From the IMG/VR virus record IMGVR_UViG_3300032118_000015, positions 1 through 44,860 of that record: a stretch of DNA of 44,860 nucleotides. One strand, written 5' to 3'. Positions 1 through 44,860 of this stretch are shown here, one piece after another. Under the pieces are notes generated by a model. That model was not told the origin of the DNA and searched no databases. It was given only the letters and a program-made list of their open reading frames with translations. Each line of letters starts with the position of its first letter. Position 1 is the stretch's first letter. The position numbers and the translations under genes were made by a program. This DNA is from a virus.

Positions 1-941
1 CCGTAGCCACAAATGACCCGGATACTGAAACTTATCCGATAACACTTTCAAATACCGGGCATCAGGATATCTTGATTATAGATACGGTCAATGCAACTAT
101 TATTAAAGCCCCGGTCATTACGGTTCCCACAACCGTGACGCTTTCAGATGTTTTGACCAATACTTTTGATGTGGTGGCTACCGATGGGGCCATACATAAA
201 TTTGATACGACTCACGCCGATAACGAGTATCCGGTTTCATCCTATATAAGAACAAAAGACTTGGACTTTACGGATCAACACCCGGATATTGCGGGGATGA
301 TGAAAACGATTAGAAAACTTCGTTTGATTTACGAGGACATTGATGCGGATACTCCGATTACCGCTTATATCAGTAACGATGGCGGGATAAATTGGAGTAC
401 ATCGTCTGCAACGGTTGGAACCGGGGATGGGCGGGTAAAGACGCAAGACTTTTACTTTATGAATAGTGAGTATGTTACCGGACTTAATTTTACATTTAAA
501 GTAGATTGCCTATCCGCCATAACCGACCTGGTTTCTAACGGGACGTTTACCGGGGTCACGACTGATTGGACACTTGGGGCTGGTTGGGCATATGAAACCA
601 ATGATGTTCGCAGGTCGGCATCGACGGTTACGACTATGACGCAGGCGATGTCGACGACGCCCGGTTTCCCATATATCGTGGTCTATACCATCAGTTCTTA
701 TAGTGCGGGCGGAGTTACGGTATCCCTGGGCGGAACAGATGGAACGCAGAGGACGGCAAACGGAACTTATACGGAAACCATAACGCCCGTTAATTCAACC
801 AGCGGATTGGTTTTCACTCCGACAGCGGCAGGGGCTTTCGATCTTGATACCGTAACCGTCAAACCCGCAAGGGCAAGAACCTTTTTATGGTTGGCATTTG
901 AGATAGAGTTTTTCGTCAGGGGCGAACATTTTAATATTTAG
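1..941 (+). CDS. Virion protein with carbohydrate-binding-like C-terminus (5' truncated by window edge)
   Basis: The frame is open from base 3 with no stop upstream, so the gene starts before the window; a TTG at 72 is only an internal codon. The visible product has about 312 residues. Its last 140 residues begin NGTFTG..TDWT.GAGW and are rich in T, S and G, a pattern typical of jelly-roll carbohydrate-binding modules of the CBM4/9 type. The middle part (TDGAIHKFDTTH, RLIYEDIDADTPITAYISNDGG) resembles beta-rich phage tail or fibre-associated proteins. It lies 11 bases before the large fibre gene, so a role in adsorption is inferred. If the window is circular it continues the open frame that ends at 44,860. 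Confidence 0.7.
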   Translation, partial: VATNDPDTETYPITLSNTGHQDILIIDTVNATIIKAPVITVPTTVTLSDVLTNTFDVVATDGAIHKFDTTHADNEYPVSSYIRTKDLDFTDQHPDIAGMMKTIRKLRLIYEDIDADTPITAYISNDGGINWSTSSATVGTGDGRVKTQDFYFMNSEYVTGLNFTFKVDCLSAITDLVSNGTFTGVTTDWTLGAGWAYETNDVRRSASTVTTMTQAMSTTPGFPYIVVYTISSYSAGGVTVSLGGTDGTQRTANGTYTETITPVNSTSGLVFTPTAAGAFDLDTVTVKPARARTFLWLAFEIEFFVRGEHFNI

Positions 942-952
942 GGAAAACAACC

Positions 953-3900
953 GTGTCTGCTACTGATAAAAGTTGGATTGTCTATGGACTTCTCGGGGGT
1001 CTTGGTTGTCCCGGTCCTAGATTTAACTATTATAACGGCACAAGGTGGATATTTAATAAAACAAAATACAAGGAACACCTCAAGGCCATCGCGGGTGCCG
1101 GAGCAAACGCCATCCGCAGAATTCCTAGCGCGGGCGCATGGGATGCCCACCCTGACGGAAAGAAGGGCCAGTTTTGCGAATACAGATACGTTTCCGAGAG
1201 TGTCGGATGGGATTTGGATGATTTTAATGAGGCGTATTTTGATACCGTTGGTGAGGCGATAAATATTGAAAATTCCCTGGGATTGACAACCATTCAATGT
1301 TTTGCCGACAACTGCGTATACCACAAAGCGACGACCAAAAAATATTCTCCATGGTATTCAAATAACAACGGAATAGATACTGTTTTTGATACGGATGCCC
1401 GTCCCTATTATGACGCGTTGATTGATAAATATCTTTCTGAGTTTTCCGGCAAGTCCATGATTTGGTCTCCTGGGAACGAGATGAACAATGCCGGGTTTCC
1501 GGGTCTTTTCAATGCGGTCATTCACCCCCTGGTTGATGCCGGTACATTAGACCCGGACAAGTTGACATACGGAACTTACACGGCGGCCATGACGACTACG
1601 GTTAGGGCCTATCTTGCCAATGATACGACTAGAAACAAGGTCATCATGGAGGCTCACGAAGGACCGACATCATCTGGTTATAAAGCAAGATATACGCCTT
1701 GGTCGGGAACCCAGGCACGGATGTTGTTCAGCGATGACGGTTGTTATTCGGGAACTTCGACGTGCGATAAAATACCAGGTGGAGCCAGACCATCTGCCGC
1801 GCAGTGGTACACCGCCGCCCTCGATGTTTTAACCACTTACGGGGCCGCCAATGGTTCCGATAATAAGCGTCTGAGTTTTGAACATTGTCCTGCGGGGTAT
1901 GATGATTTATCCGCCGCTTGTCAGGCGGCAACCATCGCCAAGATTAGAGAGGCATACGAAGCATGGGTTGCAACGACCACTTCTCCGCCATTACCGCCAC
2001 CCGATGCTGTTCCCGCGCCGCCGTCTAACCTCACGGTAACTATAAGTGGGGCCACGACTGCTACACTTGCGTGGACGGATAACTCCATTAATGAACTCGA
2101 TTTTCACATAGAAAAAAGCACAACCGCGCCGGGGATAAGTGGTTTTGCGGAGATTGCGACAGTTGCGGCGGGTGTCGTAACTTATGGGGCGACCGGATTA
2201 ACCGAGGGTGCATCGGTTTGGTTTAGGGTTCGGGCGCACAATGCTACCGGATATTCCGACTATACCGCCATAGTTTTAGCCGTAGTTCCATCGGCGGTAT
2301 CTACCGCAAAACCGGCACGACGTCTTGCCAATCTTCCATATCCATTCGGGTTTAAAAGTCTGGATGAGGTTAGGGATTATCTGATTAAGTTGCGGTCCAA
2401 ACTGGTGATGGCCGACTTCACCATAAACCTTGGAGATATTATTAATCCTAGCGGTAACCCCTTTGTATTTCCGATGGATGGTGTTCTTTATGAGATGTTT
2501 AAATGCGACGAAGAGGTTTTGTCGTGGGGGTGGCGCGAGGGATTAGGGGGAAATACGTTTCTGGGTCTGGATGTAATAGCCGGTGGAGATGCCACGGGCG
2601 GAAATGATACTTATTTGGGTTATCAGGCGGGATATTATTCAACGACAGCCTCGGCAAATGTATCGGTCGGTTCTGGAAGCGGAACATTTTTAAGAACGAC
2701 ATATACAATAGACCCAGATGTTGATTATCAGTTTACGTTACGAAAAACGAGTTCATATAATTCTTCTTATAATCTTTTTAAATTTGGTGATTATTTAATT
2801 TCAAGGGAGATCCATTCGGGGCATACCCATTTTCTAAAAAGCGTGGATGGGGTAAACTGGGCTGAGTGGTTTTCCATAGACGGCGTTGCCCATTACAAGG
2901 GTTTCTGTGGTGTGGAATTTTCCAATAAATTATATATAAACTGGTATAACGCAAGTTCAAACCCAAGACTCCAGGTTTGGGACGGGAATACGGTAACTAC
3001 GGCATTAACATCGGTATCGCAGAACAATCAACTTGCTGGCCCGATGATTGTCTCCGGCGCGAAATTATGGATTCTTACGGATGTTACCCCGAGCACTCCA
3101 GGTAGAAGGGTCGCCTACTGGACGGCAGACGGAACGACATATAACGCCGTTACTGATTACGATGGCGGGACAGACCCTCACGCAAGTTATTTGTACTATG
3201 GTACGCCTACCTATCTTCCGGCAATCAACGGGAACTATATTGGACGATTTTTAGCGAATAGATGGCTTGAATTTAATGATGTTCTATATCTTTTTGCTTC
3301 AGTTTATAACACTACAAATTCTTCTTGGTCTTGGCAAGTCTGGCAAGCCGGAACAACGACGTTTACGAAGGTCTATGATTCCGGAGTCCTGAATGACGAT
3401 TATGTTCTTTCCAGCGTTGTTACCGATGGGAATTTTGTTATTGTCACGGCGAATACAATTGATACTAGCGGAAACTATGAAGATGACTGCAGGGTTTATC
3501 GTTCAACGGATATAACAAATTGGAGTGTCGTTGCTACCCTTGCCGATCAGGGACTTTGTTACGAATCAATAGAATATGGGAAAATATTTTATTCGATGTT
3601 TGTTATTCAGGCGGCATCGGATTATTATGTGAAATTATATTATTGGGACGATGAAAATTCGGCTTATGTCCAATGCGACAACAGTATAACGACGGAAGAT
3701 CACTATATATCTGGGAATTTCGTTGAATACAAGGGGTCTTTCTTCATCGGGAAATGGGCAGAGATATATGAACTGACAAGAACGAAATCACTATCCGTCA
3801 CGGTAACCGCTGGAACGGCAAGTGGGAACACCATAGTCGGGGCTTCGGCGGGAGATGCACCGATATCCGGGAGCCTCAACTGTCTTTATGGATACAATTC

Positions 3901-5470
3901 AAATCTATCTTTGCCGGAAATAGAAAACGGGATAGCGATAGGGGCTTATGCGCGAGTTTCCAGGGATAACACATTGGTTCTTGGCGGGACGGACACCTAT
4001 CAGGTAGATGTCGCCATAGGACAGACGTATGCAATTGGGCGACTTCACGTCCATCAGTATGGGGAAAAGGAAATTGATACATATGGCCTATATATAGATA
4101 ACATAGCGACAAATACCGCATTTGACGGGATAAATAAATATGGTCTTTACGTCGCCAGTACCGGAACATTTACGGGAAGTACCGGAACCGGAACGAAAAA
4201 CTACGGATTCTATCTTCCTGCCGTAACCGGGGCCGACACCAACTATGGATTTTACTCGGTAAGCAATATAACGACCGAAGATCAGTTTATCTCATCCCTT
4301 GCTATCGGTACGGCTCCATTTGCTCCCACCTCCACGACGGTCTGCACGAACCTCAATGCGGGCCTCTGGGACGGGTATCATCTTCCGGCCCTTGCTGTTG
4401 GCGATATGCTCTATGGCGACGGGACGACGACTGTAGCAAAACTGGCGGATGTAGCGGTCGGGTCGTACCTGGCGAGCGGTGGTGTGACGACGGCTCCGTT
4501 GTGGGCGACGCTGAATCAGGCGGCGGTGGCGGGCCTGACGACGGCCTCTTCCCCGATATTTGTGACGGTAAAACTGAGCGGGTTGACGGACGGGTATGTT
4601 CCGTATCACGTTGCTGACGCGACTGGGCTAGCGAATAGCGTTATCTATACGGACGGAACGAAGATTAGCGTAAATGCGGTATATGCACCAAGAACGAGAT
4701 TGCACGTTTACGAGGGGGCAGTTGAGACATACACGCCGTCGCTAACTACTGACAATGGAATATTTACAATAACTCAAGGCGCAATAACTAATGAGGTGCA
4801 GTTTGGGGCATACGTTGCCGACCCGTATGGAATGTGGATTCAGGTAAAACAAAGTAACAATTCGGGGGCGTCTTTTCCGTTAATTCTCAATCCCCTTGGC
4901 GGCAACGTCGGCATCAACGACCCTGCCCCTGCTGAGAAACTAGACGTGGACGGCAATATAAATGTTACCGGTGGATATAAGATTGACGATGTTTTAATAG
5001 CTCAAAAAGACATAACTGGTCTGACGACGGCTGACAGCCCGACGTTTTCCGGCTTACAAGCTGGAACATTAGCACATGCTTATGGCGGGACAACCATTAC
5101 TGCTGAAACACAATTGGAAGTACGCGGAGCAACCGGTAATTTCTTTATGTATGCATCAGGAGATAACAGCGCATTTGGAATGGCTACAAATCATAATTTG
5201 AACATAAGAACAAACAATACTAATTGGATTACGATATTAAAAACCGGCAACGTCGGCATCAACGACCCCGCCCCTGCCGAAGCCCTAGACGTGGACGGCA
5301 ATATCAACGCAACCGGCGTCTATAAGGTCGATGATGTGCAGGTGGTATCCAATAGGGTCATAGATGCGCGGTGCGATGATGCTATCAATTCGGGGGATGC
5401 GACAACCGATGGGGTCATTGATGCCCTGCGGGACGCGATGATAGCGCATGGCTTAATTGCGGCGGCATAG
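953..5470 (+). CDS. Large tail fibre with glycosidase-like, Fn3 and fibre-shaft domains
   Basis: A 1,505-residue fibre starting with GTG after AGGGAAAAC. Residues 1-340 look like a TIM-barrel clan GH-A glycosidase: WSPGNEM (N175, E176) fits the acid/base strand and LSFEH (E310) the nucleophile strand. Residues 350-450 form a fibronectin type III domain after a proline linker. From about 530 there are NTFLG/NDTYLG..AG repeats of a YadA-like trimeric head, interrupted at about 582-950 by an aromatic, beta-propeller-like insertion, then resuming at GNTIVGASAG. The C-terminus repeats a NVGINDPAPAE..DVDGNIN unit twice (DNA near 4,902 and 5,248). No S74 chaperone domain is visible. It probably binds and trims a host surface glycan. 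The N-terminal domain is paralogous to the gene at 6,007. Confidence 0.88.
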   Translation: MSATDKSWIVYGLLGGLGCPGPRFNYYNGTRWIFNKTKYKEHLKAIAGAGANAIRRIPSAGAWDAHPDGKKGQFCEYRYVSESVGWDLDDFNEAYFDTVGEAINIENSLGLTTIQCFADNCVYHKATTKKYSPWYSNNNGIDTVFDTDARPYYDALIDKYLSEFSGKSMIWSPGNEMNNAGFPGLFNAVIHPLVDAGTLDPDKLTYGTYTAAMTTTVRAYLANDTTRNKVIMEAHEGPTSSGYKARYTPWSGTQARMLFSDDGCYSGTSTCDKIPGGARPSAAQWYTAALDVLTTYGAANGSDNKRLSFEHCPAGYDDLSAACQAATIAKIREAYEAWVATTTSPPLPPPDAVPAPPSNLTVTISGATTATLAWTDNSINELDFHIEKSTTAPGISGFAEIATVAAGVVTYGATGLTEGASVWFRVRAHNATGYSDYTAIVLAVVPSAVSTAKPARRLANLPYPFGFKSLDEVRDYLIKLRSKLVMADFTINLGDIINPSGNPFVFPMDGVLYEMFKCDEEVLSWGWREGLGGNTFLGLDVIAGGDATGGNDTYLGYQAGYYSTTASANVSVGSGSGTFLRTTYTIDPDVDYQFTLRKTSSYNSSYNLFKFGDYLISREIHSGHTHFLKSVDGVNWAEWFSIDGVAHYKGFCGVEFSNKLYINWYNASSNPRLQVWDGNTVTTALTSVSQNNQLAGPMIVSGAKLWILTDVTPSTPGRRVAYWTADGTTYNAVTDYDGGTDPHASYLYYGTPTYLPAINGNYIGRFLANRWLEFNDVLYLFASVYNTTNSSWSWQVWQAGTTTFTKVYDSGVLNDDYVLSSVVTDGNFVIVTANTIDTSGNYEDDCRVYRSTDITNWSVVATLADQGLCYESIEYGKIFYSMFVIQAASDYYVKLYYWDDENSAYVQCDNSITTEDHYISGNFVEYKGSFFIGKWAEIYELTRTKSLSVTVTAGTASGNTIVGASAGDAPISGSLNCLYGYNSNLSLPEIENGIAIGAYARVSRDNTLVLGGTDTYQVDVAIGQTYAIGRLHVHQYGEKEIDTYGLYIDNIATNTAFDGINKYGLYVASTGTFTGSTGTGTKNYGFYLPAVTGADTNYGFYSVSNITTEDQFISSLAIGTAPFAPTSTTVCTNLNAGLWDGYHLPALAVGDMLYGDGTTTVAKLADVAVGSYLASGGVTTAPLWATLNQAAVAGLTTASSPIFVTVKLSGLTDGYVPYHVADATGLANSVIYTDGTKISVNAVYAPRTRLHVYEGAVETYTPSLTTDNGIFTITQGAITNEVQFGAYVADPYGMWIQVKQSNNSGASFPLILNPLGGNVGINDPAPAEKLDVDGNINVTGGYKIDDVLIAQKDITGLTTADSPTFSGLQAGTLAHAYGGTTITAETQLEVRGATGNFFMYASGDNSAFGMATNHNLNIRTNNTNWITILKTGNVGINDPAPAEALDVDGNINATGVYKVDDVQVVSNRVIDARCDDAINSGDATTDGVIDALRDAMIAHGLIAAA

Positions 5471-5478
5471 GAGAAATC

Positions 5479-5733
5479 ATGGCAACACAAGAATCTTGGC
5501 AAACAAGAGAGCGAATCTTACTGGCGTTCTTCCACCTTCAGAAGGCACTCGACAAGTACAGTCGCGTATTTGCCGAACTCGAAACCCTGAAAATCGCCGT
5601 ACTGGACGACCCCGAAAAAAGGGCCGACCTGAAACTACTGTTCGACGAAGACCCGTCCATGTCCATGACGCAACTCGTGGCGAAGTACCAGAAGGCAAAG
5701 ACGGTAAACGACTGGATTGCGGAAAACGCATGA
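5479..5733 (+). CDS. Small soluble protein between fibre genes
   Basis: 84 residues, with GGAGAAATC just before the ATG, 8 bases after the fibre stop. The sequence is helical and charged (QTRERILLAFFHLQKALDK, LFDEDPSMSMTQLVAKYQKA) with no signal peptide or membrane segment. I do not recognise the family. Its place between the fibre and a membrane gene suggests fibre assembly or another late function, but the sequence does not say which. It overlaps the next gene by ATGA. Confidence 0.75.
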   Translation: MATQESWQTRERILLAFFHLQKALDKYSRVFAELETLKIAVLDDPEKRADLKLLFDEDPSMSMTQLVAKYQKAKTVNDWIAENA

Positions 5734-6017
5734 TATACATCATCATCCTTTTCGCACTCGCCCGAATGACCGATACGGCGACGACTCTTTTCGCCCTGCA
5801 TCACGGATTCAAGGAACTGAACCCCCTAATGAAGTGGATTGTCGCCAACGATGCGCGGGCATGGGTATTTACCATCCTTGAGATTATAGCCATATCTTTT
5901 CTGGTTTCGTCAGTGCCGGAAACCATTGGACTTTTGATTATCGTTCCCGGCGCGATTATTCAGACAGCCGTAGCAATAAGAGGAATTCTTTTATTGAGGA
6001 AACATCATGTTCGCTGA
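5730..6017 (+). CDS. DUF5658-like membrane protein
   Basis: 95 residues starting at the ATG that overlaps the previous stop (ATGA). About three hydrophobic segments are visible: residues 1-12, 47-62 and 65-85. The motif MTDTATTLFAL..GFKELNPLMKWIV matches the D..T...L..G..E.NP pattern I associate with DUF5658 membrane proteins. A longer reading of the same frame from about 5,457 is arginine-rich and overlaps the previous gene entirely, so it is not real. The function is unknown; the neighbours are virion and lysis genes. Confidence 0.75.
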   Translation: MIYIIILFALARMTDTATTLFALHHGFKELNPLMKWIVANDARAWVFTILEIIAISFLVSSVPETIGLLIIVPGAIIQTAVAIRGILLLRKHHVR

Positions 6018-7062
6018 CGACAAATTCGGGATGGGCTGGGGAGGGTTTGTCCCAATGTCCCCGGTGAATTTCGGTTCATTCGACGGGGTAAAGTTTACCC
6101 TGGACGAGACCGGCTTGGGCAAGGAATTCCATGCCGTATCCAATGCGGGTGCAAACTTCGTCCGCATCTTTCCGGCGGATGTTTGGGCTAATTATAAGAG
6201 CAAGAAAGAAGTATTCCAACCTTACGTCCTCGACACATCGCGGAATAAGTGGAATCTGTCGGCGTTCCACGCCCAATACTTCCCTATCATGCGCCGGATA
6301 TTCGAGCTGGCGAACGCGGTCAATATGTCCGTGATGTTCGACCTGTTCGACAATTGCCAATTCCACGGAACCTACAAGAAATGGTCCCCCTGGTGTAACA
6401 ACGTACAGGGCATCTTGCGACCCGAGGAAAAGGCCGCCGATAAACACACGAAGGCTTGGATCACCAAGTGCCTCGCGGAGTTCAAGAATTTTGATGTGGT
6501 CTGGTCGCTCGGCAACGAGATGGTCTATTCCGGATTTCCCGACTTCGTGGCGCGGGTTATCTGTCCATTCATTCGGGCCAAGAAGTTCGCCTTCAAGCGG
6601 TTGGTCGTCGGAGCAGATTTCAGCCTTACCAATTCGTATCAGAGCGATGTCCTTGATGCGTTTATCAACGCAGGTCTGCCGGGATATATGGCCGCCATCC
6701 GTCCCATCCACAGTTGCGGGGGGCCGTGTGATCCGCCGGATGCCAAACGTCCCTACGGGCCAATACTTGCTAAGGCATTGGATACTTTTAAGTCTGCCTG
6801 CGTAGCTCTAGTATCGGACGATGCGGTTTATAACGGCGACAGCAAGTGCGACGTGGATGCGCGGAAACGCTATCGACCCTCAGCCGCGACATGGGGCAAG
6901 ATGGTGACATACGTGATAGGGCGGCACCCGAATGTCCACTTCGAGCATATCCCACACGGGCCGGACCTGAACTGCCACGTCGAAACATTCAAAGCAATAA
7001 GTACGGCATATTACAAAAAATGGGGCAACCGGCCTAAAAATTGGGGCAAGTATCCAAAATGA
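6007..7062 (+). CDS. Free-standing glycosidase-like protein, paralogue of the fibre N-terminus
   Basis: 351 residues, ATG after GAGGAAACATC, overlapping the previous gene by 11 bases. It aligns over its whole length with residues 1-340 of the fibre at 953: KWSPWCNN/KYSPWYSN, WSLGNEM..SGFPD/WSPGNEM..AGFPG, SDDAVYNGDSKCD/SDDGCYSGTSTCD, RPSAATW/RPSAAQW and VHFEH/LSFEH. The two glutamates expected of a retaining clan GH-A glycosidase are kept (E171 after N170, and E313). There is no signal peptide and no fibre domain. It could be a soluble depolymerase, a virion enzyme, or a spare specificity module. The substrate is unknown. The next gene, an M15 peptidase, overlaps its stop. Confidence 0.82.
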   Translation: MFADDKFGMGWGGFVPMSPVNFGSFDGVKFTLDETGLGKEFHAVSNAGANFVRIFPADVWANYKSKKEVFQPYVLDTSRNKWNLSAFHAQYFPIMRRIFELANAVNMSVMFDLFDNCQFHGTYKKWSPWCNNVQGILRPEEKAADKHTKAWITKCLAEFKNFDVVWSLGNEMVYSGFPDFVARVICPFIRAKKFAFKRLVVGADFSLTNSYQSDVLDAFINAGLPGYMAAIRPIHSCGGPCDPPDAKRPYGPILAKALDTFKSACVALVSDDAVYNGDSKCDVDARKRYRPSAATWGKMVTYVIGRHPNVHFEHIPHGPDLNCHVETFKAISTAYYKKWGNRPKNWGKYPK

Positions 7063-7481
7063 TTATCAGTCCTCATATATCCGAGAATGAGTACCGCTGT
7101 AAATGTTGCGGTGCCCTTCCTCCGGCACTTCGGGGAGGGGAAATCCCGACGTGTTATGAATGGTTCTTTGAGGACTTTGAGGACATCCGACTGGAACTTG
7201 GAAAACCGATAGTAATTTCAAGCGGCTACCGTTGCCCGGCGCACAATCATGCCATCGGAGGAGAGTTGCTTTCTGCCCATCTCTGGGGACTTGCCCTAGA
7301 CCTAGATCGCAATAGTGTTGCCGAAGTGGAAGAATTACGACTCATCGTGGAAATGGTTCATCCAGAATTAAGGATGGAGGTCGTTAAAGACATCGGCACC
7401 TGGATTCATATTGATTCGATTTACGCCGTATTCCCGCCAGCGTCAGATGCGTGGAAAAAAGGCATTAGAGTATATAAATGA
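7059..7481 (+). CDS. M15-family peptidase (endolysin-type)
   Basis: 140 residues from an ATG overlapping the upstream stop (ATGA); an in-frame TTG 18 bases earlier is less likely. The fold is Peptidase_M15_3/VanY-like, as in phage L-alanyl-D-glutamate or D-Ala-D-Ala peptidases. Zinc ligands can be seen: H74 and D81 in SAHLWGLALDLD, and H117 in TWIHIDS; SSGYRCPAHN precedes them. The N-terminal YRCKCCG is cysteine-rich. There is no signal peptide, so it would need a holin or virion delivery to reach peptidoglycan. The two glycosidase-like genes lie upstream and the presumed lysis membrane proteins are at 13.7-14.9 kb. Confidence 0.85.
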   Translation: MIISPHISENEYRCKCCGALPPALRGGEIPTCYEWFFEDFEDIRLELGKPIVISSGYRCPAHNHAIGGELLSAHLWGLALDLDRNSVAEVEELRLIVEMVHPELRMEVVKDIGTWIHIDSIYAVFPPASDAWKKGIRVYK

Positions 7482-8005
7482 ATTTAGACCTGAATTATCT
7501 TAAAAGTCCCTCACCATTGCTCCATCTCTTTTCCCCGACGATTGAGAAACTCCAGTTCATAGCCAATAAATTTGCCACAGGATTTCTGTATATCCCCGAT
7601 GAACTCAGGAGTCCGCAGAAGGTATTCGAGTTGATGGCACACTTATTCCCGTATGCTATTGAACCGGCCCTTCGTCCGTTCCATGTTTATTACGAGATTG
7701 GAAGATTCGATGGGCTGATCGGGTTTACGAACATCATGCCTGAATATAAATGCGGAGTATTGTTCAAGATATGGAACCCGACTATTTGGGGGGCTACGTT
7801 GGCACGGGGTTTGGCAGAGCTGACCGACCGTTTCATGCAGGAATACCACATTAAAAGGATGGAAGTAGAGACCGTAGATGAACGGATGGTAAAAATGGGA
7901 AAGATTTGCGGTTTTAAACAAGAGGGAACAAAAGCTATGGGTTTTAGGTTTGACGGAAAATTTTACACAGCCTTCATGCTTAGGAAAATAAGGCGCGAGG
8001 ACTAG
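7478..8005 (+). CDS. GNAT-fold acetyltransferase-like phage protein
   Basis: 175 residues, ATG overlapping the previous stop. The pattern fits the phage GNAT-like proteins often found among structural genes: a strand pair (HVYYEIGRFDGLIGFTNI), a helix (WGATLARGLAELTDRFM), then RMEVETVDERMVKMGKICGFKQEG, which corresponds to the end of a GNAT core (..N..A..L..K.GF..EG). The target is unknown; modification of a virion or host protein is only a guess. No signal peptide. Confidence 0.7.
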   Translation: MNLDLNYLKSPSPLLHLFSPTIEKLQFIANKFATGFLYIPDELRSPQKVFELMAHLFPYAIEPALRPFHVYYEIGRFDGLIGFTNIMPEYKCGVLFKIWNPTIWGATLARGLAELTDRFMQEYHIKRMEVETVDERMVKMGKICGFKQEGTKAMGFRFDGKFYTAFMLRKIRRED

Positions 8006-8014
8006 GAGGGAAAG

Positions 8015-8467
8015 ATGTCAATACCAACGATTGCAACAGGCATATCGGCCTTGTTGGGTGTGGGGGGAAGTCTTTTTGGCAAGAAAAAGAAACCAACGGA
8101 GTATACGAGCACGAAGGCTCCGGCGGCACAGGGCTTGGAGAACTCCATCAATCAGTACTATCAAAGTATGATGGGGAAACCTTCTCCGTATACGCCTATG
8201 AATAGCCAGATGTTCCAGGGCGCGAACATCCTGTCTAATGCGTATGGGGGTGGGCCATATCAGCACTATGGAATACAGCAGATGCCGCAGGGTGGAATGC
8301 AGGGACAGCCACAAATGCAGGGCATGATGCCTGGTATGCCCCCCGGTATGCCCCATGGTGGCGGTGGTATGCCACAACCCCCACGGCAAATGGGTCAGGG
8401 TGGGATGCCTCCGTGGCTTGCACAGATGGCGGCGGCAAAGGGTACGGGGGTTCCACAGAGACAATGA
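8015..8467 (+). CDS. Gly/Met/Pro/Gln-rich virion protein, short hydrophobic N-terminus
   Basis: 150 residues with AGGAGG before the ATG. The N-terminus (IPTIATGISALLGVGGSLFG then KKKK) is a short hydrophobic segment with a basic stop. From about residue 75 the protein is low complexity, with GMQ, GMP and PPGMP repeats. Such proteins occur among internal or ejection proteins of short-tailed phages. The following four genes share this style, suggesting a co-assembled set. Function inferred from position only. Confidence 0.65.
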   Translation: MSIPTIATGISALLGVGGSLFGKKKKPTEYTSTKAPAAQGLENSINQYYQSMMGKPSPYTPMNSQMFQGANILSNAYGGGPYQHYGIQQMPQGGMQGQPQMQGMMPGMPPGMPHGGGGMPQPPRQMGQGGMPPWLAQMAAAKGTGVPQRQ

Positions 8468-8670
8468 TAGATATAAGTAAGTTCAGTAAGGACGGGTTGG
8501 GGACTGCGCGATTTGAAAACCTACCCCCCAAAAACCCGACGCAGGCCAGTATGCGGCGTTTTGTTCATAATCCATCACTGCCCCTAGAAACCGGATTTAG
8601 CCGGATGAAAAAGGCATGGGATGAAAAGATGGCAAGTTACTTAAGCACAAAGTATGACGAACTTTTTTGA
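8464..8670 (+). CDS. Small virion-module protein starting MIDISKF
   Basis: 68 residues from the ATG that overlaps the previous stop (ATGA). A GTG 51 bases upstream would extend it, but the extension is simply the neighbour's low-complexity sequence read in another frame. The N-terminus MIDISKF recurs, as MIDTSKF, in the gene at 9,308. The rest is charged and helical (RMKKAWDEKMASYLSTKYDELF). Family not recognised. A short head or ejection component is possible. Confidence 0.65.
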   Translation: MIDISKFSKDGLGTARFENLPPKNPTQASMRRFVHNPSLPLETGFSRMKKAWDEKMASYLSTKYDELF

Positions 8671-8683
8671 ATAGGAGGAAGTG

Positions 8684-9295
8684 ATGATGAATCAATTTGG
8701 TAATAGTGACGGGGGAGGTGGTTATCGGCCCCCCGTCAGGCCGAATAGACCCCAGACCCAGGGTGTTCAGCGGTCTCGGCAACCCTATCCCGGAGGATCA
8801 CAAGCGGGAAATGCTTACGGACAACAATCGCGTCCGAATATGCCGGGTATGCCCAGTCCATCCCCGAAAATGCAGTTTCCCGGAATGGGGGGGGGCGGGT
8901 TTCAGACAACCGGACCGTTCGGTTCTGGCGGTGTGGGCCAGGGGTTTGGGGGCCAACAACCATTCGTGCCGCAACCCATGCAGAGTTATGGACAATTTCC
9001 GATACCCATACACAGTTCTATACAGTCGATGTATCAGCAACCCATGATGGGGATTCCGGGGATGTTCGGTGGGGGGCAAGCCCAATATGGGACAAATGTT
9101 CAGCCCACGCAGGGATACGGACAGCAATCCAGTATTCCCGCAAGTAGGTTTACGGGCAATCCGTATATGTCACAGTTCCAACAGCCTCAACCGCAACCAC
9201 AGCAAATGCCCCTCAATCCACATAGCCCATATCAGAACGACTGGAGTTGGAATCAGTCTGCTCCGTTTCCGGGCATGAGATTTCCAGCCTATTGA
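8684..9295 (+). CDS. Gly/Pro/Gln/Tyr-rich virion protein
   Basis: About 203 residues. AGGAGG at 8,673-8,678 precedes three consecutive possible starts (GTG 8,681, ATG 8,684, ATG 8,687); the ATGs have the better spacing. The composition is extreme: G, P, Q, M and Y dominate (GYRPPVRPNRPQTQG, QQPQPQPQQMP), with no predicted core fold, membrane segment or signal. It is flanked by similar proteins, so a disordered internal virion protein is likely. Confidence 0.65.
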   Translation: MMNQFGNSDGGGGYRPPVRPNRPQTQGVQRSRQPYPGGSQAGNAYGQQSRPNMPGMPSPSPKMQFPGMGGGGFQTTGPFGSGGVGQGFGGQQPFVPQPMQSYGQFPIPIHSSIQSMYQQPMMGIPGMFGGGQAQYGTNVQPTQGYGQQSSIPASRFTGNPYMSQFQQPQPQPQQMPLNPHSPYQNDWSWNQSAPFPGMRFPAY

Positions 9296-9307
9296 GGGAG
9301 GTGTATT

Positions 9308-10159
9308 TTGATTGATACGAGTAAGTTTAACACAACTAAACAACCCACGGGGGCCGTTCCTTCGGCGGGACAACAAGACCCTTACGCCTCATTTACGATG
9401 CCGCAACAGACCTTTAACGCTCCGGGCATGGATCAGTGGTCTAGGGCGGCAGACCTATATGGGTATGCGTCTGCTCCACAGGCGGCACCGACGGCATGGG
9501 GTACGGCTGAGAACGCCTATAATCAGATGTTACCCGGAGGCCAACCCGTAGATGTTACGGGATGGTGGAATGCTCAGCAACCCGTATTCCAAACCCAGAT
9601 GTCTGATTACGCAAAGCAGGCGGCTGAACAGGCGGGGATGGGTGGGATGAGATGGTCAAGTCCTCTACTTACAAACATCGCCGAACAGACGGGTCGCGGA
9701 CTTCAGAATTTGACGGCTGATTTTGCAGGTAGGCAAATTAGTGCGGACGAGGCGGCACGACAGAGGATGATGGAATCCATGACCGGTTTATCTAATCTCG
9801 GTCAAGGTCAGGCCAACCTTGGATTAGCGAATACGGCTAATATGTTTACGGGCGCGGGTGGTCTTGCTAATATCGGGTCTTTGCAGTTCCAGGCCCCGAT
9901 GCAGGCGGCGCAGGCACTACAGCAAAGTGGAAATAATATGTTCAACCAACAGTCCAACATGATGAATCAGATGTATAACCCTCCGTGGATGCAGGGGGCA
10001 TTACAGGCCAGCGGTCAGTCTGCCTACGGAACGCCACAGACGTATCAACCTAGTTTCGGGGAGAACATGTTGGGGATTGCCGGACAACTTTTGCCCTATG
10101 CTAATTTTGGCGGACAGTACCAACAATATCCCGCTCAGAACACCCAGTTCTATACTTAA
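9308..10159 (+). CDS. Gln/Ala/Met-rich internal virion protein starting MIDTSKF (TTG start)
   Basis: 283 residues from TTG, with GGGAGG 6-12 bases upstream. It begins MIDTSKF like the gene at 8,464. Residues 60-175 look helical (WGTAENAYNQMLPGGQPVD, MSDYAKQAAEQAGMGGMRW) and resemble injected or head-interior proteins with repeated amphipathic helices. The C-terminal half is Q/M/N-rich (NNMFNQQSNMMNQMYNPPW). No enzymatic motif is seen. Probably an ejection protein. Confidence 0.65.
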   Translation: MIDTSKFNTTKQPTGAVPSAGQQDPYASFTMPQQTFNAPGMDQWSRAADLYGYASAPQAAPTAWGTAENAYNQMLPGGQPVDVTGWWNAQQPVFQTQMSDYAKQAAEQAGMGGMRWSSPLLTNIAEQTGRGLQNLTADFAGRQISADEAARQRMMESMTGLSNLGQGQANLGLANTANMFTGAGGLANIGSLQFQAPMQAAQALQQSGNNMFNQQSNMMNQMYNPPWMQGALQASGQSAYGTPQTYQPSFGENMLGIAGQLLPYANFGGQYQQYPAQNTQFYT

Positions 10160-10171
10160 TGGGGGACTTAA

Positions 10172-11212
10172 ATGGCATACAACAGATATCAATCAATTCA
10201 GGGATATGATCCAAGTCCGCAGGAAGCCGACTGGCTTGGGGGGATGGCGTATAACCCGTATAGTTCGGGGACGGACTTCGGATTTGCACTAAGGAATACA
10301 CTTAACAATTTACTCGCCCATAAGCAGGGGCAGGAGGAACAAAGAAGGGCGGAAGAAGAACAACGTAGAAAAGCTGGCGTTGAGGAAAGGAAACTTGGTT
10401 TTGAACAGCGGCGCGTAGATTTAGAAGCACAGCGGTTGGCGGACGAGGAGGCCGAAAGACAAAGGAAGTTATTGGAACCATCTCCATATGAAATTAAGGT
10501 TAAGGAAATTTGGTCGGCTAACCCAACATGGACGGAAGGGCAAGTCAGAAACAAGGCATTGGGGCTTGAGACACTCGAAGAGAAAGCGGCAAAAATAAAA
10601 AGTACGCTAGAACTTGAACACGGAAAAATGGATATCGAGGTTGCACATCGGGCACCGAGAGAGCCAAGAGAACCCAGTGAAACCCGATTGAGATACGCGG
10701 AGATTGACAAGGCCGTTACAAGCGGTTGGATGACCCCGCGAGAGGGTGCGATGGAAAAGATTAGGGCCGCCAAGGATAATGTGAACGTGGCTAAAACCGC
10801 CGCCGCAAGACAAGCAAATTCAGGATTGGTAGCCAAGGCCCGCAGTGATTCCTTTAATGCTGTGGGAATAGATGGAAATGAGAATAAATATAAAGAATAT
10901 CTTAGGAAAATGATTGGAGATAGTGGTGGGCAACCCCCATTTAGCCCAGAAGGTTATCGGTTAGATATGCCTCCAGAGCATACGGTGTCCACACTTAACC
11001 TAGAAGATGAGATTCCCGATGCCAATGACCAGGATACAGTAGATTTATACGATGAAATGTATAGGAAATTTAAAGAAGACTTATTGCCAACATACCGAAG
11101 TTTCGCGAATTTCCTGGCGGCAAAAGATGAGCTTGCCATGCTTATTAAGGGAAGTAAACTATTCAACAAGAATCAATTAAAGAGATGGTTTGATCTATAC
11201 GGCGAGGAATAA
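10172..11212 (+). CDS. Coiled-coil internal virion protein
   Basis: 346 residues, ATG after GGGGGACTTAA. A Tyr/Gly/Pro-rich head (NRYQSIQGYDPSPQEADW) is followed at residues 50-105 by a strongly charged coiled coil (EEQRRAEEEQRRKAGVEERK and EAQRLADEEAERQRKLL). A central region (residues 120-165, 185-225) and an acidic C-terminus follow. No enzyme motifs. It sits with the other presumed ejection proteins and just before the large polyvalent protein. Confidence 0.65.
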   Translation: MAYNRYQSIQGYDPSPQEADWLGGMAYNPYSSGTDFGFALRNTLNNLLAHKQGQEEQRRAEEEQRRKAGVEERKLGFEQRRVDLEAQRLADEEAERQRKLLEPSPYEIKVKEIWSANPTWTEGQVRNKALGLETLEEKAAKIKSTLELEHGKMDIEVAHRAPREPREPSETRLRYAEIDKAVTSGWMTPREGAMEKIRAAKDNVNVAKTAAARQANSGLVAKARSDSFNAVGIDGNENKYKEYLRKMIGDSGGQPPFSPEGYRLDMPPEHTVSTLNLEDEIPDANDQDTVDLYDEMYRKFKEDLLPTYRSFANFLAAKDELAMLIKGSKLFNKNQLKRWFDLYGEE

Positions 11213-11213
11213 G

Positions 11214-13760
11214 ATGCCACTCGATGAATACGGGAACGAAATCCGAGAGGAGGAGGAGCCTCAAATCGTTCTCCCCGAGAGGAAGAATAAGTATGCCGGA
11301 CTTTGGGACGTGCCGGGTTCGCCCATGTCTCCCCGGGTAGACACCGTTGCCGGGGAACCGCTCAAGAAGAACAAGTATTCCGGTATATGGGATTCCGTGC
11401 CAACGCCGCCGCCCATACCCCCCAAGAAATCCCCGCGAGAGATGATGGAACTGGCTACTAAGGCCGGAAGGATTCCATCCACTAATATCGTTAAGGATTT
11501 AATTAAAAAGTATAGTGATCCGGAATACATCGCAAGGGTTGATACTGCGGAGCATTTTAAAAAGACCGTATCGAACCTTGCTAAATCAGCGAAAGGTCTT
11601 GTTCCAGGACTGGTTACATTGGCCGACAAGACGGTTGGTGCGATAAGTCGTCCCGGCCATGACATCATGGAACGGGGTATGGAACAGGCCGCCGCACAGA
11701 AGGCCAAAGAGATGGGCATGGAACCGCAGGCGAATCGGGTGGGTGGGGCATTGGAACCATTAAAGAACATGGCCGATCTTGCTCTTTGGGCACCGAAGTT
11801 AATTGCCGATGTTATTAAAGACCCCATTGGGACGGTTGAGAATCGTTCTCTTGACCTCGTGATGCTGGCGGCGGGTGGGGCTTTACATAAGGGGATTAAG
11901 AAGGCAGGGGAAGGGGTTGCGCCAAAACAACCCATCCCCGATGTCGCCGGAGTAATCCCCAAGGAACAGATGCCCGTTATTCCGGGGCTGGGTGAGGTTA
12001 AGGGTCTGGGGATAGAGTTCGTTGACGATGCGGGCCGCCCCATCAGTCGTGCCGAGGCGTTCCGTGGCAGACAGGCCGGGATAGAACCATCCGTAGAAGA
12101 ACCAGGGAAGATGAAGATGGTTGTGGCCCCGAAATCCCCCTATGAAGATTCGCTTTCCGTTGTTCAAAATGTCATCAAAGAATCCCCAAAATTAATACGT
12201 AGTCAAGTAAAATTACGTCATGCCGAATTACAAGAACGTGCGGCACGCCTAACGGAGGTTGGACAAAAACTTTCCGGGGAAGCGGGTCTTTATGAGAAAT
12301 ACGGAATACTAAGTAAACCCCTTCCGGCAGAAACCGCCAAGCCGATTAGACAATTAATCCCGCAAGAACATGTCGATAATATATATAACATGCTCGAAAC
12401 GTCGCCGGAGCTTTCTCCGTTCAATAAGGTTCATGCCGGAGATGGTTTGCGGAGAATTTTCGAGGGCGAACTTGCCCAACCCAGTCAATTACGAATGTTG
12501 GAAAAGGTGTTGGGGCCGGATTTTATTAAAACCATAGAAACCGCAAAGCCATTCTTCACAAAACTAAAAGAATTGGGAATTGAAATAGCGTCTGTCCCAC
12601 GAGCGTGGATGGCATCGGGCGATTTTTCCTTCGGGTTGCGGCAGGGTGTTGTTATGGCGGCTACTCATCCGGTAATTTTCTGGAAAGTTTTTCCAAAACA
12701 ATTTAAATATTTTGCAAAAGAGAAGTTTCTTGAGGGTTCCAATATAGAATTAGCCAGTAGAGATACTTTCAAACTAGCCGTGGATTCCGATCTTTCTTTA
12801 ACCGGAATGGAAAAATATGTAGATCGCGTTGCGGGAAAAGGACGACATGAATATTTAACTAGGGAAGAACCATTCCAGTCCCACCTTGCCGAAAGGGTTC
12901 CCGTCATGGGACAAATGACCAGGGCATCTAATAGGGCATATTCTGGATTTGCCAACAGATTGCGGATGGATTCATTTGATTACCTTGTTAAACGCGCCAT
13001 TGATAAAGGACGCGATCCATTCAATGACCCCAAACTCGCCAGAAGTATTGCTACGGTAGTCAACAGTGGAACGGGAAGGGGTTCGCTTGGAAAATTTGAA
13101 AGATATGCCCCCATTTTGAACGCTACAATCTTTTCTCCGAAATTGGCCATATCAAGATTTGAAGTATTGCTTAACCCCCTACGTTTTAAAACGCTGGATA
13201 AATTTGCCAGGGTCGAAGCAATTAGACAACTTGTTTCTACTACGGGTGCTGGATTAACAATCCTGGGTTTGGCAAAGATGGCCGGAGCCAAAGTAGGAAC
13301 GGATTGGAGAAGTGCTGATTTCGGGAAGATAATAATTGGGAATACCCGGTTCGATGTGTGGGGCGGATTTGTGCAGTATGCTAGGCTTGCCGGACAACTT
13401 TTCACAGGCGAGGTTGTGAGTTCCACGACCGGAAAGGTTTCCAGGCTTGGAGAGGGATATAGACCAAGAACACAGGCAGACATTCTTAGAACGGCGGTAG
13501 AATATAAACTATCTCCTCCTTTTTCTTTTGCCTTGAGTCTATTAAAGGGTCAAGAGGCTTTCGGGGGAGAATTTAAACTTACAGACGAAGTAGCAAAAAG
13601 GCTTATTCCTATCGTCATACAAGATTTGGTTGACGTTTATAAAGACGATCCGTCCCTACTTCCGATAAGTGCCTTGGGAATATTCGGCGTTGGCCTGCAG
13701 ACATATAGCCCAAGTTCATATAGGAAACGGCATGGACAAAGGACAAGTTTACAATGGTAA
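11214..13760 (+). CDS. Large internal virion/polyvalent protein
   Basis: 848 residues from the ATG at 11,214 (GAGG at 11,204), just after the previous stop; a TTG 24 bases earlier is less likely. The N-terminus carries a tandem motif, NKYAGLWD and NKYSGIWD. The C-terminal third has the arrangement I know from large phage virion or ejection proteins: FVxxxTGRG-like VVNSGTGRGSLGKF, LNATIFSPKLAISR, GAGLTILGLAKMAGAKV, then WRSADFGKIIIGNTRFDVWGG, RLAGQLFTGEV and KLSPPFSFAL. Several weak hydrophobic helices are present. In related phages this part is annotated as large polyvalent or internal virion protein, perhaps a DNA-ejection component. No transglycosylase motif is obvious. Confidence 0.72.
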   Translation: MPLDEYGNEIREEEEPQIVLPERKNKYAGLWDVPGSPMSPRVDTVAGEPLKKNKYSGIWDSVPTPPPIPPKKSPREMMELATKAGRIPSTNIVKDLIKKYSDPEYIARVDTAEHFKKTVSNLAKSAKGLVPGLVTLADKTVGAISRPGHDIMERGMEQAAAQKAKEMGMEPQANRVGGALEPLKNMADLALWAPKLIADVIKDPIGTVENRSLDLVMLAAGGALHKGIKKAGEGVAPKQPIPDVAGVIPKEQMPVIPGLGEVKGLGIEFVDDAGRPISRAEAFRGRQAGIEPSVEEPGKMKMVVAPKSPYEDSLSVVQNVIKESPKLIRSQVKLRHAELQERAARLTEVGQKLSGEAGLYEKYGILSKPLPAETAKPIRQLIPQEHVDNIYNMLETSPELSPFNKVHAGDGLRRIFEGELAQPSQLRMLEKVLGPDFIKTIETAKPFFTKLKELGIEIASVPRAWMASGDFSFGLRQGVVMAATHPVIFWKVFPKQFKYFAKEKFLEGSNIELASRDTFKLAVDSDLSLTGMEKYVDRVAGKGRHEYLTREEPFQSHLAERVPVMGQMTRASNRAYSGFANRLRMDSFDYLVKRAIDKGRDPFNDPKLARSIATVVNSGTGRGSLGKFERYAPILNATIFSPKLAISRFEVLLNPLRFKTLDKFARVEAIRQLVSTTGAGLTILGLAKMAGAKVGTDWRSADFGKIIIGNTRFDVWGGFVQYARLAGQLFTGEVVSSTTGKVSRLGEGYRPRTQADILRTAVEYKLSPPFSFALSLLKGQEAFGGEFKLTDEVAKRLIPIVIQDLVDVYKDDPSLLPISALGIFGVGLQTYSPSSYRKRHGQRTSLQW

Positions 13761-13960
13761 AACAAACAAGATTTAAGACGGTCATCATTGGTCTAGCCCT
13801 TGGGTTAGTCGAGGGTATTGCCAAGGTTGTGTTCCCGGCGTTTCCTATCGTTGAGACATTCGGGTTTCAGGCGGCGATTGTCGGGGCGTATTTGACGGTG
13901 AGGACGTTCAGTAACGTCAAGGGGATGGAGAAAGAGAATGGACAAAAAGAAACTGATTAA
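13754..13960 (+). CDS. Small membrane protein, possible holin
   Basis: 68 residues, overlapping the previous gene by 7 bases. Two hydrophobic stretches (VIIGLALGLVEGIAKVVF and FGFQAAIVGAYLTVRTF) are followed by a charged tail (KGMEKENGQKETD). This two-segment, charged-tail layout fits a small class II holin, and it lies next to two further membrane/coiled-coil genes. The role is inferred from topology and place only. Confidence 0.6.
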   Translation: MVKQTRFKTVIIGLALGLVEGIAKVVFPAFPIVETFGFQAAIVGAYLTVRTFSNVKGMEKENGQKETD

Positions 13961-14579
13961 ATACGGCTTGATTGGCGTAGCAGTAATCATTATTGCCATT
14001 CTATTCCTTCGTTCATGTAGTCTTTACGATCAGAATTCCGTCCTCAAGGGACAATACCGAGAGTTAAAGAAAATCACCGACGCCGATCATGTTCTATTGA
14101 CCACGGAGATTGCCTCCCAGTATAAAATCATCAAAGACAAAACCAAAGAGATAGCCGATCTACTTGCCAATGCCGGGAAACCCACCGAGGCCGAGAAGGA
14201 AAAGGATGCAGTAATCGTCGCAAAAGAAAAGGAAATTGCTCGATTGAAAGCCTTGGGGGACTATAAGGCGGCCCTCGAACAGTCGCAAGCCGAGAATAGA
14301 GCATGGTCTGAAAAGTTCACGCTTGCTGAGGAACGGCACAAGAAAGACCTGTTTGACCTTAATACTAAATGGGCGGTGAAGTTCGATGCTCAAGTTGTTA
14401 TTGGTAATGATTGGAAGAAGGACAGGGATAACGAAAATAGACGTCGGTTGCTGGCCGAGAAACGCATCGGCAAACTTGAGAACAGTTTGCGGTGGAGCAA
14501 GTTCTGGAAAACGGGTACGACCCTATTAGCGGTCGTCGGGGGTGGGTATATCGTCTATGGCTTAATAAGGGGGAAATAA
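13938..14579 (+). CDS. Membrane-anchored coiled-coil protein, spanin-like candidate
   Basis: 213 residues, ATG after GGAGAAAGAGA. An N-terminal transmembrane segment (residues 8-25, IGVAVIIIAILFLRSCSL) is followed by a long charged coiled coil (35-185) and a second hydrophobic segment near the C-terminus (about 190-208, TLLAVVGGGYIVYGLI). The first two thirds resemble an inner-membrane spanin (Rz type), but the second membrane segment is not typical of spanins. No separate outer-membrane lipoprotein gene is seen. It could instead be a virion membrane-channel component. Confidence 0.5.
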   Translation: MDKKKLIKYGLIGVAVIIIAILFLRSCSLYDQNSVLKGQYRELKKITDADHVLLTTEIASQYKIIKDKTKEIADLLANAGKPTEAEKEKDAVIVAKEKEIARLKALGDYKAALEQSQAENRAWSEKFTLAEERHKKDLFDLNTKWAVKFDAQVVIGNDWKKDRDNENRRRLLAEKRIGKLENSLRWSKFWKTGTTLLAVVGGGYIVYGLIRGK

Positions 14580-14580
14580 G

Positions 14581-14814
14581 ATGAAACTCAGCCTAGTCGA
14601 AATTGCAAACGCTCTTGCCACATTGGTACTGGTCGCCGTCCTCGCGTGGGTCAAGTATCGGGAGAAGCGTATGACGAAGGCGGCGGGGCTGAGCGGCAAC
14701 CCCGAACGGTGCGAACAGCACTCCATTAAGATCGCGGTCATCGAAGGACGACTTGAACGGATCGAGAAAGACATTGACGAGATCAAGACGATGAATAAGG
14801 AAAGATTGCCATGA
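14581..14814 (+). CDS. Small XhlA/holin-like membrane protein
   Basis: 77 residues. One N-terminal membrane helix (LVEIANALATLVLVAVLAW), a basic patch (KYREKRMTK), then a short amphipathic helix (IAVIEGRLERIEKDIDEIKT). The helix-then-coil plan resembles haemolysin XhlA-like and other small lysis accessory proteins, although XhlA has its helix at the C-terminus. The next gene overlaps its stop by ATGA. Confidence 0.6.
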   Translation: MKLSLVEIANALATLVLVAVLAWVKYREKRMTKAAGLSGNPERCEQHSIKIAVIEGRLERIEKDIDEIKTMNKERLP

Positions 14815-14951
14815 ACATCATCCAGGAGTATTTAGCCATTCAATTCGCCCTGAAACTACAACTTTCGCCCCTGAACATTGGTTGCCTGCTCGCACTCGGA
14901 TTCTGTTTCCTTGTTGCGTGGCGATGGTTTAAGGGCCGAACAAACAAGTAG
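14811..14951 (+). CDS. 46-residue membrane miniprotein
   Basis: A short frame from an ATG overlapping the upstream stop (ATGA), ending TAG. The product begins MNIIQEYLAIQFALKLQ and has one hydrophobic helix (LNIGCLLALGFCFLVAW) with a basic end (RWFKGRTNK). Tight coupling to the previous membrane gene and the clean topology support it as a real lysis-cluster gene. Function not known. Confidence 0.55.
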   Translation: MNIIQEYLAIQFALKLQLSPLNIGCLLALGFCFLVAWRWFKGRTNK

Positions 14952-14957
14952 TCTTAC

Positions 14958-15236
14958 ATGAGAACCAAGAAGGCAGACACACTTGCTGAGTGGCGCAAGA
15001 CAAACTTTGCGGAGACTCAGAAGTGCCTTGAGGTTGCCAAGGCCATACGGGATGACCCTGAAGCTACCAATAAAGATCGTATTGAGAGCATCAAGGCCAT
15101 AGCCCGGATGCTTGGTTCGCTTGCGCCGGAGCGGATAGCAACCCCGAAGGGGACAGCCGGAGATGAGACCAAGGAATTGACCCTTGATGAACAGACCTGG
15201 TTAGACAACCTACTCCATGACGCTAATCCCACCTAA
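14958..15236 (+). CDS. terS: Terminase small subunit-like protein
   Basis: 92 residues directly before and overlapping the large terminase by 20 bases. It is helical and charged, beginning MRTKKADTLAEWRKTNFAET, with SIKAIARMLGSLAPE and an acidic end. Small terminases bind pac/cos DNA and recruit the large subunit. Assignment rests mainly on position and size; no helix-turn-helix can be defined with confidence. Confidence 0.6.
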   Translation: MRTKKADTLAEWRKTNFAETQKCLEVAKAIRDDPEATNKDRIESIKAIARMLGSLAPERIATPKGTAGDETKELTLDEQTWLDNLLHDANPT

Positions 15237-16845
15237 TCAAAGTCTGGCGTTTTACCGCCAACTTTGTGATCGTTCGTTCTTCCATTTCGTGAAGTTGGTT
15301 GGTGGTTCCGTTGAGCAGGGTGCGATAATCAACCGAACCATCCATCTTCCCTTATGCCGGTTCTGGCAAAATGACAAACTAAAGCGCAAGGCTATCTTTA
15401 TGCCACGCGGATGGCTGAAGTCCACCATCTTCACGATGTGGGGGTCTGTGTGGCGGTATCTACAAGACCCGAATGTTCGTATCCTCATTACCAGCCAGAA
15501 CGCCGAACTTGCCAATCGGTTCCTTTACTTCATTCAACGGCAACTTCTGACCAACCAGGTTTTAAGAAAGCTGTATGCGGACAAATTAAAGGGCGTCGAT
15601 AATGCATGGGTTCAGTCAAATCGCTGGTCTCAAAAGTACCTGGACTTGCCGCGAGATTTGGACGCGAAGGAGCCGACCATCACCTCTATCGGCATGGGCG
15701 GGGCGGCCCAGTCCGGCCACTATGACTTCATCTTCATCGACGATCCGGTGGGGGCCAAACACATTGACTCTCCGGTGGAACTTGAGAAGGTGTTTAGATG
15801 GCACGACAACACGCCTGAACTCTTGATTAACCCCAATCCCCAGTCCCCGGACGGGAGTCAGATAATCATAATCTGCACGTTCTGGGGGCCGGGGGATTAC
15901 GGGAACTATGTCATGGAGAAGAACCCTGAATACGAATGGCGCATCGTTCCGGCCCTGAAGGACGATACGCTGGTTGACGAAAAGAACATCAAGTGGGTAC
16001 AAAGTCCCCTGTCCGAACACGATGAATCAAACTGGAACGACCCGCCCGATGAACGGTATTCCACATCTTATTACCATGATATGAGGGACAACCCGGAACT
16101 ACAACAACTTTTCTGGAGTCAGCACCAAAACAACCCAAAACGGGCGTTGGGTCTTACTAAGTTTGACCGGGTATGGCTGAGATACTTCCATTTCGAGACC
16201 ATAGAAGATAAACAATGGGTGGTGTGCGAAAAGGACGACGGCAAGGACGGTGAGAAATTTATGCTGGAGTCCATCCCCTTGCGCGGCATCGTTGACCCCG
16301 GCGGGTTTGCGGATACGAAACTGATGAAGAAGGGGAGTCGGAATACCATCCTGATTGCGGGCCAACCCCGAAACTCGATTAAGAAGTTTGTCGTCTATAC
16401 GTCGGCAGAGAAGATGAAGAAGCCGAGCGAGTTTATGGAAAAGTTGTTTGATGCCCATAAGACATTCGCGCCGAAGGCATGGGAAGTGGAGGTTTACGGG
16501 CCGCAGAAATACATCTTCTATGATATCCTTGAGGAGCGCAAGAAGCGGGCCGTTCATTTCCCCGTCTATCCCCTGCCGATGGATACCAGTAGGGGCGTTA
16601 AGGATGGGGACATACAGACGTTGTTATCTCCTTTCAGTAACGGGGAGGTCTATTTACATCGGAGCATGAAGTTCCTTATTGGGGAACTTATGGCGTATCC
16701 GGGCGGACTGACGGTGGACCTTATAGATTGTTTGGGGAAACTGTGCCGATACCATTGGACGCGCCGACCCCTTGCGGACGTTAAATGGAAGTTCACAGAT
16801 ACGGCGGTTTCGGAAACGACTCGGAACCCAATAACAGGGTATTAA
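15217..16845 (+). CDS. terL: Terminase large subunit
   Basis: 542 residues. The ATPase has a deviant Walker A (MPRGWLKST, residues 62-70) and Walker B DFIFIDDP (D175, D176), followed by a coupling-motif candidate IIIICTFWGPG (about 216-226). The nuclease half begins near LRGIVDPGG (D360), the first acidic residue expected of the RNase H-like fold. It packages the concatemer into the prohead through the portal (gene at 37,171). It stands at the end of the late gene string rather than before the portal, as in T7-like gene order. Confidence 0.93.
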   Translation: MTLIPPNQSLAFYRQLCDRSFFHFVKLVGGSVEQGAIINRTIHLPLCRFWQNDKLKRKAIFMPRGWLKSTIFTMWGSVWRYLQDPNVRILITSQNAELANRFLYFIQRQLLTNQVLRKLYADKLKGVDNAWVQSNRWSQKYLDLPRDLDAKEPTITSIGMGGAAQSGHYDFIFIDDPVGAKHIDSPVELEKVFRWHDNTPELLINPNPQSPDGSQIIIICTFWGPGDYGNYVMEKNPEYEWRIVPALKDDTLVDEKNIKWVQSPLSEHDESNWNDPPDERYSTSYYHDMRDNPELQQLFWSQHQNNPKRALGLTKFDRVWLRYFHFETIEDKQWVVCEKDDGKDGEKFMLESIPLRGIVDPGGFADTKLMKKGSRNTILIAGQPRNSIKKFVVYTSAEKMKKPSEFMEKLFDAHKTFAPKAWEVEVYGPQKYIFYDILEERKKRAVHFPVYPLPMDTSRGVKDGDIQTLLSPFSNGEVYLHRSMKFLIGELMAYPGGLTVDLIDCLGKLCRYHWTRRPLADVKWKFTDTAVSETTRNPITGY

Positions 16846-16849
16846 GGGC

Positions 16850-16878
16850 TTGACAAACGCCGTAAATAAGGTTATATT
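16850..16878 (+). promoter_or_regulatory. Promoter P1 of the methyltransferase, CCGTA spacer type
   Basis: A perfect -35 TTGACA (16,850-16,855), a 17-base spacer and a -10 TATATT (16,873-16,878). The spacer contains GCCGTAAAT (16,859-16,867), placing CCGTA exactly 13 bases before the -10. The same geometry and core occur in two leftward promoters (27,809-27,837 and 32,273-32,301). The expected start site falls at about 16,885, the A of the ATG. Confidence 0.85.
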
Positions 16879-16884
16879 AAGTAC

Positions 16885-18123
16885 ATGGAACTAATAAACG
16901 GCGATTGCCTAGACGTGATACGCGGCATGGAGCCGAACAGCGTTGATGCTATTGTGACCGACCCGCCCTATGGGTTGGAGTTCATGGGGAAGGAATGGGA
17001 TAGGCTAGATACTGCTCATGCCAAGCGGGATCGAGCCGACGAATTATCTGTCGAGTCAAAGCGGCCTTTCTTGGCCCATTCTGTTTCATACCAGAGGGGT
17101 ACATCTGCACAGGACTGGCACTATGCCTGGGCCGTCGAAGCCCTACGCGTCGCCAAGCCGGGGTGTCATTTACTCGCGTTTGGTGGGACGCGGACGTTTC
17201 ATCGGCTTGCCTGCGCCATCGAGGACGCGGGTTGGGAGATACGGGATACGCTGATGTGGGTCTATGGGAGCGGGTTCCCGAAATCTCATAATCTCAAGGG
17301 TGAACATGAAGGTTGGGGCACAGCCCTGAAGCCAGCGTGGGAGCCTATCATCCTAACCCGCAAGCCGCTTGAGGGGACGATAGTCGCGAACGTGCAGAAG
17401 TGGGGTTGTGGCAGTATCAATATCGATGGGTGCAGGGTGGGCGAAGATGGCGGCACGACAAGAACTAATGGTTCAAACGCGGGCAAACCACGCAATACAC
17501 TACATGGGGGTAATTTTGGCGTTTCAGCATTAGACAAGGGTCGCTGGCCCGCGAACCTTATCCACGACGGTAGCGAGGAAGTGCTGGAACTGTTCCCGGA
17601 TAGTGGACAAACTGGTAAATGCTATGATTATTCGGGAAAGAAACAATATCAAGTAAGTGGATTTTTGCCTAATAACAAACCAACTTCACCTTCTAATTGG
17701 GGCGACTCCGGTTCCGCCGCCCGCTTCTTCTACTGCGCTAAAAGTTCAAGGGCCGAACGTGAGCGCGGGTGCGAGGGGATGGAGGAGACAGGACGGGTTG
17801 ATTATGGTGGATTCCATAGTGAAAAAGGGTTGATAGAAAATAACAGAAATCCCGAAAACAGATTACCGATTAAAAACAACCACCCCACCGTCAAGCCCCT
17901 TGCCCTCATGCGCTATCTCTGCCGACTCGTAACGCCGCCCAATGGCATCATCCTAGACCCATTCATGGGTTCGGGCACTACGGGCATGGCGGCCAAGATT
18001 GAGGGATTCAGGTTCATCGGAATTGAGAAAGAAAAGGAATATTGCGAGATAGCAAGGAAAAGAATCAATGGAATTACCGCGCAAAATGACGATCTACAAC
18101 AGGACGGGCTGGCTCTTATCTGA
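16885..18123 (+). CDS. DNA methyltransferase, beta-type motif order (N6-adenine or N4-cytosine)
   Basis: 412 residues. Motif IV VTDPPYGLEFMGKEWD is near the N-terminus, and motif I FMGSGTTGMAA, which binds S-adenosylmethionine, near the C-terminus (preceded by HPTVKPLALMRYLCRLVTPP). This is the beta-class order of amino-methyltransferases with a DPPY motif. A long central region (about 150-290, YGSGFPKSHNL..) is the likely target-recognition part; the target cannot be read. No restriction enzyme is adjacent, so it is an orphan that may protect phage DNA or act in regulation. It has its own promoter with almost no leader and no ribosome site. Confidence 0.9.
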   Translation: MELINGDCLDVIRGMEPNSVDAIVTDPPYGLEFMGKEWDRLDTAHAKRDRADELSVESKRPFLAHSVSYQRGTSAQDWHYAWAVEALRVAKPGCHLLAFGGTRTFHRLACAIEDAGWEIRDTLMWVYGSGFPKSHNLKGEHEGWGTALKPAWEPIILTRKPLEGTIVANVQKWGCGSINIDGCRVGEDGGTTRTNGSNAGKPRNTLHGGNFGVSALDKGRWPANLIHDGSEEVLELFPDSGQTGKCYDYSGKKQYQVSGFLPNNKPTSPSNWGDSGSAARFFYCAKSSRAERERGCEGMEETGRVDYGGFHSEKGLIENNRNPENRLPIKNNHPTVKPLALMRYLCRLVTPPNGIILDPFMGSGTTGMAAKIEGFRFIGIEKEKEYCEIARKRINGITAQNDDLQQDGLALI

Positions 18124-18475
18124 TCCGGCGACGCGGAAAGGCGTCTTTGCCTATCGGGATACCGGATTCACGAAGAGGGATAATCGCCCCTATGACAAGC
18201 TGTGGTTCTGTGATGTCTATAGTTCCGACCCCAAGAAGATTAAAGGCTCGGAGCATGAATCGTATAACTTCAACCGTATCCATGCGGGCGGGAAATTCTT
18301 CAACAAAATCGGCGTTAATCCACAACAGCTTCCTTTGCTGATTAAGTTGGCGACAATCCTCTATAACGAGGTGGCCGGTACATCGGTCCCGCCGCCCACA
18401 CTACCCAAGCCATTGGACAAGCCAACGGAGACCGATGAGTTATACAACCTTGTCATGGGGCGGCCCAAGTTCTAG
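18068..18475 (+). CDS. Unknown protein overlapping the methyltransferase end
   Basis: 135 residues if started at ATG 18,068 (AAGGA about 9 bases upstream); ATG 18,086 is possible. It overlaps the methyltransferase by 56 bases. The product is basic and compact (YNRTGWLLSDPATRKGVFAY, HAGGKFFNKIGV) with a proline-rich linker. Family not recognised. Its end overlaps the convergent YopX-like gene by 36 bases. Confidence 0.65.
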   Translation: MELPRKMTIYNRTGWLLSDPATRKGVFAYRDTGFTKRDNRPYDKLWFCDVYSSDPKKIKGSEHESYNFNRIHAGGKFFNKIGVNPQQLPLLIKLATILYNEVAGTSVPPPTLPKPLDKPTETDELYNLVMGRPKF

Positions 18476-18847
18476 TAGTTCCGGATTCTCGTAGATGTTG
18501 CCGATGACTTCAAGATGAACACGAATATCGAAAAGTTCAAAGCCGACATCTTCATTCCAATGAGATGGATGGATTTGCCAAGTTAATTTATAATCCGAAA
18601 ATTCGACGGGGCCAGTGATGTTATCTAATAAACCAAATGTTTTTATAATATCCCCCTCATAAATCTCTTTCCCGTTCTTGTCCTTCAGGCCCGTGTATTG
18701 CATGAGAATTGCGCTTTTTATATTTGTGTATCTATAACCGGCGAAATCGCCACAAACCTTAATGCTTTCACTTAACCAATTAATCTCTATAACTTCATAT
18801 ATTCTTTTCCGATATGCATCCCACGCCCGAAACTTGATTTCCCTCAT
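18440..18847 (-). CDS. YopX-like phage protein
   Basis: 135 residues, ATG preceded by AGGAGGAGGATTAA. It begins MREIKFRAWDAYRKRIYEV and contains MQYTGLKDKNGKEIYEGDII and HLEVIGNIYENPELL, the hallmarks of the YopX family (PF09643), a common small phage protein of unknown function. An inverted repeat (TGCACA..TGTGCA, 18,861-18,878) lies right before its ribosome site. It is the last gene of the leftward arm. Confidence 0.9.
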   Translation of the reverse strand: MREIKFRAWDAYRKRIYEVIEINWLSESIKVCGDFAGYRYTNIKSAILMQYTGLKDKNGKEIYEGDIIKTFGLLDNITGPVEFSDYKLTWQIHPSHWNEDVGFELFDIRVHLEVIGNIYENPELLELGPPHDKVV

Positions 18848-18887
18848 TTAATCCTCCTCCTGCACATATTCTTGTGCAATAAAAAAC

Positions 18888-19120
18888 TTGTCACCCGGGT
18901 GTAACTGGAACCACTATTTCCTGCCATTTCCCGCTTTCTCGATAAACCCGATTTTCCCCATATAATCCCCCTTTTCAGGCGTAGTCCAAACATGGCATAA
19001 TCGGATCCACAGTCCGATGCTCTAACCAGGTTGAGCTACACTCACCGCGTTTAGAATCAATTAATTACCTCACTTTCGGGGGAACCGTCAAAACCATTTG
19101 TCACCCCCACGTAACTGGAA
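18888..19120. other. Candidate attP region with flanking 23-bp arm-like repeats
   Basis: Two direct copies of TTGTCACCC-N4-GTAACTGGAA occur at 18,888-18,910 and 19,098-19,120, matching at 19 of 23 positions. They flank a tRNA-His fragment (18,991-19,046) beside the integrase 3' end. Tyrosine integrases use repeated arm-type sites around a core site, so this is a plausible attP. The right copy lies inside the last codons of the integrase gene. Confidence 0.6.
18991..19046 (-). other. tRNA-His(GTG) 5' portion, probable attP core
   Basis: On the minus strand the sequence gives the extra G-1 (19,046), acceptor 5' strand GTGAGTG, TA, D-arm GCTC/GAGC, and an anticodon arm TCGGA-CTGTGGA-TCCGA with anticodon GTG (19,008-19,010). 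After the variable loop it diverges: no T-loop TTCGAAT and no CACTCAC acceptor partner. It is therefore not a working tRNA but the kind of fragment phages keep at attP. Unusually it is the 5' rather than the 3' part. Confidence 0.75.
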
Positions 19121-20361
19121 ACGGAGTTATCGTTCAGGTTTTCCACAGCTTGAAGGGCGGACACCTTGCTCGGATGGACGTATCGCTGAGTAATCTTTAG
19201 GTCTCCGTGCCCCAGTATCAGTTGTACCAGCCCTATGTCTGCACCCGACTCTACGAGGCGTGTGGCAAATGTGTGGCGCAGGTCGTGAAAGCGTACGTCT
19301 TGAAGTCCGGCGGCGACGCGGGCCAGATTGTATGCCTTATGGATATTCTTGTATGCTTTTTGAGTACGATTGTTCGCAAAAACGTAACGTTCGCCCTTCT
19401 TGAACAGGGACTTTAGCAGTACGGCGACCTGACTATCCATCGGAACGTGACGGTATTTGCCGGACTTGGCGTATTCCACACGGATTTCGCGGGCCTTGAG
19501 GTCCACACAGCCCCATCGGAGACCCATGATCTCGCCCTCGCGCATACCTGTATGCAGGGCCAGAAACACCATGTCCCGAAGATACTGGGGGCAGGCGTCC
19601 ATCAACTTCTCGTCCTCGGCACGGGTCAGGATACGCTCTTTGAGGGATTCCTTCTCGGAGAACTTTTTAATGTATCGGGCCGGGGATTTCTCTACATAAC
19701 CATCTTGTATTGCAAGATTAAAGATACGCTTCACGAGTGACAGGTATCTATTGGCGGTGGATTTGGAGTTTCCCTCGACAAGTCGGGACTGTCTGAAAGC
19801 CTCGATATGAGAAGGTTCAATATCCCTCATATCCTTGTTTCCAAAAAACCCCACTACCGGCCCGATACGGCATTTATCATCTCGGTATGACCGCTTTGCC
19901 TTGGCGTAGGTGTCCATGTATCTCCGGGAATACTCCGCGAACGTGGCATACTTTGTGCCGCCGTTAAGGGAACGTACCCGCCGTTGGAGTTCTCGAAGCG
20001 CATCCTCTATGGACATGGCCGACTTGACCATAACTTGACGGCGCACACCGCCCTCTCGGTAGTCGATGTAGAAGCGCGTGATCCGCTTCCCCTTGCGGAT
20101 ATACACGCCGCCATACCCATACCCGTAGTAGTTGCCTCGTTTTCTACCCATGTTGAGTTGTCCTCCCGGCACTATTATAGACCTGTTCGTGTCGGGTGGC
20201 AAGATGGGTTTTTTGACGGAACCTAGGTAATTATCTAAATCTACCTGGGATATGAGTAGTTTGCGCCCGATTTTGCGCCACCTTAACTGCCGGTTCTTAT
20301 AGATGGTTACGACATGGACGTGCCACATCTCCGACAGTTGGCGCGGCGTGTAAAATGTCAT
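19057..20361 (-). CDS. int: Tyrosine integrase with excisionase-like N-terminal domain
   Basis: 434 residues. Catalytic residues are complete: R274 (HTGMREGEI), K299 (AKSGK), H359-x-x-R362 (HDLRHTF), H385 (LGHGD) and Y394 (TQRYVH). Residues 135-240 form the SAM-like core-binding domain. Residues 1-47 (TPRQLSEMWHVHVVTIYKNR..KLLISQVDLDNYL) look like the winged-helix HTH_17 domain of excisionases and MerR relatives, joined by a linker containing GNYYGYGYGG. It catalyses integration at the nearby candidate attP. The extra domain may supply excision control or arm-site binding. Start ATG overlaps the upstream gene by ATGA. Confidence 0.93.
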   Translation of the reverse strand: MTFYTPRQLSEMWHVHVVTIYKNRQLRWRKIGRKLLISQVDLDNYLGSVKKPILPPDTNRSIIVPGGQLNMGRKRGNYYGYGYGGVYIRKGKRITRFYIDYREGGVRRQVMVKSAMSIEDALRELQRRVRSLNGGTKYATFAEYSRRYMDTYAKAKRSYRDDKCRIGPVVGFFGNKDMRDIEPSHIEAFRQSRLVEGNSKSTANRYLSLVKRIFNLAIQDGYVEKSPARYIKKFSEKESLKERILTRAEDEKLMDACPQYLRDMVFLALHTGMREGEIMGLRWGCVDLKAREIRVEYAKSGKYRHVPMDSQVAVLLKSLFKKGERYVFANNRTQKAYKNIHKAYNLARVAAGLQDVRFHDLRHTFATRLVESGADIGLVQLILGHGDLKITQRYVHPSKVSALQAVENLNDNSVSSYVGVTNGFDGSPESEVIN

Positions 20362-20576
20362 CTATCTTTGCCCCAACTAATCCAACCGTAGACATTCATG
20401 CTCATGTAAATCAACTGCGCTATGATGGCGATATAGAGTTCCTTCCTGAGATACAGCGCAATCCAGGCCAGCCCGCCCAACTGATATACCGCCCATGCCG
20501 CACGTTTCTTGTGCGCCGTAAGATAGATGCCCAGAATAACGCAGGCGGTTCCCATGAGTTGCAGGGCGACGATCAC
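20358..20576 (-). CDS. Short PnuC-like membrane protein
   Basis: 72 residues from GTG, overlapping the upstream stop (GTGA). Three hydrophobic helices cover nearly all of it. The end (AQLIYMSMNVYGWISWGKD) resembles the N.YGW..W signature of PnuC nicotinamide-riboside transporters, but the protein is about a third of normal length. It may be a remnant, a subdomain, or an unrelated membrane protein. It is coupled to the integrase. Confidence 0.55.
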   Translation of the reverse strand: MIVALQLMGTACVILGIYLTAHKKRAAWAVYQLGGLAWIALYLRKELYIAIIAQLIYMSMNVYGWISWGKDR

Positions 20577-20671
20577 GGTTTGTGTTTTCTCCTATAATCC
20601 CAGTCGGCGTAAATCACCATCCCCATGAACCAGATAGCCAGAAAGACTAGAACCAGTCCTATCTTCCACAT
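20573..20671 (-). CDS. 32-residue membrane miniprotein
   Basis: ATG with GGAGGTCGCC just upstream. The product begins MWKIGLVLVFLAIWFMGMVI and ends with a charged tail (WDYRRKHKP): one transmembrane helix. It overlaps the PnuC-like gene by GTGA, which supports translation. Function unknown. Confidence 0.5.
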   Translation of the reverse strand: MWKIGLVLVFLAIWFMGMVIYADWDYRRKHKP

Positions 20672-20712
20672 GGCGACCTCCCAGACATATAAAAACGTTA
20701 CCGAGACACCAC

Positions 20713-20895
20713 CTACCGTCCGGAACCAATCCTTTCAAAAGCACTCGGCTTTATGCGATACTCTCGTTCGTCTTTCATCGTTATGGTAATGTGGTTTGCT
20801 ATTTCCTCGGGCGTTTTTTCCCCGTCGAATTTAACTTTTCCAGTTAATACAAATGGAATCCCTGCCAGTATTCCCAGAAATTCTGATCTTTTCAT
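20713..20895 (-). CDS. Small protein with signal-like N-terminus
   Basis: 60 residues. MKRSEFLGILAGIPFVLTGK looks like an export signal and recalls a degenerate Tat signal (KR in place of RR, then EFL). The N-terminus is paralogous to the gene at 22,448 (MKRKEFLTFVLAAPFLMT). The rest is charged. It overlaps the upstream gene by 4 bases. Function unknown. Confidence 0.55.
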   Translation of the reverse strand: MKRSEFLGILAGIPFVLTGKVKFDGEKTPEEIANHITITMKDEREYRIKPSAFERIGSGR

Positions 20896-21128
20896 TTTCC
20901 CTCCTCCTTTTTGACATTCTCCAGATCGATGGCCCGATCCTCATTACGGAGGACGAAAAAAAGCAACCATTTTAGAAACCCCCTGCTGACGGATTTACGA
21001 GTATATAGATTTATTTTACTCGCGCACTCGTGCTCGCCCTTAAATATGGGAAGCATCCATTCTTGTTCCGGGTGTTCCGGGGAAGAGTAGATGGCGTGAT
21101 GATGTTGTATTACTCTAGGTTTTTTCAT
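20892..21128 (-). CDS. Unknown basic protein
   Basis: 78 residues, 4-base overlaps on both sides. Features: an HHH run (IQHHHAIYSS), a central KGEHECASKINLYTRK and a hydrophobic stretch GFLKWLLFFVL near residue 52. No family recognised. The coupled overlaps argue that it is translated. Confidence 0.55.
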   Translation of the reverse strand: MKKPRVIQHHHAIYSSPEHPEQEWMLPIFKGEHECASKINLYTRKSVSRGFLKWLLFFVLRNEDRAIDLENVKKEEGK

Positions 21129-21304
21129 CGGGTTTCTCCGGCGTCCTTCGTGAAATGGACCATCAATTTAGAAAGGTGATCGATGAAATTCTTCTCTGGC
21201 AAATTACCTTTAATTAAGCGGTTTTTTAAATACCATTCATGTGCCCTTTGAGGATCACTACTCATCGCGCTTTTCTCTTGTAACCCGTAGTCTTTCCGGG
21301 TCAT
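21125..21304 (-). CDS. Unknown small protein
   Basis: 59 residues from ATG 21,304, which has GGGAAG upstream but overlaps the previous gene by 47 bases; ATG 21,265 (46 residues, 8-base overlap) is an alternative. Content: SDPQRAHEWYLKNRLIKG and FIDHLSKLMVHFTKDAGE, helical and charged. No family recognised. Confidence 0.5.
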   Translation of the reverse strand: MTRKDYGLQEKSAMSSDPQRAHEWYLKNRLIKGNLPEKNFIDHLSKLMVHFTKDAGETR

Positions 21305-21488
21305 GTTTGCTTCCCAAGAGTCCAAAATAATCTCCGACCCAATAGAGTAGTTCTTCCCCGGCCTTTAGTTCGTCTTGCTCGTCGTCTTGTATGACCTCCT
21401 CTTGGTGGAGGGTCATGCCGTCCTCGCCCTCTTCCTCCCAGTTCATCCTAAACCCGTTCCCGACCCTATTAATCGTTACTGACCACAT
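21258..21488 (-). CDS. Acidic unknown phage protein
   Basis: 76 residues, strongly acidic centre (WEEEGEDGMTLHQEEVIQDD) then a helix ending VGDYFGLLG. It resembles uncharacterised small acidic phage proteins, some of which mimic DNA or bind host proteins, but no such function can be claimed here. Overlaps its neighbours by 13 and up to 47 bases. Confidence 0.55.
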   Translation of the reverse strand: MWSVTINRVGNGFRMNWEEEGEDGMTLHQEEVIQDDEQDELKAGEELLYWVGDYFGLLGSKHDPERLRVTREKRDE

Positions 21489-21682
21489 TTCTTGTTTCTC
21501 CTCCCGGCCTCATAAAGCTCATGCAGTTTGTCCTGAAACTTCCAATAGGCACTGGTTATCCTGTTTCCCTCCAGCCAATCGGCATCACTCATTTCGGCCT
21601 CTACCATGTAACTTCTCCAATCTTCATAGAGGTCGGTCGCGGAGTACTCTGAACTTTCGTCCCGGTCGATATAGATTTTCAT
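21476..21682 (-). CDS. Acidic helical unknown protein
   Basis: 68 residues, rich in D, E, Y and W (IYIDRDESSEYSATDLYED), ending EAGRRNKKCG. No known motif. Overlaps the upstream gene by ATGA, so it is coupled within the leftward early string. Confidence 0.55.
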   Translation of the reverse strand: MKIYIDRDESSEYSATDLYEDWRSYMVEAEMSDADWLEGNRITSAYWKFQDKLHELYEAGRRNKKCGQ

Positions 21683-21891
21683 TTAGATTCACTTTCCTTA
21701 TTGTCAAAAACAATTATTAAATCCCGATATCCGCCCGTCCTCCTTGTCCAACCACCGGCACAATCATAAAAGTAAGCCCTATAACAGCATGGAAGTCGTT
21801 CTAATACCTTTAATACTTCTTCATCGTGGGCGGTTTCTGGTTCTAGGATTAATTGAATTCTGTTTTCTTTTATTAAAATTGTTGTTTTCAT
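21679..21891 (-). CDS. Unknown small protein
   Basis: 70 residues from ATG 21,891, which has AGGAGGG 4-5 bases upstream; a frame start 18 bases earlier lacks this. Begins MKTTILIKENRIQLILEPET and contains CCYRAYFYDCAGG with three cysteines. No family recognised. It overlaps the Lar-like gene upstream by ATGA. Confidence 0.6.
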   Translation of the reverse strand: MKTTILIKENRIQLILEPETAHDEEVLKVLERLPCCYRAYFYDCAGGWTRRTGGYRDLIIVFDNKESESK

Positions 21892-22058
21892 TTGGCCCTC
21901 CTGTTCCATGCGGCAACGGCCCCCCTGCGTGAATTACGCCATGGACCTTCTCCCGTGCAGTTGTCGCAATAACCCTGATAAAGACTTCCATAGACGTGAC
22001 TAATTGAAACGTCTTTACTCCCGCAGAACGGACATGGTTTCAGTTTGGTTTTGCTCAT
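21888..22058 (-). CDS. Lar-like zinc-ribbon protein (restriction alleviation family)
   Basis: 56 residues, starting MSKTKLKPCPFCGSKDVSI and ending GAVAAWNRRAK. Two cysteine pairs (CPFC, CDNC) and the final AAWNRR are the Lar-type pattern. Lar of the Rac prophage modulates type I restriction and modification; many phage homologues are uncharacterised. The ATG overlaps the upstream stop by 4 bases. A second family member lies at 32,068. Confidence 0.7.
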   Translation of the reverse strand: MSKTKLKPCPFCGSKDVSISHVYGSLYQGYCDNCTGEGPWRNSRRGAVAAWNRRAK

Positions 22059-22240
22059 CTTGTCCCCATTAGCATGATGATGATTAGGCCGAGAACGCCC
22101 AGTATCATGCCCGCCAGATATTCCCCTTGCGTCCTATCCCATTTCCGGCGCTTCATGTTCCAGCCATACCAGGCAACGTATGCGCCGAACATGAACTGCA
22201 ACACGTCACGGATCACGTGTAAAAGTTGTAGTGCCGTCAT
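22055..22240 (-). CDS. Small membrane protein
   Basis: 61 residues with two hydrophobic segments (LLHVIRDVLQFMFGAYVAWY and LAGMILGVLGLIIIMLMG) separated by a basic loop (KRRKWDRTQ). Topology is holin-like, but it lies in the early leftward arm, so lysis is unlikely. 4-base overlaps on both sides. Confidence 0.6.
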   Translation of the reverse strand: MTALQLLHVIRDVLQFMFGAYVAWYGWNMKRRKWDRTQGEYLAGMILGVLGLIIIMLMGTR

Positions 22241-22437
22241 TTGTCCCCCTTGCGTGGTTCAAACCACTTGCAGTCGTTTTGTCCATTAATATCGTAGGCC
22301 ATGCGAATGGTGTCGTTTTTCTCATCAAGCCAATTATCAACCAAGTTTTTGGGGTGATAACATTCCCGACTAACAATCCCATCCAGTGTGGTCTCGCCAT
22401 GATGTTTGCAGAACTTACAAAAAATCTTCTTTCTCAT
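22237..22437 (-). CDS. Cys/His-rich putative zinc-binding protein
   Basis: 66 residues with AAGGAGG before the ATG. Begins MRKKIFCKFCKHHGETTL; C7, C10, H12/H13, C27 and the C-terminal NDCKWFEPR give a plausible zinc site. Such proteins are common in phage early regions. Function unknown. Confidence 0.6.
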   Translation of the reverse strand: MRKKIFCKFCKHHGETTLDGIVSRECYHPKNLVDNWLDEKNDTIRMAYDINGQNDCKWFEPRKGDK

Positions 22438-22447
22438 TTCATCCTCC

Positions 22448-22879
22448 TTATTTCTTTCGTCCGTACCAGTCTAGTAATAAATGGCTTGGATTTCTCCACC
22501 CACCATATTTGTGTCCGCAAAAGGGGCAGTATGAAAACCCGAAACCAAAACAATGGCATTCTTGCCGACGATGTTTACCTAAAGGCGATGGATAATCAGA
22601 GATTGCCGGGTCTTCCCAATACCATAGGGAGTCTATATATCGACCCTTAATGATGTCGTCGGCATCTCTTGTATGAACTTTCATGTCTTGATATCTAAAA
22701 TTAGACCCATCTGGATTACTATGCACGGGGAGTCGGTTAATGAAATCAAAGAACCGTTCCATATCTTCACAACACAGTCCGGTGGGTCTTACGCCTGGTT
22801 CCCGCCCCATTCCTTTGGACTTAAGGGTCATTAGGAACGGGGCTGCCAAAACGAAGGTCAAAAACTCTTTTCGTTTCAT
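22448..22879 (-). CDS. Signal-like N-terminus with C-terminal zinc-ribbon motif
   Basis: 143 residues, AAGGAGG before the ATG. The first 20 residues (MKRKEFLTFVLAAPFLMTLK) resemble an export signal and match the start of the gene at 20,713. The C-terminal part contains CHCFGFGFSYCPFCGHK, a possible zinc ribbon. Secretion and a cytosolic-style zinc ribbon are an odd pair, so the N-terminus may not be a true signal. Function unknown. Confidence 0.55.
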   Translation of the reverse strand: MKRKEFLTFVLAAPFLMTLKSKGMGREPGVRPTGLCCEDMERFFDFINRLPVHSNPDGSNFRYQDMKVHTRDADDIIKGRYIDSLWYWEDPAISDYPSPLGKHRRQECHCFGFGFSYCPFCGHKYGGWRNPSHLLLDWYGRKK

Positions 22880-22889
22880 TTAATCCTCC

Positions 22890-23576
22890 TTAAATACTCG
22901 TTTTAGACTTCGCCACGTACCCCTCCAACAGGTGATACACTTTCCTGGTAGAGGTCACATCTTCGACGTTATGCGTCCAGATAAACTCAAGCGATTTCCC
23001 GTTCCCCGCCGATGCCGTCTGCCATACATCCGGGGTCAGGGGGTGCGTCTTGGCCTCAATCCCGAAGAACTCGCAGATGACCGCCAATCTGTTGGACCGT
23101 AGTTTCAACTTATTCTTAGACATGAGCCACGTATCGGTTACCCAGATGTCCTTGTACAGGGGGAAGTCGCACCCGTACTTAATGGCCCTGGTCCTCGCAA
23201 ACGGTGCGTCGAATCTTCTGTCCCCGCCGTAATGAACGACAATCCGGTTGAACTTCTTTAAGTCCCGGCACATTTCGACTACTAGACTCTTGTCAAATAC
23301 GCTAGACCTGACCTCGTGAGGGGTAAGTACGCGCCCGTAAACCTTCCCATCCGTGTCATCCAAGATGGCATAGGAGAAGATGTATGCGAAGTCGGCATTC
23401 AGGCCGCTTGTTTCAAGATCAAATATCCCGACTCGCTCTTGGAATGGAGAGTCCAGTGGTTTTTCGCGCAGGAAACACGGGTAGTGGCTTATGCCGTCCA
23501 TGCTGTGCGCCGAACACCTCCAGCCGTACAACCACCTGATGTCGGCCAGTTTCATACTGTTAATCGGTGCTTTCAA
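22890..23576 (-). CDS. DEDD-type 3'-5' exonuclease (RNase H-like, YprB-like)
   Basis: 228 residues from a TTG with AAGGAGG at ideal distance; an in-frame ATG lies 21 bases later. Exo I: IFDLETSGLNAD (D53, E55). Exo II: VHYGGDRRFDAPF (D123). Exo III: THNVEDVTSTRKVY (D206). This is the DnaQ/YprB-like exonuclease fold. No polymerase domain is attached, so repair, recombination or nucleotide scavenging is likelier than proofreading. Confidence 0.8.
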   Translation of the reverse strand: MKAPINSMKLADIRWLYGWRCSAHSMDGISHYPCFLREKPLDSPFQERVGIFDLETSGLNADFAYIFSYAILDDTDGKVYGRVLTPHEVRSSVFDKSLVVEMCRDLKKFNRIVVHYGGDRRFDAPFARTRAIKYGCDFPLYKDIWVTDTWLMSKNKLKLRSNRLAVICEFFGIEAKTHPLTPDVWQTASAGNGKSLEFIWTHNVEDVTSTRKVYHLLEGYVAKSKTSI

Positions 23577-23888
23577 TTAGACCTCCTTTTCGACCAGCGT
23601 GTTGCGACCCGTCTTGCCGGACTTTTCCATCCTCATTGCCGATTTTCGGCCATGTACAGGAAAAGAATGCCATTCTGCAAGGAGCGGGAGAAGTTCTTTG
23701 GCTACGTCGGGATGCTTCTTGAGTGCCGCCGCAAGACTTGTCTCATTTTCCTTCTCTGAATATCCGGTTCTATATGGGTAAAGGGGGCAATCTAACAGAT
23801 GGCAAAACAATACCTCTAAATAGCTACCCCCGGCACATTCTCGGCAATATGCCTTAATCGCCCTTAGTCTGGCCCCTTCGCCCTTCAT
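23577..23888 (-). CDS. Cys-rich phage protein (CPLYPYR zinc motif)
   Basis: 103 residues. The N-terminal IKAYCRECAGGSYLEVLFC..CPLYPYRTG matches a widespread small phage family in which four cysteines (here CxxC, FC, DC) precede PL(Y/W)PYR, and probably bind zinc. The C-terminal half is charged. Function unknown. Overlaps the upstream gene by ATGA. Confidence 0.7.
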   Translation of the reverse strand: MKGEGARLRAIKAYCRECAGGSYLEVLFCHLLDCPLYPYRTGYSEKENETSLAAALKKHPDVAKELLPLLAEWHSFPVHGRKSAMRMEKSGKTGRNTLVEKEV

Positions 23889-24151
23889 TTCTTCCCTTTC
23901 TTCTTTTCGGCGGGTTTCTTCGGGGTATGGAACCGGGCCTCGTGCGCCTTATACTCCGACCTCAGATCGCCGATGTAATCAAAGGCATTGGTAATCCGCC
24001 TGCTCAAGATGTCCATGTCGTCACGGATGGATTTCTCGATTTTAAGGTGATCCAGCCAGAATGCCCCGTTAATATCATGCCTATGAATAGAAACCAGGGC
24101 ATCTAGAAGCAACCCAATCTTGGACCTCTTCCGCCGCTTAAATAATCTCAT
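23885..24151 (-). CDS. Unknown basic helical protein after the helicase
   Basis: 88 residues, overlapping the helicase stop by one base (TAATG). Basic ends (LFKRRKRSKIG and KKPAEKKKGKK) flank a helical middle (IEKSIRDDMDILSRRITNAF). A helicase accessory or DNA-binding role is possible but not shown. No family recognised. Confidence 0.55.
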   Translation of the reverse strand: MRLFKRRKRSKIGLLLDALVSIHRHDINGAFWLDHLKIEKSIRDDMDILSRRITNAFDYIGDLRSEYKAHEARFHTPKKPAEKKKGKK

Positions 24152-25479
24152 TAGAATAACCTCCTAAATGATTTTTTATCCGCCGAATCTGCCGCCGCAC
24201 GACTCTCCGGATATTGCCAACCCGCCCCATCCGTAACGAATTTAGATGCGTTCTCTATCTTGAAATGAAGTGTCTTTCCGTCCGGACTATCATTCGTTTT
24301 CCAGTCCTTCGCCTTGAGTATCTTCATTACCCCCGACGATATGCTTAAATACAGGGTTGCGAAGTCCTGCGTTATGTCGCCGCCCCTTCCATATTCCTTC
24401 CCGCCGGACTTCTGGAGTGCTATTATCGCAATACCCGTATTGAGTTTATCGAATATCTTTTTTATATCATCCCCCGCCGTGAAAAACTCCGTCCCCGAAT
24501 ATAACCAATCGATAACATTTATATCGTCCGGCCTAATAACATCCTGAAAATCAACCGACCTCCAATAACTCTTGAAATTCCACCCCTCAAGTGCCGTCTC
24601 CTCAAACATGGACAGCCGCTTTTTCAATCTGGCCGGTCCCAACTCAGACGAGAAATAGTGGCAGGGGAACTTATCCATGTTTAATCGGATTGTCTCAAGA
24701 CAAAAAGCTGACTTGCCTTTACTACCTTCCCCGGCCAAAACAATTAAACTCTTGGGGTATATGTTAATGATTTCGTTTAAGCCGAGAGGTAGTTTGAAGG
24801 GAATGGGACTATCGGGGGCGTTAAGCCAATCCATCTCGTCGCACTCGCGCCGGACTAACCGATACATCCCGTCGCGCTTCCCCGCCGATTCAAGAACTCC
24901 CTTCTCCTGTAGTCTGGACAGAATCACCCGAACGTTGGATTTATCTCTGGACGTAACATTCTGTAAGGAATTGAAACAATCTGTTACATTGAATATTCCG
25001 TTCGTGGATTCCACCCATTTTCTGATGTCCTCGGCCATGGCGTGTTCTCTTCGGCCCATCAGCTTGACCGCCGATAAACCCGTAATCAATCTGATGGATT
25101 CATCCGTATCCCCATCATAGGCAGACCGCGCTATCTCGGTAGCGACCCCGATGATATTTCTCAGCCCGGACTTTTCCTTGACTATCCTGGCATAGGCATA
25201 GATGTCTGCCCCGACCTGAAGTCCGTCAGCCAGTTGCCCGATCTCCGTAGCCGAAACCTTGCCACCAAGTTGTTCATAGATAGAGGCGACACCGACATTT
25301 TTGTTATCGATTGCCAGAGTCACAATAGATTTGAAAATCTCTCGGTTTTTGTCGCCATAAAAATCGCCGTCACAGACCAACGCAATTAAATCCGGTATCC
25401 GCTTGGGTTCCAATATCGCTACACCAAGAAGTGCGCGTTCTGCCTCGAAGTCGTGTGGGAGGACTTGTCTATCGGTCAT
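24151..25479 (-). CDS. DnaB-like replicative helicase with winged-helix-like insertion
   Basis: 442 residues. Residues 5-110 match the DnaB N-terminal domain (PHDFEAERALLGVAIL, ADIYAYARIVKEKS). Residues about 145-212 look like a winged helix (WVESTNGIFNVTDCFN, KSNVRVILSRLQEKGVLES). Residues 230-410 are a RecA-like core with Walker A GEGSKGKS (250-257) and a short Walker B NVIDW (D324). A canonical DnaB has a simple linker here and a longer C-terminal core, so this is a divergent helicase or loader-like ATPase. It probably unwinds phage DNA from the origin at 32.7 kb. Confidence 0.75.
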   Translation of the reverse strand: MTDRQVLPHDFEAERALLGVAILEPKRIPDLIALVCDGDFYGDKNREIFKSIVTLAIDNKNVGVASIYEQLGGKVSATEIGQLADGLQVGADIYAYARIVKEKSGLRNIIGVATEIARSAYDGDTDESIRLITGLSAVKLMGRREHAMAEDIRKWVESTNGIFNVTDCFNSLQNVTSRDKSNVRVILSRLQEKGVLESAGKRDGMYRLVRRECDEMDWLNAPDSPIPFKLPLGLNEIINIYPKSLIVLAGEGSKGKSAFCLETIRLNMDKFPCHYFSSELGPARLKKRLSMFEETALEGWNFKSYWRSVDFQDVIRPDDINVIDWLYSGTEFFTAGDDIKKIFDKLNTGIAIIALQKSGGKEYGRGGDITQDFATLYLSISSGVMKILKAKDWKTNDSPDGKTLHFKIENASKFVTDGAGWQYPESRAAADSADKKSFRRLF

Positions 25480-25820
25480 TCAGTTTCCTCGCGGTATGAG
25501 AATCGCGGATAAGCCTCATCAATTACATAATCCGGGTCTTGATAAGGGAATTTTTTTACGGCATCCTCGGCGTCCAATGCAGAGACAATGACCGATGATG
25601 AAAAAGTACTAAAACTCTCCGTTTTTCGATAATCACGGCTTCCAGTACGGCGATGATATTTGATGATGTATTCCCGAACCTGGGGTTCACCGAGGAAGAT
25701 AAGGAGATCTTGATAATCGCCTTGAGTAAAACTTAAACAATCTTCCAAACATAAACCCGTAAGACATTTACGTAGTTTTGCCCGCAACTCCTCCCTCCGT
25801 CCTTTCATGGTCTCGTTCAT
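25476..25820 (-). CDS. Unknown protein upstream of the helicase
   Basis: 114 residues from ATG 25,820, which overlaps the previous stop (ATGA) and has GGAGGGG upstream. Helical N-terminus with paired cysteines (LRKCLTGLCLEDCLSF), a middle QVREYIIKYHRRTGSRDY and an acidic end. Coupled to the helicase. No family recognised. Confidence 0.55.
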   Translation of the reverse strand: MNETMKGRREELRAKLRKCLTGLCLEDCLSFTQGDYQDLLIFLGEPQVREYIIKYHRRTGSRDYRKTESFSTFSSSVIVSALDAEDAVKKFPYQDPDYVIDEAYPRFSYREETE

Positions 25821-26551
25821 CTCCCCCCTCCCTTCTCCCATATTTTCAGTATCAGCCCGAATAGGTATGCCGCCCAGTTCCCGCTAAAGTCATGCATGAA
25901 CTTCAACGGGTTGTAGTGATAGGCCGAATGGTCCTCGCGGCACAGAGGAACCACCCAATCTAACTTCGCTCCCGCCCCGATAGTCTTGGGGAAATGATGG
26001 GCGTCCACAGGCCGCGCCCCACATATCATGCAGGGACTATTCTTGACGTACTCCGTATAACTCTTGTATTTAAGGAGGTCCGACAATCCAGGGTATATAT
26101 GCCCCGTTGGGGCAGGGAGGGAGGAAAGTAAAGGCTTTCCCTGACACTGCCGGACCTCGTTTATTAAATCGCTCTTGCTTAACTCCGCCGCCTTACCTAT
26201 CCAGTCGGCCTTGTGATGTTCGTCCAGCATCATGGCCGGGGCCATCGGGGCGATAATATCCAATTTAGATGGCCCTATAGCTATAAGGGTTTGGTCGGGT
26301 ATCCCAAGTTGTTTGCTGAATTTTTCCCATGCGCGAATGAGTTTGTAGAGCCAGCCGCGTGTACCCTCCGCAGAAACCGATCCAAGGTAGGATTCAAATG
26401 AAGGACAGTCCAGGGCAAGGTAAAGTCTTTCATCTCGAACCTGAACAAGTAACTCGGCCATCTTTAGAAAGTTGGCCCGGACGTTATAATTACATTGGCG
26501 AATCTGTAGGTCGATATCAAACGCCGTATTTCCAACCATCTCAGTCGTCAT
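25817..26551 (-). CDS. HNH/DUF968-like zinc-binding protein with helical N-terminus
   Basis: 244 residues. The C-terminal part has CMICG..PVDAHHFPKT..DWVVPLCREDHSAYHYNP: a cysteine pair, HH, then C..DH...H, the arrangement of DUF968/HNH-type recombination nucleases in phages. The N-terminal 130 residues are helical (NYNVRANFLKMAELLVQVRD, LYKLIRAWEKFSKQLG) and look like a DNA-binding or oligomerisation part. A role in phage recombination is inferred. Confidence 0.6.
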   Translation of the reverse strand: MTTEMVGNTAFDIDLQIRQCNYNVRANFLKMAELLVQVRDERLYLALDCPSFESYLGSVSAEGTRGWLYKLIRAWEKFSKQLGIPDQTLIAIGPSKLDIIAPMAPAMMLDEHHKADWIGKAAELSKSDLINEVRQCQGKPLLSSLPAPTGHIYPGLSDLLKYKSYTEYVKNSPCMICGARPVDAHHFPKTIGAGAKLDWVVPLCREDHSAYHYNPLKFMHDFSGNWAAYLFGLILKIWEKGGGR

Positions 26552-26817
26552 TCCTTCTCCGTACCTACGTTCATCTCATTGAGTGTATTTTTCAGACGTT
26601 GCAGTTGCGCCGCGCTCACCTCCTTGAAATCCAGCTCATCTCTTAATCGGTAAAAATCCGACAATTTATTTGTAAAGAACCTAATCTCTTCCGAGGCGTA
26701 ATCTTCTCCGGCCTTAGTCACCTCCACCCGGCCCCCCACATAGCCTGCCCAATCGGGATTCAACACAGCCTCTTCTATAAAACTAAGGAAAAACCTTACT
26801 TTACTTTTCCACATCAT
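26548..26817 (-). CDS. Unknown helical protein
   Basis: About 89 residues. GGAGGAGGG precedes GTG-ATG-ATG; one of the two ATGs (26,817 or 26,814) is the likely start. Content: VRFFLSFIEEAVLNPDWAGY then a C-terminal helix LQRLKNTLNEMNVG. No family recognised. It overlaps both neighbours by a few bases. Confidence 0.55.
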   Translation of the reverse strand: MMWKSKVRFFLSFIEEAVLNPDWAGYVGGRVEVTKAGEDYASEEIRFFTNKLSDFYRLRDELDFKEVSAAQLQRLKNTLNEMNVGTEKE

Positions 26818-27103
26818 CACCCTCCTCCAACCGTAATATGGCGCGAACGGTATCTAGGTCGTCCACCTTCAATAGGTCGGCCACGATCTCTTTGCCCTGT
26901 TTATGCGTTAGGCCCGTCGTCGCCCATTTCCGTGTCGCCGCGTCCACACCCATGCCCCCGTCGCAATTATGTTGGACACTTCGCAACGCACCCGCCCAAC
27001 ACGTATTCTCACAATGCCTGGAGCGACAGGAGAACAGGCCGTCCATGGCGCGGCAAAACCATCCGAAGTGCTTTTCATTCGTCATCAAGTTTATTCTAAT
27101 CAT
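26801..27103 (-). CDS. Cys-rich unknown protein
   Basis: About 100 residues from ATG 27,103; ATG 27,085 is possible. Four cysteines in FCRAMDGLFSCRSRHCENTC suggest a metal site. The C-terminal half is helical and acidic. It begins just after a terminator (27,144-27,167), so it may have its own promoter; a CCGTAA element lies at 27,119-27,129. Confidence 0.55.
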   Translation of the reverse strand: MIRINLMTNEKHFGWFCRAMDGLFSCRSRHCENTCWAGALRSVQHNCDGGMGVDAATRKWATTGLTHKQGKEIVADLLKVDDLDTVRAILRLEEGDDVEK

Positions 27104-27143
27104 TCCACGTATCCCCAATTACGGCGTTTTCATCGGCGCATGG

Positions 27144-27167
27144 AAAAAGGGCCGAAAACTCCGGCCC
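27144..27167 (-). terminator. Rho-independent terminator inside the leftward arm
   Basis: On the minus strand a perfect 6-bp stem GGGCCG/CGGCCC (27,162-27,167 and 27,149-27,154) with a 7-base loop is followed by TTTTT. It follows the gene at 27,184 and would stop transcripts started at the promoter at 27,809-27,837. Confidence 0.8.
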
Positions 27168-27183
27168 GAATCCCCCGCATAAA

Positions 27184-27384
27184 TTAGTTTAAGCTGTCAT
27201 CAAAATCGAATAAATCAAGGAAACTCTGTAAAATAGAGTCATAGGCAGTCTTAAAATAAAAAGAATATAAAAGCTGCCCCTCTTCGTTCCCCTCCACCCT
27301 GTCGGCGCAATCCGTAAGTGCGTCAGCAAAACTACCGGCCCAACCCATTACTTCGTTCTCGTCGGGCGTAAGTCCTAGCATCAT
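27184..27384 (-). CDS. Small acidic unknown protein
   Basis: 66 residues, GGAGGTGTT before the ATG. Strongly acidic, ending FLDLFDFDDSLN, with GWAGSFADALTDCADRVEGN. No family recognised. Last gene before a terminator in the P2 transcription unit, so it is likely expressed together with the gene at 27,397. Confidence 0.6.
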   Translation of the reverse strand: MMLGLTPDENEVMGWAGSFADALTDCADRVEGNEEGQLLYSFYFKTAYDSILQSFLDLFDFDDSLN

Positions 27385-27396
27385 AACACCTCCGGC

Positions 27397-27780
27397 TCAC
27401 TTGAGTTCAAAATAGTAAAAATCTTCCCCATCTTTCATAAGCGGGAAGGTGGTCTGTTCAAGTTTCAGGGCGCGTTCCAACAACCTATATGTAATAACAA
27501 ACTGCTTGGCATTGATCTTCGCCGTCTTATTCTCGTCCCGATATTTCACCTTGTAGAGGTCCCTGGCATACTGCTGTGTATTCAGAAGAACTTGGAACCC
27601 GAATCTGTTCTTGTCTTTCTCATCCGTATGGAATCGAAAGAAACGCGTGTCCTCGGGTGCCTTCATACCAATCATGTCGCAGGCCAAATGGTTCAAAAAC
27701 ATTCCTCCCCTATTGATGTTGATTGCCGCATAAAGATTCTTCCGATACTCCCGTTTGGGCCGTTCATAAGGTTTCCACAT
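27397..27780 (-). CDS. Unknown protein, first gene of promoter P2
   Basis: 127 residues from ATG 27,780 (AAGGAGAG upstream); an extension to 27,858 would run through the promoter and is rejected. Begins MWKPYERPKREYRKNLYAAI and ends DGEDFYYFELK, mixed alpha/beta. No family recognised. It is driven by its own promoter and, with 27,184, forms a two-gene unit closed by a terminator. Confidence 0.65.
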   Translation of the reverse strand: MWKPYERPKREYRKNLYAAININRGGMFLNHLACDMIGMKAPEDTRFFRFHTDEKDKNRFGFQVLLNTQQYARDLYKVKYRDENKTAKINAKQFVITYRLLERALKLEQTTFPLMKDGEDFYYFELK

Positions 27781-27808
27781 GACACTCTCCTTTCTTTCCT
27801 CACCACAT

Positions 27809-27837
27809 AATATAGACCCAAATACGGAGTTTGTCAA
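27809..27837 (-). promoter_or_regulatory. Leftward promoter P2, CCGTA spacer type
   Basis: On the minus strand: TTGACA (27,837-27,832), 17-base spacer, TATATT (27,814-27,809). The spacer begins AACT and contains CCGTATTT with CCGTA 13 bases before the -10, as in P1 and P3. The flanking GGGC before the -35 is shared with P1. Start site about 27,802, giving a leader of roughly 22 bases that holds AAGGAG. Confidence 0.85.
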
Positions 27838-27842
27838 GCCCC

Positions 27843-28574
27843 TCACTTCTCCGGCCACCTTTCACCCTCGTGATCTAGTTCCCAATATTCCAAAAGTGCC
27901 AGAAACTTCTCCAAATAGTGTCCTAGTTTATTGAACGGTACCTCTTTCCATTCCGGCATTCCCGTCTCTTTGTCCAGGCGCAAAATCCCGACCCCCTCCA
28001 TCTTATTTCCCGTCATCTCCTCATGGGCATGGTTGTATGCGGCCAACTGCATGGGCATATCCGGCCAGAACCCCTTGCTCGACTTGAAATCTACCAAGTA
28101 TTTCTTATCATTAATTGTCCCGATAAAGTCCAATGTCCCGGCATACCCCATGCTGCTGTATACTACGTGTTCACTTAATAAACAATTTACGTCATTTTTG
28201 TTTACCCAATCAAGAAAAGCATTGAATGGAATCTTTATGTCTTGGTCAACGTCTATCTTGGCCCCCTTTTTGAAGTAATTTTCTATCGCCGCATGAACCC
28301 TTGTCCCGATGTCTCCGGCTTTCTCGTAGTCCCTCTTGGCCGTTGCCTTAGCATATTTTGTAAGGGCATCCAAATCCATCGCCTTGAACTGATCCAGCGT
28401 TATTTCGCCGGAATAAACTTTATCCAACAGGTTCTCGCGCAGGTAATTAACCGCCATTTTTGAGTAGTAAGCCCCTGGTATCTTCTTAACTTGTTGGATT
28501 ATTGTTGTTACCGATGGGAAATTGCCGAATGGTGTTGGGTAGTACCCTTCTTCATCCCTCTTTATCTTCTTCAT
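27843..28574 (-). CDS. PD-(D/E)XK nuclease, RecB/Cas4-like
   Basis: 243 residues. The motif order fits the PDDEXK_1 fold: GTRVHAAIE (H94), SEHVVYS (E135), AGTLDFIG (D149), KYLVDFKSSKG (D162, K164) and MQLAAYNHA (Q176). These exonucleases process double-strand ends in phage recombination or act with a recombinase. No annealing protein is recognised next to it. Overlaps the upstream gene by ATGA; its stop lies 6 bases before promoter P2. Confidence 0.85.
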   Translation of the reverse strand: MKKIKRDEEGYYPTPFGNFPSVTTIIQQVKKIPGAYYSKMAVNYLRENLLDKVYSGEITLDQFKAMDLDALTKYAKATAKRDYEKAGDIGTRVHAAIENYFKKGAKIDVDQDIKIPFNAFLDWVNKNDVNCLLSEHVVYSSMGYAGTLDFIGTINDKKYLVDFKSSKGFWPDMPMQLAAYNHAHEEMTGNKMEGVGILRLDKETGMPEWKEVPFNKLGHYLEKFLALLEYWELDHEGERWPEK

Positions 28575-29140
28575 GCGTTCCCCCCATACTCGGCGATGGC
28601 CTTGCAGATAACGCTGAATGGGATAATCTTCCTTACGATCTTAGCCATGTCTTTATGGGCGGCGTCCCCTGCGGCCCATGCGGCGGCCCGTGCGGCGGCG
28701 GCGGCCCATGCGGCGGCCCCTGCGGCCCATGCGGCGGCCCGTGCGGCCCATGCGGCGGCGGCCCATGCGGCGGCCCGTGCGGCATCCCCTGCGGCCCATG
28801 CGGCGGCCCGTGCGGTGGCCCGTGCGGCGGCCCGTGCGGCGGCGGCGGCAGTTCGTACTTGGCCTATAGTCGCCTCGCCCCTTGTCCATGCCTCAGCCGT
28901 TTCGATAGCAATCCGTGGTCGATCTTCGCCTGCCGGAATATACTTCAATGCCGTTCTTGCACAACCACACGCCGCCAACACGAGTAACTTCCGGTCAACA
29001 TTCAGTTTGCCCGCAATCCACAACAGCCAATCGCCCCGTTGACATGTCCCCCATGCTTTCTTGTGCGTCTTTCGCCCGGCCCACTTCACGGCTTCGGTAC
29101 ATGCGCCTAACTTGGTCAGGATGTCTTTCGTAGATTTCAT
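28571..29140 (-). CDS. Imm-5-like protein with alanine-rich repeats
   Basis: 189 residues. The N-terminal half (residues 1-90: AVKWAGRKTHKKAWGTCQRG, LAACGCARTALKYIP, GEDRPRIAIETAEAWTRGEA) matches the family annotated as putative immunity protein (Imm-5-like). Residues about 97-162 consist almost only of A with regularly placed W, R, G and D (AAxWAAGDAARAAAWAA), forming a long helix or helical repeat. The tail ICKAIAEYGGNA recurs in neighbouring genes. No toxin gene is adjacent. The family's activity is not established. The repeat is very GC-rich and may be unstable. Confidence 0.65.
   Translation of the reverse strand: MKSTKDILTKLGACTEAVKWAGRKTHKKAWGTCQRGDWLLWIAGKLNVDRKLLVLAACGCARTALKYIPAGEDRPRIAIETAEAWTRGEATIGQVRTAAAAARAAARATARAAAWAAGDAARAAAWAAAAWAARAAAWAAGAAAWAAAAARAAAWAAGDAAHKDMAKIVRKIIPFSVICKAIAEYGGNA
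28658..28855. repeat. GC-rich GCGGCC/GCGGCG tandem-like repeat within a gene
   Basis: About 200 bases built from GCGGCC, GCGGCG, CATGCGGC and CGTGCGGC units, unlike the surrounding composition. It encodes the alanine-rich part of the Imm-5-like protein on the minus strand and leaves several frames open on both strands, which creates false frames. Slippage or unequal recombination would change its length. Confidence 0.85.
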
Positions 29141-29481
29141 GTCATGTCTCCTTTCTCGTAGTCGGCGATGGCCTTACCCAATGCCTCCCCCGTATAGTGA
29201 TGGAGAACCGCTTGCTTCGCCGCCTCGCACAGCACGTCCGCCTTGGTAATTTTGGCGTCATATTCTATCCGAACGTGATCTTCAAGAATCTTGGCCGCAC
29301 TAAATGATACCTCCAAGTCCGCCGCTAGTTTCATCAGGCTCTTGTTTTTTAGGTTATCCGCCGCACATAGTCGGGCGATGATGGCGTTGACAACATCAAA
29401 TCCAAAATAATATGGACGATCAACAGAGTGATTATTAAATATGTTCACCAGTTCGTCCGTGTTAAATCGCTTCTCGCTCAT
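29137..29481 (-). CDS. Small early protein of the MSEK module family
   Basis: 114 residues, with AAGGAGGAATAG directly before ATGAGCGAGAAG. It begins MSEKRFN, contains NAIIARLCAADNLK and ends LGKAIADYEKGD; the same modules occur in the gene at 31,602 (AIIARLRAADKL, YEAIAEYGG) and at the end of the Imm-5-like gene. Function unknown. It overlaps the downstream gene by 4 bases. Confidence 0.6.
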   Translation of the reverse strand: MSEKRFNTDELVNIFNNHSVDRPYYFGFDVVNAIIARLCAADNLKNKSLMKLAADLEVSFSAAKILEDHVRIEYDAKITKADVLCEAAKQAVLHHYTGEALGKAIADYEKGDMT

Positions 29482-29529
29482 CTATTCCTCCTTTCCCTCG
29501 TACCCGGCGATGGCCTTGCAGATATTCAT
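29482..29529 (-). pseudogene. Fossil C-terminus of a lost AIAEYGG-type gene
   Basis: A 15-residue frame (MNICKAIAGYEGKEE) immediately precedes the next start. It matches the end of the Imm-5-like gene (ICKAIAEYGG), and its DNA matches the 3' ends of the genes at 28,571, 29,137 and 31,602 (CGGCGATGGCCTTGCAGAT-type sequence). It looks like the tail left after the body of a family member was replaced by the gene at 29,526. Confidence 0.55.
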
Positions 29530-29792
29530 TTAGAAAACTCAATATTTCCACTCATTATGGATAGAATATTGTAAGAATTTAGACCGTATTGATCCTTAAT
29601 TTCCGAGGCCACCTCATTGAATCTGGGAGTCCCAACCACATCCATAAGTTCCCCACATATTTGGCGTAAAGAATCGGCGCAAGAGATACCTCGGTCTTGG
29701 GGTGTGGCTGGACAATTGTCACAACCCGAACCACCGGGGACGTTGAATTTTTTGCAATAATTATCTTGTTCAACGAATTGAGCGTGCGTCAT
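29526..29792 (-). CDS. Cys-rich small protein
   Basis: 88 residues with CKKF..GSGCDNCPATPQDRG and two further cysteines, giving a likely zinc site. The rest is helical (SLRQICGELMDVVGTP). Starts at an ATG overlapping the upstream stop. No family recognised. A fossil gene tail follows its stop. Confidence 0.55.
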   Translation of the reverse strand: MTHAQFVEQDNYCKKFNVPGGSGCDNCPATPQDRGISCADSLRQICGELMDVVGTPRFNEVASEIKDQYGLNSYNILSIMSGNIEFSK

Positions 29793-30085
29793 CTCTTCTC
29801 CTTCTCCGGCAGGGATTCGAGCAGGGCGCGGATTCGTTCATAAGATTCTTGCTCTGATGATATCATTCCTCCCCATCTGCACATAAATCGTTGGAATTCT
29901 TCAAGGTCTTTTTTCCTATCCACCTTCCCCGCCGCTTCGAGCACGCGGATGGCAATCGAAATCCCGCCCAGTTTGGTTGTGGCCCTAAGTAAGGGAATCA
30001 TCGAACCCGCAAATTGTTCAGCTGAAATTAGAGCTTCGTTTGCGGCTACCATGAAATCATCGAATGGCCCCTTCTTCTCGCTCAT
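29789..30085 (-). CDS. Small early protein of the MSEK module family
   Basis: 98 residues behind the same AAGGAGGAATAG start cassette as the gene at 29,137. Starts MSEKKGPFDDF. The middle AIRVLEAAGKVD and the end ALLESLPEKEK recur in the gene at 31,865; their DNA shares an exact 37-bp repeat (29,917-29,953 and 31,924-31,960). Helical, cytosolic. Function unknown. Confidence 0.6.
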   Translation of the reverse strand: MSEKKGPFDDFMVAANEALISAEQFAGSMIPLLRATTKLGGISIAIRVLEAAGKVDRKKDLEEFQRFMCRWGGMISSEQESYERIRALLESLPEKEKR

Positions 30086-30095
30086 CTATTCCTCC

Positions 30096-30275
30096 TTACC
30101 ATTGAACCCACTTAAAATCTTTTTGAAAATCTTTTTTACTTGAATAGCCGAGAACACCAGCGATTTGACTTGCGCTAATTCCGCTTGTTATAAGTTGCAG
30201 AATCAGTAAGGCTTTGATGTCCGTCAATAATTGAGATCGAACGGTTATCCCATCGAATTCTCTTGGCTTGCTCAT
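30096..30275 (-). CDS. 59-residue helix-turn-helix protein, candidate regulator
   Basis: ATG follows GAAGGAGGAGTAG. The product begins MSKPREFDGITVRSQLLTD and contains LLILQLITSGISASQIAGVL, then GYSSKKDFQKDF. The ISASQIAGVLGYSS stretch fits the two helices of a helix-turn-helix of the sigma/RNA-guided-free XRE or resolvase-tail type. It is the clearest stand-alone DNA-binding candidate in the early arm. The target is unknown. Confidence 0.55.
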   Translation of the reverse strand: MSKPREFDGITVRSQLLTDIKALLILQLITSGISASQIAGVLGYSSKKDFQKDFKWVQW

Positions 30276-30578
30276 CTACTCCTCCTTCTCCTTTCTCGCG
30301 GCTTGGACATAAGCATGAATTATGTAGCGACTGGTTTCAATTTGAATGGCTAATTCATCATCGTGTTGAGTCCATTTCCCTTCTTTTGCTCGTTTGCGGT
30401 CGATTGCGATTGTATTTATAAGATCGCGCCCCATCGCCTTCAGTCCAGCCCGTTCTGCTGGAGTCCAAAAGATTAACCAACCTGTACCGCGGCATTTATT
30501 ACACGGTGGTCCACCCGGATGTTTCATATAGGGCATCAAATAGCCCTTGCCACCACATGGCTTACATATCATGGTCAT
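30276..30578 (-). CDS. DnaJ-type zinc-finger protein
   Basis: 100 residues, AAGGAC before the ATG. Two CxxCxGxG-like repeats are seen at the N-terminus: ICKPCGGKGYLMP and PCNKCRGTGW. This is the DnaJ central-domain zinc motif, found in many small phage proteins without a J domain. The rest is helical and basic. Function unknown. Confidence 0.65.
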   Translation of the reverse strand: MTMICKPCGGKGYLMPYMKHPGGPPCNKCRGTGWLIFWTPAERAGLKAMGRDLINTIAIDRKRAKEGKWTQHDDELAIQIETSRYIIHAYVQAARKEKEE

Positions 30579-30663
30579 TGTCCTTTATCCATCTTCTATG
30601 AAACAAGATGCCCAAAATAAAACCCATCATTAAAAGACCTATGTTTATAATTTCCTTTTTCAT
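30562..30663 (-). CDS. 33-residue membrane miniprotein
   Basis: ATG overlaps the upstream stop (ATGA) with GGAGAGG upstream. MKKEIINIGLLMMGFILGIL is followed by FHRRWIKDNDHDM: a single membrane helix with a charged tail. Its end overlaps the DnaJ-type gene by 17 bases. Function unknown. Confidence 0.5.
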   Translation of the reverse strand: MKKEIINIGLLMMGFILGILFHRRWIKDNDHDM

Positions 30664-30875
30664 CCTCTCTCCTTCTCCTTATCCGGCAGGGATTCGATCT
30701 CCCAGTTGGGTCCATTGAGAATCTTGTCGCACTCTAGGCAAACCGTAACCTCGCCGCCATAGTGAGCGGGGGCCCAATAATAGGGTATGGTTTTTGTTTC
30801 CTTATGCAGACAGGACGATTGAAGTTCGGCCAGCTTATCCTCAAAATCCTTGCGTAATTCTGCGGCCTTACTCAT
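30660..30875 (-). CDS. Small putative zinc-binding protein of the MSK/ESLP family
   Basis: 71 residues behind AAGGAGGAAGAG. Begins MSKAAELRKDFEDKLAELQ, has HKETK and a VCLECDKIL cysteine pair, and ends WEIESLPDKEKE. That end recurs as LLESLPEKEK and LLESLPDEEQ in the genes at 29,789 and 31,865 (shared DNA TCCGGCAGGGATTC), another sign of module sharing. Function unknown. Confidence 0.6.
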   Translation of the reverse strand: MSKAAELRKDFEDKLAELQSSCLHKETKTIPYYWAPAHYGGEVTVCLECDKILNGPNWEIESLPDKEKERG

Positions 30876-30905
30876 CTCTTCCTCCTTGCCTTCATGTCAG
30901 TCGGC

Positions 30906-31415
30906 CTACCATGCCTCTCGAAGTACCGCAAACATACGTTTAGCCTCCTCCATTACGACAATCACAACGTCCTCAAATGATTCCCCCGCGCCGATTCGCG
31001 CCACAACTAGGTCCGTCGCGCTCTTAACGCATGTTTGTTTGGGAGACATGTCCTGGGACGGCTTAGGGATTAATGTCTCCCCGGAGAGACTCGCCGCCGC
31101 AAGAACAGGTTTAATCTCATCCTCTTTTTGAATGATCTTCTCAAAACCCACAATATCGTTAGTGCTTTTTTTGCTTCCGTCGTTTGCCGTATAAGCCCTA
31201 ATTGTATAAGTTATTTTCGCACGTTCCCCGGAAACAATCTTGGTCATGGTTTCCCAGGCATCCGGAATACTCGCCCACTGCCGTTTCAGCGTATTGTACC
31301 AGATACCTTCTCGGTCTATGATTCCAAGTTTCGGCCCTACCGTTGGATGATCCTCGATACGAATCCCCTTGACGATAATTTGTTTCTCAAATTTCTCTTT
31401 CTCTGTAGTTTGCAT
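30906..31415 (-). CDS. Unknown early protein, possible OB-fold
   Basis: 169 residues from ATG 31,415 (AGGGGGAAATC upstream); a longer frame to 31,475 lies inside the neighbour. Residues 10-90 are beta-rich (KQIIVKGIRIEDHPTVGPKL, ERAKITYTIRAYTANDGS) and could be an OB-type fold, as in phage single-strand DNA-binding proteins, but there is no acidic SSB tail. The C-terminus is a helix (FEDVVIVVMEEAKRMFAVL). Uncertain. Confidence 0.6.
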   Translation of the reverse strand: MQTTEKEKFEKQIIVKGIRIEDHPTVGPKLGIIDREGIWYNTLKRQWASIPDAWETMTKIVSGERAKITYTIRAYTANDGSKKSTNDIVGFEKIIQKEDEIKPVLAAASLSGETLIPKPSQDMSPKQTCVKSATDLVVARIGAGESFEDVVIVVMEEAKRMFAVLREAW

Positions 31416-31425
31416 GATTTCCCCC

Positions 31426-31605
31426 TTAATCGTTTCCAAGAAAGTCTTTAATTCCATCTTTCTCGATAATCTCATAACCCATGGAGTAGATTCTTTTTAT
31501 TACCACTTCACAGGCCGCCAGTACCCATTTGTAATTGGCCTCAGTTAAAGACTCTCCTGCGTCCAGCTGACCCGGAATAACCATTAAAGCATCTTCTAAT
31601 CTCAT
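31426..31605 (-). CDS. 59-residue unknown protein
   Basis: ATG overlaps the upstream stop (ATGA) with GGAGAAGAA upstream. Begins MRLEDALMVIPGQLDAGESL, then helical (NYKWVLAACEVVIKRIYSMG). Coupled to the gene before it and followed 10 bases later by the gene at 30,906. No family recognised. Confidence 0.55.
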   Translation of the reverse strand: MRLEDALMVIPGQLDAGESLTEANYKWVLAACEVVIKRIYSMGYEIIEKDGIKDFLGND

Positions 31606-31868
31606 TTCTTCTCCCTCCCCCCATACTCAGCGATGGCTTCATATAATCGCTGGCATTCATTGTTCCAATTATGCCGAGACATCTCGGGCCACGCTTCTTT
31701 CGCCGCCGCGCACAACTTATCCGCCGCACGGAGCCGGGCGATGATGGCATCCTTTGGTCCTCTGCATTCATTCTCGCACGAAGTTGCGCAACCCCATTCG
31801 CCATCTACGAGGGAACATTGTTTCTCAATCCATGCTAATAATTCGTTCATGGAATATTTCTCGCTCAT
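31602..31868 (-). CDS. Small early protein of the MSEK module family (Cys-rich)
   Basis: 88 residues, starting MSEKYSMNELLAWIEKQC. The cysteines in GCATSCENECRG may bind metal. AIIARLRAADKL and the end YEAIAEYGGREKK are modules shared with 29,137, 28,571 and the fossil at 29,482. The start overlaps the upstream stop. Function unknown. Confidence 0.6.
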   Translation of the reverse strand: MSEKYSMNELLAWIEKQCSLVDGEWGCATSCENECRGPKDAIIARLRAADKLCAAAKEAWPEMSRHNWNNECQRLYEAIAEYGGREKK

Positions 31869-32071
31869 TTCTGCTCCTCATCCGGCAGGGATTCAAGCAG
31901 GGCGCAGATTTTCTCAACCGACTTATCCACCTTCCCCGCCGCTTCGAGCACGCGGATGGCTTGGTATAAGGATTCTCGATCATCTCCCCGGAGAGAATAA
32001 GGCGAAAGCATGTCGGCCTCTTTTTCAATTATCCTTAATGCCTCATCGAACGATCCATTCTTCTCGCTCAT
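31865..32071 (-). CDS. Small early protein of the MSEK module family
   Basis: 68 residues, MSEKNGSFDEALRIIEKEAD, then AIRVLEAAGKVDKSVEKICA and the end LLESLPDEEQK. It is a shorter version of the gene at 29,789 and shares an exact 37-bp DNA repeat with it. 4-base overlaps on both sides. Function unknown. Confidence 0.6.
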   Translation of the reverse strand: MSEKNGSFDEALRIIEKEADMLSPYSLRGDDRESLYQAIRVLEAAGKVDKSVEKICALLESLPDEEQK

Positions 32072-32250
32072 TTGGTTCTCCTGTTCCAGGCGGCCATATC
32101 TTCTTCGTGCACTGTCCAGTTGTCTGAATCATAAAGCCAACATTCCACGTGATGTTTAATGTGATACCAACCCGTACCCCTGGGTCCACTGTCTTGGCAT
32201 CTCCTTGGTATTTTCCCGCAGAACGGACACGGTTTCAGCTTCTCGCTCAT
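32068..32250 (-). CDS. Lar-like zinc-ribbon protein, first gene of promoter P3
   Basis: 60 residues: MSEKLKPCPFCGKIPRRC, then HVECWLYDSDNW and the end DMAAWNRRTK. Same family as the gene at 21,888 (KPCPFCG..AAWNRR). Behind the AGGAGGAACAG start cassette and about 16 bases from the predicted start site of P3, so it should be among the first proteins made from this promoter, a sensible time for an anti-restriction factor. Activity is inferred from the family. Confidence 0.7.
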   Translation of the reverse strand: MSEKLKPCPFCGKIPRRCQDSGPRGTGWYHIKHHVECWLYDSDNWTVHEEDMAAWNRRTK

Positions 32251-32272
32251 CTGTTCCTCCTCGTATATTTAC

Positions 32273-32301
32273 AATATAGCCCTATATACGGCAAAAGTCA
32301 A
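32273..32301 (-). promoter_or_regulatory. Leftward promoter P3, CCGTA spacer type
   Basis: On the minus strand: TTGACT (32,301-32,296), 17-base spacer, TATATT (32,278-32,273). The spacer contains GCCGTATAT with CCGTA 13 bases before the -10, as in P1 and P2. A second GCCGTAAAT (minus strand, 32,315-32,307) lies 23 bases upstream, about two helical turns, giving a tandem pair. Expected start about 32,266. Confidence 0.83.
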
Positions 32302-32308
32302 GCTTTAT

Positions 32309-32518
32309 TTACGGCTTTCTTATAAAATCACAACAAATAAACCGGCTTGGTTCTTCGGCCCCGGCAATCTTACATGGTCTTTCACATCTGGCGCACAATT
32401 TAGAAACCCCGTATTTATTCCACCTAGCGGCAATAGAATAGAAATAATCAGAAAGTGCTGAACCGTGATTCTGTCGCGACAGCCAATAGTAATGATTAAC
32501 AAGATTTAATGTTCTCAT
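32309..32518 (-). CDS. Cys-rich unknown protein
   Basis: 69 residues. The C-terminal half has CARCERPCKIAG..FICCDF, a likely zinc site; the N-terminus is aromatic (NHYYWLSRQNHG). Its stop codon falls inside the upstream GCCGTAAAT copy of P3. Overlaps the next gene upstream by 23 bases. No family recognised. Confidence 0.55.
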   Translation of the reverse strand: MRTLNLVNHYYWLSRQNHGSALSDYFYSIAARWNKYGVSKLCARCERPCKIAGAEEPSRFICCDFIRKP

Positions 32519-32666
32519 ATTTCATCTCCCCGAATGCCCTCTCAAGCCGTTCCGCATACCGCAAAAACCCCTCCAGCCGCCGGTACTCCTCGGCCTCTCT
32601 CCGATCCCATACCAGCCGTTGCCTTAGCTCCCCCCGCCTCTTTTTGAGTCCTTCCAGGTTTGTCAT
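32496..32666 (-). CDS. 56-residue charged coiled-coil protein
   Basis: ATG with AAGGAG 5 bases upstream. MTNLEGLKKRRGELRQRLVW, then EEYRRLEGFLRYAERLERAF: almost entirely charged helix. First gene left of the candidate origin. A DNA-associated or accessory role is possible but not shown. Confidence 0.55.
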   Translation of the reverse strand: MTNLEGLKKRRGELRQRLVWDRREAEEYRRLEGFLRYAERLERAFGEMKYENIKSC

Positions 32667-33044
32667 TTTTGCTCCTTATACTTTTCCACAATTCACTTCT
32701 CGGGAGATTTCCACAAACAGCATTCTAAAACCCCCCAAAAATCCCATTTACGGCATATGGGGGATTTCCACAGCCCCTATCTATACTTATCCACATATTT
32801 ATCCACAATATAGTCCCCTCTTCTTCTTCTATACATACTTAATAAAGAAAGAAATAATGGAGTATAGTATATACTTATATACTTATAAACATAATACTTA
32901 TATACATACTTCTCTTGAAGTACGGCTCGCGCTCTCTTAAAAGATCGCTCGCCGTTCCCTAATTGAAGGTCGATAATCATGCTAGTCGCTCTCTCTCAAT
33001 TTCTCTCTCATCTAGGTTACGGCACGGCTTGAAACCTCATCCCC
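32667..33044. other. Candidate replication origin: DnaA boxes and AT-rich tract
   Basis: A 378-base gene-free stretch. Five DnaA-box-like 9-mers lie in the same orientation: TTTTCCACA (32,682), ATTTCCACA (32,707 and 32,764) and two perfect TTATCCACA (32,787 and 32,799). They are followed by an AT-rich tract (about 32,830-32,910) with repeated ATACTTAT, a plausible unwinding element. ATTTACGGC (32,746-32,754) and CATATGGGG (32,754-32,762) sit between boxes. From 32,920 to 33,044 I see nothing recognisable. Confidence 0.7.
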
Positions 33045-33248
33045 CTACCCCCTTCCCCAGTCAAGGGCAACACAATGACTTCTTTTATCGAATTCATCTC
33101 GATATCCAGTCTGCGGATTAATGCGGTCAGAGATAATAACGTCCTTAATCCACCAAGCGCACTTCTCTTGGAGACAAGAATAATTTGGTTCCTTCCCGCC
33201 CACGTCATTTTGATTAAAACTCATCGGGCACAATTTCGGTTCGCTCAT
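33045..33248 (-). CDS. Cys-rich small early protein
   Basis: 67 residues behind AAAGGAGAGAAA. Begins MSEPKLCPMSFNQNDVGGKE; C7, C25, C30 and C58 could bind metal (YSCLQEKCAWW). The N-terminus resembles the MSEK group. Function unknown. The 14-mer CCTGGGGATACATT lies in its leader. Confidence 0.6.
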   Translation of the reverse strand: MSEPKLCPMSFNQNDVGGKEPNYSCLQEKCAWWIKDVIISDRINPQTGYRDEFDKRSHCVALDWGRG

Positions 33249-33290
33249 TTTCTCTCCTTTATTTGTCTTCCTGGGGATACATTGCGTCCA

Positions 33291-33887
33291 TCACATTGAT
33301 CGCGGCATAATCAAGGCCCATGCCTTTTGATTGTCTCCGACATTGGCCTTAATCCTTATGGCCGATTTATCATCCCAGCCTTCGAGTGTAACGGCCTTAG
33401 CACCCGCCTTTTTCATGGCCCCCAAGAGATTTGAAAGTAAATCTAACGTCATTCCAAATTTAATCTTGGGCTTTCCTCTAGGCGTAACGGCTGTAATTCG
33501 TGGGAATTTTTCGTCAATTTTCTTGGCCGTTGTCTTGTTGACTGACGAAAGATCGGTAGTTACAAAGGCCACATCCCCATTATCTGTCTTTAATACTCCG
33601 ACATTTGAAAGAATGGGTATACTTTGTGCCTTGGGGATTGTTTTTATGATCTTCTCCGCATCTTCTCTTGTAATCATAAACGGCTCGAAATCTTTAATGA
33701 GCGTTTCTCCCTCAATGTTTGGATAGTCCTCAATAGGGGCATTTCTTGGTGTAGTTACCAGCATTAGGACTTTCCCATCGGTGGCCGCCGTATATTTCGG
33801 CGCAAAACTTACGCCGCAATGACTACCCCGCCAAGTTCTTTCTCTTTCTGCCACATTTGCCACGCTAAAGTTTGCCTTGTTAAACAT
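33291..33887 (-). CDS. Beta-clamp-fold-like protein
   Basis: 198 residues, GGAGAGGAAA before the ATG. Several features recall bacterial DNA polymerase III beta clamp: TAATDGKVLMLV (like the ATDGHRL strand), KFPRITAVTP (like FPDY..V.P) and the end ALIMPRSM (like MPMR). It is about half the length of DnaN, so probably two clamp domains. It could replace or compete with the host clamp, or serve as a clamp for host polymerase at the nearby origin. Based on motif resemblance only. Confidence 0.55.
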   Translation of the reverse strand: MFNKANFSVANVAERERTWRGSHCGVSFAPKYTAATDGKVLMLVTTPRNAPIEDYPNIEGETLIKDFEPFMITREDAEKIIKTIPKAQSIPILSNVGVLKTDNGDVAFVTTDLSSVNKTTAKKIDEKFPRITAVTPRGKPKIKFGMTLDLLSNLLGAMKKAGAKAVTLEGWDDKSAIRIKANVGDNQKAWALIMPRSM

Positions 33888-33940
33888 TTTCCTCTCTCCC
33901 TCGGCCCGCCTGGTAAATGATACTCAGGACTTACGGCCCC

Positions 33941-33960
33941 ATGTATACCTGGGGATACAT
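33941..33960. promoter_or_regulatory. Imperfect 20-bp palindrome, candidate operator
   Basis: ATGTAT-ACCTGGGG-ATACAT: 16 of 20 positions are self-complementary. Its right half (CCTGGGGATACATT, 33,948-33,961) is repeated exactly at 33,270-33,283, and ATGTATCCC recurs at 35,159-35,167. All three copies lie between leftward genes, so a repressor or activator site is possible. Confidence 0.4.
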
Positions 33961-33967
33961 TCTCTTG

Positions 33968-34273
33968 TTATTCTCGGCCCTCGGCCCTATTCATGGCGAT
34001 CATGGCATCGATGGCTTTCTCGGAAAGTTCTTTTGCTTTTGGATTATTCCAGTCAACCGGAATTACCTGAATCGCAAACCATAGTTCCCGACACGCTTCC
34101 AGCAAGTCCGGTGCGGCGGCAATCAGACGAGCGTTAGCCTCTCCGATTTCTCCGCTGGGCTTGAAAAGAGAATTGATAATAGGAGGCCCATTTTTTTCAT
34201 AAACTCGCCATTGATTATCATAAGAATTAAAATCTGTCCTCCATGGTCCCGGTGTGTGTTTTGTCTTTTCCAT
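33968..34273 (-). CDS. HTPGPW/NARLIAAAPDLL phage protein
   Basis: 101 residues from ATG 34,273 with AGGAGG upstream; a frame start 27 bases earlier lacks one. MEKTKHTPGPWRTDF and ANARLIAAAPDLLEACRELW are signatures of a very common phage and prophage protein family of unknown function. Helical C-terminus. It belongs to the early leftward operon behind P4. Confidence 0.8.
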   Translation of the reverse strand: MEKTKHTPGPWRTDFNSYDNQWRVYEKNGPPIINSLFKPSGEIGEANARLIAAAPDLLEACRELWFAIQVIPVDWNNPKAKELSEKAIDAMIAMNRAEGRE

Positions 34274-34290
34274 GTCTTTCCTCCTTCCTG

Positions 34291-34701
34291 TTATAACCAC
34301 CTATGCCTAAGCGCATAACCACCGGACTTGTGGGGGGCGGTTTTGGAATAGTCACGACTACCGTTGGCATGGTCGCTCGCTGGGCAATGGTTTCCTTCGC
34401 CCAAGCAATTAAAGCCACCGGGGAATAAAACACTTGATAAGTTATAGACAAGGGCAAAGCCCATGTCCATACCACAACCGCCCATGACAACCCCGCCGTT
34501 GTCGTCCACCCTTTCGTCAAGGAGTTTCCCGACATAGCCCCCGATCCATCTTGGCGCGCCGTCTTCAATGACGATAGGCTTAATGTGTCGTGTCATTCCG
34601 GACCTGGAAACACTTAACAATTCCGTGTAGATCGTGTCCCCAGGCTTGAGGAAGGACAGGCTCTCCTTTGCCGTCTCTTTTTCCTCTTTTGAATATTTCA
34701 C
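34291..34701 (-). CDS. Conserved phage protein (SRSGM / GGCGMDMGF family)
   Basis: 136 residues. LKPGDTIYTELLSVSRSGMT, VVMGGCGMDMGFALVYNLS and GGYALRHRWL form the recognisable pattern of a widespread phage protein of unknown function, usually in early or recombination regions. Cysteines and HxxxG segments may bind metal. AAGGAG and AAGGTG lie upstream of the ATG. Confidence 0.8.
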   Translation of the reverse strand: MKYSKEEKETAKESLSFLKPGDTIYTELLSVSRSGMTRHIKPIVIEDGAPRWIGGYVGKLLDERVDDNGGVVMGGCGMDMGFALVYNLSSVLFPGGFNCLGEGNHCPASDHANGSRDYSKTAPHKSGGYALRHRWL

Positions 34702-34750
34702 CTTATTTCTCCTTGATCCTGCCTGCCTTTCGGTCAGGACTTACGGTCAA

Positions 34751-34879
34751 TTAAAACAGATTATTGCCTTTATCGCTCCCAATACGGCGTAAAAGCCAGA
34801 TCAAGCCGCCTAACCCTACCGCGCCGAAGCACAGCAAGGGCAAGGCCGCCAGTAATTGCACTAAGGTTATGTCATTCAT
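34751..34879 (-). CDS. 42-residue membrane miniprotein
   Basis: ATG overlapping the upstream gene by 8 bases. MNDITLVQLLAALPLLCFGA then VGLGGLIWLLRRIGSDKG: one long or two short membrane helices and a basic end. Probably translated by coupling. Function unknown. The sequence TCAGGACTTACGG (34,734-34,746) follows its stop. Confidence 0.5.
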   Translation of the reverse strand: MNDITLVQLLAALPLLCFGAVGLGGLIWLLRRIGSDKGNNLF

Positions 34880-35069
34880 AATAGATACCGCCCAGACTTC
34901 CCTTGACCCTTTTCATACCTAAATCACGATAGACAGCGCGTATTGCCTTTGCCCGTTCATTGGCTTTTTTTGTCCTTAGTCTAGCTTGACAATCTAGACA
35001 CATCTTGAAATCATGCCTAGAATCAAATTTGACCTGTTCCCAATGTCTTTTCCATGCCGTCTTTGTCAT
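34872..35069 (-). CDS. Small basic Cys-containing protein, first gene of promoter P4
   Basis: 65 residues from ATG 35,069 (TAGGAGG upstream). MTKTAWKRHWEQVKFDSRHD then CLDCQARLRTKKANERAKA: very basic, with one CxxC. Probably nucleic-acid binding and made first from P4. No family recognised. Confidence 0.6.
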   Translation of the reverse strand: MTKTAWKRHWEQVKFDSRHDFKMCLDCQARLRTKKANERAKAIRAVYRDLGMKRVKGSLGGIYYE

Positions 35070-35091
35070 GTTTTCTTTCCTCCTACTAATC

Positions 35092-35119
35092 AATATATGC
35101 CTATTTGCTCATTTGTCAA
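35092..35119 (-). promoter_or_regulatory. Leftward promoter P4 heading the early arm
   Basis: On the minus strand: TTGACA (35,119-35,114), a 16-base spacer, TATATT (35,097-35,092). It lacks the CCGTA element of P1-P3, so it may be regulated differently. It lies about 25 bases from the ATG of the gene at 34,872. Confidence 0.75.
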
Positions 35120-35950
35120 GTCTTTTCTTGCGCTTTTCTAAAATAGTTTTCCCTGCCCATGTATCCCTAGGGAGACCGGCCGCGCAGTAAATCGGCCCCG
35201 TAAATCCCCTCCCCCTAAAAAGAATAGATGGATCATACCATTCCAGCCTAGAGCTGTTCCAACCCCTGTCCAGCCCAACCCCTTACCTGTATATACATTG
35301 TCTATACATTATATTCTCTTCCCCCCTATAATCTCAATTAACAGGCGAACCTAGACAAACAGGGACACCGGCTTCCACGAATCCCCCAGACTCGCCTGAG
35401 CACCCCATTGTGTCGCATAAGACCCAATAGGTAAACTAGAATTATCTTGTATCCCATTCATTCTAATCACGTATCAAGCATGGGCGTGATTATGCGGGCG
35501 TTATCCACAGCTAAAACAAATAGGGACACCGGCCCAAACCCCAAACACCCATATCCCCATTTAAGGTTGTGTGGCGCACATAAGGTGTTTACTCATATGG
35601 GGTATAGTTTAGGCATATGGGGAGGTATAGGAAAGCGTGAAAAATATCAATTTATTCGTATGGGAAACGTGAAAACTGGTACAATTACGGGGCGGGATTT
35701 CCTGTCTGGATACAAACGGGTAGCGCGAAAAAGAGCCTTTATATGGGTAGGGGGTTAAATAGGGACACCGGCTCATCCGACACCATGTTTCTTACTGGGG
35801 CGGGGTTTTTCTGGTGTAACGCGGGTTGATTTAGGGGGCGATTTTGTATTGGGGCTTGTCAACCCGAAAAAAGATTTTTTATTGTCTTAAAATCAGTAGT
35901 TTGCGTAGTGACGGGGCCGTAAATGGGGGTATCTGGTGGATGGAGTGTGT
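35120..35950. repeat. Non-coding divergent region with several repeat families
   Basis: No gene is supported here. It holds: ATGTATCCC (35,159); CCGTAAAT (35,198); TATACATT twice near 35,290-35,310; AGGGACACCGGC three times (35,361-35,372, 35,522-35,533, 35,761-35,772), two of them preceded by AAAT; a perfect DnaA box TTATCCACA (35,501-35,509); CATATGGGG twice, 20 bases apart (35,594 and 35,614); and GCCGTAAAT (35,916-35,924). It separates the leftward early and rightward late arms and is the natural place for control sites. Confidence 0.7.
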
Positions 35951-35956
35951 TATAAT
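35948..35956 (+). promoter_or_regulatory. Extended -10 promoter P5 of the late arm
   Basis: TGTTATAAT (TGn plus TATAAT, -10 at 35,951-35,956) lies 8 bases before ATG 35,965; no good -35 is seen. The start site would be about 35,963. A GCCGTAAAT copy lies 27 bases upstream of this element. With GTGAC before and TATCTG after it, that copy resembles a weak P1-type promoter overlapping P5. Confidence 0.65.
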
Positions 35957-35964
35957 CAGAGTAT

Positions 35965-36210
35965 ATGGGTATTTCAACGCCACGGGGTTATAGACACATG
36001 AGTACGGACGAGGGGATTGGATTAGTTTACTCGGCGGATATCGAAAGGATGACAAACGATGTGGTGTCTAGGAAGGGTTTGATGGCGTTATACGAGGACA
36101 TGGACAGTCTGCCGAGCGTGCAGAGTGTATGGCCGGAGGAATTCATTGATATTTGCGAGGCCGCATGGAGGGCCGATCTTGATACAACCCCTGCCTCTAG
36201 TGAGGAATGA
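35965..36210 (+). CDS. First late-arm gene, unknown
   Basis: 81 residues from ATG 35,965, or 70 from ATG 35,998. Neither has a good ribosome site; the first would be translated from an almost leaderless transcript of P5. Content: MSTDEGIGLVYSADIERMTN and EEFIDICEAAWRADLDTTPA, acidic and helical. No family recognised; a late regulator is possible. Confidence 0.6.
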   Translation: MGISTPRGYRHMSTDEGIGLVYSADIERMTNDVVSRKGLMALYEDMDSLPSVQSVWPEEFIDICEAAWRADLDTTPASSEE

Positions 36211-36290
36211 ATGGGGAAGCCGATAAATTGGCGAGGGGTGATGGGGGCGGTGATGCGCCGCTCCCAGACCCCGTTTTTAGGAGGTATTTG

Positions 36291-36434
36291 ATGCCTGAAG
36301 CCATGGAAAGAGACCTAAAGAGGAAGGCACGAAGGAAGTTTGGTTCAACAACGTCGGAGAGGGCGCGGAAGTACATCTATGGGACGATGAGAAAGACCGG
36401 ATGGGTTCCGAGTACACAGAAGAAGGGCAAGTGA
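36291..36434 (+). CDS. Small basic protein (YIYGTMRKTGW family)
   Basis: 47 residues from ATG 36,291 with AGGAGG at ideal distance. An in-frame ATG at 36,207 overlaps the previous stop and would add a Gly/Asp-rich 28-residue extension. LKRKARRKFGSTTSERARKY then IYGTMRKTGWVPS matches a small phage family I have seen near terminase or portal genes. The basic helix suggests nucleic-acid binding. Confidence 0.65.
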   Translation: MPEAMERDLKRKARRKFGSTTSERARKYIYGTMRKTGWVPSTQKKGK

Positions 36435-36610
36435 TGTTTAGGGAAAAGGCATTACAGATAGACTTTCTCGAATTAGAAGATGAATTTTATGAGTTATCCG
36501 GTCAATTTTCGGCCTTATGTAAACTTCTTGGTGTGGCATTTGACGCGGGGTCATTTAGACGCGCCCATTACGTTGACCGGTCCAGGGACTTGACCGAGAA
36601 GTTAAAGTGA
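36434..36610 (+). CDS. Small acidic helical protein
   Basis: 58 residues from ATG 36,434 (TGATG junction with the previous stop, AAGGGCAAG upstream). MFREKALQIDFLELEDEFYE then helical (LSGQFSALCKLLGVAFDAG). No family recognised. Tightly packed in the late arm before the portal. Confidence 0.55.
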   Translation: MFREKALQIDFLELEDEFYELSGQFSALCKLLGVAFDAGSFRRAHYVDRSRDLTEKLK

Positions 36611-36625
36611 ACGGAGAACCTCCAC

Positions 36626-36895
36626 TTGTTTGGCTACGTAGTTCTTTACGCAGTCGCCGCACTCGTAAGAGAAGCCATGGCGATCTGGTATTACCGGGCG
36701 ATTTTCGGGGGCCGGGCTTTCTTGGCATCAATAGCAAACGGACTCATAGAACTGGTGGATTTAACGGTTCTGTCAAGCCTGGTTATCTTATTGACGCAAA
36801 CGGGTGGTGTTAAACGGGCGATACCCGTGCTGACCTATGCTGTTTTCGGGTCGGCGGGGGTGTATTTGGGGGTTAAGTTTAGGGGGCAGAAGTAA
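36626..36895 (+). CDS. Small membrane protein (TTG start)
   Basis: 89 residues from TTG 36,626 with GGAG 9 bases upstream. Three hydrophobic helices (VVLYAVAALVREAMAIWY, IANGLIELVDLTVLSSLVIL, VLTYAVFGSAGVYLGVKF). I have seen similar proteins in phages, without known function. An overlapping frame from 36,607 is arginine-rich and not real. Confidence 0.6.
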   Translation: MFGYVVLYAVAALVREAMAIWYYRAIFGGRAFLASIANGLIELVDLTVLSSLVILLTQTGGVKRAIPVLTYAVFGSAGVYLGVKFRGQK

Positions 36896-37162
36896 ATGGA
36901 TCAAGTTGAAATTGGACCGAGGAATTTTGATGAATTGTGTAATTTTCTCGAGGGGGAATTGCGGGTATTTGAGGAATCTTTAGATACCGATGGGGGGTTT
37001 TTGAAATCTATAGAAGAACTTGGGGAAGAGATTAGATTAAATGCAGGATGGAAATGCCATAGAAAATATTCTCGTCTATTTAAAAATATCCTAACAAAAA
37101 GGGAGAAATGGTTTTTGATCCCCGAAGATAAGAAGACCGCGGGTTGTGACTGTAAGTTGTGA
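36896..37162 (+). CDS. Unknown protein upstream of the portal
   Basis: 88 residues, ATG directly after the previous stop. Begins MDQVEIGPRNFDELCNFLEG; acidic helix, then a basic part (KCHRKYSRLFKNILTKREKW) and a C-terminal CDCKL. No family recognised. The portal start follows within 9 bases of its stop. Confidence 0.55.
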   Translation: MDQVEIGPRNFDELCNFLEGELRVFEESLDTDGGFLKSIEELGEEIRLNAGWKCHRKYSRLFKNILTKREKWFLIPEDKKTAGCDCKL

Positions 37163-37170
37163 GAGGACGA

Positions 37171-39204
37171 ATGGCTAAAAAGAAGAAAAGTTTAGAGATA
37201 GACCCGGAAGCCTCGAAAAGTACGATAGAGGGTTTTCGCGGCGGAATGAGACTGCCCCTTGACAGGATAATGGAGAAGGGGACGAAACTGCGGACTGTTC
37301 TTGAGATTCATATCAAGGAAATCTTCGATAAAGAGAAGTCAAATCAACGGACTCTTGAAGATAACCTGACGAAGTGGCAGAAGATTTACTTCGGGCAGAA
37401 GGAGTCCAAGACCTGGCCTTTTCCGAACTGTTCAAATGTTGCCGTTCCCATTACTCGGTCGGCAGTAGACACGGTTTTTGTGCGCATCGTTGATGCCATT
37501 TTCAATAAAATGAACGTTTGGATCGTAAAGGCGCGGAAGGCCGAATTTATTGATCTGGCGAAAGAGGTTGAGGACGGCCTGGACTGGTTTCAGAGAAACA
37601 TCCTGCACCTTAAAAGGAAGTTGCTGTCACCGCTCATGCAGGGGTTAAAGACGGGGACGGGGATAGGAGAGTTGGTATATGAGGAGAAACGGCGTACGGT
37701 ATATCGCTATGCTACACCGGAAGAGGAAAAAGACCCGGCCATCCACAAGTATCCGCTCCCCAAAACGAGCACGAAGGGCATAAAGTACGTTCAGCAGTTA
37801 TATGCAGGGCCGAACTTCTACCCGGTATCGAGGGAAGATTTCATCCTGTCGTCGGATGCCACGGAGATTGAGGATGCCTATTTGGTCGGAAATAGGTTTT
37901 ATCTGCGCAAAACACAACTCGAATCCAGGGTTCGGCAGGATTTATATGACAAGGAACCGGTAGGGAAGATTACGGCCCCGGACCAGTATAGCGATCAACG
38001 GAAGGGTCGGGCGACCATTGACAAGAAGGAGCTTGATACGGTTCCCTATACCGATCCATACGAACTGTGGAAACTCTGGTTAAGGTATGACGTTGATGAG
38101 GACGGGGAGGAGGATGACATCATGGTTGTCTATCATCCGTCCAGCGGTCAGATTTTAAGGGGGATATACGCGCCCCTGTTCTCGGGGATGCGCCCGTACA
38201 CGAAGTTTATCTTCTATCCGAAAGAATTTAGTTTCGACGGCGAGGGTATAGTTCAGATTCTTGAACACCTCCAGGTCACTTTAGATACACTGGTGAACCA
38301 AATGATTGACCGCGTTACCCAGATTAACGCGCCGATCCTATTCACTAGGGAGGGTTGCGGACTTGATGGTGTTAAGTCGCTTACGCCGGGTCGCGTCTAT
38401 CCCCTCGCCGACACCCCTAAAGATGCCGTTCAGGAGTTCAGGTTCAGCGACGTGACGATTTCGCTGTCGAATGAAATCCAATGGATTGTTTCGATGATGG
38501 ACAGGGCCGTGGGGGTCACGCCCATATCCTTGGGAATCTCGACGGCAGAGAGGCCGGTAGCTAAGGACACATTCGCACAACAGGAAGAGACGAATAAGAA
38601 GTTCGCCTTCGGAACCGACAACTTGCGCGATTGTATCACGGAACTCGGATATAAAATTCTTGAGTTCATCGCCCAGTATCAACCCAACTTTGAATATCAC
38701 AAGGCGGGCGATAAGGGAATGCCGGAGACGAGGACGGTTCAATTCCCGGTGGAATATATCAGGGATGCGTTCGAGATTGAACTGGCGGCCTCCTCCGAAC
38801 TCTTGAATAAAGAGGTTCGGCGCGAAATCTTCATGCAGGTATATCAACTTCTAAGTGACTTTATGACGAAGATCGGCGGGATGGCGCAAATGATAACGTC
38901 GCCGCAAGTCCCGAGTGATTTCAAGAGAGTTCTGATTGACGGTTCAAATAAGAGTGTTCTAATTCTCAATAAAATTTTGGAAAATTTTCCAGACATGAAA
39001 GATTCCAAAAACTTGATTATGGATGTTACCGAGGTGATTGACACAGAGAAGATGATTCAACAATCGGCAGATATCATCGCACAACAACAGCAGGAGGCGC
39101 AGGCGCAACAACAGGGCCAGCAACAGGGGCCACCCCCGCAGGAGATACCACAGAACGCCCCACTCGCATCGCCGGAACAAATGCTCATGCCGCAAGGACA
39201 ATGA
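37171..39204 (+). CDS. Portal protein
   Basis: 677 residues from ATG 37,171 (GAGGACGA upstream). Portal signatures: an N-terminal segment with WPFPNCSNVAVPITRSAVDT, the long stem helix region ILEHLQVTLDTLVNQMIDRV then TQINAPILF, and a C-terminal Q/P-rich tail (QEAQAQQQGQQQGPPPQ). Length and plan fit the larger portals of short-tailed phages. It forms the dodecameric DNA entry ring and binds the terminase (15,217). It is the first clearly structural gene of the late arm. Confidence 0.87.
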   Translation: MAKKKKSLEIDPEASKSTIEGFRGGMRLPLDRIMEKGTKLRTVLEIHIKEIFDKEKSNQRTLEDNLTKWQKIYFGQKESKTWPFPNCSNVAVPITRSAVDTVFVRIVDAIFNKMNVWIVKARKAEFIDLAKEVEDGLDWFQRNILHLKRKLLSPLMQGLKTGTGIGELVYEEKRRTVYRYATPEEEKDPAIHKYPLPKTSTKGIKYVQQLYAGPNFYPVSREDFILSSDATEIEDAYLVGNRFYLRKTQLESRVRQDLYDKEPVGKITAPDQYSDQRKGRATIDKKELDTVPYTDPYELWKLWLRYDVDEDGEEDDIMVVYHPSSGQILRGIYAPLFSGMRPYTKFIFYPKEFSFDGEGIVQILEHLQVTLDTLVNQMIDRVTQINAPILFTREGCGLDGVKSLTPGRVYPLADTPKDAVQEFRFSDVTISLSNEIQWIVSMMDRAVGVTPISLGISTAERPVAKDTFAQQEETNKKFAFGTDNLRDCITELGYKILEFIAQYQPNFEYHKAGDKGMPETRTVQFPVEYIRDAFEIELAASSELLNKEVRREIFMQVYQLLSDFMTKIGGMAQMITSPQVPSDFKRVLIDGSNKSVLILNKILENFPDMKDSKNLIMDVTEVIDTEKMIQQSADIIAQQQQEAQAQQQGQQQGPPPQEIPQNAPLASPEQMLMPQGQ

Positions 39205-39205
39205 C

Positions 39206-39442
39206 ATGGACGACGCACTCAAGAGGAAGATGGCCCAGGAACTATCCGGCATTGAACAGACTACCTTCTGGGATGAATTCTTGAAGGCTATACGGGGCCA
39301 TAGGAAATACTATTCACAGACGCTTGAGAAAGAGTCCGTGGAGAGGGAGATTGCAAAGGCTCAAGGGAGCATATTTTCAATAGATAGGATTATGAGATTA
39401 CCACGCGATTTGACGGGGATAGAGAAATCCCCTGATGAATAA
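39206..39442 (+). CDS. Small protein between portal and scaffold
   Basis: 78 residues, 1 base after the portal stop. Helical and charged (MDDALKRKMAQELSGIEQTT, YSQTLEKESVEREIAKAQG), ending acidic. Probably a head-assembly accessory by position; family not recognised. Confidence 0.6.
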   Translation: MDDALKRKMAQELSGIEQTTFWDEFLKAIRGHRKYYSQTLEKESVEREIAKAQGSIFSIDRIMRLPRDLTGIEKSPDE

Positions 39443-39457
39443 AGGAGTAAATAGAGT

Positions 39458-40270
39458 ATGGCTGAAGAAGAAGGGACACCGGTAGCAACTGTTACCGCCC
39501 CAGACACAACGCCAAAGGCCGAGGACAAGTGGACGGGGAAATCCCCAGAAGAACTTGTCTCGATGCTGAAGAACCAGGAAACTATGATTTCCAAGCAGGG
39601 AAACGACATCGGAGACCTGCGCAACGAGATCGTGAGGTCTAGGGAAGAACAGCGTTTGGCACTTGAGCAGGATCGAAGGCAGAGGGAGTACGTGCAACCG
39701 CAATATTTTCCTCAGCAACCGAGTTACCAACCGCCGGACGAGAAACAGTTTGACTATGAGAGGCCGGTTACGAGTGTTAATACACTTGTTGACAGGAGAC
39801 TTCAGGCCGAACTTGATAATCGTGAGGCGGTTCGACAACAGTACGAACAAAAGATGAATTGGGAAAGGGCCGTATCCAGTTACGCCAAGGGGCGCGACAA
39901 GGTATTTTCAAAGAAAGACTCACTCTACGAAGGGATTGAACCGGCAGTAGAGAACCTTGTCCAGCAGACATTCATGGGCGGTAAAATGTCCATTGAGGAT
40001 TTGCGGGATGAGGAGACGTGGGAAACTGCGGCTCAGATTATTCGCCTGAAACGTAAGGAATACGACAAGGTGGTTAAACCCAAGACACAACCGGTAAGTG
40101 CGCCATTCGGAGAGGTTTCTGCTCAGGTAAAGGATTTTGGGGGCGGTGGAACCATGCCGGATTTCGATGAAGGGGCAGATGCCATGATTCGGAATCTGGG
40201 GGCCGCCGCAGGGATTAAAAACAGAGAACAAGCGGCGGAGGCACTCCGGGGCGGCAAGGAGAAAAAGTAA
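39458..40270 (+). CDS. Scaffolding protein candidate
   Basis: 270 residues, AAAGGAG before the ATG. Acidic, T/P-rich start (MAEEEGTPVATVTAPDTTPK), a coiled coil (residues 30-75, VSMLKNQETMISKQGNDIGD onward), a Q/P/Y-rich linker, then helices and a basic end (RGGKEKK). This composition and its position between portal and major capsid are typical of scaffolds, which chaperone prohead assembly through a basic C-terminus. No protease is seen. Confidence 0.72.
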   Translation: MAEEEGTPVATVTAPDTTPKAEDKWTGKSPEELVSMLKNQETMISKQGNDIGDLRNEIVRSREEQRLALEQDRRQREYVQPQYFPQQPSYQPPDEKQFDYERPVTSVNTLVDRRLQAELDNREAVRQQYEQKMNWERAVSSYAKGRDKVFSKKDSLYEGIEPAVENLVQQTFMGGKMSIEDLRDEETWETAAQIIRLKRKEYDKVVKPKTQPVSAPFGEVSAQVKDFGGGGTMPDFDEGADAMIRNLGAAAGIKNREQAAEALRGGKEKK

Positions 40271-40271
40271 T

Positions 40272-40769
40272 ATGGCTGAATTTCTTAAAGACATTCACAT
40301 AGTTGACCTTAACCGTTCCGTGATTGACGAGGAAAAATCCGACAAGAAAAAGAATAGGTTCGTTTTCAAGAAGAGGGTCTATATTGCAGATGCGGATTAC
40401 AGGGATGCCCAAACGCGTCCACCCTATAAGTTTGAGTGGGCGGCATTAGACAAGATCGGTCATTCCGATCCAGACGGGGATTCTTCCGGGGTACAGACAT
40501 ATTTCGGCATGGGATATGATTTCGTGACCAAGGATGACCCGTATTACCCGGAAGGGGCAACCCGCAATTCTGAGGGGCACTATGTTTTCAAGGACGCGAT
40601 TTTGATGAAGTGCGATTTTGGCGCGTGGCTCAAGCGTCGGGCCAGAGACATTGACAGATCGAATAAGGCTCCAAAGAGGACGCGGGATGCGTTTGTTAAT
40701 TCCGTAGTGGATGATGAGACCGGAGAGAAGTTGGGTTTTTCCAAAGATCAATTAAAAGATATGGTTTGA
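40272..40769 (+). CDS. Head-module protein of unknown family
   Basis: 165 residues, 1 base after the scaffold. Basic start (DEEKSDKKKNRFVFKKRVYI) and a middle with several D/Y-rich segments (GVQTYFGMGYDFVTKDDPYY). Soluble, no membrane segment. It could be a capsid-associated or head-completion protein. Between its stop and the next gene a short hairpin (CCGAA/TTCGG) abuts the next ribosome site. Confidence 0.6.
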   Translation: MAEFLKDIHIVDLNRSVIDEEKSDKKKNRFVFKKRVYIADADYRDAQTRPPYKFEWAALDKIGHSDPDGDSSGVQTYFGMGYDFVTKDDPYYPEGATRNSEGHYVFKDAILMKCDFGAWLKRRARDIDRSNKAPKRTRDAFVNSVVDDETGEKLGFSKDQLKDMV

Positions 40770-40805
40770 GTCGTTTCCGCCGAAAAATAAGATTCGGAGG
40801 AAATT

Positions 40806-41258
40806 ATGTCGACGATGGGTTTTCAACCCCTTGATACAATTGGTGTTGTCACCAGACATCTTCCTTCCCTTGCCAGTACGGGGAACTTTGTTAAGGGAGA
40901 TGCGATTTATTTGAATTCTGGACTTGTCACTAAGGCGGCTAGTGGCTCGGTGGTTTGTAGTATTTTTGGTGTGGCCGCCGCCGACAATGCAGTTGCCAGT
41001 GCGGTTGTTCCGATTTATCTTGCCGATCCTAAAACGGTGTGGGTTGGTGAATTTGATGATACAACCTCAAATGCGTATGTCGGACAAAACTACGGATTAA
41101 ATATCACATCCGGCAGTATGTCCGTTGACCTGGGTGAAGCAACCAATACGTTGGTTAGGATTGTCGATTTGGACCCGAGAGATGGGGTGAAGTCGTTGGG
41201 TAGAGTTCTCTTCTGCTGGAAGTCCACGGCCATTCAGGGTAACGGGGCCGCTGACTAA
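40806..41258 (+). CDS. Capsid decoration-like protein
   Basis: 150 residues, GGAGGAAATT before the ATG. Beta-rich, A/G/S/V/T-rich sequence (GNFVKGDAIYLNSGLVTKAA, VVPIYLADPKTVWVGEFDD) directly before the major capsid gene. This fits small capsid cement or decoration proteins. A possible pyrophosphate- or lipase-like function is not indicated. Confidence 0.6.
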   Translation: MSTMGFQPLDTIGVVTRHLPSLASTGNFVKGDAIYLNSGLVTKAASGSVVCSIFGVAAADNAVASAVVPIYLADPKTVWVGEFDDTTSNAYVGQNYGLNITSGSMSVDLGEATNTLVRIVDLDPRDGVKSLGRVLFCWKSTAIQGNGAAD

Positions 41259-41269
41259 GGAGATGAACA

Positions 41270-42196
41270 ATGAGTGATTCAATTATTCGCGTAAATTGGG
41301 ATGGTTCTAGCAATAAGGAACTCTTTAAGAAGTTGATTGAGGGTATTTTCGACAATACCGACAGAGAGGCACTTAAAGAGTACCCGAATATGTTCAAAAC
41401 TCAGACTTCAAATGAGGAATATATTCGGAAATTAAGGATGGCCGGACTGCCCCTCGGTGCCGAGGTAGCTGAAGGCGAAGGTATTCCCATCTATGCTCCT
41501 AAGTATGGTGGGACGAAGGACTGGACTCAGAAGAGTTTCGGCCTCGGGTTCCGCATTACGGATCGCATGAAACGGTTCAATAAGTGGGGACTCATGGAGA
41601 AGTTCACGAAGAGTCTGAAAAAGTCTCAGGTTGAGACCAAGGATGTTGAATTGGCGAAGGTTTGGAATAACGTTACGGCTAGTACCTATGCCACGACCTA
41701 TGATGGTCATGTTATCGGTCAGTCCGGTCAGCATTGTCTGGACGATGCCGGTACAACGTACACCAACATTCTGTCTGCGGCCTTGAGCAACGCGGCCCTT
41801 GAATCCGCGTTGAACTATTTTGATTATTTGTATGACGATCAGGCACAGATTATGACTGCCAAACCCGATACGCTGTATGTAAACTACAGTTTGAGGATTT
41901 CGTCGGCCAAGATTCTGCGGTCTGATAACGTGTCGGGTGAAATGTCCAACACGATCAACGTATTCCCGGATTGGAACCTCAAGACATTCGTGTACCACCG
42001 CCTGACTTCTACTACGGCGTGGGGTGTTCTTGCCAAGAACGACGAGAACTTTGACGTGAATGTTTGGACGGCGATGGAACCGGATTTGAAGGTTAAGGAT
42101 TCGCCCGATCAGACACGCGATACGATTGTTGACTCCCTCCAGTACTTTACTTACGGAGTCGGTGATCCTCGTTGCGTGTATGTTGGCAACGTCTGA
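41270..42196 (+). CDS. Major capsid protein
   Basis: 308 residues, AGGAGATGAACA before the ATG. The pattern fits an HK97-fold coat: an N-arm (ELFKKLIEGIFDNTDREALK), a beta-hinge region (TKDWTQKSFGLGFRITDRMK) resembling an E-loop, a long spine helix (MEKFTKSLKKSQVETKDVEL), then P- and A-domain strands (AQIMTAKPDTLYVNYSLRIS, ending FTYGVGDPRCVYVGN). It lies after scaffold and decoration genes and before a terminator-like hairpin, as expected for the most abundant product. Confidence 0.82.
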   Translation: MSDSIIRVNWDGSSNKELFKKLIEGIFDNTDREALKEYPNMFKTQTSNEEYIRKLRMAGLPLGAEVAEGEGIPIYAPKYGGTKDWTQKSFGLGFRITDRMKRFNKWGLMEKFTKSLKKSQVETKDVELAKVWNNVTASTYATTYDGHVIGQSGQHCLDDAGTTYTNILSAALSNAALESALNYFDYLYDDQAQIMTAKPDTLYVNYSLRISSAKILRSDNVSGEMSNTINVFPDWNLKTFVYHRLTSTTAWGVLAKNDENFDVNVWTAMEPDLKVKDSPDQTRDTIVDSLQYFTYGVGDPRCVYVGNV

Positions 42197-42238
42197 TTTT
42201 GATTAGTTAGGTTCTTGGATACCTTAGAAGAAAGAAAC

Positions 42239-42264
42239 GGGGGATGCCGCCAAGGGCGTTCCCC
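42239..42264 (+). terminator. Terminator-like hairpin after the major capsid gene
   Basis: A 10-bp stem (GGGGGATGCC / GGCGTTCCCC, with two G-T pairs) and a 6-base loop, followed by only a weak T-rich stretch (ATTTACC). It could attenuate rather than end transcription, or stabilise the capsid messenger 3' end. Confidence 0.6.
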
Positions 42265-42326
42265 ATTTACCACAGACAGAAAGGACTCACGAGCGACAAG
42301 TCGTACTTTCGTCTGGGAGATTTAAA

Positions 42327-43289
42327 TTGAGTACATTTCCTGATGGTGTTTTTCAGTATGGGGGCATGCCCGTAGGTGGGGGTCGCTACGAAGGTATGTG
42401 GGGAAGCAAGGTTTATTTTGTTGATTATGACAATGGAACTGACGGTGCGGGTGGATTAAGTCCGGGTTATGCTTGCAAATATTTAGACACGGCGATTTCT
42501 CTGGCGACTATAAATGATGTAATTTACATTCGTCCGAGACGTCCCGAACTTGGAACCCAAGGGGCTGGTCCTTATTGGGGCGGCGATCCAGGGGACATTA
42601 CCCCGAAGGTGGCGGCTACCAACTGGACGATTCCCTATACTAAATATGGTCTTTCTTTGATTGGGACTGGGACGGGGGTTGGGACTTCTGCGGCATCCCG
42701 TACTTGTCTTCAAGGTGGAACGACTGCCGGTAGTCCAGTTTTTACGGTTAATGCCCCATATACCACATTTGAGAATTTTGGCATTAAACCAGGGTCTTCT
42801 ACGACCGGCTTGGTTACTCAATCATTTTTGAATGATACTGTAACCCAAGCCTATGGCAATACCTATTACAATATTTGGTTTAGAAACGTCGATGCAGGGG
42901 CAGGATATTCATTACAGATTGAGTCTGGGTCCTATGACAACATCATTAACTGTAATTTCAGTGGACACGCAATAGGGATAAAGTTCCTTTCCAGTAACGA
43001 CTTGTCAACCGATACGGTTATCCGTAATTGTGATTTTAGTGTTCTTGTTGCTTCTGCCAAATGCGACATTCAAGGCACTCAGGTCAAGAGAATCTTGATT
43101 GACCATTGTAGGTTCAATCACGTTCTTCCAACGGGTGGTTCTCCAAATCTGTATATTCAATTTGGCTCTGCATCTACTGGGTTGGTTTCTGATTGCTATC
43201 TCGGCAGTGTTACGGCTACGATTGCATCCAATATGACCCTAAACGGGGTTGGATTCGCACACATTTACTTCAACATTTTGGGAGCCTGA
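42327..43289 (+). CDS. Right-handed beta-helix virion protein (TTG start)
   Basis: 320 residues from TTG with GGGAG 7 bases upstream. After a G-rich start it shows the N/G/T/S-rich repeating strands of a parallel beta-helix (FTVNAPYTTFENFGIKPGSS, YDNIINCNFSGHAIGIKF, TDTVIRNCDFSVLVASAKCD, KRILIDHCRF). Beta-helices of this kind occur in tailspikes and pectate-lyase-like enzymes and in capsid fibres. Catalytic residues cannot be assigned. Directly after the capsid gene, it may be a head fibre or a spike. Confidence 0.7.
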   Translation: MSTFPDGVFQYGGMPVGGGRYEGMWGSKVYFVDYDNGTDGAGGLSPGYACKYLDTAISLATINDVIYIRPRRPELGTQGAGPYWGGDPGDITPKVAATNWTIPYTKYGLSLIGTGTGVGTSAASRTCLQGGTTAGSPVFTVNAPYTTFENFGIKPGSSTTGLVTQSFLNDTVTQAYGNTYYNIWFRNVDAGAGYSLQIESGSYDNIINCNFSGHAIGIKFLSSNDLSTDTVIRNCDFSVLVASAKCDIQGTQVKRILIDHCRFNHVLPTGGSPNLYIQFGSASTGLVSDCYLGSVTATIASNMTLNGVGFAHIYFNILGA

Positions 43290-43303
43290 TGATTTTAGGG
43301 TAC

Positions 43304-43321
43304 GGGGGCCGAAAGGCCCCC
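43304..43321 (+). terminator. GNRA-loop hairpin after the beta-helix gene
   Basis: A perfect 7-bp GC stem (GGGGGCC/GGCCCCC) with a GAAA tetraloop, only 24 bases before the next start codon and without a clear T tract. It may be a weak terminator, an RNA-stability element or a translation-control hairpin. Confidence 0.6.
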
Positions 43322-43344
43322 TGCCCGATTTTATGGAGAACTCA

Positions 43345-43551
43345 ATGGGATTGACTCTTATAATCCGTTCTAAACTTAAAAGTCGGGGCCGAAGTGATTA
43401 CCACAAGATGTTGAAAGATGAAGGATGGGGTGGGGCTGGACTTACCGAAGAACAGGCCGATAAATGTGAGTTTTTAGAACGGATAGCAAAGAAAGAGGGA
43501 ATAGACAAGGAAACGTCTTTTCGGCAACATCAGATAGACAAGGTTGAATAG
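43345..43551 (+). CDS. Small basic virion-module protein
   Basis: 68 residues from ATG 43,345, with GGAGA about 7 bases upstream; ATG 43,333 is a weaker alternative. MGLTLIIRSKLKSRGRSDYH then TEEQADKCEFLERIAKKEG. Charged and helical. No family recognised. Confidence 0.55.
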   Translation: MGLTLIIRSKLKSRGRSDYHKMLKDEGWGGAGLTEEQADKCEFLERIAKKEGIDKETSFRQHQIDKVE

Positions 43552-43590
43552 TTGGATACCAAGATAACGATAGGTGATTACACATACTAA

Positions 43591-43935
43591 ATGATTAGCC
43601 ATACCGACAGATTGTTCTCGGGCACGATTGGTGCTAGCGGGGACACTTCCGCTACCCCGATCATTACCAAATACGATAAAGAAGCGATTATCTTTCTTGA
43701 TATTACGGCGGCAACCGGGACAAACCCGACACTTGATTTGACCATTAAGGTTTATGATCCACTAAGTAGTAAATGGTTTATTCTAGCTACGTTCAGTCAA
43801 AAAACTGGGGCGGGAACGGATGTCGGATATGTGGCGCACGGAATAGATGAAAAGATGGCGTTGTTTTATGTGATTGGCGGGACGGATACACCGACATTTA
43901 CGTTTTCGGTCAATGTCCATCTTAAAACAGAATAA
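43591..43935 (+). CDS. Small beta-rich virion protein
   Basis: 114 residues, AGGTGA upstream. Beta-rich, T/G/S-rich sequence (LFSGTIGASGDTSATPIITK, EAIIFLDITAATGTNPTLDL, TPTFTFSVNVHLKTE). It resembles small phage tail or capsid-surface proteins that form jelly-roll discs. Coupled to the next small gene by TAATG. Confidence 0.6.
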   Translation: MISHTDRLFSGTIGASGDTSATPIITKYDKEAIIFLDITAATGTNPTLDLTIKVYDPLSSKWFILATFSQKTGAGTDVGYVAHGIDEKMALFYVIGGTDTPTFTFSVNVHLKTE

Positions 43936-44084
43936 TGCTTATTTTACATAACCATGAACAAGTTCAGCGACCCTATGGCGAACTTGTTTGCATGCCTACT
44001 TTCCGCATGGGGGCGTGGCGGAAGATGGGATTTTTCAGACGTATTTATGAATGGATTAAAAACGTTCTATTGAGGGTAATCTAA
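43935..44084 (+). CDS. 49-residue basic miniprotein
   Basis: The ATG overlaps the previous stop by one base and its TAA overlaps the next ATG by one base. MLILHNHEQVQRPYGELVCM then FRMGAWRKMGFFRRIYEWIK: an amphipathic basic C-terminal helix. The exact stop/start coupling on both sides supports translation. Function unknown. Confidence 0.55.
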   Translation: MLILHNHEQVQRPYGELVCMPTFRMGAWRKMGFFRRIYEWIKNVLLRVI

Positions 44085-44392
44085 TGTCTGAAACTTTTAA
44101 TTTATATAATAGGTCAACCGAATCGGCCAATCAAGGTGTTACGATTTTGAATCCGACCCTTACGGTGACGGGGGTGGTATCTACGGAATTGCCCGTTTAT
44201 ACCATGAAGATGGACGAATACAGCGCGACCATATCCTATATCGGGGAGGCGGCGACGGGATCGGGTGATGACGATCATGTTTGGCGCATCAAGACAATAG
44301 ATAGTACTTCTGGACTTATTATTGCCTGGGCCAGCGGGACTCAGAATTTCGATAAACAATGGTCGGCAAGACTTAGTTATATTTATTCTTAA
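44084..44392 (+). CDS. Small beta-rich virion protein
   Basis: 102 residues starting at the TAATG junction. Beta-rich (GVTILNPTLTVTGVVSTELP, YSATISYIGEAATG, LIIAWASGTQNFDKQWSARL). Likely a tail or fibre-attachment component by composition and place. No family recognised. Confidence 0.6.
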   Translation: MSETFNLYNRSTESANQGVTILNPTLTVTGVVSTELPVYTMKMDEYSATISYIGEAATGSGDDDHVWRIKTIDSTSGLIIAWASGTQNFDKQWSARLSYIYS

Positions 44393-44403
44393 TGGAGGAT
44401 TAA

Positions 44404-44757
44404 ATGCCTTATAGCACATTGGGTAAAAATGCAATGCTCAATGCACTTGGAACGCTTGCTATTTATGCCTCACTTCACACGGCAGACCCCGGAGATAGCG
44501 GGACGAACGAGATCACGGGTGGCTCTCCGGCCTATGCCAGGAAGTCAATCACGTGGAACGCGGCAGGTTCAGGGACGATGGATGATTCTAACGTGCCCGT
44601 ATTTGATGTTCCCGCCTCTACGACGGTTTCCTATGTTGGCTTATGGTCGGCACTTACAACGGGAACATTTTATGGGTCGGCAGATGTTACAAACGAGGCG
44701 TTTACTGCACAGGGAACCTATACCCTGACCGATATGGACCTAGACCTGAACGCGTAA
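44404..44757 (+). CDS. Gp80-like minor virion protein
   Basis: 117 residues, GGAGGATTAA before the ATG. The sequence follows a common phage pattern: YASLHTADPGDSGTNEITGG, PAYARKSITW, FDVPASTTVSYVGLWSA, TFYGSADVTNEAFTAQGTYT and DLDLNA. It is annotated as tail-fibre or Gp80-like in many phages; the precise role is not known. It lies among genes that lead to the adsorption proteins. Confidence 0.75.
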   Translation: MPYSTLGKNAMLNALGTLAIYASLHTADPGDSGTNEITGGSPAYARKSITWNAAGSGTMDDSNVPVFDVPASTTVSYVGLWSALTTGTFYGSADVTNEAFTAQGTYTLTDMDLDLNA

Positions 44758-44766
44758 GGAGTTTAC

Positions 44767-44860
44767 TTGGATATTTCATTACGGTCCGTTGGGGCCAGCC
44801 CAGGCGCAAACTCTGCGAACTGTATTATTACAAAACCTTCGGGTTTGGCCGTCGGCGACT
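44767..44860 (+). CDS. Virion protein N-terminus, truncated by window edge
   Basis: TTG start with AAGGAG about 7 bases upstream; 31 residues are visible (MDISLRSVGASPGANSANCI, TKPSGLAVGD). The pattern SLRS..S....N...ITKPSGLAVGD starts many phage fibre or appendage proteins. The open frame continues past the edge and would join the left-edge frame in phase if the molecule is circular. Confidence 0.65.
   Translation, partial: MDISLRSVGASPGANSANCIITKPSGLAVGD

Follow-up and report, generated by a model that had tools for sequence, protein, structure and literature searches.

The stretch analysed here, referred to below as the window, is a virus record without an attached host (IMG/VR IMGVR_UViG_3300032118_000015, positions 1 to 44,860). 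On its minus strand a tyrosine integrase gene stops at 19057, and about 10 nt past this stop there begins the 5' part of a tRNA-His, located midway between two 23-nt repeats. The features of the region are as follows.

18440..18847, minus strand: YopX-family protein gene, a neighbour outside attP (Pfam PF09643, E=7e-28)
18888..18910, minus strand: arm-type repeat beyond the core as seen from the integrase gene, TTCCAGTTACACCCGGGTGACAA, putative integrase binding (repeat and motif)
19000..19046, minus strand: tRNA-His 5' part, G-1 to about nt 44, attP core (base-by-base reading and host tRNA match)
19057..20361, minus strand: tyrosine integrase of 434 aa with an HTH_17-like N-terminus (PF00589, E=1e-37; HTH_17, E=2e-4; PHROG integrase)
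19064..19091, minus strand: promoter-like TTGACG-N16-GGTAAT, 18 nt upstream of tRNA nt 1 and within the end of the integrase coding sequence (promoter model score)
19098..19120, minus strand: integrase-side arm-type repeat, TTCCAGTTACGTGGGGGTGACAA, within the integrase gene, putative integrase binding (repeat; motif recurrence in the family)

Read downwards from G-1 at 19046, the minus strand presents the acceptor 5' strand (GTGAGTG), TA, the D-arm (GCTC-AACCTGGTTA-GAGC), a single A and a complete anticodon arm (TCGGA-CTGTGGA-TCCGA), with the anticodon GTG at 19010-19008. The likeness to tRNA ends in the variable loop, and the 3' half is absent from attP. This base-by-base reading agrees with the preliminary description, in which the same succession of elements was followed by divergence. 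No complete tRNA is present; ARAGORN called none over the window, a scan of the window with all Rfam models gave no match at gathering score, and the Rfam tRNA model matched the 5' part alone, partially and under its cut-off (28.7 and 24.3 bits in two runs).

The two 23-nt repeats are identical at 19 of 23 positions, their centres are about 100 and 110 nt away from the anticodon, and each contains a tandem GTTAC/GTGAC pair with an 11-bp step. The motif GTNAC-N6-GTNAC occurs twice in the whole 44.9 kb, both times in these repeats, and it recurs within 160 nt of the 3' end in 9 of the 20 integrase genes examined (that of the window included), versus 0.02 expected. The earlier proposal that the repeats are integrase arm sites is thus well supported by motif distribution. 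Their placing was refined, as the repeat at 19098-19120 overlaps the integrase coding sequence, the 3' end of which contains both this repeat and the promoter-like sequence. Catalytic-type residues of the integrase are conserved across the family alignment. Its HTH_17-like N-terminus is of the excisionase type, as it is in several full-length relatives from Aminicenantia.

A second phage, L002, has an attP alike, an integrase 95% identical to that of the window and an integrase-side arm repeat identical at 23 of 23 positions. Its tRNA 5' part is unchanged from G-1 to position 38 and changed at position 39, where the substitution would disrupt an anticodon-stem pair unless that base comes from the host. 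This pattern points to a crossover inside the anticodon loop. Relative to the window, a segment of roughly 340 nt (about 6461-6802 of L002; a 78-aa ORF without Pfam match) splits the integrase 3' end, and the original C-terminal coding stretch persists downstream of it as an orphan. The arm and the promoter-like segment are kept, though they lie outside the integrase reading frame of L002.

The host as read from attP

Exact patterns of the tRNA part gave no match, either with 45 nt in viral contigs or with 39 nt in genome contigs; a 5'-half pattern with a free D-loop was needed, and it was run on genome contigs. It matched 46 of them, many from Candidatus Aminicenantes or Saccharicenans. Contigs having ATCGGACTGTGGATCCGA in common with attP were nearly all labelled Aminicenantes or Acidobacteriota. 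In the class set of 142 Aminicenantia genomes, 105 contained a match to the tRNA-His 5' part, nearly all of them a single one; when the extra matches were inspected, four short ones ending at T33 proved to be ordinary tRNA-Trp genes. The top match was 98% identical over 48 nt (E=2e-17), and with matches of this quality the likeness of the viral sequence to tRNA-His is not a product of chance. The fit is not complete, as even the nearest host tRNA-His departs from attP in its D-loop, by a single base or a single indel. When the attP half was joined in silico to the 3' halves of six host genes, ARAGORN called tRNA-His in the hybrids, and attP alone remained uncalled.

Assignment of the phage to Candidatus Aminicenantes, made from attP alone, is well supported by these matches. 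A methanogen host, first considered because of a distant relative of the portal, was given up once the tRNA match was known. No integrated copy of the window phage or of L002 was found, and a terminase search of the 142 host-class genomes gave no relative. Elsewhere in the window, 28571-29140 in the early gene block resembles an Imm5-like immunity protein (E=6e-6, slightly above the Pfam cut-off). The ends of the window bear no exact terminal repeat of 15-400 nt, so that the record may be incomplete; the position of an intact attP in mid-record argues for a free phage form.

Integrase relatives and their tRNA ends

Relatives of the integrase at E<=1e-40 are present in 29 of the 142 Aminicenantia genomes, with about 30-45% identity, and several of them can be aligned from end to end, HTH_17-like N-terminus included. 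A phylum-wide sample yielded six genomes at E<=1e-50, five of which were already known from the Aminicenantia set. Phage and plasmid records gave partial integrase matches alone, near 30%, and when viral sequences were scanned broadly with the alignment of the integrases, no relative exceeded about 36%. By inspection, most integrase stop codons in the family adjoin a tRNA anticodon arm. Twenty family att sites have a displaced 3' half (two of them, L085 and L071, in tRNA-His), five have a whole tRNA and are counted as the 5'-half type, and the remainder show neither. For the 3' type, genomes G036 and G006 have the whole tRNA at the opposite element end, as expected. The 5' type comprises L070 (Arg), L074 (Sec), L083 (Lys), L298 (Leu) and L300 (Arg), the label of L070, L074 and L298 resting on the adjoining whole tRNA. 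In L083 and L300 the integrase stop codon is a TAG at tRNA positions 8-10; in L298 the reading frame extends across the 5' half of tRNA-Leu as far as a stop in its variable loop.

The preliminary description had proposed that attL and attR be compared in prophages, and among the five 5'-type elements two show both ends. In G100 a whole tRNA-Lys overlaps the integrase stop and is followed by tRNA-Glu; an identical 40-nt tRNA-Lys 5' half lies 10 kb off on the same strand. ATTGACTTTAG precedes both tRNA-Lys copies, once within the integrase coding end, and no second copy of the tRNA-Glu was seen in that genome. In G019, contig C125 shows 6.6 kb of synteny with G020 (92%) up to nt 43 of tRNA-Arg, past which the two differ and C125 contains the arm GGACACTATATGGACACCA. 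In the same genome, contig C38 has an integrase with the GGACACTATATGGACACCA arm in its 3' end, followed by a complete tRNA-Arg whose 5' half is identical over the 43 nt; the downstream flank of C38 has no match in G020, so that the empty site is seen from one side only. Both relatives thus possess a whole tRNA and a displaced 5' fragment at opposite element ends.

Three further observations concern tRNA halves outside these two cases. Genome G087 contains isolated tRNA-Sec 5' halves, which fits L074. In this one bin (L202-L204) there are several tRNA-Sec copies and halves, and the displaced halves are of both the 5' and the 3' kind, a pattern suggestive of more than one integration into the tRNA-Sec gene. 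At 4440-4800 of L116 (G037:C167) there is an attP-like relic with no integrase nearby, in which the leader TAATTGATTCTAAAC, common with the window, precedes a tRNA-Arg(CCG) 5' half, and GTCACAATTT repeats flank both sides. A class-wide search for this leader, one mismatch allowed, returned two exact matches, and most of the others look like chance. The viral contig L294, which has GTAATTAATTGATTCTAAA, was set aside, as no tRNA half lies beside it.

A phage-derived 5' half would need a promoter from the phage, as had been pointed out in the preliminary description; the comparative evidence agrees, and TTGACG-N16-GGTAAT upstream of the tRNA part is a candidate. With a model derived from the regions upstream of 68 Aminicenantia tRNAs, tRNA-His in many cases (-35 TTGACA, -10 GAAAAT, N17), it scored 9.2 (shuffle p about 0.04), which places it at the 25th percentile of the real regions. 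Promoter scores were higher at six integrase ends of the 5' type than at sixteen 3'-type controls (p=0.004); scores were poor for L070 and L300, and the -35 selected in L074 and in L298 lies within an arm-like repeat. A promoter at the integrase 3' end is likely on these grounds.

In the integrase tree (33 rows, several deep forks weak) the 5' type appears in more than one place; three changes are needed, at least two of them forced by well supported branches. A single origin of the 5' type with subsequent losses is also compatible with the data. We give about even chances to the view that one integrase family, with gene end and arm sites fixed beside the anticodon core, switched more than once between tRNA 3' and 5' halves, and that, where the 5' half is carried, the 3' end of the integrase gene has two uses, as an arm site and as a stand-in for the promoter of an essential tRNA present in single copy.

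Proposed integration into tRNA-His

Taken together, the region 18888-19120 reads as a real attP, and it is very probable that it belongs to a temperate phage of Candidatus Aminicenantes which integrates into tRNA-His. The tyrosine integrase would recombine the anticodon-loop core of attP with the host tRNA-His gene. The phage 5' half, together with the promoter-like sequence upstream of it in the integrase 3' end, would then join the host 3' half and rebuild the tRNA, and the host promoter and host 5' half would be moved to the far prophage end, beside the YopX gene. For the window phage, this scheme presumes its own integration, the precise point of crossover, binding at the arms and activity of the promoter. 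The claims made beforehand, that attP carries a tRNA 5' half and that crossover at the anticodon leaves the host gene with a phage-derived one, accord with the host tRNA-His match, the family integrases ending at tRNA anticodons and the two relatives with both element ends.

The fragment might instead be a decayed remnant of a once complete phage tRNA-His, unrelated to integration. Phages do carry and lose tRNA genes, and GTTTGGA, a few bases past the break, is faintly T-loop-like. Nevertheless, the 3' half is missing altogether next to an intact 5' part, the break falls at the usual recombination point and recurs in L002, the arm repeats are symmetric about the core, and in relatives tRNA halves occupy the corresponding place beside the integrase. 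The preliminary description had named two findings that would speak against its reading, related prophages integrated elsewhere and a decayed tRNA without a host gene; the relatives lie in tRNA genes, and a matching host tRNA-His gene is present. We consider decay very improbable. Even less credit is due to tRNA-dependent lysogeny, in which the host tRNA gene is broken and a complete phage tRNA replaces it. This system, described for mycobacteriophages, combines a full phage tRNA with a short core (PMC10865867); a tyrosine integrase and an attB in a host tRNA gene are common to both, but the window holds no complete tRNA of the same isotype, and the tract it shares with the host gene has the length needed for rebuilding that gene.

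A more serious alternative retains the same attP and supposes that transcription of the integrase gene reads through into the rebuilt tRNA, with no promoter at the 3' end of that gene. The integrase gene does run into the tRNA on the same strand, archaeal elements of the pTN3 type are described so, and some 5'-type relatives have no convincing promoter. An essential tRNA would, however, hinge on integrase expression in the lysogen. Moreover, the promoter-like geometry resembles that of the host gene, the sequence is kept in L002 outside the integrase reading frame, and the integrase end in G100 has the motif before its tRNA-Lys in common with the host promoter. Read-through transcription is therefore possible, yet distinctly less likely than a promoter within the integrase end.

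Integration with a phage-borne 5' half is a less common form of a strategy that is well known in phages, and elements with 5' fragments are already catalogued. Among the 3919 islands in Islander, 159 have a displaced fragment from the 5' part of the tDNA (PMC4383910). As in those islands, the attP of the window contains the 5' part of the target tRNA and adjoins a tyrosine integrase; in the islands one end has the whole gene and the other the 5' fragment. The host lineage is not represented there by name, however, and here a free phage attP is seen, with arm repeat and promoter-like sequence overlapping the integrase gene. The archaeal pTN3 family likewise carries a tRNA 5' half and uses the anticodon region, and its integration separates the gene from the native promoter (PMC5495485, PMC8371274). 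Whereas the attP of pTN3 is located inside the integrase gene, which is split by integration, the core of the window phage lies just past the integrase stop at 19057; the gene would stay whole, and the host is bacterial. The common 3'-half prophages, the majority of the window's integrase family, resemble this phage in the integrase 3' end by the anticodon core and in tandem arm repeats, but they carry the 3' half and retain the host promoter.

The host group, the 3'-half majority within the integrase family and the overlap of arm and promoter-like sequences with the integrase gene are added here to what was described before, as is the existing cataloguing of this class of elements. A virus of an uncultured bacterial group gets a well-supported host assignment from its attP alone. 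With an integrase family that uses both tRNA halves, the question why phages nearly always carry the 3' half becomes directly testable, as does the way in which the rare 5' type replaces the lost promoter.
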